This document shows positions 1-64,000 of a stretch of 64,000 bases of DNA, in pieces. The notes below the pieces were generated by a model. That model ran no database searches. It saw only the letters and a list, made by a program, of their open reading frames with translations, and had not been told where the DNA came from. Source of the DNA: Pocillopora verrucosa (lineage: Eukaryota; Cnidaria; Anthozoa; Scleractinia; Pocilloporidae). Each line of letters opens with the position of its first letter. Position 1 is the first letter of the stretch. The stretch covers positions 25,843,325 to 25,907,324 of the forward strand of contig NC_089316.1 of NCBI RefSeq assembly GCF_036669915.1, given 5' to 3'. The position numbers and the translations under genes were made by a program.

Positions 1-591
1 GCGGTTTCTTTCTCCGCAATCCCTTGTGCGAGGTATTCTTTTAAGGACTGTTTTACTGTTATATTTCTACCTCGAGGAAACGAAATTGGTTCTTAGGAAA
101 GAGATAAAGTACAATTTTTTGCACCAGATGGAGGCTATTTTACAAAGCGCGATTCTGATTGTCACAAACATCTTTGTGCCGATAACGTTTTCTTCGCGAC
201 TTTTCAGTATTCGGCGGCAAACCAATCAAACTCGTTGAATTAGCGCTAAAATACAACAGGGGAATACCACTGAGAATTTCCCATTCTTAGTTAGGATTTG
301 TTCAGTCACTTAACGTTTTACCTCGAGTCTTCATATATTTAAGGGAAGAATTGTAAGCGAGTCCTTTTCGTTTGATAAGAGTCGTTTTTGCAGTCAATGA
401 GTTTGTTCAGGGTGACATGATGCCGACCTGCTGTATGTTTTAGATTTTCAACGTTAGCCTTCTAGGGAAACAGAAAACGTCAAAACCGAAGCTAAAGCGC
501 AGAATGACAAGAAAAACTAAACTTGAGCTTGACGGTAGAGTGTCCCTGCTTCACTGTAAACGATACACATGTACAAGTATTTTCCGCAAGG
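1..591. other. 5' flank of the PAN/EGF/glycine-rich gene, no gene seen
   Basis: I see no convincing coding exon here. Short open frames lack conserved motifs. An AT-rich TATA-like stretch lies near 330-345, about 250 bases before the start codon at 592, and could be part of the promoter; this is weak. The window begins inside this flank, so upstream exons outside the window cannot be excluded. Confidence 0.4.
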
Positions 592-3500
592 ATGAAGATT
601 CCCTCTAAACTATCTCTATCTTTGCTGTCCATAACAGTTCTGTGGGGAGGATGGCTTCACTACCCTGCGGATGGAAACGGTGGTAAGTTTGATATTTAAC
701 TGTGAGTTCTTGTGCTCATCCGTCTTTTGTTTAGAATTCCAGTCCGTTTTTTTTCGAAATAGCTAGAAATGTAATACTTTTAAAAGGCAAATTTCTACAT
801 CTTTTTCAAAGTTATTTGTTTCATCGACTTCTAACTAATTATATCAGTAGAAAGTACTAAGTTGAACTTTAATTTACGTGAAAATACCTGATAAGCTCCA
901 TGTGTATTTCGCAAAACAAACTTGTACACGTCACCGTTTTCGGTGTAAAATTTAAAATTTACCCCTCTTTGTCATTAAACATTGTCGACGTTATTTCTAT
1001 GATCAATAAGTTTTTAGTAATGGAAAATTGTGGTCGATGGATCTATGTTATTTTCCGGTTAAAAAAAAATGAACCAAAATTTTCGTTAGTAAACTTTCGG
1101 CTAAAAATCGACGGGAAAGCAGAAATTATTTTTTAATCAGTTTTTTGTTTCACGCGTAGCACGTAGATTTTATTGTTTGTAGCCCTACAGCTGCAGCGTG
1201 CGAAGCGCACTTGCTGAGTCCCCGTACTTAAGAAAACCTTCATGATGGCATGCTCTACATATCATGATGCTTCCCAAACTGCATTTCGTTCCTTTAAATA
1301 TCAGTTTTTCTGCACGATAGGTCTTGAGACTAAAAGATGATGTATGTAAACGAAATTTAAGATGAACAACGATTTGCAACGAGGAAGAGGAAAGAGTTTT
1401 TAGTCGCCCATTTAAGTAGCAGCTAGGCATTAGCATTAACAAAGACAAACATCAGATATTCTGCTTGCTCAACAACACCAAAACAGGTGGTTTCTTCCCT
1501 TAACTAAAATAACATAGAGTTTTATAATTCAGGCTGAACATATTTTTATATATTTTATGTATAAGGCGACATAAGCCAACCATAGTTTTCAAATAAGTTT
1601 AAAGCTGTTAAGATTGCAAGTAAAAAATCTGATATTGTCTACCGATGGAACACACAGTTGAAGTGTGAAAACTACCTCGTAATAAAAAAACACTTTATTT
1701 TTAAGAAATTGAAGATTCATCTTAAAACCTGAAAATTTTCCTTTTAAAGCAATTTTACGGTAAAATGATCTCTTGCATCAGATATTACGTGGAGCGATAA
1801 GTTTGAAACCTTATTGATTTATTTTTTAGCTATCTTTTACGAACTACCTTAATACCAAAAACCCTTTTAATGCAAAAGGCTACCATGAAGATCTAACGGC
1901 AAGATATTTTTGCCCGTTATTTATTCTGTTATCAGTGGAGTCACTTTAAAGCGTTTTTGTGTGTGTGTGTGTTCCATTAACTAACGGACTGAAAATAGTA
2001 GCGTTGTTGATTTTCTTTTTTTTATTTTCATTTTATTTTTATTTTTTATTTATCTTTTCTTTTTGTGCTGACCCAAAGTGTTTTTAAGGTGCAATAATAA
2101 ATTCTGTAATATCTGTTGTGTATCTCCCTAGCAGTGGTATTCACGTTTCTAATTAGAGTGTAACTATTCTCGAGCTGAAATTCTGATGACATTTTTCCTT
2201 ATGAATCCACTTCCTTCCAGATTTTGGCTGCCGAAGTCTTAGGTTTAAGAGATCAGAAGGAGAATGTGCTCCTCAACGTTATGTATTTAAAGAAACTTAC
2301 TTGCCAATGGGGGAGGAGCTCATTACTCATGACTGCAGATATGAGTGCCTCATGGAGAGCAATTGTTTGTCTGTGAACATCGGCCCACCAAACAAGACAG
2401 GCTTCAGGCTCTGCCAACTGAGTAATTTTGACCACGCCCAACATGGTGAAAATAAAGAAATACGAAAAGGTTTTATTCTCTGGGCCTCTGAGGTAGGATT
2501 TTACTTTACATTACAATACAATCGTCTGAAATCAGCTTGGATCTTTTTGGTCAAGTATAATCACTAACAGGCGTTTTTCTATCCTATCAGAATCTATGCT
2601 CCAGTAGTCCTTGCCTCCATAATTCCACCTGTCTCAATGGATATACCAACAAGAGATATATTTGCCTGTGTCCAGATGGTTACACGGGAGAAAACTGTGA
2701 AAAAGGTCTCACTAATATTCTTTTTCAATGTTCTGAAGGTTCTTTATCCAGCTTGCGGATAAGCTCATATCAGCCTTCATTGTTTTCTTTGTTTAGATAA
2801 AAACGAGTGTATTGACAACACTCATGACTGTCATGCCAAAGCTGTTTGTAATAATACCGAGGGATCCTTTACGTGTAGCTGTAAAGCAGGTTATCAGGGG
2901 AATGGTCGAAATTGCACAGGTGAGATTCATAGATATTCATAGGGACATATTAATAATGATGAAATATTTTATAGCACCATATCCAATGGCTTATGGCGCT
3001 TTACAAAGCTTTGCTTGGGACTCTGGCGAGACTGCATTGAGAAGTTTATAATTTTTGAAGCAAATTTTTGTAGATGCCCCCATTTTAAGAATTTAGGCCA
3101 GACCACAACACTGAGAGCTATGTTCCCTACTCTCTTGAATAAGTGTATTAATTATTCAACGTCCCCCATCGGTCAGTACAGAAGATTTGCAGGAGAAGGG
3201 GCCTACGGTGTTTTCGTCCTCATCCGAGAAGACTAAAATGTATAATCACCTGCAGATATCAGAGCAAAGGTAGCACATCATCTTCAGTAATTTTAAGACC
3301 GTAATCATGAGTGTTGGTCCGGTTCGGGGCGTAAACTCTCGACCTCCCACACGGCAGACCGGTGCTCTACAAATTGATCTAACCATTAGCAGTCATCATA
3401 AGCCAACTTTGAATGAATTCCAAGTATTAAACATATTAAATGGGGAAAATTTTTCAGCTATAATCGATCACTGGTCCTCAAACGTGGGGAGAAGACGGTC

Positions 3501-5640
3501 GAATGACACCCCTTTTGGTCTCTTTTCATTGTCGCTGAGAGTGATTTATCCGAAGGCCAAAACAGTTATTGCTGATATGTATCACGGTTCTTGTTGACTT
3601 ATAAATTTCCCATTTTCGTGCATTGTACCTCGTATTTCAGTTGTAACCATTGACTAACTAGTAACTAGAGGCAGTGGGTTCGAATCGCGTCCGAGCCTGA
3701 AAATTTCTTAAATAGTCTACGATAGTTTTTTATTGCAATTTTTTCCTGGGATTTCTCTTTATTTGATGTTCCTACCCTTTTCTTGTTTACTTTCAAACTT
3801 TTCAGATGTGGACGAGTGTACCGGCCACATCCATGGCTGTCACTATAATGCAAGTTGCAATAACACAGACGGCTCTTACACATGCAAATGCAAAACGGGA
3901 TTCAATTGCAGTAAGTATAAGAAATGTTGTGTGATTTTTTCTTTCTTTTTAATCGTTTTTTCAGACGTTTACCTGACAACGATTTGCGTGATCCCCTTGA
4001 AACGGTGCCAGAGATAAACTCTGATAAAATGTGCGTTTAAAATGAACACTTACTTCAATCATTGCAGTTCAGACAGATACTTTATCATTCGATGTAAATT
4101 GTGACAACGCGAAATACTTATCCTAAGTACTATGCAAGCACACCTTCCCTCTACCAAATGAACACTGAAACAACCTGAAATCTACGAAATCGAGTTCGTA
4201 CGGATTACATTTAATGGGCCTAGGATTCTAACGTGGTAATGACCAGGAACTAGATAAGACGAGTTTTTCACAAATTGCGCTGAAGTGGTTCACTTTTTGA
4301 TATGTTTACACAGGAAAGTCACCCAGAAAACCCAATAACGATCAGTGCTCAGAAATTATATTCGTCACGAGAAGACTCCTCCTCTGATAAATAACGTGTA
4401 TCCCACATTTTCCCCCAAATTGTCAAACTAATTTCAAATTTCTTTACCAGAGTAGGGAAACTTAAGATCTGAACTGCCCTTAACGGGCTTAATGTTACGT
4501 ATTTGTTCTCTCAGCTGTTTAAACTGATCAGACGACCAGCTGCCAGACTAAACATAAACATTCGTGATAAAGAAGAAATTACAACTTAATAAAAAAAATA
4601 GATGTCAATTTTACATTTTCCTCTCAGCATTCAAAGCCGTGTTCTCAAATCTCAATGCCACTGGAAGATATGGTCCAACATCGCTCGGAAGTTACTACGC
4701 AGGTAAGGATCATGACAGACAAGTTGCTTTGTCCAGCGGTATTCAACAGTGGACTGTGCCGCACACTGGTAATTACAGAATAGAAGCAATAGGGGCAGCT
4801 GGAGGGTACGATCTGCGGATTAACAGCTCTCAGTATCGCGGAAGAGGAGCAAGAATGATTGGAACATTCCGCTTAAACAAGGGTGAAGTCATCCAGATAC
4901 TTGTAGGTCAAGAAGGAGGAATAAACAAGAGGGCTTATTCTTCTGGAGGTGGTGGAGGTACATTTGTAGTGAGAGGAGCCGACACACCTCTGATAATAGC
5001 TGGAGGCGGAGGAGGGGTAGAATATGTATTTTCAAGACATACAGAATGTGATGCCAGCTCAAACACGAAAGGGAATCCTGGATACAGATCATGGCCAGGG
5101 GGGAGCAATGGACATGGTGCACAGACTGCTGACTCTGGATCATCATCAGGTAAGAATATTTTTCAATAATCTTTAGCATTTCAGCATTTTGGTAGTACTT
5201 TTAAAATTAAGTACAAAATGTTTATTCTGCCATAATCTCACGATATCTCCATTAAAAGTTTTCTAATTAATTAATATCATGATATTTCAGGTGGTGGTGG
5301 TGGCGGGTTTTACTCCAGTGGAAGAAGTGGAACGAATTTCAATGGGACCAAGGGATATGGTGGCGAGGGTGGTAAGGGATTTCTGCTGGGAGGGGTAGGT
5401 GGGAGATCAAGGTATTCCAAAGTCTATGGTGGGTTTGGCGGAGGAGGTGGAGCTGGGGGACGGGGAGAAGGAGGAGGAGGAGGAGGAGGAGGAGGAGGAT
5501 ACTCTGGGGGAGGTAGTGGAAATAATTTTCAAGATTTCTGTGGGGGTGGTGGTGGATCCTACAATGTTGGAAACAATCAGCAGAATGAATGTTGTTACAA
5601 TAAGGCTGGCCATGGTCAGGTGACCATCACACTACTGTAG
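592..5640 (+). CDS. Secreted PAN/apple - EGF - glycine-rich (ALK/LTK-type) domain protein
   Basis: Seven exons: 592-682, 2221-2492, 2591-2705, 2797-2919, 3806-3910, 4628-5149, 5291-5640, stop TAG at 5638; total 1578 nt, 525 residues, phases consistent. Exon 1 encodes a signal peptide ([20 protein letters not shown]). Exon 2 encodes a PAN/apple domain with paired Cys ([19 protein letters not shown]). Exons 3, 4 and 5 each encode one EGF-like domain; the last two begin DKNEC and DVDEC, the calcium-binding EGF form. Exons 6-7 encode a glycine-rich domain of the type in ALK/LTK receptors ([21 protein letters not shown], then long Gly runs and a Cys-containing end). There is no transmembrane segment or kinase after it, so it looks like an extracellular matrix or adhesion protein. 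The exon 3 donor (G-GTCTCA) is weak. Function is inferred from domains only. Confidence 0.8.
683..2220 (+). other. Intron 1 of the PAN/EGF/glycine-rich gene
   Basis: About 1.5 kb of AT-rich sequence between the signal-peptide exon and the PAN exon. It ends in a pyrimidine-rich acceptor (CTTCCTTCCAG). It has a short TG run near 1960 and T-rich runs near 2010-2060. No exon-like frame with recognisable motifs was found. Confidence 0.5.
3300..3400 (-). repeat. tRNA-like SINE fragment (intronic)
   Basis: Read on the minus strand this has an A-box-like part (TTAGATCAATTTGTAGAGCA) and a degenerate B-box-like part (GGTCGAGAGTTTACGCC), spaced as in a tRNA-derived SINE head. A second B-box-like string (GGGTTCGAATC) occurs at about 3676 on the plus strand. 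No intact tRNA fold was traced, so it is not a tRNA gene. Confidence 0.35.
5477..5501 (+). repeat. GGA triplet run coding for poly-glycine
   Basis: About eight consecutive GGA codons inside the last exon of the glycine-rich gene. Slippage here would change the number of glycines without shifting the frame. Confidence 0.8.
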
Positions 5641-5683
5641 AGAAAACAACCGAACCACTTGCCATCCAATGCATAGGTGATTT

Positions 5684-5893
5684 TAACCCTTTAAATCTCA
5701 AGATCTTATTAGTAATTCTCCTTACTGTCTGCCAAATGATTCTCATTATGTTAGCTTGGAGAATTTGGTATCAGATCAATTAGTAATCCCACAATTTATA
5801 TTTGTCTTTATTCTCATCACTTGTCTGCATGATATTGTATGGATATAATAAGGAGAAATTCTGTCTTGGTCACTCATGGGAGTTAAAGGGTTA
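5684..5893 (-). mobile_element. Short inverted-repeat element, family with TTAACCCTTTAACTCCC ends
   Basis: Starts TTTAACCCTTTAAATCTCAA and ends near GGGAGTTAAAGGGTTAA, about 210 bases, no coding capacity. The same family recurs in this window at 24195-24400, 28415-28617, 43172-43380, 52943-53154 and 54362-54574. The end sequences are mutually inverted, as in a MITE. It lies about 45 bases after the stop codon of the glycine-rich gene. Confidence 0.65.
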
Positions 5894-8350
5894 ATAGAGA
5901 TTAGATATGACAACAAGTTAGATAATGTTATGGAGCTTGAATATTCATAATGATTAGACTAAGAATCTTGAGGGGAAAAACAGCTCATGTTATTCTACAT
6001 TACAATTAGCGACAAAGTTTTTGACACATTACGGTTGAAGATCAATTCTGGAATAGTAGACCAGTTTTATTCCTCATAGCATTTCACCCACTCGTCCACA
6101 GCACAACATTGCATTTTTTTCTTCTGTCTGTGATGGAAAAACAGCATTTCATTGACTTTAGTGCTGTAAGATTTTGCACTTTTTTTTTTTATAAAATTGA
6201 GTGGGTGACGGGGTGTTGTAGTAAACCCTGTAAATTAAAAAAAAAATTAATAAAACATCCTTAAAAGCGATTACGTGAATGGTATGTGTCAACTAACCTT
6301 ATCGCCGAATGTAGATCCACTCAGGAGCCAATCTCGTAGTTCTTGATCCATTGTAAAATACCATGTATTCATCCAAATGCCATTGAATCATGTATTCCCT
6401 TTGATTATTTGCCATCAGAATTCGGATTTTAAAAGCTTTTTTAGAGGTGCGGCTCAGCATTTTAAAATGTATGCAAATACTGAGATATTTAACAATGGAT
6501 ATAAAAAGAATGTTATTTAAAGAGATAGGCTTTACCATCTGAAAAGAGGTCTCTTTTTATTGAGTTAACTGTATTTAACCCTAGATTTCGATGAATAATT
6601 GAACAGAAAAGTTGATTAAAATCACGTGTCGCCCTATACATGTATTTAATTTTTATAGTTAGAACATCTATGGTAAGATCTTCCTGTCATTGACCAGGAA
6701 AGCATTAGATTGACTTTTTACAGCTCTTAACCATCGTTACGACATTTATTTGTTAAATAATTTTTTTAATTATTATTATTATTATTATTATTATTTTCGT
6801 TCGATCCAGTTTGTTGTTTCCTTCTTGTTTTTGCTCTTGTTTCTTATATCAGAAATACCGAAGGCTTACACAGTCAACAGACATATGGAAGATAGAGCTA
6901 AGGAGTCAGCGGTAGGCCGTTGAAATAGAAGATTCATTTTTTGAGTTAGAGAGTTGAAAACATTTTGATTAGAAGTTTGACAATATTTACATTAATTTCT
7001 TGCATTTACAACTCAAATAAGGTTTGTGTATATAAGTTACTGATTCCATTTAAGTGCGATTATCTCGATCCAAGCTTCAGTCGAGCTTTGTTCTCATAAA
7101 GGAGATTACATAGGAATAGAAAACCTCTCGTAAAAGCAAAAACTCCGCGAACAAAGTGATGTCCGGCCTGGACCCAGGCGAGAGAGAGAGAAGGGCTTGC
7201 AATATCTTTTCACTTGACCTCAAATGGCTCAATCTGTGTAGGGGGCTCTTCCTACAAAAGGAGGAAAAACTTCGGCTCCCACCCCTCCCTCCCCCCCCCC
7301 TTCTCTACCCCGCCTAGAGCAAATACCCGGGAAGATGATCGCTCTTGGATCCATTTAACGCATATGACGTAATTCACATTATATTAGTGGAAATATTGCA
7401 CTTTGATTGTTTTAAAAGCCTTTAAGGTGAATACACTTCAGTTAGTTTAGGTGGTAAATTAAAACTGTTGCTGCATTTTAAGTGGTTCTAGAAATTTAGT
7501 GTCAAGCTATCAATAAAAAAAGTTCTCCAATACATTGTTTAATTGCGTGTCCGTTCCAACATATTCATTCCTTTAAAGACTATGAAAGATTGGAACACTG
7601 TACAAAATAACCCTAGCTTTTTCCTGTGCGAAACTGAAGAGAGGGAAATTTAGCCAAAATAACTGATTAAAAAGAAATGACAGATGAAAATTCATCATAG
7701 GGGCAACGTCAACGACTCCCTCTCCCCCTTGTTTTAAGGCGTCATATGCCACTACTAAAACATCTTTTCTGTCAACTAACTTATCGCCGATTGACCATCT
7801 ACATAGGAACCATTTTTTCGGTTTTCGATCCATTGTGAGATACTCATGCCATTTCATCTAATTGTTCCCGAACTGGGGACTACGTCATCCGCCGCAACGA
7901 TAATGGCTTTCAAGAAAAATATTTGGAGTTTCAACTTAAATTGTACCACTCTGTCTAACCACTAGAACAAGTGTTTTCGGAAGTGCCTTCGACCAGGTTT
8001 TCTTTCGGCAGATGTTTACAGCGAGAAATTCCCGGATTCCAGATGATAAGGAAAACTTTTTTATTTAAAGAGTTTCAGTTGTTCACTTTTACGCAAGGTA
8101 CATTTGCGTGCTTGCTTCACGATATTCGGTGAATTCACGTAGCATACTAGCTAGACATTCTGTTATATTATATTTATTGATAAGAACGATATCCCAGTCT
8201 GATAACTGATCATATGAAAGAAAACCCGAGATTTAAACTATAATGCCAAAAACAAAATCCCAAACAGGTCGTACAAAACATCAAAACTGACTCAATTAAA
8301 AAAATGATTTTAAACTCACTCTGAGCTTTTGATTTACACTTACCTGCGAA

Positions 8351-8354
<4 letters not shown>

Positions 8355-8410
<56 letters not shown>
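8355..8410. repeat. (AT)n microsatellite
   Basis: About 27 consecutive AT dinucleotides, directly visible. Confidence 0.95.
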
Positions 8411-8415
<5 letters not shown>

Positions 8416-8454
8416 ATGTATATATGAATAAATTTCGTACTTAGCAATGAGATC

Positions 8455-8655
8455 AGCCTCAAATCTCTGAGAGTGACTGGCAGCTAATTTCTCCAAACAG
8501 TATCACTGTTGAATGAAGCACAAACGTCATTAGAATTAAGGAAATGATCACAAACTAGTAAAGCTCGTGATTTTAAACAAATTCTCCTTATTAATATCAC
8601 AGGTTATGTACAAAGAACGATATGGAGAATATACATTTTGATGTTGGGGTTTAAA
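8455..8655 (-). mobile_element. MITE-like repeat, family with ACAAGGAGAATTTG core
   Basis: About 200 bases containing TAATTTCTCC, AAGGAAATGATCAC, AAACAAATTCTCC and TATGGAGAATAT in a fixed order. The same order occurs at 9175-9367 and 21778-21980, and in the other orientation at 14660-14880, 15715-15930, 21331-21530 and 53525-53727. It is non-coding and dispersed, so a non-autonomous DNA element is the simplest reading. Confidence 0.6.
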
Positions 8656-9174
8656 GGTGCATTTTACCAACTGGTTGTTGTGTTTACTTTGGTTTTGGTT
8701 TTACACGCTCTTGCGAAAAGCTTTTTAAACTCTCCAAATTAAAAGCGGAGTGCGCGTCATGTTACTCACGAAAGACGGTCTCAATGAGGGGATGGCTTTG
8801 GCGACTCACGGTTAAAATTTTAGCCAATTTACGGCTATCGGTTAATATCCTTCCATTGTGAACCCCTGTCCATGTGCTGCGCTGCATTACGTAACCAGAC
8901 GGGCTTCAAAATACTACCGTGTTCAAGAGAAGGATCCGGTGGCCCGACCCTCAGCCAACCCCCTCTTCGTTACCACTCAAATGGATTCTCAAAAATCACT
9001 CATATACATTGAAATGTTTTTAGCTTGTTTAAGCTCTAGTGTAAAAAATAATTTAAAAAAATCCATGTTTGGGAAACTCTAATCTCTTACTCAGACCCTA
9101 CCGTGTAACTACTGAAAGGTAAAACCGATTGGCCATTGACGAGACCAAGAAACCCCCTTATCCAAAATTCAATT

Positions 9175-9367
9175 TAAACCTCTAAGAGTGACCATCATCT
9201 AATTTCTCCGTACAATAATAAAATCGAATTCTTCACAAAGATCTTAAGAATAAAGGAAGTCATCACCAAGCTGGGAAGCTTTGTTTGTTAAACAAATTCT
9301 CCTCATCAGTTCCAGTAGAAATATATAGAGTATGGAGAATATTCATACTGATATTAGGGTGTAGAGT
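9175..9367 (-). mobile_element. MITE-like repeat, family with ACAAGGAGAATTTG core
   Basis: Second copy in the same orientation as the one at 8455-8655, about 720 bases away. Shared landmarks: CTCTAAGAGTGACC at the left, AAGGAAGTCATCACCAAGCT in the middle, ATATTAGGGTGTAGAG at the right. Confidence 0.6.
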
Positions 9368-9907
9368 GTTTTGCTTTCGTTAAACTTGTTACACGTATTT
9401 AACATGAAAATTCCAAAATCAGCTACAGAATTATCGAACGGAATCCTCGATACGCGATCGTTTCATGATATGAAAATTCCCGATCATCGTCTTGTTATTT
9501 TATCAATCTAGCACTTCATCAAGATTTTTTTGTCTGTTTTTAATTCTTTACTAATTTTTTTAAGTGATTATTATGATTATTTTTCATTTTCTTTTTTTGT
9601 TTTGTTTTGTTTGAGATGATCAGGAAGATCTAGGAAATGACAGATTCCATCGTTAAGCGAGCCTGCGTAGCCTGCGTGCAAATTTTCATTTAGCCGCGAT
9701 GCATGCGGCGAAGCTCACGAGAGTGAGGCGAGCGTGCAAACCTCTCTCACGCTCAAATCACTCGCTGCCTCGAAATCCGCTGACTTCATAGCGCCAGAAA
9801 GAGTCTACTCGTGGGCGAATGATTTTCGATCCCTGAATGCATCATTTCGTGTCGATGCAAAGGGACAAAGGTAAACCCAGGCTTTAATAACAAAATAAAT
9901 TTAGTTA

Positions 9908-11002
9908 TCACAGTTTAGTATCCCAGACATCAGAGTCAAAATCATCCGTGATCTCTTGTGGATTATCAATTCCCAAATCAAAATCGTCAGCTATGTGTCT
10001 ATCCCCGAACGTTTCAACAATTTTACCAGTTTTCGGACATATCTGTGAAATCTTTCGTAGAGCGATTGGACTTCTTGTAGAGTCTGGTGTCGCTGGAGCT
10101 CTCGGAGAAACCTCAATCGTTTCTTGCCATTTAAAAAAGAGAAGTTTGAGAGACCGACGGCATTGGCGAATGCGAAACGTGTAGGTAAATGGATTACAGG
10201 CGGCGTTGATATAGAGAAATGGTAACAAGATTCGCCGACACGAAACGAGCCATATCCCTTCACAATGAGTACAGTGTACCTCTACAAGAGTAATTATATA
10301 ATATGGCAAATGTGAAATAAAGAGGAAAAGAACTATAAGAATGGCTGTAAAAGCGAACTGTTTATCAATATCGAATCTTTTTTCGTTTGCTGAGACCGCA
10401 CTGTCGCTAGCGTCAGAGTTCATAGAGCACGCACGCCGTCTGTACCCACGTAAAACTTTTAGCAATAAGAAGTTAAAAATAATAACAGCCACGAGTGGGA
10501 AAGTCATATTCAAATGAACTTGTAACATGTCGTAAATTCCCTGTGGAATTCCAGTGAATCGAAGCAAACAGAAAGCCACGGAATATGCCACAACGCATAG
10601 TGCACATGCCAGGGTTTTTCTACCACTCGCCGTCGCACGGTAGTAAAACGGTAAGGCCACGGCGATCAAACGTTCCACGGACAAGCTCATGACAAGAAAC
10701 GTGCCGTTGTTGATAGCAAATAGACCGATGATACTTTCAAAACTCGTGCGGGTCGTCGTTTCATCCGCATGAATTTCACAAGATATTTCGTTACGAATGT
10801 GAAGACCGCTTATAACAGATCCAGTCAATAAGTCGTTTGCGGCCAGGGTAGCGATGAGAACTGAAATTGGTTTACGAAAGCAGCGTAAGGGATCCTTGTA
10901 CATGACGTAAAGTAGCATACCATTAGCAACCATGGCCAGTAAAGACAATATTCCAGCCAGTGTCGCCGAACAAACGCATATCGCATGCATGAAGCTCGTC
11001 AT
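9908..11002 (-). CDS. Class A (rhodopsin-like) G-protein-coupled receptor, intronless
   Basis: One exon, 364 residues from the ATG at 11002; an in-frame TAA lies just upstream, which fixes the start. Seven hydrophobic segments are visible. Landmarks: TM1 N27 in MVANGMLLYV; TM2 D57 in LAANDLLTG; TM3 end E110-R111-L112 in MSLSVERLIAVALPF, replacing D/ERY; TM6 P233 in FISHLPYY, without the usual CWxP; TM7 NPFTY at 270-274 in place of NPxxY. The C-tail (RQCRRSLKLL) contains a Cys that may be palmitoylated, followed by a Ser/Thr- and Asp-rich tail. The N-terminus is very short, so a small ligand is likely. It resembles the many single-exon cnidarian orphan receptors near the adenosine/melanocortin-type groups, but no ligand can be named. 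It would signal at the plasma membrane through G proteins. Confidence 0.85.
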   Translation of the reverse strand: MTSFMHAICVCSATLAGILSLLAMVANGMLLYVMYKDPLRCFRKPISVLIATLAANDLLTGSVISGLHIRNEISCEIHADETTTRTSFESIIGLFAINNGTFLVMSLSVERLIAVALPFYYRATASGRKTLACALCVVAYSVAFCLLRFTGIPQGIYDMLQVHLNMTFPLVAVIIFNFLLLKVLRGYRRRACSMNSDASDSAVSANEKRFDIDKQFAFTAILIVLFLFISHLPYYIITLVEVHCTHCEGIWLVSCRRILLPFLYINAACNPFTYTFRIRQCRRSLKLLFFKWQETIEVSPRAPATPDSTRSPIALRKISQICPKTGKIVETFGDRHIADDFDLGIDNPQEITDDFDSDVWDTKL

Positions 11003-12790
11003 TACCACTTACTAGGATGTCACCTTTTGTTCCCTGATCCAATTCGTGATCACTCAACATCGAAACCGGCCAAATATTTCGTCAATACGGCAAACATTTC
11101 GATTCCTGCCAAGCTCGAGTTAGAGTGACTGGCAACAATGCAATAAATCTTCCTGAATTTAAAATTTCAATTACAAATAATTGCTCAATATTCCTGGTTC
11201 CACGCTTCGTTGCCCGCCGTTTTGTTATTTTCCTAAAGATCGTTAAGGAAGCCTGTATGATAAGCTTCTAAACAAAGCTTCAACCGCTAATATTTCCAAC
11301 CGTTCATTATGGGGATTAATTTGGCCACAGTGCGAAATACAACATTAACAAAAGTTGCTTAGAAAACCAGGAAAAAAAAAACAATAACTGACGTGTCACC
11401 ACATTTAAGTCTAAAATTAATATCGTTTTGCTAAAGTGAATACATTAGCATGTAATTCTTCGATCGATCAACTCGAAGCTTCAACATCCCTCCGGTGCAT
11501 TTGAACCTTCAAAAATTCCCGTCCCCGGGAAAATATTATTGTGTTTAAATACCCTACTTAAGCAGTGTTTTGTAATTCACGATTCTTTGTGGGATCAACA
11601 AAATGTTGAAGAATTTAGGGTCATTTTGCAAAGTCACGCTTTAGTTTTTTTATGCCGTTGTTGGGTTTTTCGTTTGTAAGCATCATTCTACGATGCGGAA
11701 ATTTTCTTGTAAGCCATTTGCTCTAGGCGCATGTAATATAATCGACGGCAAAAACACACACACGTCACATCAAAGAAATGCTGAAAATTTTCTGTTCTTT
11801 TGCTACAATTGAGAGTTTGTTACGATGATTTACTTGCATTGGAGTCAATGATTTACATTAAAGAAATACAGGTGGGTAAACAAACAAAACTTATCTTCAT
11901 AAAAACAATCATACCAGCTCTGAATACGACTTCTTACTTGATTTAGTTTCGACAAAAGGTCTTTCGTGAATCATACTTAAATATTTGACAAAGACAAATT
12001 ACAGCATTTAAGTCGTTTTTCTGCACAATTCACGAAAGTGGAGATTACGAAGTTCAAAGTCTTCTGTTAAGATAAATGGTTCATCCATGGTACTGCAAGG
12101 GAACAGATCTAGTGGCAAGAACGATCCATGACGAGGACAAATGTTTACCACAATAGATCACGTATAATAACGCGAGATGTGACGCTGAAATCACAATCTC
12201 GAACCTAGTCCTCGAGAGAGGATATCTGACACAGCGGAAGGAACGATTTGCATGTTTTCTTCATAATAACCAATTTAAAAAGTGTAACACGATCATAAAC
12301 TACCAATTTTCTTCATTTAAATTTTAAACAAAACAATTATACCAGAGCTGCAAGTTTTGATAGACAAAACAATCACTGCAACATAAGCATTAGCCTGCAT
12401 CAGACCCGTAATATCAGTGCTGCAAGACGCAAGTTTCTCCGTCAACGGGAAGATTTGAGACGAGTCGGGGAGAGGTTTGCCGGGGAACTGACACTACTTA
12501 GTGCTAGACCCCTTGCGGTTCTTTCACGGGATGGCGTGGCTCAAGGTATCATACCTTCCCGCGGGCGAGGAAACATTTGTACAGTAACATTGAAAACGAG
12601 GTTCTCCACGCAGGCTGATGAGTATTGGATTCTAATCTGCTTTCTTTACTCTCTTTTTTGTTCCTTCCTTTATAGTCGAATTATTTGTAGACTTCTTCTC
12701 TCCGTCGCCTACAACAACAACAAAAACACAACACAGTTGAAGTAGCCGGATAGTGTATTGGTATAATAGTATAATAAAGTATGTAGTATA
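11003..12790. other. Intergenic; no gene seen
   Basis: AT-rich sequence upstream of the GPCR (minus strand) and downstream of AIG1 (minus strand). The stretch 12455-12600 resembles 49880-50025 and is listed separately as a repeat. A (CAA)n-like run is at 12710-12730. No splice-bounded exon was recognised. Confidence 0.45.
12455..12600 (+). repeat. Dispersed repeat shared with 49880-50025
   Basis: The two places share AGTCGGGGAGAG-TTTGC-GGGGAA and a later GCGGGCGA, and their translations share VGERFAG, RP and RGR. Neither frame is long or has a recognised domain. It may be a fragment of an older mobile element. Confidence 0.4.
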
Positions 12791-12798
12791 GAAAAGTC

Positions 12799-12915
12799 GG
12801 ATCAATATCAGTATCTGGGCAACTGCCCACCTACCCCTCCCCTAACCTACAATTGACTGTTGTTGAGTTAGGGGGAGGGGTAGGTGGGCAGTTACCTAGA
12901 TACTAATATTGATCC
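12799..12915. mobile_element. Hairpin MITE with 8-bp target-site duplication (copy 1)
   Basis: 117-base near-palindrome. The left end GGATCAATATCAGTATCTGG and the reverse complement of the right end GGATCAATATTAGTATCTAG match over most of about 48 bases each side. It is flanked by a perfect 8-base direct repeat GAAAAGTC at 12791-12798 and 12916-12923. A second copy is at 30879-31015. An 8-base target site is typical of hAT-type transposases. No coding capacity. Confidence 0.85.
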
Positions 12916-12967
12916 GAAAAGTCTAATGAAGCTTTTAGACAACGCCAGCGACATTTGAAAATGTCAC

Positions 12968-12973
12968 TTTATT
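12968..12973 (-). terminator. Candidate poly(A) signal of AIG1-like gene
   Basis: AATAAA on the minus strand (TTTATT on plus), about 35 bases past the stop codon at 13008-13010. Confidence 0.55.
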
Positions 12974-13007
12974 TCTACGGTAAGCCACCGGTTCAGATTA
13001 ATCCAAA

Positions 13008-16000
13008 TTAACTGTCCCACGATAACGGGAGCTCTAAAAATGACAATGAACACCTGCTCACAGGCTTTACCTCACCTCCCCATATGAACAAAGTCATCCA
13101 TTTTCCCAAGAGATACAGGAAGGCGCTTAAACAGCTTGCTAACGTAAAAAATGCTACTTTGCCAGAATTAGGCATTAGACGAAGGAATGGATAAACCCAA
13201 AAGTCTGCTGCATAAGCAATCCACGATATCCTATCAAAATATATCAATAAATTTGTTATTTATTAATGATACAAAACATTTAATAATAATTCATAATAAT
13301 CAATAATGATTACTCATGATTACTAATCAAGGATATTTGATCAACCCAATTATTTTTAATTATTAATTAATTATTATTACCCCATGAGCACACCTGAAAT
13401 GAAAATATTGACAGCTAACAAGGTAGGAAAAGGCTGTGGCTAATCCACATACATGTGCACATGGTACAGATACTAAAACAAAATGCCAATGGGATTTGTT
13501 CCAAGCAGTCTGATTTATGCACCAACTAGAGAGTTTATGCAATACACCTGTGTGCCTGGAATATGTGGTTCCTTTTCTCCCAAACAGTCAAATGTTAGTT
13601 TTGATTCACAAATTGATTTTCATTGACTAGTGTTTTGTTTTTCAAAGTTTGTTACAGTGTTGATTGAATGGTAATAGAATTTGTGTCATTCAATTTATAA
13701 TGGTAATAGGACTGAGTGCCAGAGTCCAATTTGTATATGTAATCACATGAGGCCAAGTACTATTAAGGATTAATTGCACGAGAGTTTTCAAAATTTTCCA
13801 AAATTGCCCGAGTCGCGAAGCGACGAGGGCAATTTGGAAAATTTTGAAAACTCAAGTGCAATTAATCCTTAATAGTACGAGGTCTCATGGGATTACTTGT
13901 TTATCAATAAAGGGCAAAATTTATACGAAGGAAAATCACGCGCGCGGTCTATTTTTAACAAATTTCAAGATAACGAACGGTTGCTATGCAACGGATTAGC
14001 CAATCATTAACAGGTAATCATGCCCTCTCTTGATTACTAAAAATGCCCTCGATTAAGAAAAAATGCCCTCTCTCTCAACCAATCAGCGCTCAGTAATTTT
14101 TCCCTTTATTGATAAGGTCTGCAATCACACGAGTGATTAACAAAATCAGACAAACGTGAAGCAGGATTCTGATATCTCAATCACAAGTATGATTACAGAC
14201 AGAATTGGATGACACAAAGTCCTGTTACCAATTAATCATAACCATTACAATTTCTGAAAATAAAACAAATTCATTTAGAACAGACATTCAGACATCTCCC
14301 TTAGAGACAGTGTCTAAAGTAAAAATTTCTCCATTTTGGAAATTCCCTGTTTTTTTTTTTCAAGGAAGTGGCTGTGATTTGGTTATTGTGGCCAATTCTG
14401 TGATTGGTAGATTTAGCTGAGTGGACTTAGTATGATTGGCTGCTTCAACTGTCCAATTACAGCCAATTGTCTGATTACAACCATACAGAATGGTTAGTGA
14501 AAAGTAAAACAGCTAATGCACCAATCACATTTGAGGAAATTCAAATAGTTATGATTATTTCTGTAATCGTATGCACATTCAACAAATCATGGGTACAATT
14601 GTGACTAACAAATTAGACCCAACTTGGTCCTATTACCATAACAAATTCTACTTTGAACCCACTTTTTCCTCTCTACATTCTAACCTTAGAATGTATTTTC
14701 TCCATACTGTTGTCTATACATTTCCTAAGGTGCTGACAAGGAGAATTTGTTAAACAATCACAAGCTTCTTCACTTGGTGATCATTTCCTTTATTCTCCTG
14801 ACCTCAATGTTTGATCCAGGGATGATATTGTAAGAAGAAATTAGCAGCTGGTCACTCATAGGTAATTCAAAGGACTTACAGCAAATTCTCACAGCTGAGA
14901 TTATAACAAATGTTTGACAGACAGTAAGGAGAACTGATCTTTAAGTCTTTAAGTAACAAAATAAAATTTTTTAACCTACCAAGAAAGATAAATCGCTGTA
15001 AAAACAGCTAACACACCCAAACCTACACGATTCTTTGGATACTTGTGTTTGATGAATGCAGCTTCTAATATGATAAGAATAGCACACCAGGTATGCTAAA
15101 AAGAAACACAAGGGATTACTTATTAATATGTGTGTAATACAGTCTTTTGCAGGAATAGTACATGTATGCTCCTGAAATCATTTGATGTTTCTCTTCACCA
15201 GTAGAAAGTACTATAATTTGAAAATACGATTATGACCACTGAAATCATTTGATGTTTTTCTTCACCAATAGAAAGTACTATAATTTGAAAATACGATTAT
15301 GACTACTTTAAAAGATTTCAAAGAGTAACCTAACATTTTGAAAATTGATTCCAAAAACGCTAAAACTTTTTTTTGTGCCACAGGACAAAGAGATCACTTA
15401 ATTACTAATTTCAATCAAATTTGTATTTACATAATTTTTCTCACATTTCTACTTTAAATTTATTTGTATAAAGCTCCCTGTGGGCTATTTTCATATCCTG
15501 GTATGCCTTTGATCTGCAAAAGCTTAGATTATTAGCTTTCGATTTTAACAATGACCTGATATTTAATATTATTATCATTATTATTTACAATGCCAATGAA
15601 AGACAACAGTTGTAGATTTGTTTGTTTGTTTTGATCAATTATTTTTTGGCAACTTAAATTTTGTTTCTAGCAGCCATTTCATGATTCTGGAATTCTTGAT
15701 GCAGTTTTGACTGACCCTCTACACCCTAACATCACAATAATTAAATAATCTCAATTCTGCTTTCTATACATTTTGTATGGTATGGACAAGGAGAATTTGT
15801 TTTTAAAATCAGGAGTTTTATTGGTGGTGATATCAATTATTACTTCTCATGACATCAATGTTTACTTCAGGAACAAAAATGTGAGGAGAATTTAGATGCT
15901 GGTCTCTATTAGGTTTAAACTTTTAAGGGTTAAAGCTGAGCTTGGAGCACAGCATACAGTTACTTATGGGCTTCTACAAGCGTCTGCTAATTAGAGATAC

Positions 16001-18550
16001 TGCAATGAAAATATTGCAGTTATTCTAAGGAGAACTCAGAACTCATACCAAAATATGATTGAGCCATGAGGGGAATATCTTATCCAATGCACGAGGAAAG
16101 ATGAGCTCTCTGTCCATTAGGTATATACCCCAAAAGGTAGCTGCAACAAACTGGAATAGAAAAACAATTGAACAGAAGAAACATTTGTAAAACAATTTCT
16201 TTAAATTTTTAAGCATAGAAATATATGTCATTAGCAACATAATGCTGATTCAAGCTCTTATAAACACTGCATTTTTTTTTTTACATACAAACATTTTATT
16301 ACTTGGATCTGTATTTGCAATTTTTCATGCGCCCACAGTTAGCTTGAGTGCTATTCTAGGTGGGTTGCATGTTAGACGTAAAAATTTTTACATAAGCACT
16401 TCACAAATTACTTATAATATAATAATTTTGTTAATAGGACAAATTTACTGCAACAGAAATATTATAAGTAGACAATAAAAACAATAATAATTATAACATT
16501 TATGGTGATTGATAAAAATAGTTATAATAATAATAGTCATAATAATAATAATAGTTATTATAAGTTGGCTCTCTTTTTAACTAAAAGAAACCTTCCAGAA
16601 TGGGTGACAAGGATTTAATTCCCTTTAAATGGAAATAAAAGTTAATTAAAACACTTACCACACCAAGAGGAAAAGCTAGAGATGAAAACAATAAATTAAT
16701 AAATATATTCATAGATAATAAATAAATAATAAATAATAATAAATAGTAAGTAATAAATAATAAATAATAAATAATAATAAATAATAAATAATAATAAATA
16801 ATAAATAATAAATAAAAGTTAATTAAAACACTTACCACACCAAGAGGAAAAGCTAGAGATGAAAACAATAAATCCCGCAGTTTAACAAGCCAGTTATCTT
16901 TCCGTCCACTAAGGAGAGTAACAACATCACCCAGTGGTGCTATGATGAAGTACAACAGTTGAATAATCTGAAATAACAAAATTGCCAGATGTTTTTAGTA
17001 ATTTGGCAGCCCAATATGACCACTGATTTGAAAGATTTCATTTTTGTAGCTGGACAGAATTCTGAGACAGTCTACTTTTTTATTTACCAGTACTGTTCAA
17101 CAGTGCATTTCACTTGACCAGCCTGGTCTAATAAGACCTCTTACCACTGTCTGGTTTGCCTGTGGAGCACCTTTGTGCTAACAAGGACAGAAATTGGAAC
17201 ATTTTGTGCTCTAACAGGTTATTATTTACTATTTACTCTCACTGGTGGCAATTTGAGGGAAATCAGTTGACTTTTGTGGAATTTATTGGCCTTGGAGAGG
17301 CAACTGTCGGTGCTTTTGACTGGTTCAAGTAACCTGCCTTCTCCATTTTATAGTCCATAATACCTGGCACAAAGAAAGTTGACGAAGTAATGTTAAAGAC
17401 AGCCAGAAGAGACAAGGCGGCTGTGGAGTGAAGCTATGGAGACTGGCCTTTTTATCATTTCAACTTTTTCAATTTTTCTAAAAATATGTTTCTTTTCTAC
17501 AGCACAGGCTTACAATTAAAATTCAGTCTTAATAATTGGCATTTTAGTAAATGACCTTTAAACCCCAAAATCATTCACAGTATATTTAGGCCGCCTGTAC
17601 TCCTTACAGTCTTATATTCAAGGATGTCATTCAAAAGCTACCATAATTTAAAAGTGATAACTGTCTTGATAACTAGCCAAAATTATGTGAAATGTGTTTT
17701 GTTTCAGTGCCAAAACAAAAACATCAAATTCCTATTTCAAATTTAGCATGGGGTAATTAAATTCTAATGGTGTAATTCCTAAAATTAAGGATTACGTAAT
17801 CGGTTCATGATTATATGTGCTACTCGGGATCAATTTAAAAAAGAATTGTACAAAAAATAATCCGTCCAACATGTAATCTTACTAGCGATGAGTTAATTTA
17901 AAGAAATTATTTTGGCTAAACTTCAGAATACCCCGCAACTTTGGTCCGCCTCACTTAAATGTGTCGGGAGGCTTTGAAGATCGAGGCATAACACAATAGC
18001 CGATATTCTTATTCAATGACATGTAAATGAGTTGCGGGGCATTCTGAAGTTGCTCCATTATTTTGCCACAGCTTAGGAATTCCTTAAGTGTTCATTTGTT
18101 AAAACCTATCTTCTTAAAATCGTTCAAACTCCAAAGATATTGTGTACCCGGCTTTTTTCCAATTACAAAATCCATAAGAAATGGCTAGAAACTGATACAA
18201 TACAGAATCACCACAACAAGTTATTTCATTGGTATTAGAGTTGAAGAAGGGTTAAATAGTTGGAACCAAAGATTTTATAGGTGATCACGGTATAATTAAA
18301 TCTATGAACGAAAGGTAATTCTATTAACATTTAAAATCATGCATGCTTCTGCCGGTTCCATGAAGGTCAGTGTAAATATTACAACTGTGCCAAAATATAA
18401 AACGTTTCTTACCAAATTCAAAAATGTTAGAAACTTCCATCTTCCTCCATAGGTGTTTACATGAGGTGTCACAATTTGAAAGTCCCAATAAGTGCCACAA
18501 ATATAATAAATTCCACATCCTAAATGGAATACACCTGACAGAAATTCCAT
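13008..18550 (-). CDS. AIG1: AIG1/ADTRP-family membrane hydrolase (FAHFA hydrolase-like)
   Basis: Five exons in transcription order: 18550-18413, 16967-16836, 16150-16049, 15095-14980, 13230-13008; 711 nt, 236 residues, the size of human AIG1/ADTRP. Family signatures: [14 protein letters not shown] at the end of exon 1, [15 protein letters not shown] ending exon 2, [20 protein letters not shown] in exon 3, IKHKYPKN in exon 4, [14 protein letters not shown] and FLYLLGKWM in exon 5. Family members are multi-pass membrane enzymes that hydrolyse fatty-acid esters of hydroxy fatty acids using a Thr/His pair. The matching residues here are T42 (KFLTF) and H125 (first codon of exon 4), so activity is expected. 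ATG at 18550 is the best start; the frame stays open upstream to a possible acceptor at about 18626, so a 5' UTR exon may exist. It is divergent from TRAPPC9. AIG1 versus ADTRP orthology is not resolved. Confidence 0.85.
13739..13896. mobile_element. Long palindrome (hairpin MITE core) in AIG1 intron 4 region
   Basis: About 158 bases whose halves are reverse complements with few mismatches, from GTAATCACATGAG to CTCATGGGATTAC, turning at GTCGCGAAGCGAC. A further inverted pair (TTATCAATAAAGGG near 13903 and CCCTTTATTGATAA near 14102) suggests the palindrome is one end of a larger element reaching about 14140. Confidence 0.7.
14660..14880 (+). mobile_element. MITE-like repeat, family with ACAAGGAGAATTTG core
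   Basis: Contains CTGACAAGGAGAATTTGTTA, TGGTGATCATTTCCTTTATT and a right end near TGGTCACTCATAGG, in the order of the other family copies. It lies inside intron 4 of the AIG1-like gene. Confidence 0.6.
15174..15306. repeat. 67-bp tandem duplication (AIG1 intron 3)
   Basis: GAAATCATTTGATGTTT to GATTATGACCACT is followed at once by a near-identical second copy starting at 15241. The few differences suggest a recent event. Confidence 0.85.
15715..15930 (+). mobile_element. MITE-like repeat, family with ACAAGGAGAATTTG core
   Basis: Begins near CTACACCCTAACATCAC and carries GGACAAGGAGAATTTGTT and AATGTTTACTTCAGG in family order. It is more diverged than the copy at 14660-14880. Confidence 0.5.
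16480..16566. repeat. ATA/AATAAT-rich low-complexity run
   Basis: Imperfect AATAAT/ATAGTT repeats in AIG1 intron 2, close to the duplicated exon fragment at 16636-16695. Confidence 0.7.
16636..16695 (-). pseudogene. Duplicated 3' end of AIG1 exon 2 with its splice donor
   Basis: The last about 40 coding bases of exon 2 (encoding [12 protein letters not shown]), the donor GTAAGTG and some 15 following intron bases at 16818-16875 are repeated almost identically here, about 180 bases further into the intron. The two copies are separated by an (AATAAATA)n run. In the copy the coding piece is preceded by TTTTCATCTCTAG, which could itself serve as an acceptor. It is probably a decoy fragment and not part of the mature mRNA. 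Confidence 0.75.
16700..16816. repeat. (AATAAATA)n low-complexity tract
   Basis: AATAAATAATAA-type repeats fill the space between the two copies of the exon 2 end and probably helped generate the duplication by slippage or unequal exchange. Confidence 0.85.
16968..18412 (-). other. Intron 1 of AIG1-like gene
   Basis: About 1.45 kb, AT-rich, ending in TTATTTCAG before exon 2. It holds the short inverted-repeat element at 17914-18056. I see no further exon. Confidence 0.5.
17914..18056. mobile_element. Short TIR element with 8-bp target-site duplication
   Basis: 143 bases. The left end (GGCTAAACTTCAGAATACCC...) and the reverse complement of the right end (GGAGCAACTTCAGAATGCCC...) agree at 23 of 27 positions. 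Flanked by the direct repeat ATTATTTT at 17906-17913 and 18057-18064. Size and target-site length suit a non-autonomous hAT-like element. Confidence 0.75.
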
Positions 18551-19130
18551 CTCGGTAGATTTCGCGATAGAGGTAAAGCTTGCTAAAGTTCCCAGGCCAC
18601 AAACGTCCACATATGAACTTTTTTCCTAAAATAATTATTTGTCCGGATATTTTATGATGGATTTGAACAGATGAGCTGAGACAATATCTTTAAATCCTAA
18701 GAGTATGGGATGAATCCTGTTTTAGCTTGTCTGTTGTAAGTTTAAAGTCCGAAGTACACGAAATTTCTCAGAAATGTCGCGAAAGACGAAGACTTTGCGT
18801 TACATCACGAGGCTATTGCGTGACTTACGAAGAATTCCGCATAGAAAGAGAATATTGTAAAAGACGATGTCCAATCATAAAAAGTTAGCCAGTAAAGTAG
18901 ATCTTTCAGAGTTGGGGGTGGAAAAAAATCAAAATTTACAGATAGAATAAGAAAATCTTCTTTGATTCCTCGCAAGGCTTCATCAAGATCAGAGGTCAGA
19001 CAGCGGGACACATTTTCAAATTATGCGCACTCTATCCAATTCAGAAAACTAATTGCGCATTCGCAAGATGGCGGACAAGTACTGACTTCTCACTTCTTGG
19101 AATCAAATATGCAGTGCATTTTCCTGTAGT
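18551..19130. promoter_or_regulatory. Divergent promoter between AIG1-like gene and TRAPPC9
   Basis: 580 bases between two start codons that point away from each other. On the TRAPPC9 side: CCAAT at 19035-19039 and AAGATGGCGG at 19065-19074, which matches the YY1 element found at many housekeeping start sites. Two short upstream ORFs precede the TRAPPC9 ATG: 19068-19085 (MADKY) and 19109-19129 (MQCIFL), the second ending one base before the main ATG. Confidence 0.55.
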
Positions 19131-22100
19131 ATGCTGAGAATAGACTTCGGCCAAAGCTTATTAGACCATAGCGGGGTCTTAATACTTGTTCAACCTGTGG
19201 GATACATCGGTGATAAACGATTCAAAGCAATTTTCGACGAAATTTCCACGTATCGTACCGCACAGGTACCGAACACTATCAGGACACTAAACCTTCGGTA
19301 CTCGAAAAGGGTCAGTCCTCAATTCACCGAATGGGGAAATTTTCATTTTCACAAACGAGTCTTGGGGCTTATTTGTGTTGGATGGTGCACCGAGATTTCA
19401 GAGGTAGAAAAGCTTGAAAAAGCGATAAATGAAATTAAAAATCCTTTTAGTGCAATACTTTTGAACACAAGATGTTTCGTCTTTGGCTGCCAGTCCAACG
19501 ACGAATCAAAGATCAGGAAAGATTTCGCACTTATCAGAGGCGAAGATCATTCCGGAGACCTTCAAAGTAACCTCGCAGAATTTGTAGCTTCTTTGTTTAA
19601 CGTATTGGAATCGAAGAGGATCAGTAAACTGTCAGAGAAGATTGATAAAATAACCCTGATACAAGCACCGGTAGAGCATGAAGTTTTTGGAGGAGAGAAT
19701 GACAGCAGGTAAGAATGAATGGGTCTTAGAATTAAGAGGTCAATGGGGTAAAATTTCCGCACAGTCCCTTACTATTGTAAAACAAATCTGTTTTCCCAAT
19801 GGCAATGTATTGTTTTTGTCACTGTTTTCTCTGTCCAAGAACTGAATGCATAATGTAGTATGGGGCTGTGCAGAAATTTTACTGGTCAATGGGCCATTTC
19901 TTTCTTTATTATGTCTCTTAGTAAGCACTTATCTGTGTCATGATTGGTAAATTTAGCAGGCTGTATTTCACTGTATTGCGTAATTCCAAAGTTTGTTTAA
20001 ACTGGATGCTTCCTCCTGTAGTTGAACTCAGAGAGGTAATAAATGTATCACTGACCTTGTTTTTTCGGTCTGCTCTGTACGGTCGGATTTCTGGGAGCCC
20101 TTGGTACAGACCTTGAACTTAAGTACATGTAGTTAGGGGTGTTTATACTCCATGGCTCTTTAATGGTTGAAGTTCTGACTAAGTGGCTGACAGCTTTCCA
20201 AGGTTGATTCATGCTGATTGAAAGAAACAGCATAATAACAACCTACAAATGAACCTACTCACTGTTCATCCAGTATATCTGCAGCCACAGTAATGATCTC
20301 ATAACTTGGTGCTCATCAAGTACTTTTCAACGGATGAGTCAACTGGATAGCCTTCTGCCTGTCTGTTTGTCTCTCTGGCTGTCTGTCTGCTTGTATGCCT
20401 ATCTATCCATTGGTCTGTTTGTCTCTCTCCCCATCTGTTCATCCTTTGGTCCATTCATCTATCTTTCTGTTTACCTGTCAATCTGTGTATTATCTGCTTG
20501 ATCCATTGGATGTCTAATTCATTTACTTGAAGTATTGACTGATTGACTGACTGAATGACTGACTGACAGATTGACTGACTATTGCTGACTAAATGACTGA
20601 CTGAATGACTGACTGAGTGAATGAATGATTGACTGACTGACAAAATGACCAACTGCCTGACTGACTGAAAAACTGAATAACCAACTGTCTGGCAGTGTGC
20701 GACTGATTGAATTTCTGTCAAGCTAACTGACTGACAGACTGACTGACTGACTGCACTGGCATTGTACACAGTAAGTGTATGACTCAGTGATTGCTTAATC
20801 TATGTATTGATTGATCAATGATTGATAAATTTATTGACTTACACTGTAACAAGCAACCAATTGACTGTTTGTTCAGTACTTAGTATATGTAGTTTCTTGT
20901 CAAAAAGGGCATACTTTGTAAACATTTAGCAACGTTATTTGAATTAATCTTTCAGGACAAGCAAAAGAAAAACTATTGGAAGGTCCAAAAAATACACTGG
21001 AGATTTGTGTATGTTGGCTGGTTTGCCACAAGAAGCTCTCTCTCAATACCTTATTGCTGGAGAACATTTAAGAGTCGTCAATGATCTTCTATGGCTTGCT
21101 GGTGCATTGGAGGGACAATGTGCAGCATCACTACTACTGACCAGAACTGCTACAGAAAAGGACAGGAATTCATTGATTTTACCAATTGAATGTGCAGCGA
21201 ATTCCATGAATTTAACAATGAATGGTTTAGGAGGTGATGTAGATGAATCAAAATTTAGGAATCCACAAGCACTCAGTGAAGACGAGATTGTAGAAAGGCT
21301 CTCAGAAGCACTGAGACTCTATAACAGAGTAAGTATTCATACTCTCCATACTGTTCTCTGTATATTTACTAAGGTGCTGACAAGGAGAATTTGTCTTACA
21401 ATCAAGGTTTCTCAAGTTGATGATCATTTCCTCTATTCTCATGACATTAACATGGGATTCAGTGGTGATATTGCAAGGAGAAACTAGATGCTTGTCATTC
21501 TTAGGGGTTAAGGGCTAAGAAATGAATAAAAGGGGTAATTTTCAAAAAAAAAAATGGCAAGTCAGTTAGGGGTATTATAGAAGCATCAAAGTGAAGGACT
21601 AATGCTCAAAATATTAGCTTAAAAAACTCTTTCTGTTGATCAATTTACATTTTCATTCAGTTGATAAAAGCAAATTATTCAGACAGTACAAGTTACAACT
21701 CATCTGAGTTACTTTCTGCATGGGATACTTAATGTATGTGGTACTCAAATGTTCAGTGCAAAGGACCCTGGGTAAACCCTTTGACCTCTAAGAGTGATTA
21801 GTAACTATTTTCTCCTATCAGTATCACCTCTAAAACAAACATTAAGGTCATGAGAATAAAGGAAATGATCACCAACCTGAGAAGCTTTGATTGTTAAACA
21901 AATTCTCTTTGTTAGTACCATAGGAAATGTATAGAGAACAGTAGGGAGAAATTGTATACTGATGTTGGGGTGTAAAGGGTTCAGAGATTGCATTTTGAGA
22001 CCAAGTCATTGTGTTGTGTTCTTGGGCCAAAAGCTTCACTTTCACAGTGCCTCTCTCTATCCAGGAGTATTCATGTGAGTGGGTTTTGGCAAACTTTAGA

Positions 22101-25100
22101 GAAATCTGTAGACGCAAGAGGGGTGAACTGGCATCCTATCCACGGTGGAGTTGTAATACTCCTAGTGGGCTCATGCTGCATTAACTGGGACAAGCACTGG
22201 AGTCTTTGCTGCCACTTGGCATGAGTGCACACTCTATCTTATTGATGAGTGAGCTTCCTCTGTCTTAGTGATCTTGATATGTATTTGGTAATTCAATGCA
22301 AGCCTGAAATTTAGTCCTCCTTTACAGGTTAGATGCTAAATGAAGTCAGATCCATAAGAAGCTCTTTCTCAGTGCATAGTCCTGCACCTTTGACCCAGTT
22401 CTAATAATAACATGGTTTTGTTTCTGGCCCTCTTATATTTGAGTGTCACCATATAGTTAAAGTTAGTCTCGCACATCTCATAAAATGAGGCCTTCATATC
22501 AAACTTAGACAGCTCCATTATGTCTCTGAGAATTTTGTGTTACTTATATTTTCAACAATATCCATTGAGTAGTTTTCTTTTTCTTCTCATTTCCTCTCTG
22601 CTTGAAAACTGAAATATTTAAAGATAAATCCAATTTCACATTTTTCATTTGCAGGTCAAAGGTGCTGCTGTTGTGGAAACAGAAGCTAATCTTAAGTTTA
22701 CAAGGCTTTTAATCACTTATAAGGTACAGTTGTGTGGTGTAAGTTCATTCAATTGTCAGCTGTACATGGAAAAACCAGGAATTGACAGGGTTGTTTTAAT
22801 TCATTCATGTGTTTCTTTTGTGGGAAATGCAGTGGCTTGGTGTTTAGTGCACTGAACCTATTTGAGAGGTCTGGGCTCAAGACCTGGCCTTGTCACTGTG
22901 TTGTGTTCTGGGGCAAAGCACTTTCCCCTCCCAATGCTTCTCCCCACCTAGGAGTGTAAGTGGGTGCTGGTGAATTGTTTGGGAAGCCTGATGAAATACT
23001 GGGGGGTAGCCTTGTGATGAAGAAGCATCCTATCCTGGGGGGTTATGATACTCTTAGTTGCTTGATGCTATGGAAACCAGGGTTAGCTCTGGCTGGATGG
23101 GTTGCCTGACTCAAGTGCAGACTTTTCTTTTTTCATTCCTTTCAACCCTTGTAAAGCAGTGAACAGAGTGAGTCGGCAAATTTTGTTAGGAGTGCCACAG
23201 CCTTCTTGGCCATCACACCACCTTGAATCTCACAAGCCTTACAGTTGTTGAGCAGGGTTACTGGGCGCATGCTTGAAGGCTTATACCACCTTTGTGCAAC
23301 GTTGTTGTTGATGAGTTTACTGCTAATGTATCCGCTCTCAGGAGTGACCAGAAATGAAATTCTCCACACAGTATCATTAACATGTAGAAAGGTTATGAGA
23401 AGTAAGGAAATGATCAACTAGAGGACATCGAATGATCTCAAACCAAATTCTGAGATCTAGAGTTGAGAAATGTTCCAAAGGCCACATATCAAACTGATTT
23501 TTGAAATCTTAGATAAAACGGTTGACTTTGATTTTCTACAGAGACGAATTGATGCCAGTGTGGCACTGCAGAATTCCCTTTCAGTAAATGTTTCACTGAC
23601 AGAACAAGAAAAGGTAAGAAATCTACAAAACTGACAGTAACACTGTACTCAGAGTTAGTATGTGGCATGGAAAACTTTGGAAGTTATGCCACTTGAATTT
23701 TCCATTTTTCTAGTAACAATGATATTCACATCTTCTTTAGTGATTACACTGTACAATCTTTTTTATTGTTTGTGAAAATAAAGATTTTTTTTATCAACAT
23801 TTAGATCCAGCGGTACAGTGCTGCAGCAGTGTTATATGATGAGCTGGGATTTCAACGCAAGGCTGGATTTTTCAGTCGAATTGCAGCCATGCAGTGTGTT
23901 TCACAACTAATGCCACATCCTCTGTGGCTCTATGTAAGGAAACATCATTCTATTAATATTATTCAATTTCGGCAATTAACAAAAGTTTTACTGGTCTTCT
24001 AGCTTAGTGACCCACAAGGGATCATTTAACCCCTTAACGCCAAAGACTGACCAGTATCTTCTCCTTGTCAGCACCCGAGGAAATGTATAGAGTGCAGAAT
24101 GGAGACTATGCATACTCATGTTACGGTGTGTTAGGGTGTAAAGGGTTTGTAAAAGCAATGCAAATTTTCTTGTATTCTCCTAATATTTCTTGGGGATTAA
24201 CTCCCAAGATTTGATTGTTAATTCTCCCCTTCAGCTGCTACACATTTCTTCATAAATTAATTATGAGAATTTGGTGTTAGATCAAGATAACAACTTCTAC
24301 CTGATAAGTTTGAGTTCTCTCATTACCTTTTTGCTGGATAATGTATGCATATTATAGAGAGAGGTTACATGTTAATCACTTCGAGAAGTTAAAAGGTTAA
24401 CTGATAGAAAATGCATGTAAAGTCTATTGCTTTTACATTATAACTTTTATTTGTTTACTTGCACCTCGTTTATAAATGGTGTAAATAATTATTTCCTATG
24501 ACCTGTACGGCCCCACTCGTGCAATCCCATAAACATAACATACTGAAAGCCAACATATGTAAGTCTCGACGGGTTGACATGAGCCGGTCCGGAGAAAGGC
24601 TGTCTAGTGCACTTGTACGTCTTTGTTGCCGAAAAAAAAAAGAGGAAACATGTTTGCTGTTGTCGCCAAAAATGAGTGAGAGCAGTAAAAAAAAAATAAA
24701 ATAAGTCACGTTTTTCGATGAATTGCGAGCTTCGTGTTCTAACTCAAAACAATTAACAAACTGTTTTCATTGTAGATTTTTTTTGTGGTTTTCCAGCACG
24801 CGCCAGTCTATCGCATCACATTTAAGTCACAACAATTTTTTCGAATTTTTCAAAACTTATTCAGTGTTCATATGAAAAAATGCTTATTGACTGCGTGGGA
24901 GGGCCGGATGGGAAAATAATTATTTGGCTCTCGTTCATGACGCATAGACCTTGCGTACGTCATGACCTCGAGCCAAGTATTTTCCCGTTCGGCCCTCCCA
25001 CTCAGTCAATAACTACGTATTATTTTGTGTGCGCGCAAATAAGCCTTGTTGGCCTCACTCTTGAGTGAAAATTCTGTTGTTCTTATAAATTTTGATTGAA

Positions 25101-28100
25101 GACTAATTTATTTAACAGTTTATAAAGAGTCACCAGGGACTTTTTTCCCCTTTCAATTACGATTATGTCAACAGTGATGAATAATGATTTTAGATATGTG
25201 AAATTCATATATTTGCACTGCGGTGAAGAACTAATTTAAGAGATCCTCGCAGCTAAGAACACTACTGAACTAGTAGTTGAAAATAGGACCTGAAAAAATT
25301 CAGGCCCATACGGGATTTGAACCCATGACCTTTGCGATACCGGTCCAGCACAACAGTGTATATTGAAAGTTGAATCTTGAAAAAATGAAAGGATTTTTTT
25401 TTTCTTCTATACAGTCTTACAAATTTCTCATGAGTGCACTGGAGGGGTACAGAATTTCTCTCGATCAAAAAGATGTTGCCACAGGTATGTTGTCTTGTAC
25501 TGAAAGTTGCACGAGCATTGTGTAGTGTGGTACTCTTGCAGTCTTGTTCTGCAAAAAATAACACTTTCAGTTTTTGGAAAGAGTTAACTTAAAAAATTTG
25601 ACACAATGATACAGGTATGTTATTCTTAGCTGTTACTTGTTTTTGAATAAAGGTGCTACAAATGGTTGGCCAGCTCTCCAAATCAGGCTTCTTAATGAGC
25701 TTATTTACACTGCTCGCCGGCTAGGAGATCCTTTCGGGGCGTTTAGGTAAGTACAAGAAACATGAGCACAGCTTGGTCTAGACTTCTAGACGAGGGAAGG
25801 AGCGTGATAGCGATGAACAGCGGTTGTGGTTGCTAGAGAAAAGGTTGAACTGCCGCTGTTTTTCGCGCGCATGCTTTTGCGCTGACCGAGAGCCTGTCTT
25901 ATGTTAACGTGGGCGTGACTCTAGCTTACGTGCGGTGTTGTGTGACATAAACGCTGTTAGCAAATGTTTGTACATTTGTGTAGTCTCTTTAGCAGATGTT
26001 GATTGGTCACGTCACGCAACGCCTTCTTTCCTCCTCCAAACGATGGCTGTGAAGAAGACAAATTTGTGCGGAGCTGCAACGGTTTTTTTTTTTTTTTAAT
26101 GAATTGCGGTGTTTTGTGAATAATTGACTCAGCTTATCGTTTTGTGGTACTCGTTCTTTTGTGCCATCGTCTCAGTCCGTTTGCGAAATGTGCGCTCCGC
26201 CCATTTAGAGGTGGCATCGGTGAGTTGATTAGCGCGATTTGGTGTTTCGCTAACACTAAAGCTACCCAGCCACGCATACTCGCCGAAACCGCTGAAAAAG
26301 GTCTAATACACTACCAAACGACAAGAACTACGTAAAGATAAGTCAGTTAAATTAAAAATATGTATATATCTGACATTTTCAATGATAAAGAGAAAAGACA
26401 GTTTAGTTCCCTTTTAAATCTCTACAAATGGCGTCTTTGTGACAGAGTACTGCTCGAAATCAAGAGTCAAGGTTTAGGTTTGTTACATGCCATAGGCGGA
26501 GGCCGCCTGTGTGAAGAGATGCTGACGATGTCTCCATTAAATGACTTCTTTTCAGGCATATCACGTTTTTACTGCACACAATGCATGACCATTTGAGTGA
26601 CGACGAAATGAAAGAGTTATGTTCACTGTTGGAGAGTACAGCCAAGCAGTGTACCGGATCACCTAGATCTCCCAAGTCGCCCAAGGAAACAGATGGGCAG
26701 AAAATTGATGCCTTAGACATGGCTTTGATACCCCTTACTAAAATGCCTCTTGTTAGGTGAGCAAAGATGAACAACTTTTGAGCAGCTTCAATGCGTCTCT
26801 CAATTAGTACGTGATTGGTCAATTTGGTTGGCCATGCTTACTGCACGGCCCGCCAAACTCACAAGTTTGTTTGAATTGAAATCTTTGCTCTGTATTTAAA
26901 CCCAGAGACATAATAAATATCGTACTTACATCATTTTCTCGGTCCATGCCATAATTTACGGAGCCTCGTTTTTTTGGCACGGATTTAAGGCCCGCGCGCT
27001 TGGCGCTTCTACCTTGAAGCCGCGCGGAAAAACACTCGGTCCTTAACTTACAGTACGGAGCTCGAACTCAGTTGGTAAGAGGTTTGTACGACATGAAAGC
27101 AATATGCAGTAACTTTTATTGGAATTAGTAAGCTGTCTTTTCAAGTAAGAAAAGCAAGGAAAATTATTTTGTTCCACAAAAAGAAAAGAAAAAAAGTACC
27201 ACGGCGATACGATTCTCAATGAATTCTACCTCTTAATTATTCCATTCCTTTACTTCAGATCGTTTAAAGTTCAACCTCTTCCTCTACACATGAAACCTGT
27301 TGGAAATAAATCAGTTGTAGCGTCTGACTCGGAATCAGCAGGACCGTTTATATTCTCATCTCTAAGAGGAAAAGTTAAACAATCAAAGAAAGGCAAAAGT
27401 GAGACTGTGTTTTGTGTTTTTGTTGTTGTTGGTGGTGGTGTTGTTATATTGTTGATGTTGTTATTGTTGCTGTTGTTGTTATTGTTGTTGTTTCTGTTGT
27501 TGTTATTGTTGTCGATGTTGTTACTGGTTTTGGTGTCGGTACTGGTAGTATTGTTGTTGTTGGTGTCGTTATGTTAATTTTGTGATTGTTGTGGGTGTTG
27601 TTGTTGGTGTTATGATGTTGTTGTAGTTGTTGTTGTTACTGGTGTTAGTGTAGGTGTTGGTTCTGGTGGTGTTGTTTTTGTTGGTGGTGTCATTATGATG
27701 TTGATGTTGTTATTGTTGTAGTTGTTGTTGTTGTTGGTTGTCGTTTTTCTTGGTGGTGTTGTTATCATTATTATTACAGAAGATATCATTTACTTGTTTG
27801 AAGATACCGCTGACTAGCATCCGAGTTGATCACATCGTCCCCAGGTTCCGGGCCTCGTCAGTTCTCCCCCACCCCCCCGCCTCCCCACACCCTGGACTGG
27901 TCCCTACATGCCCTTGAAGAAACTCTTCTACAGCCAGTGCTGAAGAGATTTATTGCATTTTTTTATTATAATGAAGGGCTGGAAAATAAACTGATAAGAG
28001 CTCCGCTTTTAGGCTTGGCTAACTGTCATTACTTGTACATTATCCAGCAAAAAAGTAATGAGAGAACTCAAACTTATCAGGTAGAAGTTGTTATCTTGAT

Positions 28101-31100
28101 CTAACACCAAATTCTCATAATCAGTTTATGAAGAAATGTTTAGCAGCTTAAGGGGAGAAGACGATAAAAATAACAATCGTTATTACAATTATCATTGTTA
28201 TAATTATTATTAATTGTGTTGTCAGGTGTATTAATGAGTATATTAGAGTGTAAGATTCATATATTGGGCGTTTCTTCTCTGCAGATACAACTTGGGTGTG
28301 CGGGGACATCGGTCAAGTTTCGTTGGATGTCTACAATCCTATGCCATGTGAATTAAGAGTCTCTCAGATGGTATAACATAAAACTGTGATGTAATGGCTT
28401 AGCGTATTTCAGTTAACCCTTTCACTGCCGAGATTTCTTAGCAATTCCCCTTACTGTATGCCATACAAGTCTTATGATGTTAGTTTAGAGAATGTGGTAT
28501 TGGATCAAGTAATAATCCATTGGTATTTTTCTTTATTCTCGGCCATTGTCTGCTTGATTTTGTATTGATGTTGTTATAAGAAAGTCTGTCTTGATAACTC
28601 ATCGGAGTTGAGGGGTTATCGAAAAACTTGACGGGCTTTAGTCGTTAGATATTTCAGACAGTGTGGAGAATTGATCTTTGAATTTTTTGATGGAAAAAGT
28701 TGGTTTTACATTCCTGCTTAAGGAACTCACCATTTTTCCAAAAACATGTTCGGTATAAAAGTCTGATTCATGTTTGAAAATGGAAAGAACCACTTAAATG
28801 ATTATTAACCTACCTTCATTTTATGGTCTTTTTAAAGGAGGTCATAAATATGGTGATTGATAAATATATTGATTCACTGATTCACGAGCTTTGTGACTTG
28901 CTAACACAAATCCTTTTGTAATTCTCTCCCCTTGCAGATTCTTTGTGTTGAAGGGGTTGAATTTGAGCCGTACCCAACGTGTTTGTCTCTACCTCCAAAG
29001 GCAGGGCCTCATACAGTGATATTGCTCGGGATACCAGCCTCTGCAGGGTCAATGAGAATTACTGGTAAGTGTCACCAGGAAGGAGGGACAGGGGAGGGGT
29101 AAGTGTGACCGTAGGGGAGGGATCGTAACGCGGTCATTTTTCTCTGGATACCGCCATTTTCAGACCAGATGAGAAATACTGGTAATTATAAAATAATTCA
29201 AACAGTACGCGCGCTTTGATTGGCCATAAAACCATTTTACATGAGCGTATGTAAACACGGTTTTCGTTCCTCTTTCATTAGCTATTTTATAAAAGAAATG
29301 TAAAATGGTTTCCGTGTTTACATAGCCTGATGTAAACATGCGGGAGGTTGGGAGAACACTACGCTTATCTCGTGTTCTCCCAACCTCCCGCGTGTTTACA
29401 TCAGGCTATGTAAACACGGAAACCATTTTACATTTCTTCATGGTAATGAAGGGGGGGAGGGAATCCGGAAGGGAAGAAGGTAAGTGTTCCCAGGGGTAAG
29501 GGATACTAGTGATAATAGTGTTACGGGGGGGGGGGAATCCGTAAGGGAAGAAGGTAAGTGTTCCTAGGGGTAAGGGATACTAGTGATAATAGTGTTACGG
29601 GGGGGGGGATCCGGAAGGGAAGAAGGTAAGTGTTCCCAGGGGTAAGGGATACTAGTGATTATAGTGTTACGGGGGGGGGGGAAGGAGGGGGTAAGGAATG
29701 ATAACGGAGGGATATGTACCGCTGAAATGGAAAAAAAAGTGTTTCTCATTTTGTCATCACGTAATTCCGATTTCCTTGTTAACCAAAATGCACCGTGTGA
29801 ATTTTTACGTCTTAATTTCAAAATTAAGTTATTTTTTTAGCAACGATATCTTGTTTAAAGTGCCGCTAATTCCCCCAACTTATCATCATATATTTCTTTG
29901 TGTGCCATTCCCGAGAATTTGGTTTTTACTTCAACGCCATGCATGTTTCCAACTTTCTACTTTTCATTCCTCCCTTTACCTATTTTCTTTACCGTGTTTT
30001 GAAATTAAATAATAATTTATCAGATGATTACTCCGATATTTGGTAGGTTATTCTGTGACAGTATTCGGCGTCGAAAGCACCTGCAAGCTGACAAAAGAAA
30101 ATCTGGAGAACAAAGACGACTTTCCTGTGATTGTAGACGTGACTCCTTCGATGCCCCTAATCCAAGTGTCCACAACTCTTCCCAAGGTCCGTTGTCAGCC
30201 GCCTGATCCTGACACCCCTCAATCTGTGCCCCTTGTCACGGCGGTTACATTGTACGCTGGGCAGAGGTGAGTGTAAAAGCGAAATCCTCGTTCAAGAAGC
30301 TCCGTTTTCCTTAAAGAATTTAGCGGCTTTCATCTCATCTCTAACCTGACTTTTAAGTACAAATGCGTTGAGAAGGTTGTAGCAACTAAAATATGCAGTC
30401 ATGTTGAGGATAACAGCTTAAGAAACACATCACTCCGCATAAAAACAACATCACAGTATAGATATGGCATTATTGAAGGTTCAGAACGATGTACTCCAAG
30501 CCATTGACAACAGCAACTGCGTGATATTCCTTCTATTCCAGAGCTTTTCGCAGCGTTCGACATTGTGGATCACCGTAATCTTTTGGGTCGTCTTTAAAAT
30601 TGCTTTGTGGATAATGCGCTCGAGTTGTTCAGATCTAATTTGTCCAGTCGTTACCAGAAAGTGAAAGTAGACGGTGCTGTGTCATCTAGTCGTGAATTGC
30701 AATACAATGAGTCCCAGAATAGTGGGCTTTATTTAGTGGTCTAGTGAACAAGTTTTAACGGTCTCATCAGCTGATCCTAGCTGTAAGCAGAACTCGTGTC
30801 CCATGGCAACCTGGTAACGGCTTAGTTCCGTTAAGTTCTTATCTGTTCTCCGTTAATGATATAATGGTTGATCGTTCCGGATCAATATCAGTATTTGGGC
30901 AACTGCCCACCTACCCCTCCCCTAACTCAACAACAGTCAATTGATAACAAATTAGGGTTAGTGTTGCGTTAGGGGAGGGGTAGGTGGGCAGTTGCCCAGA
31001 TACTGATATTAATCCATCATTCCTCTCTTTGTTAACAGCATGAAAGGGACCATTAATCTGGAAAACATTGGCAAGATGCCAGTCGAAAGTCTAAATATTT

Positions 31101-34100
31101 CTGTTACTAGCAAGGATGGGGAAGGTAAGGAGTTAACCCACTTCACACCGGATAGCCGCAGGGGAGGGGAAGGTGATCGTCATTAGTGCAGGTTTGATGA
31201 GGGAGATGCTAGATTGTCTTCGTTCACTGCGATAAGGAGTTAAGACAAGAAGTAGATGAAAAAGTGTTGTCTATCCACTGATCGTGTGGCTCTGAACATC
31301 TTTGTTCCATAAAGCGACAAAGGTTACTAGTTGGCAAGCTTATATTGGATTCTAACCATTCCCTGCCATTTATCTTGGCGCCTTTTTAGCTGCTTTTTTT
31401 TTTCCCAAACAGCTTCCTGTCGACATGAGATGAATGTTTCTTTCTCAAAATATAACACAGTCACTCTGGCCAGAACTCGAACCCTCTTGATTAAACAATT
31501 GGGCCGCTGCTTCTCTGCTTATTTTTAAAAGCGGAGTTCAACGGCCAACAACGTAACCATACTTAAGAAAATATAGTCAGCGGTTGAGCTGAGAAAATAC
31601 GTCCGTTTATCCGTACGGAGATACTTGGTCCGACGGTTAAGGTTGAAGGTGAAGGTGAGCAAGCTGACCAAAACGTATTTTCCTTCTGCTTAGGACTCGA
31701 TGAACTCTTCAGTTTTGATGAGGAAGAAATCAAGTCCAAGCTCCCAGTCCTTCCTGGCCACTCCACCGACATCACAGTAACAATAACTGGCGCTCATCGC
31801 TTCCCACAAGGCACCGAGAGCAATGAAAATCCCAGCTACGATCCGGCGGCACCATGGGGCTTGACCGGTTCCATTCAGTTCCGTTACTCAACGGGATCTA
31901 GCAGTCACATGTCACGCAAGGTCACCATGGCCATAGATGTGACAGTAGTGCCCAGCTTAATCTGTGAAAACTATCAGATTATAGAGCTCCCTAGGTAAGA
32001 TGCGTGATAATCTCACCTAGGGTTTTGCGTGACAATGTTTACTGATGAAGACATGGAGTAGCTACACAGTTACCTAGCCTGTCACGTAACGCTTAGTTTC
32101 CCCAAACTAGCCTTAGCAACGGCAATTTTCTACATGTTTGTGTCTGGCGTTTAAAGCTCATTACACAACACCCTGCTAAAAGTTGACTTGACAATGTAGA
32201 CAGTAACTTCTCACTGACAGACTAAAATACTCAGGGGAATATTTTACCATCACGCGACGCTGAAAGTTGTGAAGAACGACTCTCACAAGTGTAAACTAAC
32301 TGTCTTTTCTTTTCATCTTATTTTTTTTTAAGTGATCGATCTCATTGTTTACTGATGTTTGATGCTGTTAACAAGACCTCCAATGACATGGAACTGTCCC
32401 TGTGTGTTGGCAACTGTAATGAATCTAATTCTGGTAAGTGTTGAATATTTCACCTACTAGGTTTCTGCTGCTGTAATTCTTTGCTTATTTTGATTTTTTT
32501 TGTTTTTTGGTAATTTTTTTGCAGTAGAAGGAGAGTTGACTACGGATGGTGCGATGAATATTCAAGGAAATGACAAAAATAGGTGAGAATTTTTTTTTTT
32601 TTTTTTTTTTTTTCATGTTGCTGATGTTGCTTTCTCGAAGTCAATCACGGTATTTATGGTTATTTCGTTCCCTTACTCCAGGATAACGATGAATTTGCCG
32701 AGATTTACTTTACCAGTGTATGATAACCATAACGAAGAGGTGAGCATTTTTCATAGTCTTAAAAGTTTTCTCAGATTTTTCTCGTACCCCATTCCGAAAT
32801 CCATTATTGGTATCCTACGACACAATAACTAGTGGTGATTTATGAAATAGTTGAGATATTACGATCACCCTGATCGGTCAAAATCCTTGGTTTATATACA
32901 GTACGAGCGCCCTGATTGGTCCAAACCCATGGTTTATTGCACCTGTAAACCCATAGGAAATAGTGTGCTTTGTTTAAAGTTTATTTTAATAACGCAATAA
33001 ACCGCAATTTCTATCGGTTTACCAGGTTAATATCTCACTTGTGATGTTGGGAGAACTCGACAAAAGTTTGTAATTAACTTGCCTCTAGCTCGTGATTTAC
33101 AAACTTTTATCGTGTTCTCCCAACTTCGCTCATGTCCAGAAATGCACGCAGTAACGAAATGGCAGATTTAACGATTTAGGCGAATTTTAGTAAAATTCGT
33201 CAAAGCGAAATCAGTTTGGCGGAATTTACGATTTTGACGAATTTCAGTCAAATTCGTCGAAGCGAATTTAACGATTTGACAAATTTCCCCTATTTTCGTT
33301 ACCGCGTGCATTTCTGGACATACGTCCTTCCCACGTGGGTTATGAAGCCGGTAAACCGATAGAAATTGAGGTCTATTGTTGAAAAGTAATTCACAATTTT
33401 TCCAAGACTTTTCATTGACGTGTTTTTAAGGTTAATGCTGACTCCCAGAGACGCGCTGAATACGAAAGAAGAGTTTGTGACTTGGTTAAGATTCGTTGGA
33501 ATCTTGTATCCTTTTCGTAAATGCGAGGTTTGGGCATGGTAGAAATTTGCTGAGAAGTTTGAGATGATCATGGTCATCCATTGTTGTGAATAATTATACA
33601 TCGATCGGTTTTAAAAGGCAAACTTCTTGTCAGTAAGAATAAGAATTTCTGAGTTTCCTTCTCAGACGTTGGAGATTCCAAAACTAATTTTCAATACGTG
33701 AAGAAACTAAAATGGAAAGAAAGATTTAAAAAAAGAGTCCTTAAGAAAAGGTGATCGTTATTAAATAAGATTTTTTAAGCTAGTTAGCTTTCACGCAGAT
33801 TACCTTTCAAAAGGGCAAACAGTTTTAGAGCGAGAGCGGAGAGGTTTTAATTTGGGTGCAAACCCTTTCAACCAATACTCCGCCACAACTTGGCACTTTC
33901 TTGACACTTACTACTTTTACTTGAGTCTGAAAGAATAATTGAATTTCATGCTCAAACATTTTACAAACCCTGTGATTAAACATTTACAATTCATTCCTAA
34001 GGCTTTCAGGCCCTTTTCCCTCGTTCCCTCCCTTGTGTAATCTGCAGGCATCACCGATATTTTTGTGTTATCCTTGATTGTGTGACAGCCGGCATGTAAC

Positions 34101-36412
34101 GCTGAAGGCTGTGGTAGTGTAGAGAATCTGAAACTAAACCCGAGTATGATGCAGGCATTGAGACCAGATCCAGTCACATTTGGTGAGCGACTGATATGTG
34201 AAGTATCTTAATGATTACGACTGTAAACATAAAATAGTCTGATGAAAGAAACGTTAGTTTCCTTAAATATTTTTCCTGGAAGTGTTAAAACAATCCTTGT
34301 TTTCTCCTTTCAAATTGCTGTGTGTATGCAGACTTTGTTTCTTTTTTATGTTGGCCAAATTTCTTATTCGTTATATAGAAAAGTTTCAATGAGCCTACAT
34401 GCGCAACATTTCAATTCACTTGACCTCTGCAGTTGGTGATTTCTGCCTAATGCGCGTACTTAGAGGCTACGTGATCCTCCAAGTGTTCAAGAATGTCAAA
34501 ATGCTGATACAAAAATATTTTGAGAATCACTCGCGTACGGATAAGCGCATATGAAACTCTTTCCGCGTGGGCTCCATTATATGAATGTCATCACTTGCTC
34601 CGTGCTTTCCTCGTTATAATCACATAAGCTACGATTTTTAAAGGTCGTTCTTTAGTACATTTGTCATGGAATTTTCTTGGTAATTATGATAGAATGGGAA
34701 GTTTCTTATTCAAAGGTGTTCAGATCAATGGAGAGGAATACGACAACACTACATCAAGTGGAATCACTATCTCACTGTGCACGATTGTGAAGCTCAATGT
34801 TCATGTGTCTAATCAAAGTGGTAAGTCGTAACGTGATTTCAGGTTTTGCGTGACATTCTCGACTTATTCCCAAGTTGGAGGTCACCTTTGTGAAAGTGAG
34901 TGTCTTGCCTTAAGAACTCGACGCAATCTCTCTACTGGGTCTCGAACTCGGGCCCTCTAGGTTTAGAGTTCAGTGTGCTTACCACTTGACCACCGTGTCC
35001 GTCACTTACGCGTATTCGCGTATCTTTACTCTATTTGCCCGGTGACTATGATGCACCTAATGCGCATGATTCTTGTTAAGGTTGTAACTTCACAGAAACT
35101 GTGATGGGGTGTTATTGGAGAATAGCCGGATGATTACCCTCTGTCATAGCATAAGAGTGCAATGTATGTAGTGGCGAAACAAGTAACTATTAACTCCACA
35201 TTTTTTTTTCTCCTTTTTTTTCCAATATCAGATGAACCTCATGGGCCTTTAGTGTTAGCCATTGAACCTTACCAAGACCAGGCCTCCGGTTGTCCAGTGA
35301 CCGAGCTGGATGGAAAGGTGGCCTGGGTAGGAACGTTACAAGTTCATACTCCTGAGGTAGTAACATGTGGTGACGTGTTTGCTGTGTTTTGTCTCTGGGG
35401 AGGGGAGGGTTGGGGAAGAGGAACAGGATGAGGAAAAAAACAACAATGTTTGCGTTGCCCTTTTAGCCTACTACTCCCAACAACAACGATCTCGTCCAGT
35501 ACTCATTTCTATTTCAATCCTCGCGGAAACCAAGAAGTGGTTGAAAGTATGGTTATTTTAAAGCGTCTTGATACAAATCTAATCGTGAGCAAACTAAAAT
35601 CTCAATGAAATTTGGTTTTATCAGCTAAGTTGATAATGTGAAATGGCCTCCGTGAACTGATTTGAAGATGGCGTTTCAAGTTGAGTGTTGGCCATTTGGA
35701 TTCGCTTTGATGAAGGACTAAGGCTCGAAACGTCACCTTTAGATTCTCTTTACGGTGTCCAATTACAATATAAACTCAGTTGAGTTAAACCAAATTATTT
35801 TTGTAACATCCCCCCCCCCCCGTGCGACGCATAGAAACTTATTACTTCTCATTTAACGTCTCCATGAACTGAGATCAAGTCTCTTCGGGGGGGCGGGGGG
35901 CAGTGTCAATCTTGTTGGCAATTATGGTTCGAATTCTTTACTTCAAAGGATATTCAGCTCTAACATATATTACTCATCCCTGAGCACAATTATTTGCCCT
36001 CTCATCTGCCTCTCAGTCATCAGTGTTGTTCGACATTTCATTTCAAATTGCGAAAATCTCGCAATGCTTCGCTCTGGATATAAACCTGCATTTCAATGGC
36101 TCCTGGTTAATATTGCTAGACCACCGCCTTTCAGAGACATCAAAATGTTTATTCCATCTTCAGGTACTACCCGGGAAGTCTTTCTGTCACTCGTGTTCGC
36201 TGATTTTTTTGTATGCGGGACAATTCATGGTCTCCATTTCTTGTACTGAGACCGCAACGGAAAAAACCGCAACTTCTCAACAGGGAACTGGATCCGAGTC
36301 ACCTGAAAGAACTTGCAATTCTGAAAACACAGAGAAAGCTCTCAAAGAAGAAATGCATGGTTTGAAGAGATCGTGGACATATTCGCCGTCTGTTAAAATA
36401 CGCGTCGTATGA
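19131..36412 (+). CDS. TRAPPC9: TRAPP complex subunit 9 (NIBP / Trs120 homologue)
   Basis: 22 exons: 19131-19708, 20956-21328, 22655-22723, 23542-23613, 23805-23933, 25415-25484, 25653-25746, 26556-26756, 27259-27398, 28285-28370, 28938-29064, 30047-30266, 31039-31124, 31694-31994, 32333-32433, 32525-32582, 32682-32739, 33431-33505, 34089-34182, 34716-34820, 35232-35356, 36017-36412. Total 3558 nt, 1185 residues; human TRAPPC9 is about 1150. Signatures: VLILVQPVGYIGDKRF and EWGNFHFHKRVLGLI near the N-terminus, FVFGCQ, SLFNVLESKRISKLSEK, GDLCMLAGLPQEALSQY with VNDLLWLAGALEGQC (exon 2), KAGFFSRIAAMQCV (exon 5), FKVQPLPLHMKP with GPFIFSSL (exon 9), YSVTVFGVES (exon 12), and the C-terminal GLKRSWTYSPSVKI. 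TRAPPC9 is a scaffold subunit of TRAPPII, which acts as a Rab exchange complex in Golgi and endosomal traffic. The exon 18 donor (CTT-GTATCC) is non-ideal but is the one that keeps frame into exon 19. Confidence 0.92.
20525..20765. repeat. Degenerate (GACT)n microsatellite, TRAPPC9 intron 1
   Basis: Many GACTGACT/GAATGACT units. TCTG/TCTA-rich sequence lies just upstream (20350-20470). This produces spurious open frames rich in Ser and Gln. Confidence 0.9.
21331..21530 (+). mobile_element. MITE-like repeat abutting the TRAPPC9 exon 2 donor
   Basis: Begins about TAAGTATTCATACTCTCC and carries CTGACAAGGAGAATTTGTCT, GATGATCATTTCC and TTAGGGGTTAAGGG in family order. Exon 2 ends at 21328, so the splice donor GTAAGT lies exactly at the left edge of the element. 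The copy at 53525-53727 has CAGTAAGTATATTCTCC at the same place. Confidence 0.65.
21778..21980 (-). mobile_element. MITE-like repeat, family with ACAAGGAGAATTTG core
   Basis: Left end CCTTTGACCTCTAAGAGTGA, middle GGAAATGATCACCAA, right end GATGTTGGGGTGTAAAGGGT. Opposite in orientation to the copy at 21331-21530, about 250 bases away. Confidence 0.65.
21990..22245 (+). mobile_element. SINE-like element, body without clear tRNA head (TRAPPC9 intron 2)
   Basis: Shares with 22832-23130 the ordered landmarks TGTGTTGTGTTCT-GGGC, CCAGGAGT-GT--GTGGGT, GCATCCTATCC, GGGTTGTAATACTC-like, and AAGTGCA-ACT. It lies before TRAPPC9 exon 3, in the same orientation as the copy after it. Confidence 0.55.
22832..23130 (+). 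mobile_element. tRNA-derived SINE (TRAPPC9 intron 3)
   Basis: The head has an A-box-like GTGGCTTGGTGTTTAGTGCA and a B-box-like GGGCTCAAGACCTGGCC about 30 bases later. The body is shared with 21990-22245. A T-rich tail (TTTTCTTTTTTC) follows at about 23120. Confidence 0.6.
24030..24150. mobile_element. Truncated MITE-like repeat (TRAPPC9 intron 5)
   Basis: Carries CCGAGGAAATGTATAGAGTG and GTTAGGGTGTAAAGGG, the right part of the ACAAGGAGAATTTG-core family. A related piece is at 23335-23420. Confidence 0.45.
24195..24400 (-). mobile_element. MITE of the TTAACCCTTTAACTCCC family
   Basis: Starts GGATTAACTCCCAAGATTTG, contains GAATTTGGTGTTAGATCAAG and CTACCTGATAAGTTTGAG, and ends GAAGTTAAAAGGTTAA. 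The internal words match the copy at 52943-53154 read on the other strand. Confidence 0.6.
24884..25012. mobile_element. Hairpin inverted repeat (TRAPPC9 intron 5)
   Basis: TTATTGACTGCGTGGGAGGG at the left pairs with the reverse complement of CCCTCCCACTCAGTCAATAA at the right. The arms continue (GGGAAAATA... against TATTTTCCC) to a centre near 24950. About 129 bases; no target-site duplication seen. The surrounding 24480-25090 may be one larger insertion. Confidence 0.65.
25290..25365 (-). repeat. tRNA-like SINE fragment before TRAPPC9 exon 6
   Basis: The minus strand has GGTCATGGGTTCAAATCCCG, a full B-box consensus, preceded by GTGCTGGACCGGTATCGC. It is a 3' tRNA half only, with no complete cloverleaf. 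It lies about 50 bases before the acceptor at 25414. Confidence 0.5.
27405..27775. repeat. (TTG/GTT)n degenerate microsatellite, TRAPPC9 intron 9
   Basis: About 370 bases of TTG/GTT/GTG triplets beginning just after the exon 9 donor at 27399. Read through, it gives an artificial poly-Leu/Val frame. Confidence 0.9.
28415..28617 (-). mobile_element. MITE of the TTAACCCTTTAACTCCC family
   Basis: Starts TTAACCCTTTCACTGCCGAG and ends near GGAGTTGAGGGGTTA, with AGAATGTGGTATTGGATCAA inside. Same orientation as the copy at 5684-5893. A fragment of the same family (GGTAGAAGTTGTTATCTTGA) is at about 28060-28160. Confidence 0.6.
29295..29436. mobile_element. Near-perfect 142-bp palindrome (TRAPPC9 intron 11)
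   Basis: Left arm GAAATGTAAAATGGTTTCCG... to TTGGGAGAACAC and right arm GTGTTCTCCCAA... to CCATTTTACATTTC are almost exact reverse complements of about 65 bases each. The spacer is only about 12 bases. The inner words GTTGGGAGAACAC/GTGTTCTCCCAAC are shared with hairpins at 33048-33123 and 40440-40515. Confidence 0.85.
29441..29692. repeat. Minisatellite, about 73-bp unit, TRAPPC9 intron 11
   Basis: Three full units and a partial one, with GTAAGTGTTCC at 29480, 29554 and 29626. Each has GGGGTAAGGGATACTAGTGA, a G run of 8-12 bases, and GGAAGGGAAGAAG. Every unit contains a strong donor-like AAGGTAAGTG. The real exon 11 donor at 29065 (CTGGTAAGTGTCACCAGG) is similar. Confidence 0.85.
30879..31015. 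mobile_element. Hairpin MITE with 8-bp target-site duplication (copy 2)
   Basis: 137 bases, same ends as 12799-12915 (GGATCAATATCAGTAT and reverse complement), GC-rich inner arms CCCACCTACCCCTCCCCTAA. Flanks ATCGTTCC (30871-30878) and ATCATTCC (31016-31023) differ at one base. The element ends 23 bases before TRAPPC9 exon 13, so its target-site copy forms part of the polypyrimidine tract. Confidence 0.82.
31450..31512 (-). repeat. tRNA-like SINE fragment (TRAPPC9 intron 13)
   Basis: The minus strand reads GCAGCGGCCCAATTGTTTAA followed by AGGGTTCGAGTTCTGGCC, a B-box-like word. No full tRNA. Confidence 0.4.
33001..33371. mobile_element. Nested hairpin elements (TRAPPC9 intron 17)
   Basis: Outer inverted pair: CAATTTCTATCGGTTTACC at 33005 and GGTAAACCGATAGAAATTG at 33350. 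Inside it are a hairpin at 33048-33123 (GTTGGGAGAACTCGAC ... GTGTTCTCCCAAC) and an inner element at 33132-33321 with ends ATGTCCAGAAATGCACGC and GCGTGCATTTCTGGACAT. The inner element is full of ACGATTT/GACGAATTT words. It interrupts the right side of the outer hairpin, so it is younger. Confidence 0.7.
34931..35000 (-). repeat. tRNA-derived SINE head (TRAPPC9 intron 20)
   Basis: The minus strand gives GACACGGTGGTCAAGTGGTA (good A box, TGGTCAAGTGG) and, about 30 bases on, GCCCGAGTTCGAGACCCAGT (good B box, GTTCGAGAC). It is the best tRNA-like head in the window but lacks a clean acceptor stem, so it is called a SINE and not a tRNA. Confidence 0.6.
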
Positions 36413-37031
36413 TGAGAGCCATCGAAGAGGAATACCTTGCAGCTTGGCACTTCGAATTAAAAAGCGCCGTGGTTCCCTACAAAATGTCACTAATATATAT
36501 GAGTTATTTAGAAGAGTCCTTCCAAATGATGTGACGTTGTCAAAATCAACGTCATTTTCCATAGCAGCGCATTGACTGATATGTGTTGTCATCTGGAATC
36601 CGCTGATTGATAACTGCGCTGGCTCAGTTACGCACAGTTGGGAACCAGCGGGCTGTGACTAGTTTCAAACTTCTCATAACATTGCTTTATGAATTCCTGG
36701 GGAATTGTGATGAGAATGAAGGAACGTGATCTTTTCAACTAATCCTGCTGGAGATATAGATACTCCCTAATCTGGTCTACAGTGTAAATACACCACAAAA
36801 ACCGAGAGATCAAACAGATGGAATATGCCAAGATACACGTATCAAAAAGTGAGCTGGCAGGTCCAACAAACAAAACGCAACATGATATGGGTGCGCGAAA
36901 ACGTGCAGGATGGCCTAATTTAAGTTAACTTTCTTGATAAGCAGTCGCGGTGCCATTTTGTGTTTTTAAAGTCATACTCACATTAGCGAATCCAAGGGAA
37001 TGTTCGGGAGATGGGTGGGGTAGGGTTCGTT

Positions 37032-37081
37032 ACTCCCTCCTCTCCCCTCCCCTCCCCTCCCCTCCCCTCCCCTCCCCTCCA
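37032..37081 (-). repeat. (CCCCT)n tract, G-quadruplex-prone on minus strand
   Basis: About nine CCCCT/CTCCC units in a row. The minus strand carries nine GGGG runs separated by single A bases, which fits the G-quadruplex pattern. It lies 620 bases past the TRAPPC9 stop and 1.6 kb before JUN. Confidence 0.85.
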
Positions 37082-38512
37082 CCGTTGGGTTTCATCCGTT
37101 TGTGTTACACCAAAATTCTCAGAATAGTAGGATCGCTAGTTACCAGTGCTTTAATTTTTACAAGTTTTGCAAAATTTAGTTGCATAAATAAGTAGGCTGT
37201 AGTGTTAAAAAATTGTCGTTATTTTCTCATTAAAAGTTTACACCCCCTCCCCTCATTAGAGGTTCCTGGATCAGCCATTGGTTCACAAAGCGACGACTTC
37301 TCGTTCTCTCACGTGCAAGCTGATCGCGGATCCCCATTGGGTGGTCAAATCTTGTGTCACAAGTCGTGTTTGTTGCTTAGCAACAAGCCAGACGCGATAA
37401 CTCCCAAGATTCCATAAGCAATTCTCTCTTCTAGCTGCCATACTTAGCCCTGTAAATAAGTTAGTAGAATTTGGTAATATATCTTGAAAACACAACTCCA
37501 GCTGTTGATTTTTGTTTATCCTCAACATATCACCTCTGGAAAATGTAGGGAACTTGTGAAGAGTAACGTTATATTTTGATTATTTTTTTAAGATGGAAAT
37601 GTCAAATCCGTTTTCGCGCAGCGAGTGTTTGTCCAACAACCGAACAAGCTGAAAGTGGCTTTGAGACTTTGAATGATTTTTACGTTACAACCGTGAGAAG
37701 TCTTAAAGTTAGTAAGAAGTGTGTGGCCGATGTAAAATACAAAATTGCGTTTCAGGAACTGTTCCAAATATGAAACGCACTTGAAAATTCTAAGCAACTT
37801 TAATCATCGAGGGTATCTAAAAATTGACTCTCAATAAACGACAATAATTAGGTAAAACATGAAATAAATAAAATGACATTTTTATGTTAAATATGTTACT
37901 AATACTTGAACTGTATTTTTTCAATGTCTTGGGCTTTTTATCTGAAACGATGCGAGCCGTTATGAATTGAATTCCCGTCCCCAAATTCATAACATTTCAA
38001 ATACCTGATCAAACAATTTGAACCTAAATCAAACCCAGTATCCAAAGCAAATCTTTATTTTCCATTGACGCAAATTTTCAAATTGATTTTACCGTAAACA
38101 GCAGGTTTTAGTTTGTTTACCTCTCTAAAGTTGATTTTATAATACACTGGAGCGAAACTAGCAATAGAAATTGTTATTTCCCGGGCTAATACCCACATCG
38201 CTTTAAATCCTAGGTTTGGATGAGTTTTCAACGGGTGGCATGCAGGTGGCAAATTGAGAACAATCTGTATGTTAGTTTGTGGTCATTGACTAAGGATCGT
38301 GATCACAAAATTGCGTTACCCTTCTCCAAAGTGAAATAAAACCCCTAAAAAAAGGGACACCAAGGAAAGATTATGGTGTAGCGGGGTTGCAAAATGGTGT
38401 AGCTTTAGAAGAGAATAGTGATCTCCATGAAAAATCAAGTAGAAATCTCTAGTTTGACACTTTCTGGCCATCGTTGAGAACCGAGTGTTTCTTGGCGCGA
38501 AAATTTCGTCAG

Positions 38513-38540
38513 CCAATAAGCGGCTTGCTAAATGACGTAA
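38513..38540 (+). promoter_or_regulatory. JUN promoter: CCAAT box and AP-1/CRE-like site
   Basis: CCAAT at 38513-38517 and TGACGTAA at 38533-38540, about 130-160 bases before the JUN start codon. TGACGTAA is a site for Jun/ATF dimers. Vertebrate JUN promoters also have a CCAAT box and Jun/ATF sites, so autoregulation is a reasonable inference. Confidence 0.55.
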
Positions 38541-38669
38541 TGTTTTGGTCGGTAGAGTGATTTCATTCCAAAAAAATGACAGGATGGGGACCATAGCGGC
38601 TTCAGTGGAACGAGTTACGTTTATTTCGGATTAACTAAGGCATAAAGACACGGCCAAAGAATTTCCAGA

Positions 38670-39692
38670 ATGGGTGAACACGTTGTAGGAAGCTGTGAAA
38701 ACATGGATGTGCTGTTTTACGAGCAGAGCGCATTACCAGTGAACAGTTTTTCGCGTTATGACAAGAACGCGCTGCGGTTGAATCTCGAAGGTCATCATCC
38801 GTCAGTCGTACAGGAATACAGAGGGAACGGAAAGTTAGGAATTTACGAGAATTCGCCTGAATTATCTTTGTTCAAAATGGTTTCTCCTGAGCTGGAAAAG
38901 TTTATTGCTAGCAATACGGGGCTAACACCTAAAGGAAACCCTGGAGGAATTAATTCACCAGAATTTACTTTATTTAATCTGATTTCACCAGAGTTTGAAA
39001 AAATTCTCGCCAGTGTTCAGAATCAGAAATCGCCAACGCATATTAAAGGTGCGCGAGAAGGGAACCACAGCGTTAAGCAACAGCACGAAGCTTATGTCCA
39101 AGGATTTGCCGAGGCTCTACAACAAATCCATGATCGACAGCAACAACCGGTCGAACATCTCAACAAGCAAAATACAATACCCGTTAGTTCAGGTACCAAT
39201 AACACTTGGGCAGAACCTGAAAACACAGTTAACAACTTCCACACGCAAATAGCCGTTAATGAGACATCGTATGATATCAGAAATCCCCCTTACGCCGGGG
39301 TGACAACTTATGAACATCATGAACTAAACCCGACGGCTTTTACGGCCCCGGTTGTGGCAGAAACAGAAAATTTTGAATACGCTGAGGACTCTTTGAAACC
39401 GCAACCAGGGAATGTACTTCCTCTACCGCCCATAGATTTAGAACTTCAAGAAATTGTAAAACGCGAACGAAAGAAACAGAAAAATAGAGTGGCAGCGTCA
39501 AAATGTAGAAAAAAGAAACTTGAAAGAGAAGCACAGCTTGAAGTTCGAGTACAGCAATTGAAAGATAAAAATATTGAACTTAACGCCGTGGCGAACGCGT
39601 TACGCCAGCAAGTAAGTGAACTGAAGCAACGAGTTTTAGAACATGTAGCGTTCGGATGTCAGCTTCCTTCCATAGCGTCAGCTTCTTTCTAG
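38670..39692 (+). CDS. JUN: Jun-family bZIP transcription factor, intronless
   Basis: Single exon, ATG at 38670, 340 residues (human c-Jun 331). C-terminal bZIP: basic region 264-284 with NRVAASKCRKK (272-282, redox Cys279), leucine heptads at 290, 297, 304, 311 and 318, and the Jun-type end LEHVAFGCQL. N-terminal half: DVLFYEQSALP (14-24) and LRLNLEG (35-41) match the delta/transactivation region. JNK-type Ser-Pro sites S62 and S72 sit in NSPELSLFKMVSPELEKFIA, at the places of human S63 and S73. The module recurs as NSPEFTLFNLISPEFEKILA with S96 and S106. A Gln/His-rich linker follows (around 127-160). It would bind TGAC-type sites as a homodimer or with Fos/ATF. Lack of introns matches JUN genes in other animals. 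Confidence 0.95.
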   Translation: MGEHVVGSCENMDVLFYEQSALPVNSFSRYDKNALRLNLEGHHPSVVQEYRGNGKLGIYENSPELSLFKMVSPELEKFIASNTGLTPKGNPGGINSPEFTLFNLISPEFEKILASVQNQKSPTHIKGAREGNHSVKQQHEAYVQGFAEALQQIHDRQQQPVEHLNKQNTIPVSSGTNNTWAEPENTVNNFHTQIAVNETSYDIRNPPYAGVTTYEHHELNPTAFTAPVVAETENFEYAEDSLKPQPGNVLPLPPIDLELQEIVKRERKKQKNRVAASKCRKKKLEREAQLEVRVQQLKDKNIELNAVANALRQQVSELKQRVLEHVAFGCQLPSIASASF

Positions 39693-42420
39693 AATTCACA
39701 TTTCAAATAATTCTACTTGTCTTTAATTGATAATACAGTTTCCTTCCTTTTAGATTTCTTCTAAAAAGTTTGGTTCGCTCTTACAGAGCGGTTAAATATC
39801 GCGTTTGAAAATTCCAGGAATGTGTCCAATTTTGTGTTTGTTATCACCCGTTTAACATCCCGGCTGCAGGTGGCGAGAGTGTTTTCTGAAGAGAGAAAGT
39901 TAACAAACGATTAGCAATAATAAAAGTACTGTTTTTTTCCACTCCCATGCTAAGTTATATGCAAGATTCAGAACATTTGTGTGGGACAAAGGGCGTTAGA
40001 TTAAATATGAACTGGTAGCGGTTGAAGACAGCTGTTCTTCGAAAGGTAATTTAGGTAATTTAGTTGAAGAAAGGCGAGTTGTGCCCTTGACTTCCTTGGA
40101 ACAGGTAGTTGTCATGGTCTAAGGCGATGGGAGAGTAAAAAAACAGAAATTTCACGCATTTTGAGAGCAATTCCCTAAAACTCTCAAGTGTTTTTTCTTC
40201 TTCTTTACAAAAACAAAACTAGTTAAAAAGAATCGTTGAAATTTACTACAAATATTCACCAATGTTTATAAAACGCAAGGAAATGTACATAATTGAATTT
40301 GGCACGACCGCTAGCTCTGTTAATATAACTTTAGCATTCCTTGAAAAAAATAGCATAGTAATTTAATTCAAGAAATTAGACGACAATAGACCGCACTTTC
40401 TATCGGTGGACTTGGGTAATTAACCACGCAAGAAGCCGGGAGAACACGAGAAATGATTGTAAATCACCTTCGGAAGGCGAGTGATTTACAAGTTTTTCCG
40501 ATGTTCTCTCAATATTGCGCTATTTAACCGATCAAAACCGCGGTCTAATGCCTTTAATAAAATAACTATGGATTTCCTGCTGCAATAAAATATGTTTTTT
40601 TAACCGATCAGGGGCACGTAGTATCTAAGTAGATGAAATCAGTCAAATGAAGCCTCTCTTAATGTATATGAAAGTTTCGTACCGAAGTTGATGTTAAACA
40701 AGGAAATTGTTAGCTCACCAACAATAATTCGCAATCGGTTTTTGTCGAAACGAACCAGCTATTTAATCTCCACTGCACAACAATAACACAGTAGTGTAAA
40801 CCATTTATTTAGGGAAGCCTGCCGAGAACCAACCCGAAGCATATATTGCCCAAGGCATACATGCATGCATACATTCGCAACTGATATACCACATACAATC
40901 CTGGTATACAGTCAATTCCTTACACATTCAAAAATAGGTATACATCACTAAAATGTAAACTTCACTAAGTCGGGATTAATAGAGACGGGCAACCGTTTAC
41001 AAGGACATTACTATGGTTATACAGGGGCTAGAAAAAAACCTGCCAAAAAAAATTACAGGAAATCTGGATAGGAACCATGGCCCAAACTCAGAGCAGTTAG
41101 CAGCCGTCCTACGAGGCTTCACAGTTAAACAACTGGTAAGTTTACAAACTAAAATAAATTTGTCATCAGCCAAAGGTGGAAGGTTGGTTCTGAGGCCTAG
41201 ATGGACACAACATGCTATACTCCCCCTTATATACCACTGCATCATTACCCATGATGCTCGGGCCCAAGGCCCAGGCCTTGTTGTATCTCGTGCCGACAAA
41301 ATATTTATTTCTGCCTTACTCGCAGACTCAGTCGTCAGAGATACCATTTTTATTAATAATCACTCGAAAACTCCTTTTAATTCTTCATTTTCGCCAATTA
41401 AGTTTGATACTCTACGTTTTTGTCAAATATTAGCAATCACCAACTAGCAGATTATTTGTGTTTATTCGAGCCTTTGAGTCTTGTCCACAATAAAGAAAAA
41501 ATGATATTAAATCAATAATAATTAATAATGAATTATAAAATTAATATAAAGAAATGTCCATCTTCGTCTTACAGTCTTGTATCACCCGTGTGCGCCCATC
41601 TGTCCATTTCGATCATTTGCTGATTTGGCCGGTAGCTTCAGGATTATTCAGGTAACCTGTGGGAAATTGTAATTCAGACAGACGCTTAGGGACAAAAAGC
41701 GAAGACGCACCGCAAAGAACGATTTTCTTCTAAAATAAACTACACCGCTTCTGCCAAGACAGAGATTAAACGAATAGAGAGATTTACTTCAGCATTAGCC
41801 TGACGTTTGGCCAGGGGACGGCACCCGCTTGATTACAAATAGCGAGGAAGTGCTAAGAGCGATTTTCCTCTATGAGAAATTTTACCGCTTTTGCCGAGTC
41901 AGAAATGAACCAACTTTCGTTAGGTTTTCGGAATTAGTCGTTTAATCGGATCGCTAAACCCTCGTCAGGTCTCGCTATTAAATCAGTAAACTTGGTCATT
42001 TGTCATGACTATTTTTTACCCCGATCAGGACACAGCGACGAACTTCGTGAAATTGACTGGTATAACTACCAGGAATATTATACAGAGGGTAATAACATTT
42101 TTTTGAGATCAAATTACAACAGTTTGCTGCTAGTTTTCGTCGAGTTCAAGAACAAAAGTCTGTTGTGCAAATGATATCTCCTCCCCGGGCAGGCAGGCAG
42201 AAGAAAAATTGCACAATATCGGGGACAGAGGTAAACCTAGTAGTAGGGGAAGCTCGTGATTCTCATCCCCAGTTGTCAGCATCTCCGCTAAGAACGTCCG
42301 GGATCATGATGTAGCATTGGCGACAAAAAGAGAGAAAGGACGGTTTGCTATTTTCGACTCGAGCGTGATTATAAAATTGAGCATTTTTTAGTTATCTTTT
42401 TTCTTAAGTGAAGGTAAAGT
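39693..42420. other. JUN 3' flank and unassigned sequence
   Basis: An AATAAA signal for JUN is at 39919-39924. A hairpin element is at 40389-40545. A 144-codon open frame at 41013-41447 (+) has no motif I recognise, no clear splice sites, and overlaps a similar-length frame on the other strand; I treat it as unproven. The rest has no visible gene. Confidence 0.4.
40389..40545. mobile_element. Hairpin MITE related to 33001-33371
   Basis: The ends GACCGCACTTTCTATCGG and ACCGCGGTC are inverted, with an inner hairpin CGGGAGAACACGAG ... GATGTTCTCTC. The outer CTATCGG and inner GGGAGAACAC words match the element in TRAPPC9 intron 17. Confidence 0.6.
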
Positions 42421-42555
42421 AATGCGATACTTTGGTTCGTTTGAAAGTTATACTCTTTTTCTTTACAAATCGAAAACATCAGTAACACAAATTGTCCCAT
42501 CTCAACCCAACCATCCAACAAAAATAACTCTTGCACGCGTTGCATGCCTATGGCT

Positions 42556-42612
42556 TAGTCTCGTCACGCACTCTCGCCAGCTGAGGAGAGAGGGCGTTGC
42601 GTGACGAGACTA
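42556..42612. mobile_element. Short hairpin repeat TAGTCTCGTCACGCA
   Basis: Inverted ends TAGTCTCGTCACGCA and TGCGTGACGAGACTA around 57 bases. The matching place in copy B (53341-53398) is more complete. A one-armed relative is at about 26008-26035 (CGTCACGCAACGCC). Confidence 0.65.
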
Positions 42613-43171
42613 CACATTGACCGAGAAGGAGATTACTGTGTGTGTGTGTGTGAAACCAATACAGCTTAGGGACAATAAACCAATAAACCAATGTGTGCGT
42701 TTATTTCAGATAAATTGGAAGTTTTTTTTCTCCTCTTCCACCCTCTCTTAAGGCAAAGTAAGAGTATTTTTGTTTATAATTATTCACACAACATAGTCAA
42801 GAGACCCCGAAATACCTATGCGTGAGTTTATTTCAGATAAGCTGGAAGGTTTTTTCCTTCTTAGTAAAGTAACGCGGTATTTTAGTTCTTTTTAAGGTTA
42901 AGGCTCTTTTTCTTTAACAAAAATGAAAACATCAGTTACACAATGTCCCTCCTCAACTCACCCAGACAAAAAAAAATATATCTTGCATGCATTGCAAGCC
43001 TATGATTTTACTGTTTGTACCATCAATGTCTTACGCACCGTTTCTTCAGTTTTTCTTATTGACTTTTACTTCAATGTTTCGTCTAACAAATGTTTCTTGG
43101 ACAAATGTCCAATCCACTGTTTCAATTTATATTTGCTTCCTACGTTAGAATCTTGCGCCCAGTTTTTTTCC

Positions 43172-43380
43172 TTAACCCTTTAACTCCCATCAGTGACCAA
43201 GACATAATTTCTCCTTACAATATCAACACAGAATCAAGCAGACAAGTGAGGAGAATAAGGAAGTAAACTCAATTAGGGGACTAAAAGTTGATCCAATACC
43301 AAATTCTCCAAATTGAAATCATAAGTATTTTATGACAGACAGTAGGGAGAATTACTAATGAGATCGTGGGAGTTAAAGGG
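43172..43380. mobile_element. MITE of the TTAACCCTTTAACTCCC family (block A)
   Basis: TTAACCCTTTAACTCCCATC at the left and GGGAGTTAAAGGG at the right form terminal inverted repeats; about 209 bases. Nearly identical to 54362-54574, so the insertion predates the block duplication. Confidence 0.75.
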
Positions 43381-43732
43381 TGAATTAATGATCACGTGTG
43401 CATGCAACGGGAGAATTGAAAACACGATCGTAATAATTTAAATCAAGGATAGATTTTGAGTTTTGACGACACTTTGCTCACATTCTCACATTTTTATACA
43501 TAAAGTTAATTTCCTACGTTCAGTTTTCGCATCCTAATTTACTGTAGTTCCCTATTGTTGGTATACTTTATAGATCAAACGGTTTAATTGCAGATTTTAT
43601 TGTCACTGGCTTTCGATTAAGCCCTACCTACAAAAGCTTGAAAAACTGCTAAAAGAACTGAAAATGTCTTCGCAAAGTAATACCAGTGTTCATTGAAAGA
43701 TAATGTACAGGAAGAAGAATCTTTGTGTAGGA

Positions 43733-46035
43733 TCAATGGTCACTCTGTTTCTTCTCCGCCTCGTTGTTGTCCTCCTCGAGTTCTTCTTTCCTACAACATA
43801 CATTATACATTTGTCAATATTTTAACTTTAAAGTAAACGGAACAGATTTCCAATAAATGAACTATTTTTTTCTTCAATGCCACTGGCTATGATTATCCAA
43901 ACTTGTCGAACATACTTAATTTAATGTTATTTTCACTATTTTTTTCAGATAAAATGATTTTTTTAGTTTCTCAAGTTACCTTCATCGTCATAGCGTCCAG
44001 CATCGTATCGACCTTATGTAATTATTTCTGAGTATTCGATACGAAAGAAACGCCAATTCAAGCCAATCTTAGAAAGCGTTCGGTAAAAATCTTCTGGCTC
44101 CGAGCACTAGATCTCTTTCTTGGCATTTTATGGATGAAAGACAAAGACAAAAACAAACAAACAAAAATTACTAAAGTTTGAGTAACTAAACAAGTTAAAT
44201 GTGTTGATCGGTTTCTCCTACAAAATTGCTCACTATAATCAGACTTACCCTTTTTCCATAAAATCAAATGTCACGTTATCCCCTATCAGCACAAACGGAG
44301 CCCATTGGGAAAGTTTGGGGAAACCATTGCTTCTCAACCATTGAATGGCCTGGTGAAGAGATTCACTCGCACTTTCTCCACGAACAAGGTGTTTATAGAA
44401 ATGTTTCATAAGGTTCGCCGTTGCTTCGTCTTCTACAGCCCACGATGCTACCAACACTGAACGTGCACCGGATGCTAAGAATGCTCGAGCGATTCCAATA
44501 ACTCCTTCCTTTTTAATCAATCCACGCCCACTGTGACAACAGCTGAGTACTACCAGTTTAGCTCGCACTTGAACACCGTCAATGTCGGACATTGTCAGGA
44601 GGTAGTCTTCCTCTTGTGGAATACCGTTAGCAGTACATAGAGGAGAGAGGGCAATCTCTCCTCTTTCGGCATTTCCATGTGCGGCAAGATGTATGAGACT
44701 CGCTCAGGGTACTGCTTCAAGAACCGCCGGCTTTGTTGCGCGACTTCCTAACAAAGGCTGAACGCCCAGCAGTTGACCAACCATCTCTGCTTCCTTCCTT
44801 GCATAGAACAATGAAGTAATGTCAATGAGACGTCCATTGTAATGCACTTTGCCAACCGTGGGATCACCCACAACTAGTAAACCGGTTTGACTGTGATAGT
44901 CTGCTGGACATTCTTGAATGAGCCGGAGAGTCGTCAATGAAGGAACGATGCGTATTCTGTACTTCTCTGATAAATACTTTCCGGCTGGTCATCACGCAAG
45001 GCAGCAAATGGGACTCGGTACGAGAAACGGTCCGGTACAATGATGATTTCGGGCTCTGTAAGTAAATCGGCCACAGGTGCGATGATCCATTGGTAGCACA
45101 AATGATGACTTCTTCCGGTATCTTTGGTTTCGTCACCTCGCAATTTTGCTTGGCTCTCTTCATGAAGAGATGTCGTTTCGTTGTCATCCAGCGATCGGTC
45201 TTCGCAGTTCGCTGTGGGTAAAACACCAAAGCAGGCGGCGCTCTTTTTGAAAACTCCTTCCACTTCGCAAACTTGCTCAGCAATAAGAGTCTCTAGTTTC
45301 ACTTCGTCTGTTACTCGAAAGCAAATGTCTCCATTTGCTTTCAATACCCAGAGAAGAACTTGCCGATCTATGTACGAAATGTACAAAAAAACAGAGTTAC
45401 TTTCTCTTTTCGCGATGTTTTCAATTCCGGACCATGACTGTGGATCAGCTTAGATGTGGCTTTCCACGGAGTACTTGTCTGCCATGAATTCCGAGAGGAC
45501 ACTTGCTCGTCCCAGCTCCTCAACATAGAGAGCATCTCGAAACTTTCCATTACAGCAAAGCAAGTCAGTGAGTAACTTGTAAGGAAAAGTACCGCGTTTC
45601 TCTAACAAAGAGATTTGAAATCCACTGTTTCCTTTCAGATGAGTTCTGATTTGTTCATATTTTCTAATACATTGAAGAAGATATTTCATTGCCTCCACAG
45701 CCTCCGACTGCGATATCTTTAACGTTGTAAGCCTGAGAAGGCTCTGAAACTCAGTCATTTTGTCTCCAATTTGGCTGCTTATGAAGCAAGCTTTCTGTAA
45801 ATAATCTGCTGCCTTGCCACATTCACCAAATGATTGGAATAGTTCTCCAAGGCTAAGGTAAAGTCGTGCTTCGAACTCTCTATTGCCACATTCTCTGTTG
45901 ATTGTAAGCGCCTTCTCACAATGTTCTTTTGCCTTCTGACTGTCATTCACAGCCAATCGACCAATCGAGCAAGCGAGTACCATTCTCCACAACATATCTA
46001 CAACTTGCTCTTGTGCATGCGCGCAATTCACTAGT
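43733..46035 (-). pseudogene. Truncated, disrupted TPR-CHAT gene
   Basis: Homologous to 55540-59284. Lost: everything N-terminal of the last about one and a half TPRs; some 1.5 kb (matching 57800-59330) is replaced by about 80 unrelated bases at 45953-46035. Breaks in the rest: a TAA stop after DKYSVESHI where copy B has Ser; a one-base deletion just after VPFAALRD (about 44990); a TGA stop after VLEAVP (about 44704) where copy B has Ser. Retained: KAKEHCEKAL TPR remnant, IHLAAHGN and VVLSCCHSGRG CHAT motifs, the donor at 44249 and the 58-nt terminal exon 43733-43790. No product with a continuous CHAT domain can be read. A short TPR-remnant peptide of up to 193 codons (45450-46031) is open, but I see no reason to think it functional. 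Confidence 0.85.
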
Positions 46036-47938
46036 TAAAAGGAAGCTTAGAAAAAGTAACACTAACAAATGTTCGAGTTTCTGAGCTGTTTTTAAAGAAT
46101 TTGTGGTTGTCTTCCTTTTCACAAATGTCTGAGCGCAACATTCCTTTTTCATTCTTTTTTTTCAAACCTCAAGTGTATCATCTTGGTTCAAATTTCAGTA
46201 ATCGTAGAGCAGATTTGGATAAAGCTATCAAAAAAAGTTTCACCAGTAGAACAGCGGTTAATTGATCAATTGCGTCGAGTTTGCATTCTTGTAAAAGGGT
46301 TTACACGTGACGCGTGAATGAGGCTAAAACTGATACGTGAAACGTGAATTTTAATGAAAGGCGAGCGTGATTCGTGAATTTATGAACCAAAGTGGGACGT
46401 GATTTGCCTCCTGATATATACGTGACCCATCAATTTCTTCTTTCATTTCGTGAAAACATCAAGATTTCCCAGAAACATAAGAACAGAGACTTAAAGGTTT
46501 CCCTTTTCTAAACGTGAAGTGGGAATTTTTCCATAACATTCGTGCGCAAAACACGATCAGGGTCTCCACTTTGCCGCTGGACAAATTTGACGGACATAAA
46601 TCCAACAAAAAAATTATTTGCATTCTACCATTAAACAAAGTGTAAAACTATTCAATTATGCCCAGATGAAGATATTTGTTTCAGATTTGTATTGGTATTT
46701 CTAACCGTTTGCCCCCATAGAGATCAAGCCGGCATGTCAGTCTTAGAAACTCGCTTAATTAATTTGAGATTAAGAAATTAGCACATGTAAGTGTTGTCAA
46801 TGATTAATCACCCATCAGTTATTTTAAAAATTAAAAAACACACTACTTAATTTTAATACAGCATAAATTTGGGCAAAGAGCAAAGATTCTATCCAGCGTT
46901 TTAACCTATTACATAATATTTTTTGTTTGTTTTTTCAGACGAAGAAAAATCTTCCTATTTCATTCAATTACATTCGTGTTACTTCAGTAGCTCATGTACC
47001 AACTTCTCCAAATTTTCATTGCATTAAATAATGTCAAACAATTCAAAACATGTTAACACATACTGCTTTTGAAATGAAAAGATCTTTGGATAGTTAGGAG
47101 ACCAAAATGGCGAAACTTATTAAATTTTTTTCTGCAAATCAATGAAGAATGCAAAGAGTTAGTATTAGATTGAATAGGAACATTATCGGTTAAAAGTAAT
47201 CATTGTAAACCTAATAAGGATGAAACTTGCATTAAACCTTGTCCACAGGATATCTTAATAAATATTTGAGCTCACATATCATTGATAAAAGTTTGGTGGT
47301 TTTAATTTCTCTTTGCCCAATTTTTTAAAACCTTCAGGTTACAGAAGTGACAAACATGTTGCTTCTCTTTTGAATATCAACACATTATTCAGTAAACAAG
47401 CGGCGAGAATGCTTATCAGCTGAGGGTTTCTGTTTACACAACATTAAATTCTCGCTACTGACTAACAAAGTAATGTGAGGGAGCTAGACGGAAGAATTGC
47501 TGATGAGATCATAAATTCAAAAGATTAAGATGATGCAGACCTTAAATATTTTGCAATCAAATCAAAACTTGATTCGACTTTGGAAGGTCTCCACAAATAT
47601 TATCAGGTGGTTCGGAATGACAACTCTTTTATCTCTGAATTTGCTCAATTTTAGCCAGAAATGTATTTTTTTAAGGCGGGAAAAGAATAACTATTATTAA
47701 ATTTAGTTTTTTAGCTGGTAACCTTTTCAAAAATAAACACGCTTTGTTTGGGGGATGAGACCGAAAGTGGCGAAAAACAAAGATAAATGCAAGCAGCACG
47801 TGTGAGAACAAAGTGCTAAGTTTGATCGGTCTAAGACAAGAGATTATAAACTGCAGTTGATAATCTCTTGGTGTGAGATATATCTATACTTGACTTTCTG
47901 TTTCGCCCACAGCATCGCTGAAAAATATTGTAGCCCTT

Positions 47939-47986
<48 letters not shown>

Positions 47987-49800
47987 GGACTGTAAACTAA
48001 TATTTTCTTTATTTATGCAGCTTACCCTTAAACAAGGAAGTGTATCTTATTTCGTATTCTGATCGAATAACTGAGGAAGCCGAGAGTAAGAAACTAAAAT
48101 AACACTTTCCCTGCAAAACAGAGATGAATGGCAATCTTACAAGTGGAAAAAAAGTAACAGCTTTACTGCTAAAACAAAAAATCGTTTTGAAGACCTAAAA
48201 CAGAACTACGTCGCTTTCCAACTTCCACGTAATTTAAATAAAAACATGGCATCTTCGTGTTCTTTTTTTTTTTTCATAAATTTCAGATTTAAAAATCTGA
48301 ATTTCCCGTTCATGCATCGTGTGTCTACTTTTACTCTTTCACTCCCAGACTCTGACACTTAAGAATTGTTTAATGTGCGATTTCTCCCTACAGTATCAAT
48401 ATATTCTTCAGTAAACAGTTTTGGATAATAAAGAAACTTATCAGTTGGACGGTGTCAAATTGACGCAACACTTCATTCTCTTAAAATAATTACTGCGATA
48501 TTTGTAACATTTGCAAAGGAGACTTAGTAAGATGATGGAAGTTAAAGGCCTGAAGTTGAGTTCATCATTTCATTTTGCAGACTATAATCAGTTTAAGTCA
48601 AGTTTTTAGCAACAAATCTTTGCCAAATTCTAAGATTATTTCGAGGTTTAAGTCCTCTGGCTTTGAAACATTTCAGTTTTGCAAAGCGGGAAAGATTATT
48701 TCTAAACATATTTTTTTACTGCTAACCTTTTACACAAGAAGCTTGTCTTGTTTGATATTCTAGTCGTATAACTGATGAAACCAAAAGTAAGAAACTGAAA
48801 TAAGAGTTTCTCTGCAAAACAAAGAAAAGCGGAAGTAGCCATTGTAAGAAAGACGTAAACACTTCTCTAAAATAGAAGTAAAATAGGTGAAAAAAAACTG
48901 ATGAACAGAAGAGGGACAAACGGTTACCAAGGGTAAAGATTGAGTTTGATTTGCATAGAACCAAAAAAAGCCGTTTAGGAACCTGAAAATCAATCGCTCA
49001 TCATCTTCTCCATAAATTAAACGCACAAGGCTAAATTATCAAATAGACTAGATTTCCCCGCCTTGAAGTAATTTGAAATTTAGCAATACTGTGCGATTCG
49101 AATATACTCTGCGTTACAATCGACACTGGAAAATGTTAAGCTACTTGGGACGACCGAGGAAACAACATTAGACGAGCCGAACAAAACGGAGATTTGATTT
49201 GATTTTCAATTTGGAATGTCCTTATTTTATCCATTTTTTACATTAGGAACACTAACATGACTAACAACAGTTACCGTCTTTCTAAATCTCAAAACTTGTT
49301 TTGCCGAAGATAACTGACCCCGCGCGTGAAACGCAATGTGTACATCGTGTTAACATTTGTAAACTACTCATGACGTTTTAGGGCACAGGTTGGGCATGCC
49401 TAATTGATTAAAATCACATAGGCGGTTTGATTGTTAGCCAACTGATGGATAAGTATGAACGAAACCAATTTAACTCAACGCATTAAAAGTACCGATATTA
49501 ATGCGTTAAAGATTTTTTTCTCTAAGGGATACGAAGAAAATTTTGAAAAAAAAGGAATTTATTTAGAACGACGTCCTTTTATAATGATTTATGTTGTGTA
49601 AGAATATTAACCAATATAGTTATGGTCTATGTTAGAGCAGCTCTGATTATAGAGGCGCTGAAATATGGATTGGAAAATTGATGAGAAGTCGCATTAATAT
49701 ATCAGCACATTGACAATTAAATATCGTTCTTACCTCGACACTGAACGCTTTCTTGCTTTGTGTAGTGAAGCAGCCAAATTTTTTAATTGGAAACCGCAGC
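46036..49800. other. Upstream flank and probable first intron of the pseudogene, block A
   Basis: AT-rich, similar to 59335-63990. Contains MITE-like family relatives near 47370-47525 and 48330-48550, and an (AG)n run at 47940-47986. The minus strand near 49740 reads CGTTCAGTGTCGAGGTAAGA, a possible 5' UTR exon donor also present in block B. No coding exon seen. Confidence 0.45.
47940..47986. repeat. (AG)n microsatellite
   Basis: Uninterrupted AG dinucleotides with one GG interruption near the end. No such run is present at the matching position in block B. Confidence 0.95.
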
Positions 49801-50975
49801 ATGTGTCTATTTTAAGGTTATATGCACGTGATGAATCTCAGCCCACCCCTGAGGGGCCGAGATAGAGTGTGCATTGTAAGACAAGTCGGGGAGAGATTTG
49901 CGGGGAATCTGGAACTAATGATCAGTACCAGACCCCGAACAGACCTCCCGCTCGCTCGTGTTCCTGAATGTCTGATACGTTTGCGCGGGCGACAAAAAAG
50001 TGTTTGTGGAAACGTACATGTTTAAGGGAAATGTTTGCAGAAGAAAATTCCTCATACCCTCCCTAGCCTGCGTGAAGCCGTACACTCCCCCCGCCAAAGT
50101 GAGACGGAGGTGCTTCTGTTTCATCATAGGGGGAGGGTACAGCTACACGTAAGCTACTAACACGCATGCGCGACTTTTTGACGGATGAGCGCATAGGGGT
50201 GACGCTATATCGAAGGCGTTCGTCGAGGGTAAGAGTACGCGGTAATTTTGATCAGCGGGAAAATTATGAAACCCGCGAATATTCCGAAAGCCCGCGAAAG
50301 GATGACATCTAAAATTGAAGACAATTTTTAATTAGGACACTAGAATGCGTAATAAGGGCGGCAACTAATCATTCTTCTTTAAATAAATCGGAGATTGACT
50401 TCCTTGAGGAAAACCTTGAAAATTGTTCTGTTGAAAACCAGTACTTCTTGGGTTATTTCGAGGGGAAAAGAGACGAGCGCGAGGATATGCTCGAGAGGTT
50501 TCTTCTTATTAGTTCCACATGCTTTGTAAAGAAGGCCTTGCACTCAAAGAACTTAAATCACAAGAGGTTTTTGAAAAATGGTAGGCAGTTTCTTTTATTT
50601 TTGGCTGATTTTTTTGCCTTTATTAATTCGGCGTGGGCCTTGTAGAGACTTGATCTTTTGCCGCAATTTTGTAAAAACTTACGCAGTGCACCGGGTGAAA
50701 AGTGTTGAAATATTTACAATTATTTCATGTATAGGAAAGCCTTTGGAAAACACTCTAAGTGCGTAATCTAGTATACCTAAATACTTATGCATTTGCAACG
50801 TCTCCCGTCTTTGAACACAATGGTGGTAATGAACCGATGCAATTTTTTGGCAAACCGTTTACCATCGTAAGCCATGAAACTCGGCATTGCCTCCACAGAC
50901 CAACAAAGGTGAGAATTCCTTTCGAAAACAGAATTTGAAATATAATGAAACGTACCAGTGGTGTTCGATTTTTGC
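49801..50975. other. Spacer between duplicated blocks; no gene seen
   Basis: Contains the repeat at 49880-50025 shared with 12455-12600. Short open frames at 50448-50766 overlap in different phases and have no motif. Confidence 0.4.
49880..50025 (+). repeat. Dispersed repeat shared with 12455-12600
   Basis: Has CAAGTCGGGGAGAGATTTGC, then CAGACCCCGAAC and GCGCGGGCGAC, in the same order as the other copy. Translation shares VGERFAG with it. Confidence 0.4.
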
Positions 50976-50976
50976 A

Positions 50977-51604
50977 TAATGCACAAAGGCATTTTATGAC
51001 TGGGCTACCACAGGTATCCCAGTAAAAATGTGTCATAAACCAAGTTTAGAATACAACCAGCTATCACCAGCTAACCTTCCAAGAACTGTAGATGTTTGTG
51101 GAACTGAAGTAAATTTAGACAATTTGTTTGAAAGTGAAGGAATATTAACTGATTCACTTCAAAGCAAATCAATTCTTGAAAATTATATATAGATATAATT
51201 ATAGTGAATGCACAGGGTTTTTTATTGCATCAGTTGTATCTTTAAACCCACAAAAAGATCATAATGTATGTATTCCCTCCTGCTTTATAATGAAAGAGAC
51301 ACGTCTCCCTATTCACTACACTAAAAACATAAATGGAACAGCCTCACTTGTTGATGCCATTGGAAAAATACAAGAGAAACACATGTATAACACTCCAGGG
51401 CTTTACAGAATACAGTTTGCTACATGTTTGTGTAAAGAAGTTGGCAGAAACAAAAGAAAGAAATTGATGATTAATCATAGACTAAAACAAGACTGTAAAG
51501 CAATGAAGCCACCGAAGAAAAAAATATTTTTGAAGGAAAAACAAATGAGGGATATGAAAAATAAACAGGAAATACAAAACAAAGCCGTCCCAAAAGTAAT
51601 CTAA
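50977..51604 (+). pseudogene. Unrecognised coding fragment with a frameshift
   Basis: Two adjoining frames look like one broken gene. About 50977-51191 reads on as FYDWATTGIPVKMCHKPSLE ... GILTDSLQSKSILENYI then stop. The +1-shifted frame 51176-51604 continues (YNYSECTGFFIASVVSLNPQ, then a Lys-rich tail) to a stop at 51602. The overlap is in TATATAG-rich sequence. The second frame has no ATG at its start. A basic C-terminus (KPPKKKIFLKEKQMRDMKNK) is visible. I do not recognise the family. It may be a decayed retrocopy or mobile-element ORF; a spliced real gene is also possible. Confidence 0.35.
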
Positions 51605-52942
51605 GTGATGAATTATGTACTTTGACTGCTCATCTTTCACGTTTAGTTTTTGTTACAGCTGTCAGTTTTTTATAAGATATGAATATGATTCACAAAAATA
51701 ATTTGAACTTTGACAAACTGCTGATTACTTACAAATAAATTTTTATTATTGTTCTTGTTGGATGACAATTTCTACTATTATACCCTTGAAATATTGTAAT
51801 TAGTAGATATAAAGTCCAATGAAAAAAAATATTAAAATTATTACAATCTTAGAGTTTGTCTTTTTCCTTTACTGCTTATGTACAGAATGTAAACACTTAG
51901 ATAATTTTCATACGCAAGTGAAAATTTGCAATTACTGTAATTAGTAGACTGAATTTTTTTGTTCATCATCAACTGCTACAAACTAAATGGTAATTTTTTG
52001 TTCAAGGGCAAATGAAAATAGTGGTTTTGAGTGAAGTGATTTCAATAAACCTGGGTACTGCTGATCAATCACATAGAAGCTATCAGATGCTAAATGCTTT
52101 GTCACTTTTTTTTTTTTGCATGTTTTAGAGTGATTTTTGTTTGCCCATGAAATGAAAAAATGACAATTTAGTTTGTAATAGCTGATTAACAACAAAGAAA
52201 ACAAAAGATTCACATTACACTACTAATTACTAGTTATCCTGTTCTTTGACAGAAAATGAAAATCACTTTAAACACCAACAGTTAAATAGTACTCACCAAG
52301 TTTAATGTAATCACTCTCACCAATAAACTAAAATGTATCAATTAAAGTACACTAACCATTTAACTCAAAATGGAAAAAACAAATTGGAGGTATTAGTACA
52401 AAATATGCTTACGATAAGTGTATTTCTCAGGTTTATGAGAGCCACTCTAACAACCTCATAAAATTAATAGTTCATCTGCAAATAAGCTTTGGTAGTGACT
52501 TTTTGTTTTCTTTTGGTGATAAGAAAAATAAGTAATTGGTTTTCTTCCATCAGTTAAGTGTCATCACCCTCGCACTTGGGGCTGTTTATAATTACAAGCT
52601 ATCTCAGCCAGAAATCTTTTGTTAACCAAGGAAAAGAAAACATAAGACAACCTATTCAGCAAATGACTCACCCTGCTAAAACCCCTTAACCTACAAAACA
52701 AAATTTAATCAAGTCAAAACTCAAAAAAAAAGAAAGAAAATGGAAATAGTGTTTAGTGATTATTATTGAAATAATAGCCAAAAATATATGGCACTACCTC
52801 CCCCAACCCCACCCTTGAAAAGGGTCTTCACACTACATAACAAATGCTGTTTTCAGCTCTCTGTATACACCTGTGAGAAACCTGCATCTCTGGCATACCA
52901 AGACAGAAAACAGTTACAGGATAAACTGATTATTGCATTAAT
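51605..52942. other. AT-rich spacer; no gene seen
   Basis: About 1.3 kb with poly-A/T tracts and no splice-bounded frame or recognised repeat. It precedes the MITE at 52943. Confidence 0.5.
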
Positions 52943-53154
52943 TTAACCCTTTAACTCCCAGAAGTGATTAACATAAAATTTCTCCCAACAATATCCATAC
53001 ATTCTTCAGCAAACAGGTAATGGGAATATTCAAACTTATCAGGTAGAAGCTGCTATCTTGATCTAACACCAAGTTCTCATAACTAATTTACAGGGAAATG
53101 TGTAGCAGCCAGAGGGGAGAATTAACAATCAGATCATGGGAGTTAAAGGGCTAA
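52943..53154 (+). mobile_element. MITE of the TTAACCCTTTAACTCCC family
   Basis: TTAACCCTTTAACTCCCAGA at the left, ATGGGAGTTAAAGGGCTAA at the right, about 212 bases, terminal inverted repeats clear. It lies just outside block B and has no counterpart before block A. Confidence 0.75.
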
Positions 53155-53340
53155 AAAAACTTAGGCAAAATAAATGCAGGTACTAAAAACAAAGTTTCTT
53201 TCTAACAGAAAGCCCGAGTGAACGCAAATACGCGTCTAGTTTTCTTTACAAATAGAAAACATCAGCAACACAAATTGTCTCTCCTCAACCCACCCACCCA
53301 ACAAAAATAACTCTTGCACGCATAGCATACCTATGTTTTG

Positions 53341-53398
53341 GTCTCGTCACGCAACGCCCTCTTTCCAACGGAGGAGAGAGGGCGTTGCGTGACGAGGC
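53341..53398. mobile_element. Palindromic hairpin GTCTCGTCACGCAACGCC
   Basis: 58 bases; arms GTCTCGTCACGCAACGCCCT and its reverse complement are nearly perfect, with a short centre CTTTCCAACGGAGG. The block A counterpart (42556-42612) has lost part of one arm. Confidence 0.75.
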
Positions 53399-53524
53399 TG
53401 AACAATGGCTGCGAAGGAGACTACAGTGTGCGTGAAACCAATGCAGCTTAGGGACAATAAACCAATGTGTGCGTTTATTTCAGATAAATGGGAAGTTTTT
53501 TTTTCCTCCATCTCTCTCCATTAA

Positions 53525-53727
53525 CCCTTTCCACCCTAACATCAGTAAGTATATTCTCCATAATTTTTTCTATACGTTTCCTCTGGTATTGACAAGGAGA
53601 AATTTTTGAACAATCAAGAGCTTCATTGGTTGGTAATCATTTCCTTTATTTTCGTGGCCTTAATGTGTGATTCAGGGATTTATTGTAAGGAGAAATTAGA
53701 TGCTGGTCACTCCAAGCGGTTAAAGGG
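53525..53727 (+). mobile_element. MITE-like repeat, family with ACAAGGAGAATTTG core
   Basis: CACCCTAACATCAGTAAGTA at the left, TTGACAAGGAGAAATTTTTG inside, and TGGTCACTCC-AAGCGGTTAAAGGGG at the right. It is absent at the matching place in block A, so it inserted after the duplication. Confidence 0.7.
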
Positions 53728-54361
53728 GTAAGGTAAAGTAAGTATATTTTTCTCTATAATTAATACAACAGACAATACAACCAGAAATACTTATGTTTCA
53801 GTTTATTTCAGATAAATTGGAAGGGTTGTTTTACTCTCTTAAGTAAAGTAATGCTATATTTTCGTTCTTTTTAAGGTTAAGGCTCTTTTTCTTTTACAAA
53901 AATGAAAACATCAGTTACACAGTGTCCCACCTCAACTCACCCATTTAAAGAAGTAACTCTTGCATGCATTGCATGCCTATGATTTTACTGTTTGTCTCAT
54001 CAGTGTCATGCGCACTGTTTCTTTACTTCTTCTTATTGACTTTTACTTCAATGTTTCATGCAATAAATGTTCCTTTTCTTTCCAATCTGACGTTTTTGTT
54101 AATGTCCAGTTCACCGTTTCTTCTTTTTACTTTGTTGCGATTATTTTGCGCACGGTTTTTTTCATTTCTATGTTTGGTAGTTTTGTTTAGTTGTATCTTG
54201 CGCATAGCTCGTTCTCTTGTCTCCTCCGATTAAATATTTCGTTAGAATCTTGCACAATGCTTGTTTCGTCTCTGTTTTGTTTCCAAGTTAACATCTACCT
54301 CACTGTTTGTTCTAATTTATATTTGTTTCCTACGGTAGAACCTAGCCCTCTGTTCTTTTCC

Positions 54362-54574
54362 TTAACCCTTTAACTCCCATCAGTGACCAAGACATAATTT
54401 CTCCTTACAATATCAACACAGAATCAAGCAGACAAGTAAGGAGAATAAAGAAGAAATCTCAATTAGGGGACTACAAGTTGATCCAATACTAAATTCTCCA
54501 ATTTGAAATCATAAGTATTTTATGACAGACAGTAGGGAGAATTACTAATGAGATCTTGGGAGTTAAAGAGTTAA
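54362..54574. mobile_element. MITE of the TTAACCCTTTAACTCCC family (block B)
   Basis: Orthologous copy of 43172-43380: the same left end and inner words (AGCAGACAAGTAAGGAGAAT), with few differences. Confidence 0.75.
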
Positions 54575-55093
54575 TTCTGGCTGATTGTCACGTTCATATC
54601 CTACAAACTGTTTGCACTCTTCTGTTTGGCGTTAGTATCTCGCGCAATGTTTTCTCCTAATTTTATCTCAATAATTCGCTCACCGTTTCTCTTCTTCTCT
54701 ATTTGTTAATACGTTTTTTTAGTATATTGTACTCTGTTTGTTCCCTTCCCCATTTAACTTTTACGTTATTATGTAACGCCCTGTTCCCAACACTGTTTGA
54801 TTTTTGCGTTAATTCTCAACCATTGTTCTCTTCTCTGTCTGATTTTTACGTAATTATCTTGTCTTTTCTATTTGATTGTTCAGTATCTTGGCACTTTTTG
54901 TTCCCTCTTCTGTTAGTTTATCAGTTATGTTATCATCTCCTGCACCTGAGAACAGTTATTATCACTCTTAAATGATCACGCGTACATTCAACGGGAGAAT
55001 TGAAAACAGGATCGTTGTTAATGATTTAAATCAAGGATTAGTTTTGAGTTTTGACGACACTTGCTAACATTCTCACATTTTATACATTCAGCT

Positions 55094-55445
55094 AATTTCC
55101 TGCGTTCAGTTTTCGCATCTCAATATATTGTAGTTCCCTGTTGAAAGTTTTCTTAATAGATCAAACGGCTTAATTGCAGGTTTCATTGTCGCTGGCTTTT
55201 GATTAAGCCCTGCCTACAAAAGCACGCAAAATCTACTACTTGACTAAAAAAAAATCAAAATTTTTACGCAAAGTAATAATTTCCCGCGTTCAGTTTTCGC
55301 ATCTCAATATATTGTAGTTCCCTATTGAAAGTTTTCTTCATAGATCAAACGGCTTAATTGCAGGTTTCATTGTCGCTGGCTTTTGATTAAGCCCTGCCTA
55401 CAAAAGCGCGCAAAATCTACTACTTGACTTGAAAAAAAAACCTAA
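55094..55445. repeat. 184-bp tandem duplication downstream of the TPR-CHAT gene
   Basis: AATTTCCTGCGTTCAGTTTT recurs 184 bases later as AATTTCCCGCGTTCAGTTTT, and the following 150 bases match closely. Block A has one copy (about 43510-43680). Confidence 0.85.
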
Positions 55446-55539
55446 AAACTTAAAACTTAAAAAACTAAAAATGTCTACGCAAAGTAATACCAGTGTCCAT
55501 TGAAAGACAATGTACAGGAAGAAGAATCTTTATGCAGGA

Positions 55540-58500
55540 TCAATGGTCACTCTGTTTCTTCTCCGCCTCGTTGTTGTCCTCCTCGAGTTCTTCTTTCCTA
55601 AAAAAAAGATAAATTTGTCAATATTTTCAACAATGAAACGGATTTCCAATAAAAGAAATTACTTTCATCCTCAAAGTCGTTGGCTCTGATTATTCAAACT
55701 TGTCGAACATACCATGCTTGATACGAAAGTGACTTTAAGGTCGTCAATTAATTGTTATTTTTGTTGATTTTTTACAGATAAAGCGAACTTTTTCAGCTTC
55801 TTAGGTTACCTCCCTCGTCATAGCGTCCAGCATTGTCTTGACCTTGATTAATTATTTCTGATTATATTGAATACAGAAGAATAGCTAATTCAAGCCAATT
55901 TTAGAAAGCCTTCCGTGAAAATCTTCTAGCTCCGAGAACTAGTTAAAATCAACTTCTCTTTTTTGGCATTTTATGGATGAAAAACAAAGACTAAAAGAAA
56001 ACGAAAAACAAAAGAACACAAGTTGATAAAGTGAACAAGTCAAGTGTACTAATCGGTTTATCGTACAAAATTGCTCATTATGATCAGACTTACCCTTTTG
56101 CAATAAAATCAATTGTCACGTTATCCCCCATCAGCACGAACGAGGCCCATTGGCGAGGTTTGGGGAAGCCATTACTTCTCAACCATTGAACAGCCTGGTG
56201 AAGAGATTCACTGGCACTTTCTCCACGAACAAGGTGTTTATAGAAATGTTTCATGAGCCTCTCCGTTGCTTTGTCTTCTACAGCCCACGATGCTACCAAC
56301 ACTGAACGTGCACCGGATGCTAAGAATGCTCGAGCGATTCCAATAACTCCTTCCTTTTTAATCAATCCACGCCCACTGTGACAACAGCTAAGTACTACCA
56401 GTTTAGCTCGCACTTGAACTCCTTCAATGTCGGGCATTGTCAGGAGGTAGTCTTCCTCTTTTGGAATACTGTTAACAGTACGTTGAGGAGAGAGGGCAAT
56501 CTCTCCTCTCTCGGGATTTCCATGTGCGGCAAGATGTATGAGACTCACTGAAGTTATTGCTTCAAGAACCGCCTGCTTTGTTGCGCGACTTCCTAACAAA
56601 GGTCGAACGCCCAGCAGTTCACCCACCAACTCTGCTTCCTTACTTGCACAGAACAATGGTATAATGTCTTTGGGACATCCATTGTAATGCACTGTGCCAA
56701 CCGTAGGATCACCCACAACCAGCGCACCGGTTTGACTGTGATAGTCTGTTGGACATTCCTGAATGAGTCGGAGAGTCGTCAATGAAGGAACGATGCGTAT
56801 TCTGTACTTCTCCGATAAATATCTTCCGGCTGGTTCATCACGTAAGGCAGCAAATGGGACTCGGTGCGCGAAACGATCCGGTACAATGATGATTTCGGGC
56901 TCTGTAAGTAAATCTGCCACAGGTGCAACGATCCATTCGTAGCACAAATGATGACTTCTTCCGATATCTTTGGTTTTGTCACCTCGCAAATTTGCTTGGC
57001 TCTCTTCATGAAGAGATGTCGTCACGTTGTCATCCAGCGATCGGTCTTCGCAGTTCGCTGTGGGTAAAACACCAAAGCAGGCGGCGCTCTTTTTGAAAAC
57101 TCCTTCCACTTCGCAAACTTGCTCAGCAATAAGAGTCTCTAGTTTCACTTCGTCTGTTTTTCGAAAGCAAACGTCTCCATTTGCTTTCAATACCCAGAGA
57201 AGAACTTGCCTATCTGTATACGAAATGTACAAAAAAACAGAGTTACTTTCTCTTTTCACGATGTTTTCAATTCCGAACCATGATTGTGGATCGGCTGAGA
57301 TATGGCTTTCCACGGAGTACTTGTCTGCCATGAATTCTGAGAGGACTCTTGCTCGTCCCAGCTCCTCAACATAGAGAGCATCTCCAAACTTTCCAGTACC
57401 ACAAAGGAAGTCAGTGAGTAACTTGTAGGGAAAAGTACCGTGTTCCTCTAACAGAGAGATTTGAAATCCACTGTTTCCCCTCAGGAGAATTCTGATTTGT
57501 TCATATTTTCCAATACATCGAAGAAGATATTCCATTGCCTCCACACCCTCTGACTGCGATATCTTTAACTCTGTAATTCCGAGAAGGCTAAGAAACTCAT
57601 TCATTTTGTCTCCAATTTGGCAGCTTATGGAACAAGCTTTCTGTAAATAATCTGCTGCCTTACCATATTCACCAAGTGATTGAAATACAAATCCAAGGCT
57701 TTGGTACAGTTCTGTTACGACATTTCTATCGCCACATTCTCTGCTGATGGTAAGCGCCTTCTCACAATGTTCTTTTGCTTTCTGACTGTCATTCACAGAA
57801 GCAAAGACACGTGCCAAACCTACAGTAGCTATGGCTTCAAGTTCTCTGTCACTACGTGTAATACCGACGCCGACCGCTTTCTCTAAATGTTCTTTAGCTT
57901 GCAGATTTCTATTAAGCTTCCTGTAAAGATATCCAAGAGTCGAGTATGCGAAGCCTTCTCCATAACTGTCGCCAGTTTCTATTGCGATGGCAAGTGCTTT
58001 TTCGAAATATTCTTTAGCCTTCTGATATTCGCCAACGGAATAAAACACACATCCGAGGTGCCTGTATGCTGTTCCTTCTCCACCTCTGTCGCCCATTTCT
58101 ATTGCGATGGCTAGTGCTTTCTCTTGATATTCTTTAGCCTTCTGATATTCGCCAAGGGAATCAAACACACATCCGAGGCTCAGGTATGACATTTCCTCTC
58201 CACATCTGTCGCCAATTTCTATTGCGATGGCAAGTGCTTTCTCGTGATATTCTTTAGCCTTCTGATATTCGCCAAGGGAATAAAACACACGTCCGAGGTT
58301 GTCGTATGATGATTTTTCTTCATTTCTGTTGCCAATTTCTATTGCGATGGCGAGTGCTTTCTCGTGATATTCTTTAGCCTTCTGATATTCGCCAAGGGAA
58401 TGAAACACATTTCCGAGGCTCCCGTATGTTATTCCTTCTCCATATCTGTCGCCAATTTCTATAAAGATGGCAAGTGCTTTCTCTTGATATTCTTTAGCCT

Positions 58501-59284
58501 TCTCATATTCGCCAAGAGAATGAAACACACTTCCGAGGTTCCCGTATGCTGCTCCTTCTCCATTTCTGTCGCCAATTTCTATTGCGATGGCAAGTGCTTT
58601 CTCGTAATAGTCTTTAGCCTTCTGATATTCGCTAAGGGAACTAAACACACATCCGAGGTTCAGGCGTGTTTTTCCTTCTACATATCTGTCGCCATATTCC
58701 ACTGCGATGGCAAGTGCTTTATCGAGATATTCTTTAGCCTTCTGATATTCGCTAAGGAGAACAAACAAAGCTCCGAAATTCCCGTATGTTCTTCCTTCTC
58801 CATTTCTGTCGCCAATTTCTATTGCAATGGCAAGTGCTTTCTCGTGATATTCTTTAGCCTTCTGATACTCACTGAGTTCAGCACAGACACATCCAAGTCC
58901 AAGATGAACCACTACTTCTTCTCTTTTGTGACCAATTGTTTTCCAGATGTTGAGTGCGCCTTTATAGAGTTGCTTTGCCTCTGGAAACCGGCTTTGTGCT
59001 ACATATTTTTCTCCCAGTTTTGTAGTTAGTATCCCAGCATGAATAAATGTGCCAAGAATTTTGTTTGTATGTCTTTCCGCATCTGTGTACCCAGAGATCG
59101 CGTAGTACGCATTGAATAGCACATCGGAGATATCAAGGTGACTACCAGAGTACAGGTTTTGAAGTAGAATTACACATTCATTACATAACTCAGTCGCTTG
59201 TAGGCCACGATCAGTGTTCAGAAGAAATATGACGACATTTAAACCTATCTGGACTGATTTTAGGATTTCTGCAGCGTCACTCAT
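55540..59284 (-). CDS. TPR repeat - CHAT (caspase-like) domain protein
   Basis: Coding exons 59284-56094 and 55597-55540; 3249 nt, 1082 residues. ATG at 59284 (MSDAAEILKSVQIGLN) is the best start; the frame runs 23 codons further upstream without an ATG. Residues about 80-600 form 11-12 TPRs of 40 residues (type YxNLGxVFxSLGEYQKAKEY then HEKALAIAIEIGDRNGEG). The C-terminal third is a CHAT domain: VVGDPTVG, LLGSRATKQAVLEA, His921 in LIHLAAHGNPE and Cys968 in LVVLSCCHSGRG, the expected His/Cys dyad, then ARAFLASGARSVLVASW. The donor GG-GTAAGT at 56093 joins an exon coding an acidic/lysine tail (KEELEEDNNEAEKKQSDH). The family (often labelled TTC28-like in corals) is predicted to be a cysteine protease regulated through its TPRs; substrate unknown. 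The same gene in block A is broken. Confidence 0.88.
57790..58880 (-). repeat. 120-bp coding tandem repeat (TPR array)
   Basis: About nine 120-base units with near-identical words such as GCAAGTGCTTTCTCGTGATA and TTCTTTAGCCTTCTGATATT every 120 bases. The DNA similarity is higher than protein conservation alone needs, which suggests recent amplification or conversion. Confidence 0.9.
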
Positions 59285-62200
59285 AACGGCTCTCTCCTGT
59301 TTGTTGTCGTATGAAAGAATCAACAAAAAAAGGAAGCTTAGAAAAAGTAACACTGAAAAATGTTCGAGTTTCTAAGCTGTTTTTAAGGAATTTGTGATTG
59401 TCTTCCTTTTTCACAAATGTCTAAGTGCAACATTCCTTTTTCATTCTTTTTTCAAACCAGTCACAAGTGTATCTTCTGGGTTCAAATTACAATAATCGTA
59501 GAGCAGATTTGGATATAGCTATCAAAGAAGTTTCACCAGTGGAATAGCGGTTAATTTACCAATCGAGTTATATTTGCATTCCCGTGAAAGTGTTTACACG
59601 TGACGCGTGAAGGAGGCTAAAATTAATATGTGGAGCGTGAATTTTACAGAAAGGCGAGCGTGATTCGTAAATTTATGAAGCAATGTTGGGCGTGATTTGC
59701 CTCCTGATATATGCGTGACCCGTCAATTTCTTCTTTCATTTCGTGAAAACATCAGGATTTCCCAGAAAGCTTGTACATAAAAAGAGACATTTGAAGGTTT
59801 CCCTTTCCTAAACGTGACGCGGGAACTTTTTATGAGAGATGTCCATCTACAATCGGAGATATAGATGTCCATCTAGGACATGTCCATCTGCAATTGCTCT
59901 GACGAAGGGCTAACGCTCGAAACGTCAGCCTTTTTACTCTTTACGGTGGCCAATTTACGTTTTAACTCAGTTGTTAACACCTAATTACCTGCTATAGATC
60001 TAGTTTCGTTGCGTGGTGGACAAATTTGATGGACATAAAACCAACAAAAAAAAATTACATTCTACCATTAAACAAAGTATGCAACTATTGTCCAATAGAG
60101 ATCAAGCCGGTATGTCAGTCTTAGAAACTCGCCTCATTAATTTGAGATGAAGAAATTAAAACATGTAAGTGTTATCAATGATTAATCACCCATCAATTAC
60201 TTTGAAAAAAACAATTTTTTGATTTTGATACAGCATTAATTTGTTTTTCAGACGAAGGAAAATCTTTCTATTTCATTCGTGTTACTTCAGTAGCTCATGT
60301 ACCAACTCCTCTCAATTTTTTGTTTCGTAAAATAATAGCGGAGCTCGCAGAGCGTAGCCCCATAATTATACAAAATAGTAGTAACCCATCAAGCCGAAGA
60401 AATTTGGTTGTACGACCGTACGACCGTAAGACCGTATAAGGTGCTACTTTTAACATGCGTGGTCAACTGTACTGCGGGCACGCCAACGCCACGGCTTTGT
60501 CCAGTAGTCCAGTGGTCAGTGCACTAGGCTCCGAGTCAGAAGACCCGGGTTCTACTCCTGGCCAGGGAAATGCGTTGTGCCCTTGAGACGTGCGCGAAAA
60601 AAAATGCGAGCTCCGCTTTTAGGCTTGGCTAAGTCTGTGTATTAAAGTTATTCATGGAAATTGAAACTAAGGAAGCCTTAGGTGAAGGAAAATTTGTTTC
60701 TTAAGTTTCCCAGAAGATTCATCAAATAACACACGGGAGCTTCCTAGTTTTAATCATCACACAAGTGATGAACACGTAGTTTCTCCTTACAATATCAATA
60801 CACCATACAGCAATGGTGAGAGTAAACAGACTCATCATTCAGAGTAACAAGTTTCAATCCAAAACATGTTAATGCATAATTTTTTTGAAATGAATTTTCA
60901 GCCGCTCACCTTTGAAAACGAAAACTTCCCTGAATAGTTAGAAGACCAAAATCGCGAAACTGATTCGAACTTTCTCTGCAAATCAAGGAAGAATGCAAAA
61001 CAGCTAGTATTAGATTGAATAGGAAAATTATTGCTGAAAAGTAATCATTGTAAACCTAATAAGGATGGAACTTACATTACAGCTTGCCTATAAGATATCT
61101 CAAAAAATATTTGAGCTCACATATCATTGATAAGAGTTTGGTGGTTTTAATTTCTCTTTCCTCGATTTTTAAAACGGCTTCAAGTTATAGAAGTGACGAT
61201 CATGTTGCATCTCTTTCCAATATCAACATATTATTCAGTAAACAAGCGGCGAGAAAACTTATCAGCTGAGGGTTTTTTCTTAATACAACATTAACGTCTC
61301 CCTACTGACTAACAAGGTAATGTGAGGGAGTTCTAAGGAAGAATTGCTGATGAGATCATAAATTCAAAAGGTTAACTTAACCTTTTGAATTTATGATCTC
61401 ATCAGCAATTCTTCCTGATGATGCAAACCTCAAATACTTTGCAATCAAATCAAAACTTGATTCGACTTTGGAAGTCGAAAAACCCAGTGTTAAAGATTGA
61501 GTTCGATTTGTATAGATTAGAAGAACAAAAGCTTTTTAGGAACCTGAAAATCAATCGCTCATTCATCTTCTCCATAAATTAAGCGCTCAGGGTTCAAACA
61601 GACTATATTTCCCCGGCTTGAATTAATTTGAAATTTAGCATAATGCGTGATTTGTAATTACTCTGCGTTACAACTGACACTGTGACAAAACATTAAGCTT
61701 CTAAGGAAGGGCCCAGGAAACAACCATTAGACGATCCGGGACAAACGGAGTAGGATTTTATGACAAGAGGATTCTCTGCTCATGTGACTGAGCATTTTCA
61801 GGTGAAAAATCAAAACAATTCAATTTCGAATGGCCTTATTTTACCCAAATTTTGTACATTGGAAACGCTAACAACGGTTACCATCTTTCTAAATTCTGAA
61901 AACTTTTTTTGCGCTAAGAATAAATTGACCCCCGCCGCGTAAAAACGCAAAGTGAACATCGTGTTCATGCCATCTCATGACGTTTTGGGCACAGATCGGG
62001 CATGTCTGTTTCATTAAAATTAAAAAACAAGCATTTTTGATTGTTATCCAACTTCTGGATAGGTATAAAAGAAATGAACTAGATCCAACACGTCAGATGT
62101 AGTACTGATGTTAATGCGTCAGTATTTTTATGCAGGGAATTCGAAGAAAATTTTGAAAAAAAAGGGAATCTATTAACGCTTTCCCAGCAAAACAGAGATG

Positions 62201-64000
62201 AATGACAATCTGACAAGAATGAAACAAAAGTAACACCTTCATCGGTTTAAAACTAAAAATCGGTTAGAATAAAACCTCTCAAAACAGGACCACGTCCCGT
62301 AATTTAAATAAAAACCATGGCAACTTCCATGTTAGTTTTTTTTTTAAATGACTTTCAGATTTAACAATCATGATTTTCCCGTTCATCCATCGTGTGTCTG
62401 CTTTTATTCTTTCCACTCCCGACTCAAGAGCTTAAGAATTGTTTAACCTGTAATTTCTCCCTACAGCATTCACTATATTCTTCAGCCATCCGTTTTGGAG
62501 GAATAAAGAAACTTACTCAGCTGGATGGTGTCAAATTGACGCAACACTTCATTCCCTAAAAATATTTACTGTGATATTTGGTAACATTTGCAAAGAGACT
62601 CCAGTAAGATGGAAATTGAAAGGCCTGAAATTGCGTTCATCGTTTTATTTCGCAGAAACTCATGATCAGTTTTTAAGTCAATTGTTTTACAAAATAAATC
62701 TTTTTGCCACAATCTAGATTATTTCGAGGTTTCAGTCCTCTGCCTTTGCAAATATCCAGTGCAAAACCATTTCAGTTTTGCAAAGGCGGGAAATTGTGTT
62801 CATAAATTTATTATTTTACTACTAACCTTTTACACAAGAAGCTTGTCTTGTTTGATATTCCTAGTCGTATGGGAGTATATGACTGATGAAACCAAAAGTA
62901 AAGAAACTGAAATAACAGTTTCTCTGCAAAACAAGATAAATGCAAAATAGTATTTTTAAGAAAGTCGTAAAAAAACTTCTGTAAAATAGAAGTAAAATAG
63001 GCAATAAAAAAATTGATGAACCGAATGAGGAAAAACGGTTACCCAACATAAAAGATTGAAATTCGATTGTAGATAAAAAAGAGCCGCTTAGGAACCTGAA
63101 ATCAATTCGCCTCATCATCTTCGCCATAAAATTTAAGCGCACAAGGGTTTAATTATCACACAAACTAGATTTCCCGGCGCCTGTGAAGTTATTTGAAATT
63201 CAGCAATACTGTTGCAGCTTTTTATATACTCTGCGTCACAACCGACGCTTCAGAAATGCTTGGACCTACTTTAAGAACGAGCCCGGGTCCAAACGGAGAT
63301 TTCATCTCGAAGAGAAATTTCTGCTCATGCGATGAACCCTTGTCATGATTTAAAAAACTTCGAATGGCCTTATTTTACTCAATATTTTACATTGGGAACA
63401 ATAACAACGGTTACCGAGCTGTCTGATCTGGAAAACTTGTTTTGCCGAAGATAACTGACCCCGCGCAATAAAACGCAATGTGTACATCGTGTCACAGTTT
63501 GTACACTTCTCATGACGTTTGTCGGGCACAGATTAGGCATGTCTATTTGATTAAATTCATCGCAAACGGATTGATTGTTATCCAACTTCTGGAATCGGTT
63601 ATGAATGAAACGAAAGTTGACTCAACATGGCCAGAAGGAACCATGTTAATGCATTCGAGATTTTTTAGCCAATGGAGTGCTACGAAAATTTTGAAAAAAA
63701 AAGAGGGAATTTATTAAAGAACGACATCCTTCTACGGCAGTTCATGTTGAGTGTAAAAATATGTGATTTCAATATCATGATGGTCTATGTAATAGCAGCT
63801 CTGATTACAGAGGCGTTTAAATATGAAAATTGGGAAAAATTGACGAGGAGTCACAATTAAACATTTCAGTACATTGTTAACACATCAAAATATCGTACTT
63901 ACCTCGACGCTAACACTGAACGCTTTACTGCTTTGTATAGTGAAACGGTCCAATTTAGAATTAGAATCAGCCCTGTATCTATTTCAAAGGTTTATAGGCG
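59285..64000. other. Upstream flank and probable first intron of the TPR-CHAT gene
   Basis: AT-rich and similar to 46036-49800. The minus strand near 63905 reads GCGTCGAGGTAAGTACGATA, a possible donor of a 5' UTR exon lying at 63905-64000; a similar donor is near 49740 in block A. Acceptor-like TTTTTCAG at about 59354-59361 precedes the coding exon. MITE relatives are near 60735-60860, 61200-61385 and 62405-62635. At 61345-61420 a short perfect inverted repeat (GATCATAAATTCAAAAGGTT) occurs. No other coding exon was seen. Confidence 0.45.
60345..60635 (+). mobile_element. Composite SINE-like insertion with tRNA head
   Basis: The tRNA-like part at 60503-60575 has A-box-like TAGTCCAGTGGTCAGTGCAC and B-box-like GACCCGGGTTCTACTCCTGG. 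The surrounding stretch runs from TAGCGGAGCTCGCAGAGCG to GCGAGCTCCGCTTTTAGGCT, whose ends are inverted. The word GAGCTCCGCTTTTAGGCTTG also occurs at about 28000 in TRAPPC9 intron 9. Confidence 0.55.

Follow-up and report, generated by a model that had tools for sequence, protein, structure and literature searches.

A coral TPR-CHAT gene with fast-changing ligand-contact positions and a constrained putative protease domain

The window, a 64,000-nucleotide stretch of the Pocillopora verrucosa genome, carries a minus-strand gene whose product, as judged from sequence and structure prediction, has a superhelical TPR array that a helical linker connects to a CHAT domain of the caspase/separase fold, in which a His-Cys dyad is conserved. 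Comparison of sequences within the gene's subfamily places the CHAT domain under purifying selection and finds TPR ligand-contact positions that outpace synonymous sites. The gene is an intact member of the already described, very large coral TPR-CHAT family (PMC12314368, PMC9145168, and PMC6208414). Relative to what is in print, we add a terminal exon and the site-level split in selection, for one subfamily. On balance, we think it somewhat probable that this TTC28-like family protein couples a TPR array for variable ligands to a CHAT output, as part of a germline receptor-protease repertoire.

Gene structure, domains, and a broken paralog

A single minus-strand open frame extends between 59371 and 56093 and encodes 1,064 amino acids from its first ATG at 59284 (main coding exon, 56094 to 59284). 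The 5' end of the gene is uncertain. An acceptor-like CAG directly precedes this ATG, and a related close copy elsewhere in the genome (L132) has no ATG at the corresponding position, suggesting a possible upstream coding exon. On the plus strand, a 238-residue open frame lies antisense to the TPR array (58313 to 59026), most probably as a side effect of the repeats.

The first-pass annotation described an array of 11 to 12 TPRs followed by a CHAT domain with a full His/Cys dyad, and both features are recovered. Approximately 12 forty-residue TPRs share a single register between residue 78 and approximately residue 597 (57494 to 59053, minus strand), form helices in an AlphaFold2 model, and match Pfam TPR_12 with an E value of 1e-80. 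Eight of the units, spanning residues 118 to 437, are near-identical, and at the DNA level a tandem array of 120-base units extends over 57954 to 58867 (7.6 copies). The profile search against PF12770 that had been proposed as a check matches residues 782 to 1054 (56123 to 56941, minus strand; E value, 1.7e-53), scoring 182.4 bits (curated cut-off, 24) and covering profile positions 8 to 289 of 289. H921 lies in the motif HLAAHG (codon at 56522 to 56524, minus strand) and C968 in LSCCHSG (codon at 56381 to 56383, minus strand), each at the residue predicted earlier. We regard the CHAT domain as a putative protease and these two residues as its predicted catalytic dyad. The layout, a long N-terminal TPR array with one C-terminal CHAT domain, is that of coral TPR-CHAT (TTC28-like) proteins. 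The caspase family Peptidase_C14 is absent from the 22 Pfam families listed for the protein at an E value of ≤0.001. In an NCBIfam scan, one TPR model (NF053720) scores above its cut-off and the remaining 21 fall below theirs; all four PADLOC matches, one of them labelled oxidoreductase, are in the TPR region.

A separate conserved terminal exon encoding a charged tail had also been proposed, and it is supported by identity with a paralog and by near-identical copies following an AG. The frame is preserved when the main exon, ending at 56094 ahead of gtaagt, is spliced to an exon beginning at 55597 behind an ag, with a gt...ag intron between them (55598 to 56093, minus strand). The spliced product has 1,082 amino acids, the 18 added residues ending in KEELEEDNNEAEKKQSDH, and the stop codon ends at 55540 (terminal coding exon, 55540 to 55597, minus strand). 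Directly downstream of the gene is a 184-base tandem repeat (55093 to 55440; 1.9 copies, 96% alike).

The paralog, a broken TPR-CHAT gene approximately 12 kb from the window gene (43733 to 46034, minus strand), derives from a segmental duplication that spans at least 43416 to 47155 and 55000 to 60999 and includes upstream and downstream DNA; these extents are minima, the query having covered 55000 to 61000. The paralog lacks approximately residues 1 to 495, and its reading frame is broken by stops at the codons equivalent to 663 and 912 and by a frameshift at 817; the CHAT region and terminal exon are kept. All 58 bases of the terminal exon are identical between the two genes, compared with 360 of 447 aligned intron bases (80.5%). 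Such identity would arise by chance with a probability of 3e-6 under the intron rate and of 0.008 under a coding rate of 92%. The dN/dS between the window gene and the dead paralog is 0.60, a value that combines time under selection with neutral time and is therefore given no weight.

A Pfam scan of 10 open frames in the window returned matches for 4. Elsewhere in the window we note a Jun/bZIP transcription factor in a single open frame (38646 to 39689, plus strand), a TRAPPC9/Trs120 exon (20948 to 21484, plus strand), a rhodopsin-family GPCR in one open frame (9911 to 11008, minus strand), and an ALK/LTK-type glycine-rich domain (4558 to 5166, plus strand).

Genomic copies and selection on the TPR array

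TPR-CHAT proteins had been said to be numerous in cnidarians, and the coral's own genome agrees: a PF12770 search of the 353-Mb assembly yielded at least 135 matches scored among 503 candidates, all above the cut-off and with no inner stops. The coral expansion is published, a point absent from the first-pass annotation: two Acropora carry 276 and 304 TPR-CHAT genes, Pocillopora effusa has 362, and Nematostella has 15, compared with 1 or 2 in most non-anthozoan animals (PMC12314368). A TTC28-like expansion is also described in Montipora (PMC9145168), and human TTC28 is named as a putative homologue, with TPR length described as diverse (PMC12314368). The CHAT domain of the window gene (182 bits) scores below all 135 listed matches and stands outside that list.

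Searching with the C-terminal 504 residues gave 86 listed matches (589 candidates, 85 scored). Among those listed, 45, including the window gene, match almost the entire query with at least 77% identity and are spread over nine contigs, one more is 82 to 83% identical in two pieces on contig C7, and the remainder are 54 to 68% identical. The genes are thus multicopy and clustered, as in the coral TPR-CHAT (TTC28-like) family; ten copies of 80 to 81% identity lie on one strand at C5:8888922-9029111. H921 and C968 are kept in all 30 close copies that we aligned (L102 to L131, window gene included; L125 was also seen by tblastn). Both dyad motifs are likewise kept in eight of eight high-scoring copies (L093 to L100), none of which is among the listed matches to the C-terminal query, for a total of 38 of 38 copies examined. 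Codon alignment finds stops in 4 of the 30 close copies, and the genome search flags 5 of the same 30. Two further loci, L135 and L136, were left out of the analysis.

The terminal exon was checked in 29 of these close copies, L125 having no motif match. With at most six mismatches, directly after an AG and with the stop at the same place, it is present in 24 of the 29 (23 of 28 without the window gene). Of the five exceptions, L108 lacks the AG and shows 12 mismatches, L129 and L130, in the C5 cluster, have diverged by 24 mismatches, and L106 and L131 (the latter also in that cluster) have none in the stretch examined; for L106, a 90% match to the exon lies beyond that stretch, at C12:5149354-5149496. 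In the genome, a 141-base query taken around the exon gave 40 scored matches from 54 candidates. Averaged over the pairs among L102 to L128, identity is 91.6% for the exon, a mean that includes copies with no exon in the stretch examined, 88.0% for the intron, and 93.0% for 504 coding codons, so that the exon/intron contrast is weaker than between the window gene and its paralog. Some copies are altered where the main exon ends, L106 and L109 for example having a stop at codon 1061, and the tail is therefore not universal. The charged tail may, quite tentatively, serve partner binding or control of localization.

It is improbable, in our estimate, that the window copy is unexpressed or nonfunctional despite its open frame. 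Such a copy would fit the uncertain 5' end and a CHAT score below all those listed, but the full frame, the dyad, and the terminal exon are intact.

In TPRs generally, positions 2, 5, 9, 12, 13, 33, and 34 are reported as the most variable and as concave, and contacts in HOP are made at positions 2, 5, 6, 9, 12, and 13 (PMC1261162). Our test positions, 2, 5, 9, 12, and 13, were fixed ahead of the comparison with that paper. Within the window gene alone, amino acid variability sits on these five positions (permutation P = 1e-5; 3 of 2,002 within helix A). A conservative count of nonsynonymous to synonymous changes in the same gene, 25 to 4, is not significant (P = 0.10), and we therefore turned to the genomic copies. 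Open frames of 27 copies (29 examined, two of which gave no units) supplied 320 TPR units, of which 315 were unique in DNA and 314 in protein; the copies cover only 1,500 bases upstream of the match, so that long arrays are sampled in part. Entropy over the 315 units is 2.37 bits at the five positions against 1.13 (permutation P = 0.001), a contrast that is no proof because these positions vary in TPRs generally (PMC1261162).

Each unit was then paired once with its nearest unused neighbor, giving 151 pairs of recently diverged repeats. The five positions have a pN of 0.153 and a pS of 0.045, a ratio of 3.41 (bootstrap interval, 2.5 to 5.1, which is too narrow because units share ancestry and can exchange DNA), against 0.055, 0.064, and 0.85 for the remaining 35 repeat positions. 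Dropping L106, L108, and L109 (36 units) leaves 279 units and 133 pairs with a ratio of 2.98 (2.2 to 4.5); three more copies marked for removal, L120, L125, and L130, had contributed no units, and L126, in which the genome search flags one TGA, was retained. When the five-position pattern is slid around the 40 positions, the true register has the highest pN and the highest ratio in both sets, above all 39 shifted registers. Allowing units to be reused (270 nearest-neighbor pairs) gives a ratio of 2.75 (2.1 to 3.7). In 13 matched gene pairs (26 copies, the four with stops removed), pN/pS falls from 0.71 for residues 561 to 660 and 0.52 for residues 661 to 781 to 0.33 for CHAT.

Some observations count against this pattern. 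Random pairing of units in the main subfamily brings the ratio down to 1.30, positions 33 and 34 are slow here though described as ligand facing (PMC1261162), and fast change is also seen at positions -2, -1, 3, 6, and 24. A set of 15 pairs from other subfamilies (34 units, seven of eight copies) has a pN/pS of 1.31 (0.85 to 2.47), which is not confidently above 1, although pN again peaks in the true register. A ratio well above 1 is nevertheless hard to get from relaxed constraint. Neutral birth and death, in which unequal exchange and duplication multiply copies and repeats and no recognition function is involved, would account for the dead copy nearby, the stops in 4 of 30 close copies, and the clusters of copies. 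It fits poorly with a CHAT pN/pS of 0.33 beside one of approximately 3 at five TPR positions, a combination that is hard to reach under neutrality, and we give it very little probability.

Our literature searches, which covered mostly open-access papers and no bioRxiv preprints, turned up no earlier account of selection at individual sites in coral TPR-CHAT arrays. Neither a terminal exon nor site-level selection appears in the first part of section 15 of PMC12314368; the main text of that paper uses neither of the words protease and catalytic, and the Ka/Ks passage that we found there concerns other gene families.

A possible recognition function

The split between the TPR contact positions and CHAT provides an evolutionary argument for a recognition role, as a binding face that changes fast and a protease that stays fixed are what is expected of a recognition receptor. 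Under our preferred reading, that of a receptor-protease, the TPR array would hold a variable ligand, which may be microbial, symbiont derived, stress derived, or allogeneic. In Craspase, non-self RNA moves a linker and brings the His-Cys distance from about 7 Å (inactive) to 3 Å (active) (PMC9729208). By analogy, ligand binding in the coral protein would shift the linker and open the catalytic pocket. CHAT would then cut a single conserved host substrate or a small number of them, and this cleavage would start a defense, death, or tolerance response. Many such copies together would make up a germline repertoire of receptor-proteases.

We likewise infer a role in immunity or cell death, as the first-pass annotation did. 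For the family, published work offers an expression hint in the form of 56 differentially expressed TTC28-like genes (PMC10668361). TPR plus CHAT proteins have been listed among coral-diversified genes with possible roles in apoptosis or bleaching (PMC6208414), and TTC28 is tabulated among loci under selection, under establishment of symbiosis (PMC10363134).

An expanded TTC28-type scaffold, whose TPR binding would serve cell division or the cytoskeleton and whose CHAT domain would be structural or limited to housekeeping cleavage, strikes us as unlikely. Published work ties the putative human homologue, TTC28/TPRBK, to cytokinesis rather than recognition (PMC12314368, PMC9145168), and the TPR array resembles the TPRs of LGN (32% identity over approximately 350 columns), both of which favor such a scaffold. 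Hundreds of candidate copies with fast ligand-contact positions are unlike a housekeeping scaffold, however, and the dyad is retained in every one of the 38 copies examined.

A more specific version of the protease output, to which we assign a low probability, is activation of a gasdermin, as in the fungal TPR-CHAT and gasdermin pair reviewed in PMC12881547, with recognition leading to gasdermin cleavage and lytic death. An exon-by-exon genome search returned a lone gasdermin match, in one exon (C13:8196890-8197075; E value, 3.7e-9). The nearest listed CHAT match, at C13:8405830, is approximately 0.2 Mb away, so that a gasdermin gene adjacent to a CHAT gene was rejected. Action in trans would be compatible with such nonlinkage, and a gasdermin is a possible target that gene order here does not support.

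The receptor-protease reading may extend to the family as a whole. It is possible, though we would stop short of calling it probable, that corals hold a large germline receptor-protease repertoire in which near-identical repeats multiply, ligand-facing residues are driven to diversify, and one protease output is kept, a logic like that of NLR repertoires and one that could be directed at microbes, symbionts, or allorecognition. Lacking antibodies, corals must still distinguish symbionts, pathogens, and neighbors. Were the TPR face to serve as the recognition surface, with CHAT as the output, the family would be a directly testable repertoire. The window gene is an ordinary member of an extraordinary known family, with a functional hint sharper than those we found in print.

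Relatives and comparison with known systems

Outside the coral's own genome, the nearest relatives by sequence appear to be cyanobacterial TPR-CHAT proteins, among the noneukaryotic collections searched (plasmids, phages, viral contigs, and genome contigs). With the C-terminal 504 residues as the query, tblastn against plasmids gave 182 records, the best from Nostoc sp. HK-01 (30.8% identity over 99% of the query; E value, 8e-57), and no relative was found in 50,697 phage records. At least 561 of 580 candidate stretches in genome contigs encode a relative; 60 of the 80 loci kept are titled cyanobacteria, and the nearest, cyanobacterial, relatives there are 33% identical over residues 16 to 494. 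Viral contigs gave no relatives from 5 pattern matches with the 504 residues and 2 from 29 with the plasmid alignment, both used solely as rows of alignment A3.

The plasmid alignment (A1) has eleven rows, ten of them picked from 40 listed plasmid matches, and two further alignments use 51 (A2) and 56 (A3) of the 82 loci from genome and viral contigs. Equivalents of H921 and C968 are invariant in A1. The His is also invariant in A2 and A3, where it alone is independent evidence, since the search pattern behind these alignments contains the Cys. The Nostoc sp. HK-01 protein (BBD63358.1) has the same dyad and is co-linear with the coral protein over the last TPRs, the linker, and CHAT. The animal protein differs in a four-residue insert, CYEW, just before CHAT, which is shared by no A1 row covering it, and in its separately spliced tail.

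Among solved structures, phmmer against the PDB finds DdvA (8rot_B; E value, 2e-5) and no Craspase chain at an E value of ≤1. The A3 profile finds 8rot (1e-14), the Craspase TPR-CHAT protein 8d9f (1.4e-8), and Csx29 7y9x (0.0017). DdvA, a CHAT domain-containing protein, is the best PDB match by sequence but is titled a transmembrane anti-sigma factor. In the 8d9f alignment, positions 539 and 581 stand opposite H921 and C968; by a position count and a +46 offset to 7x8a/7y83 numbering, both worked out by hand, these are H585 and C627. Craspase H585 and C627 are named as catalytic, and C627 mutants are inactive (PMC9729208).

Published coral and metazoan TPR-CHAT (TTC28-like) proteins share with the window gene the N-terminal TPR array and single C-terminal CHAT domain, in hundreds of copies and tandem clusters. 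Alignment of a predicted structure with bacterial TPR-CHAT and separase had been suggested earlier, and the predicted fold matches both Csx29 and separase. The predicted models, compared with solved structures, give CHAT a caspase/separase fold, and with the Craspase TPR-CHAT protein (Csx29) of type III-E CRISPR the coral protein shares this predicted fold and an aligned dyad, although by sequence it is reached by profile only. To our knowledge, Craspase is activated by an RNA-guided complex, and we know of no such complex in animals. With separase, the fold of the protease domain is shared at 11 to 18% identity in structural alignments; separase is usually a single-copy cell-cycle protease. 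If the receptor-protease reading is true, separase, Craspase, and animal TPR-CHAT proteins would be linked as one receptor-protease design.
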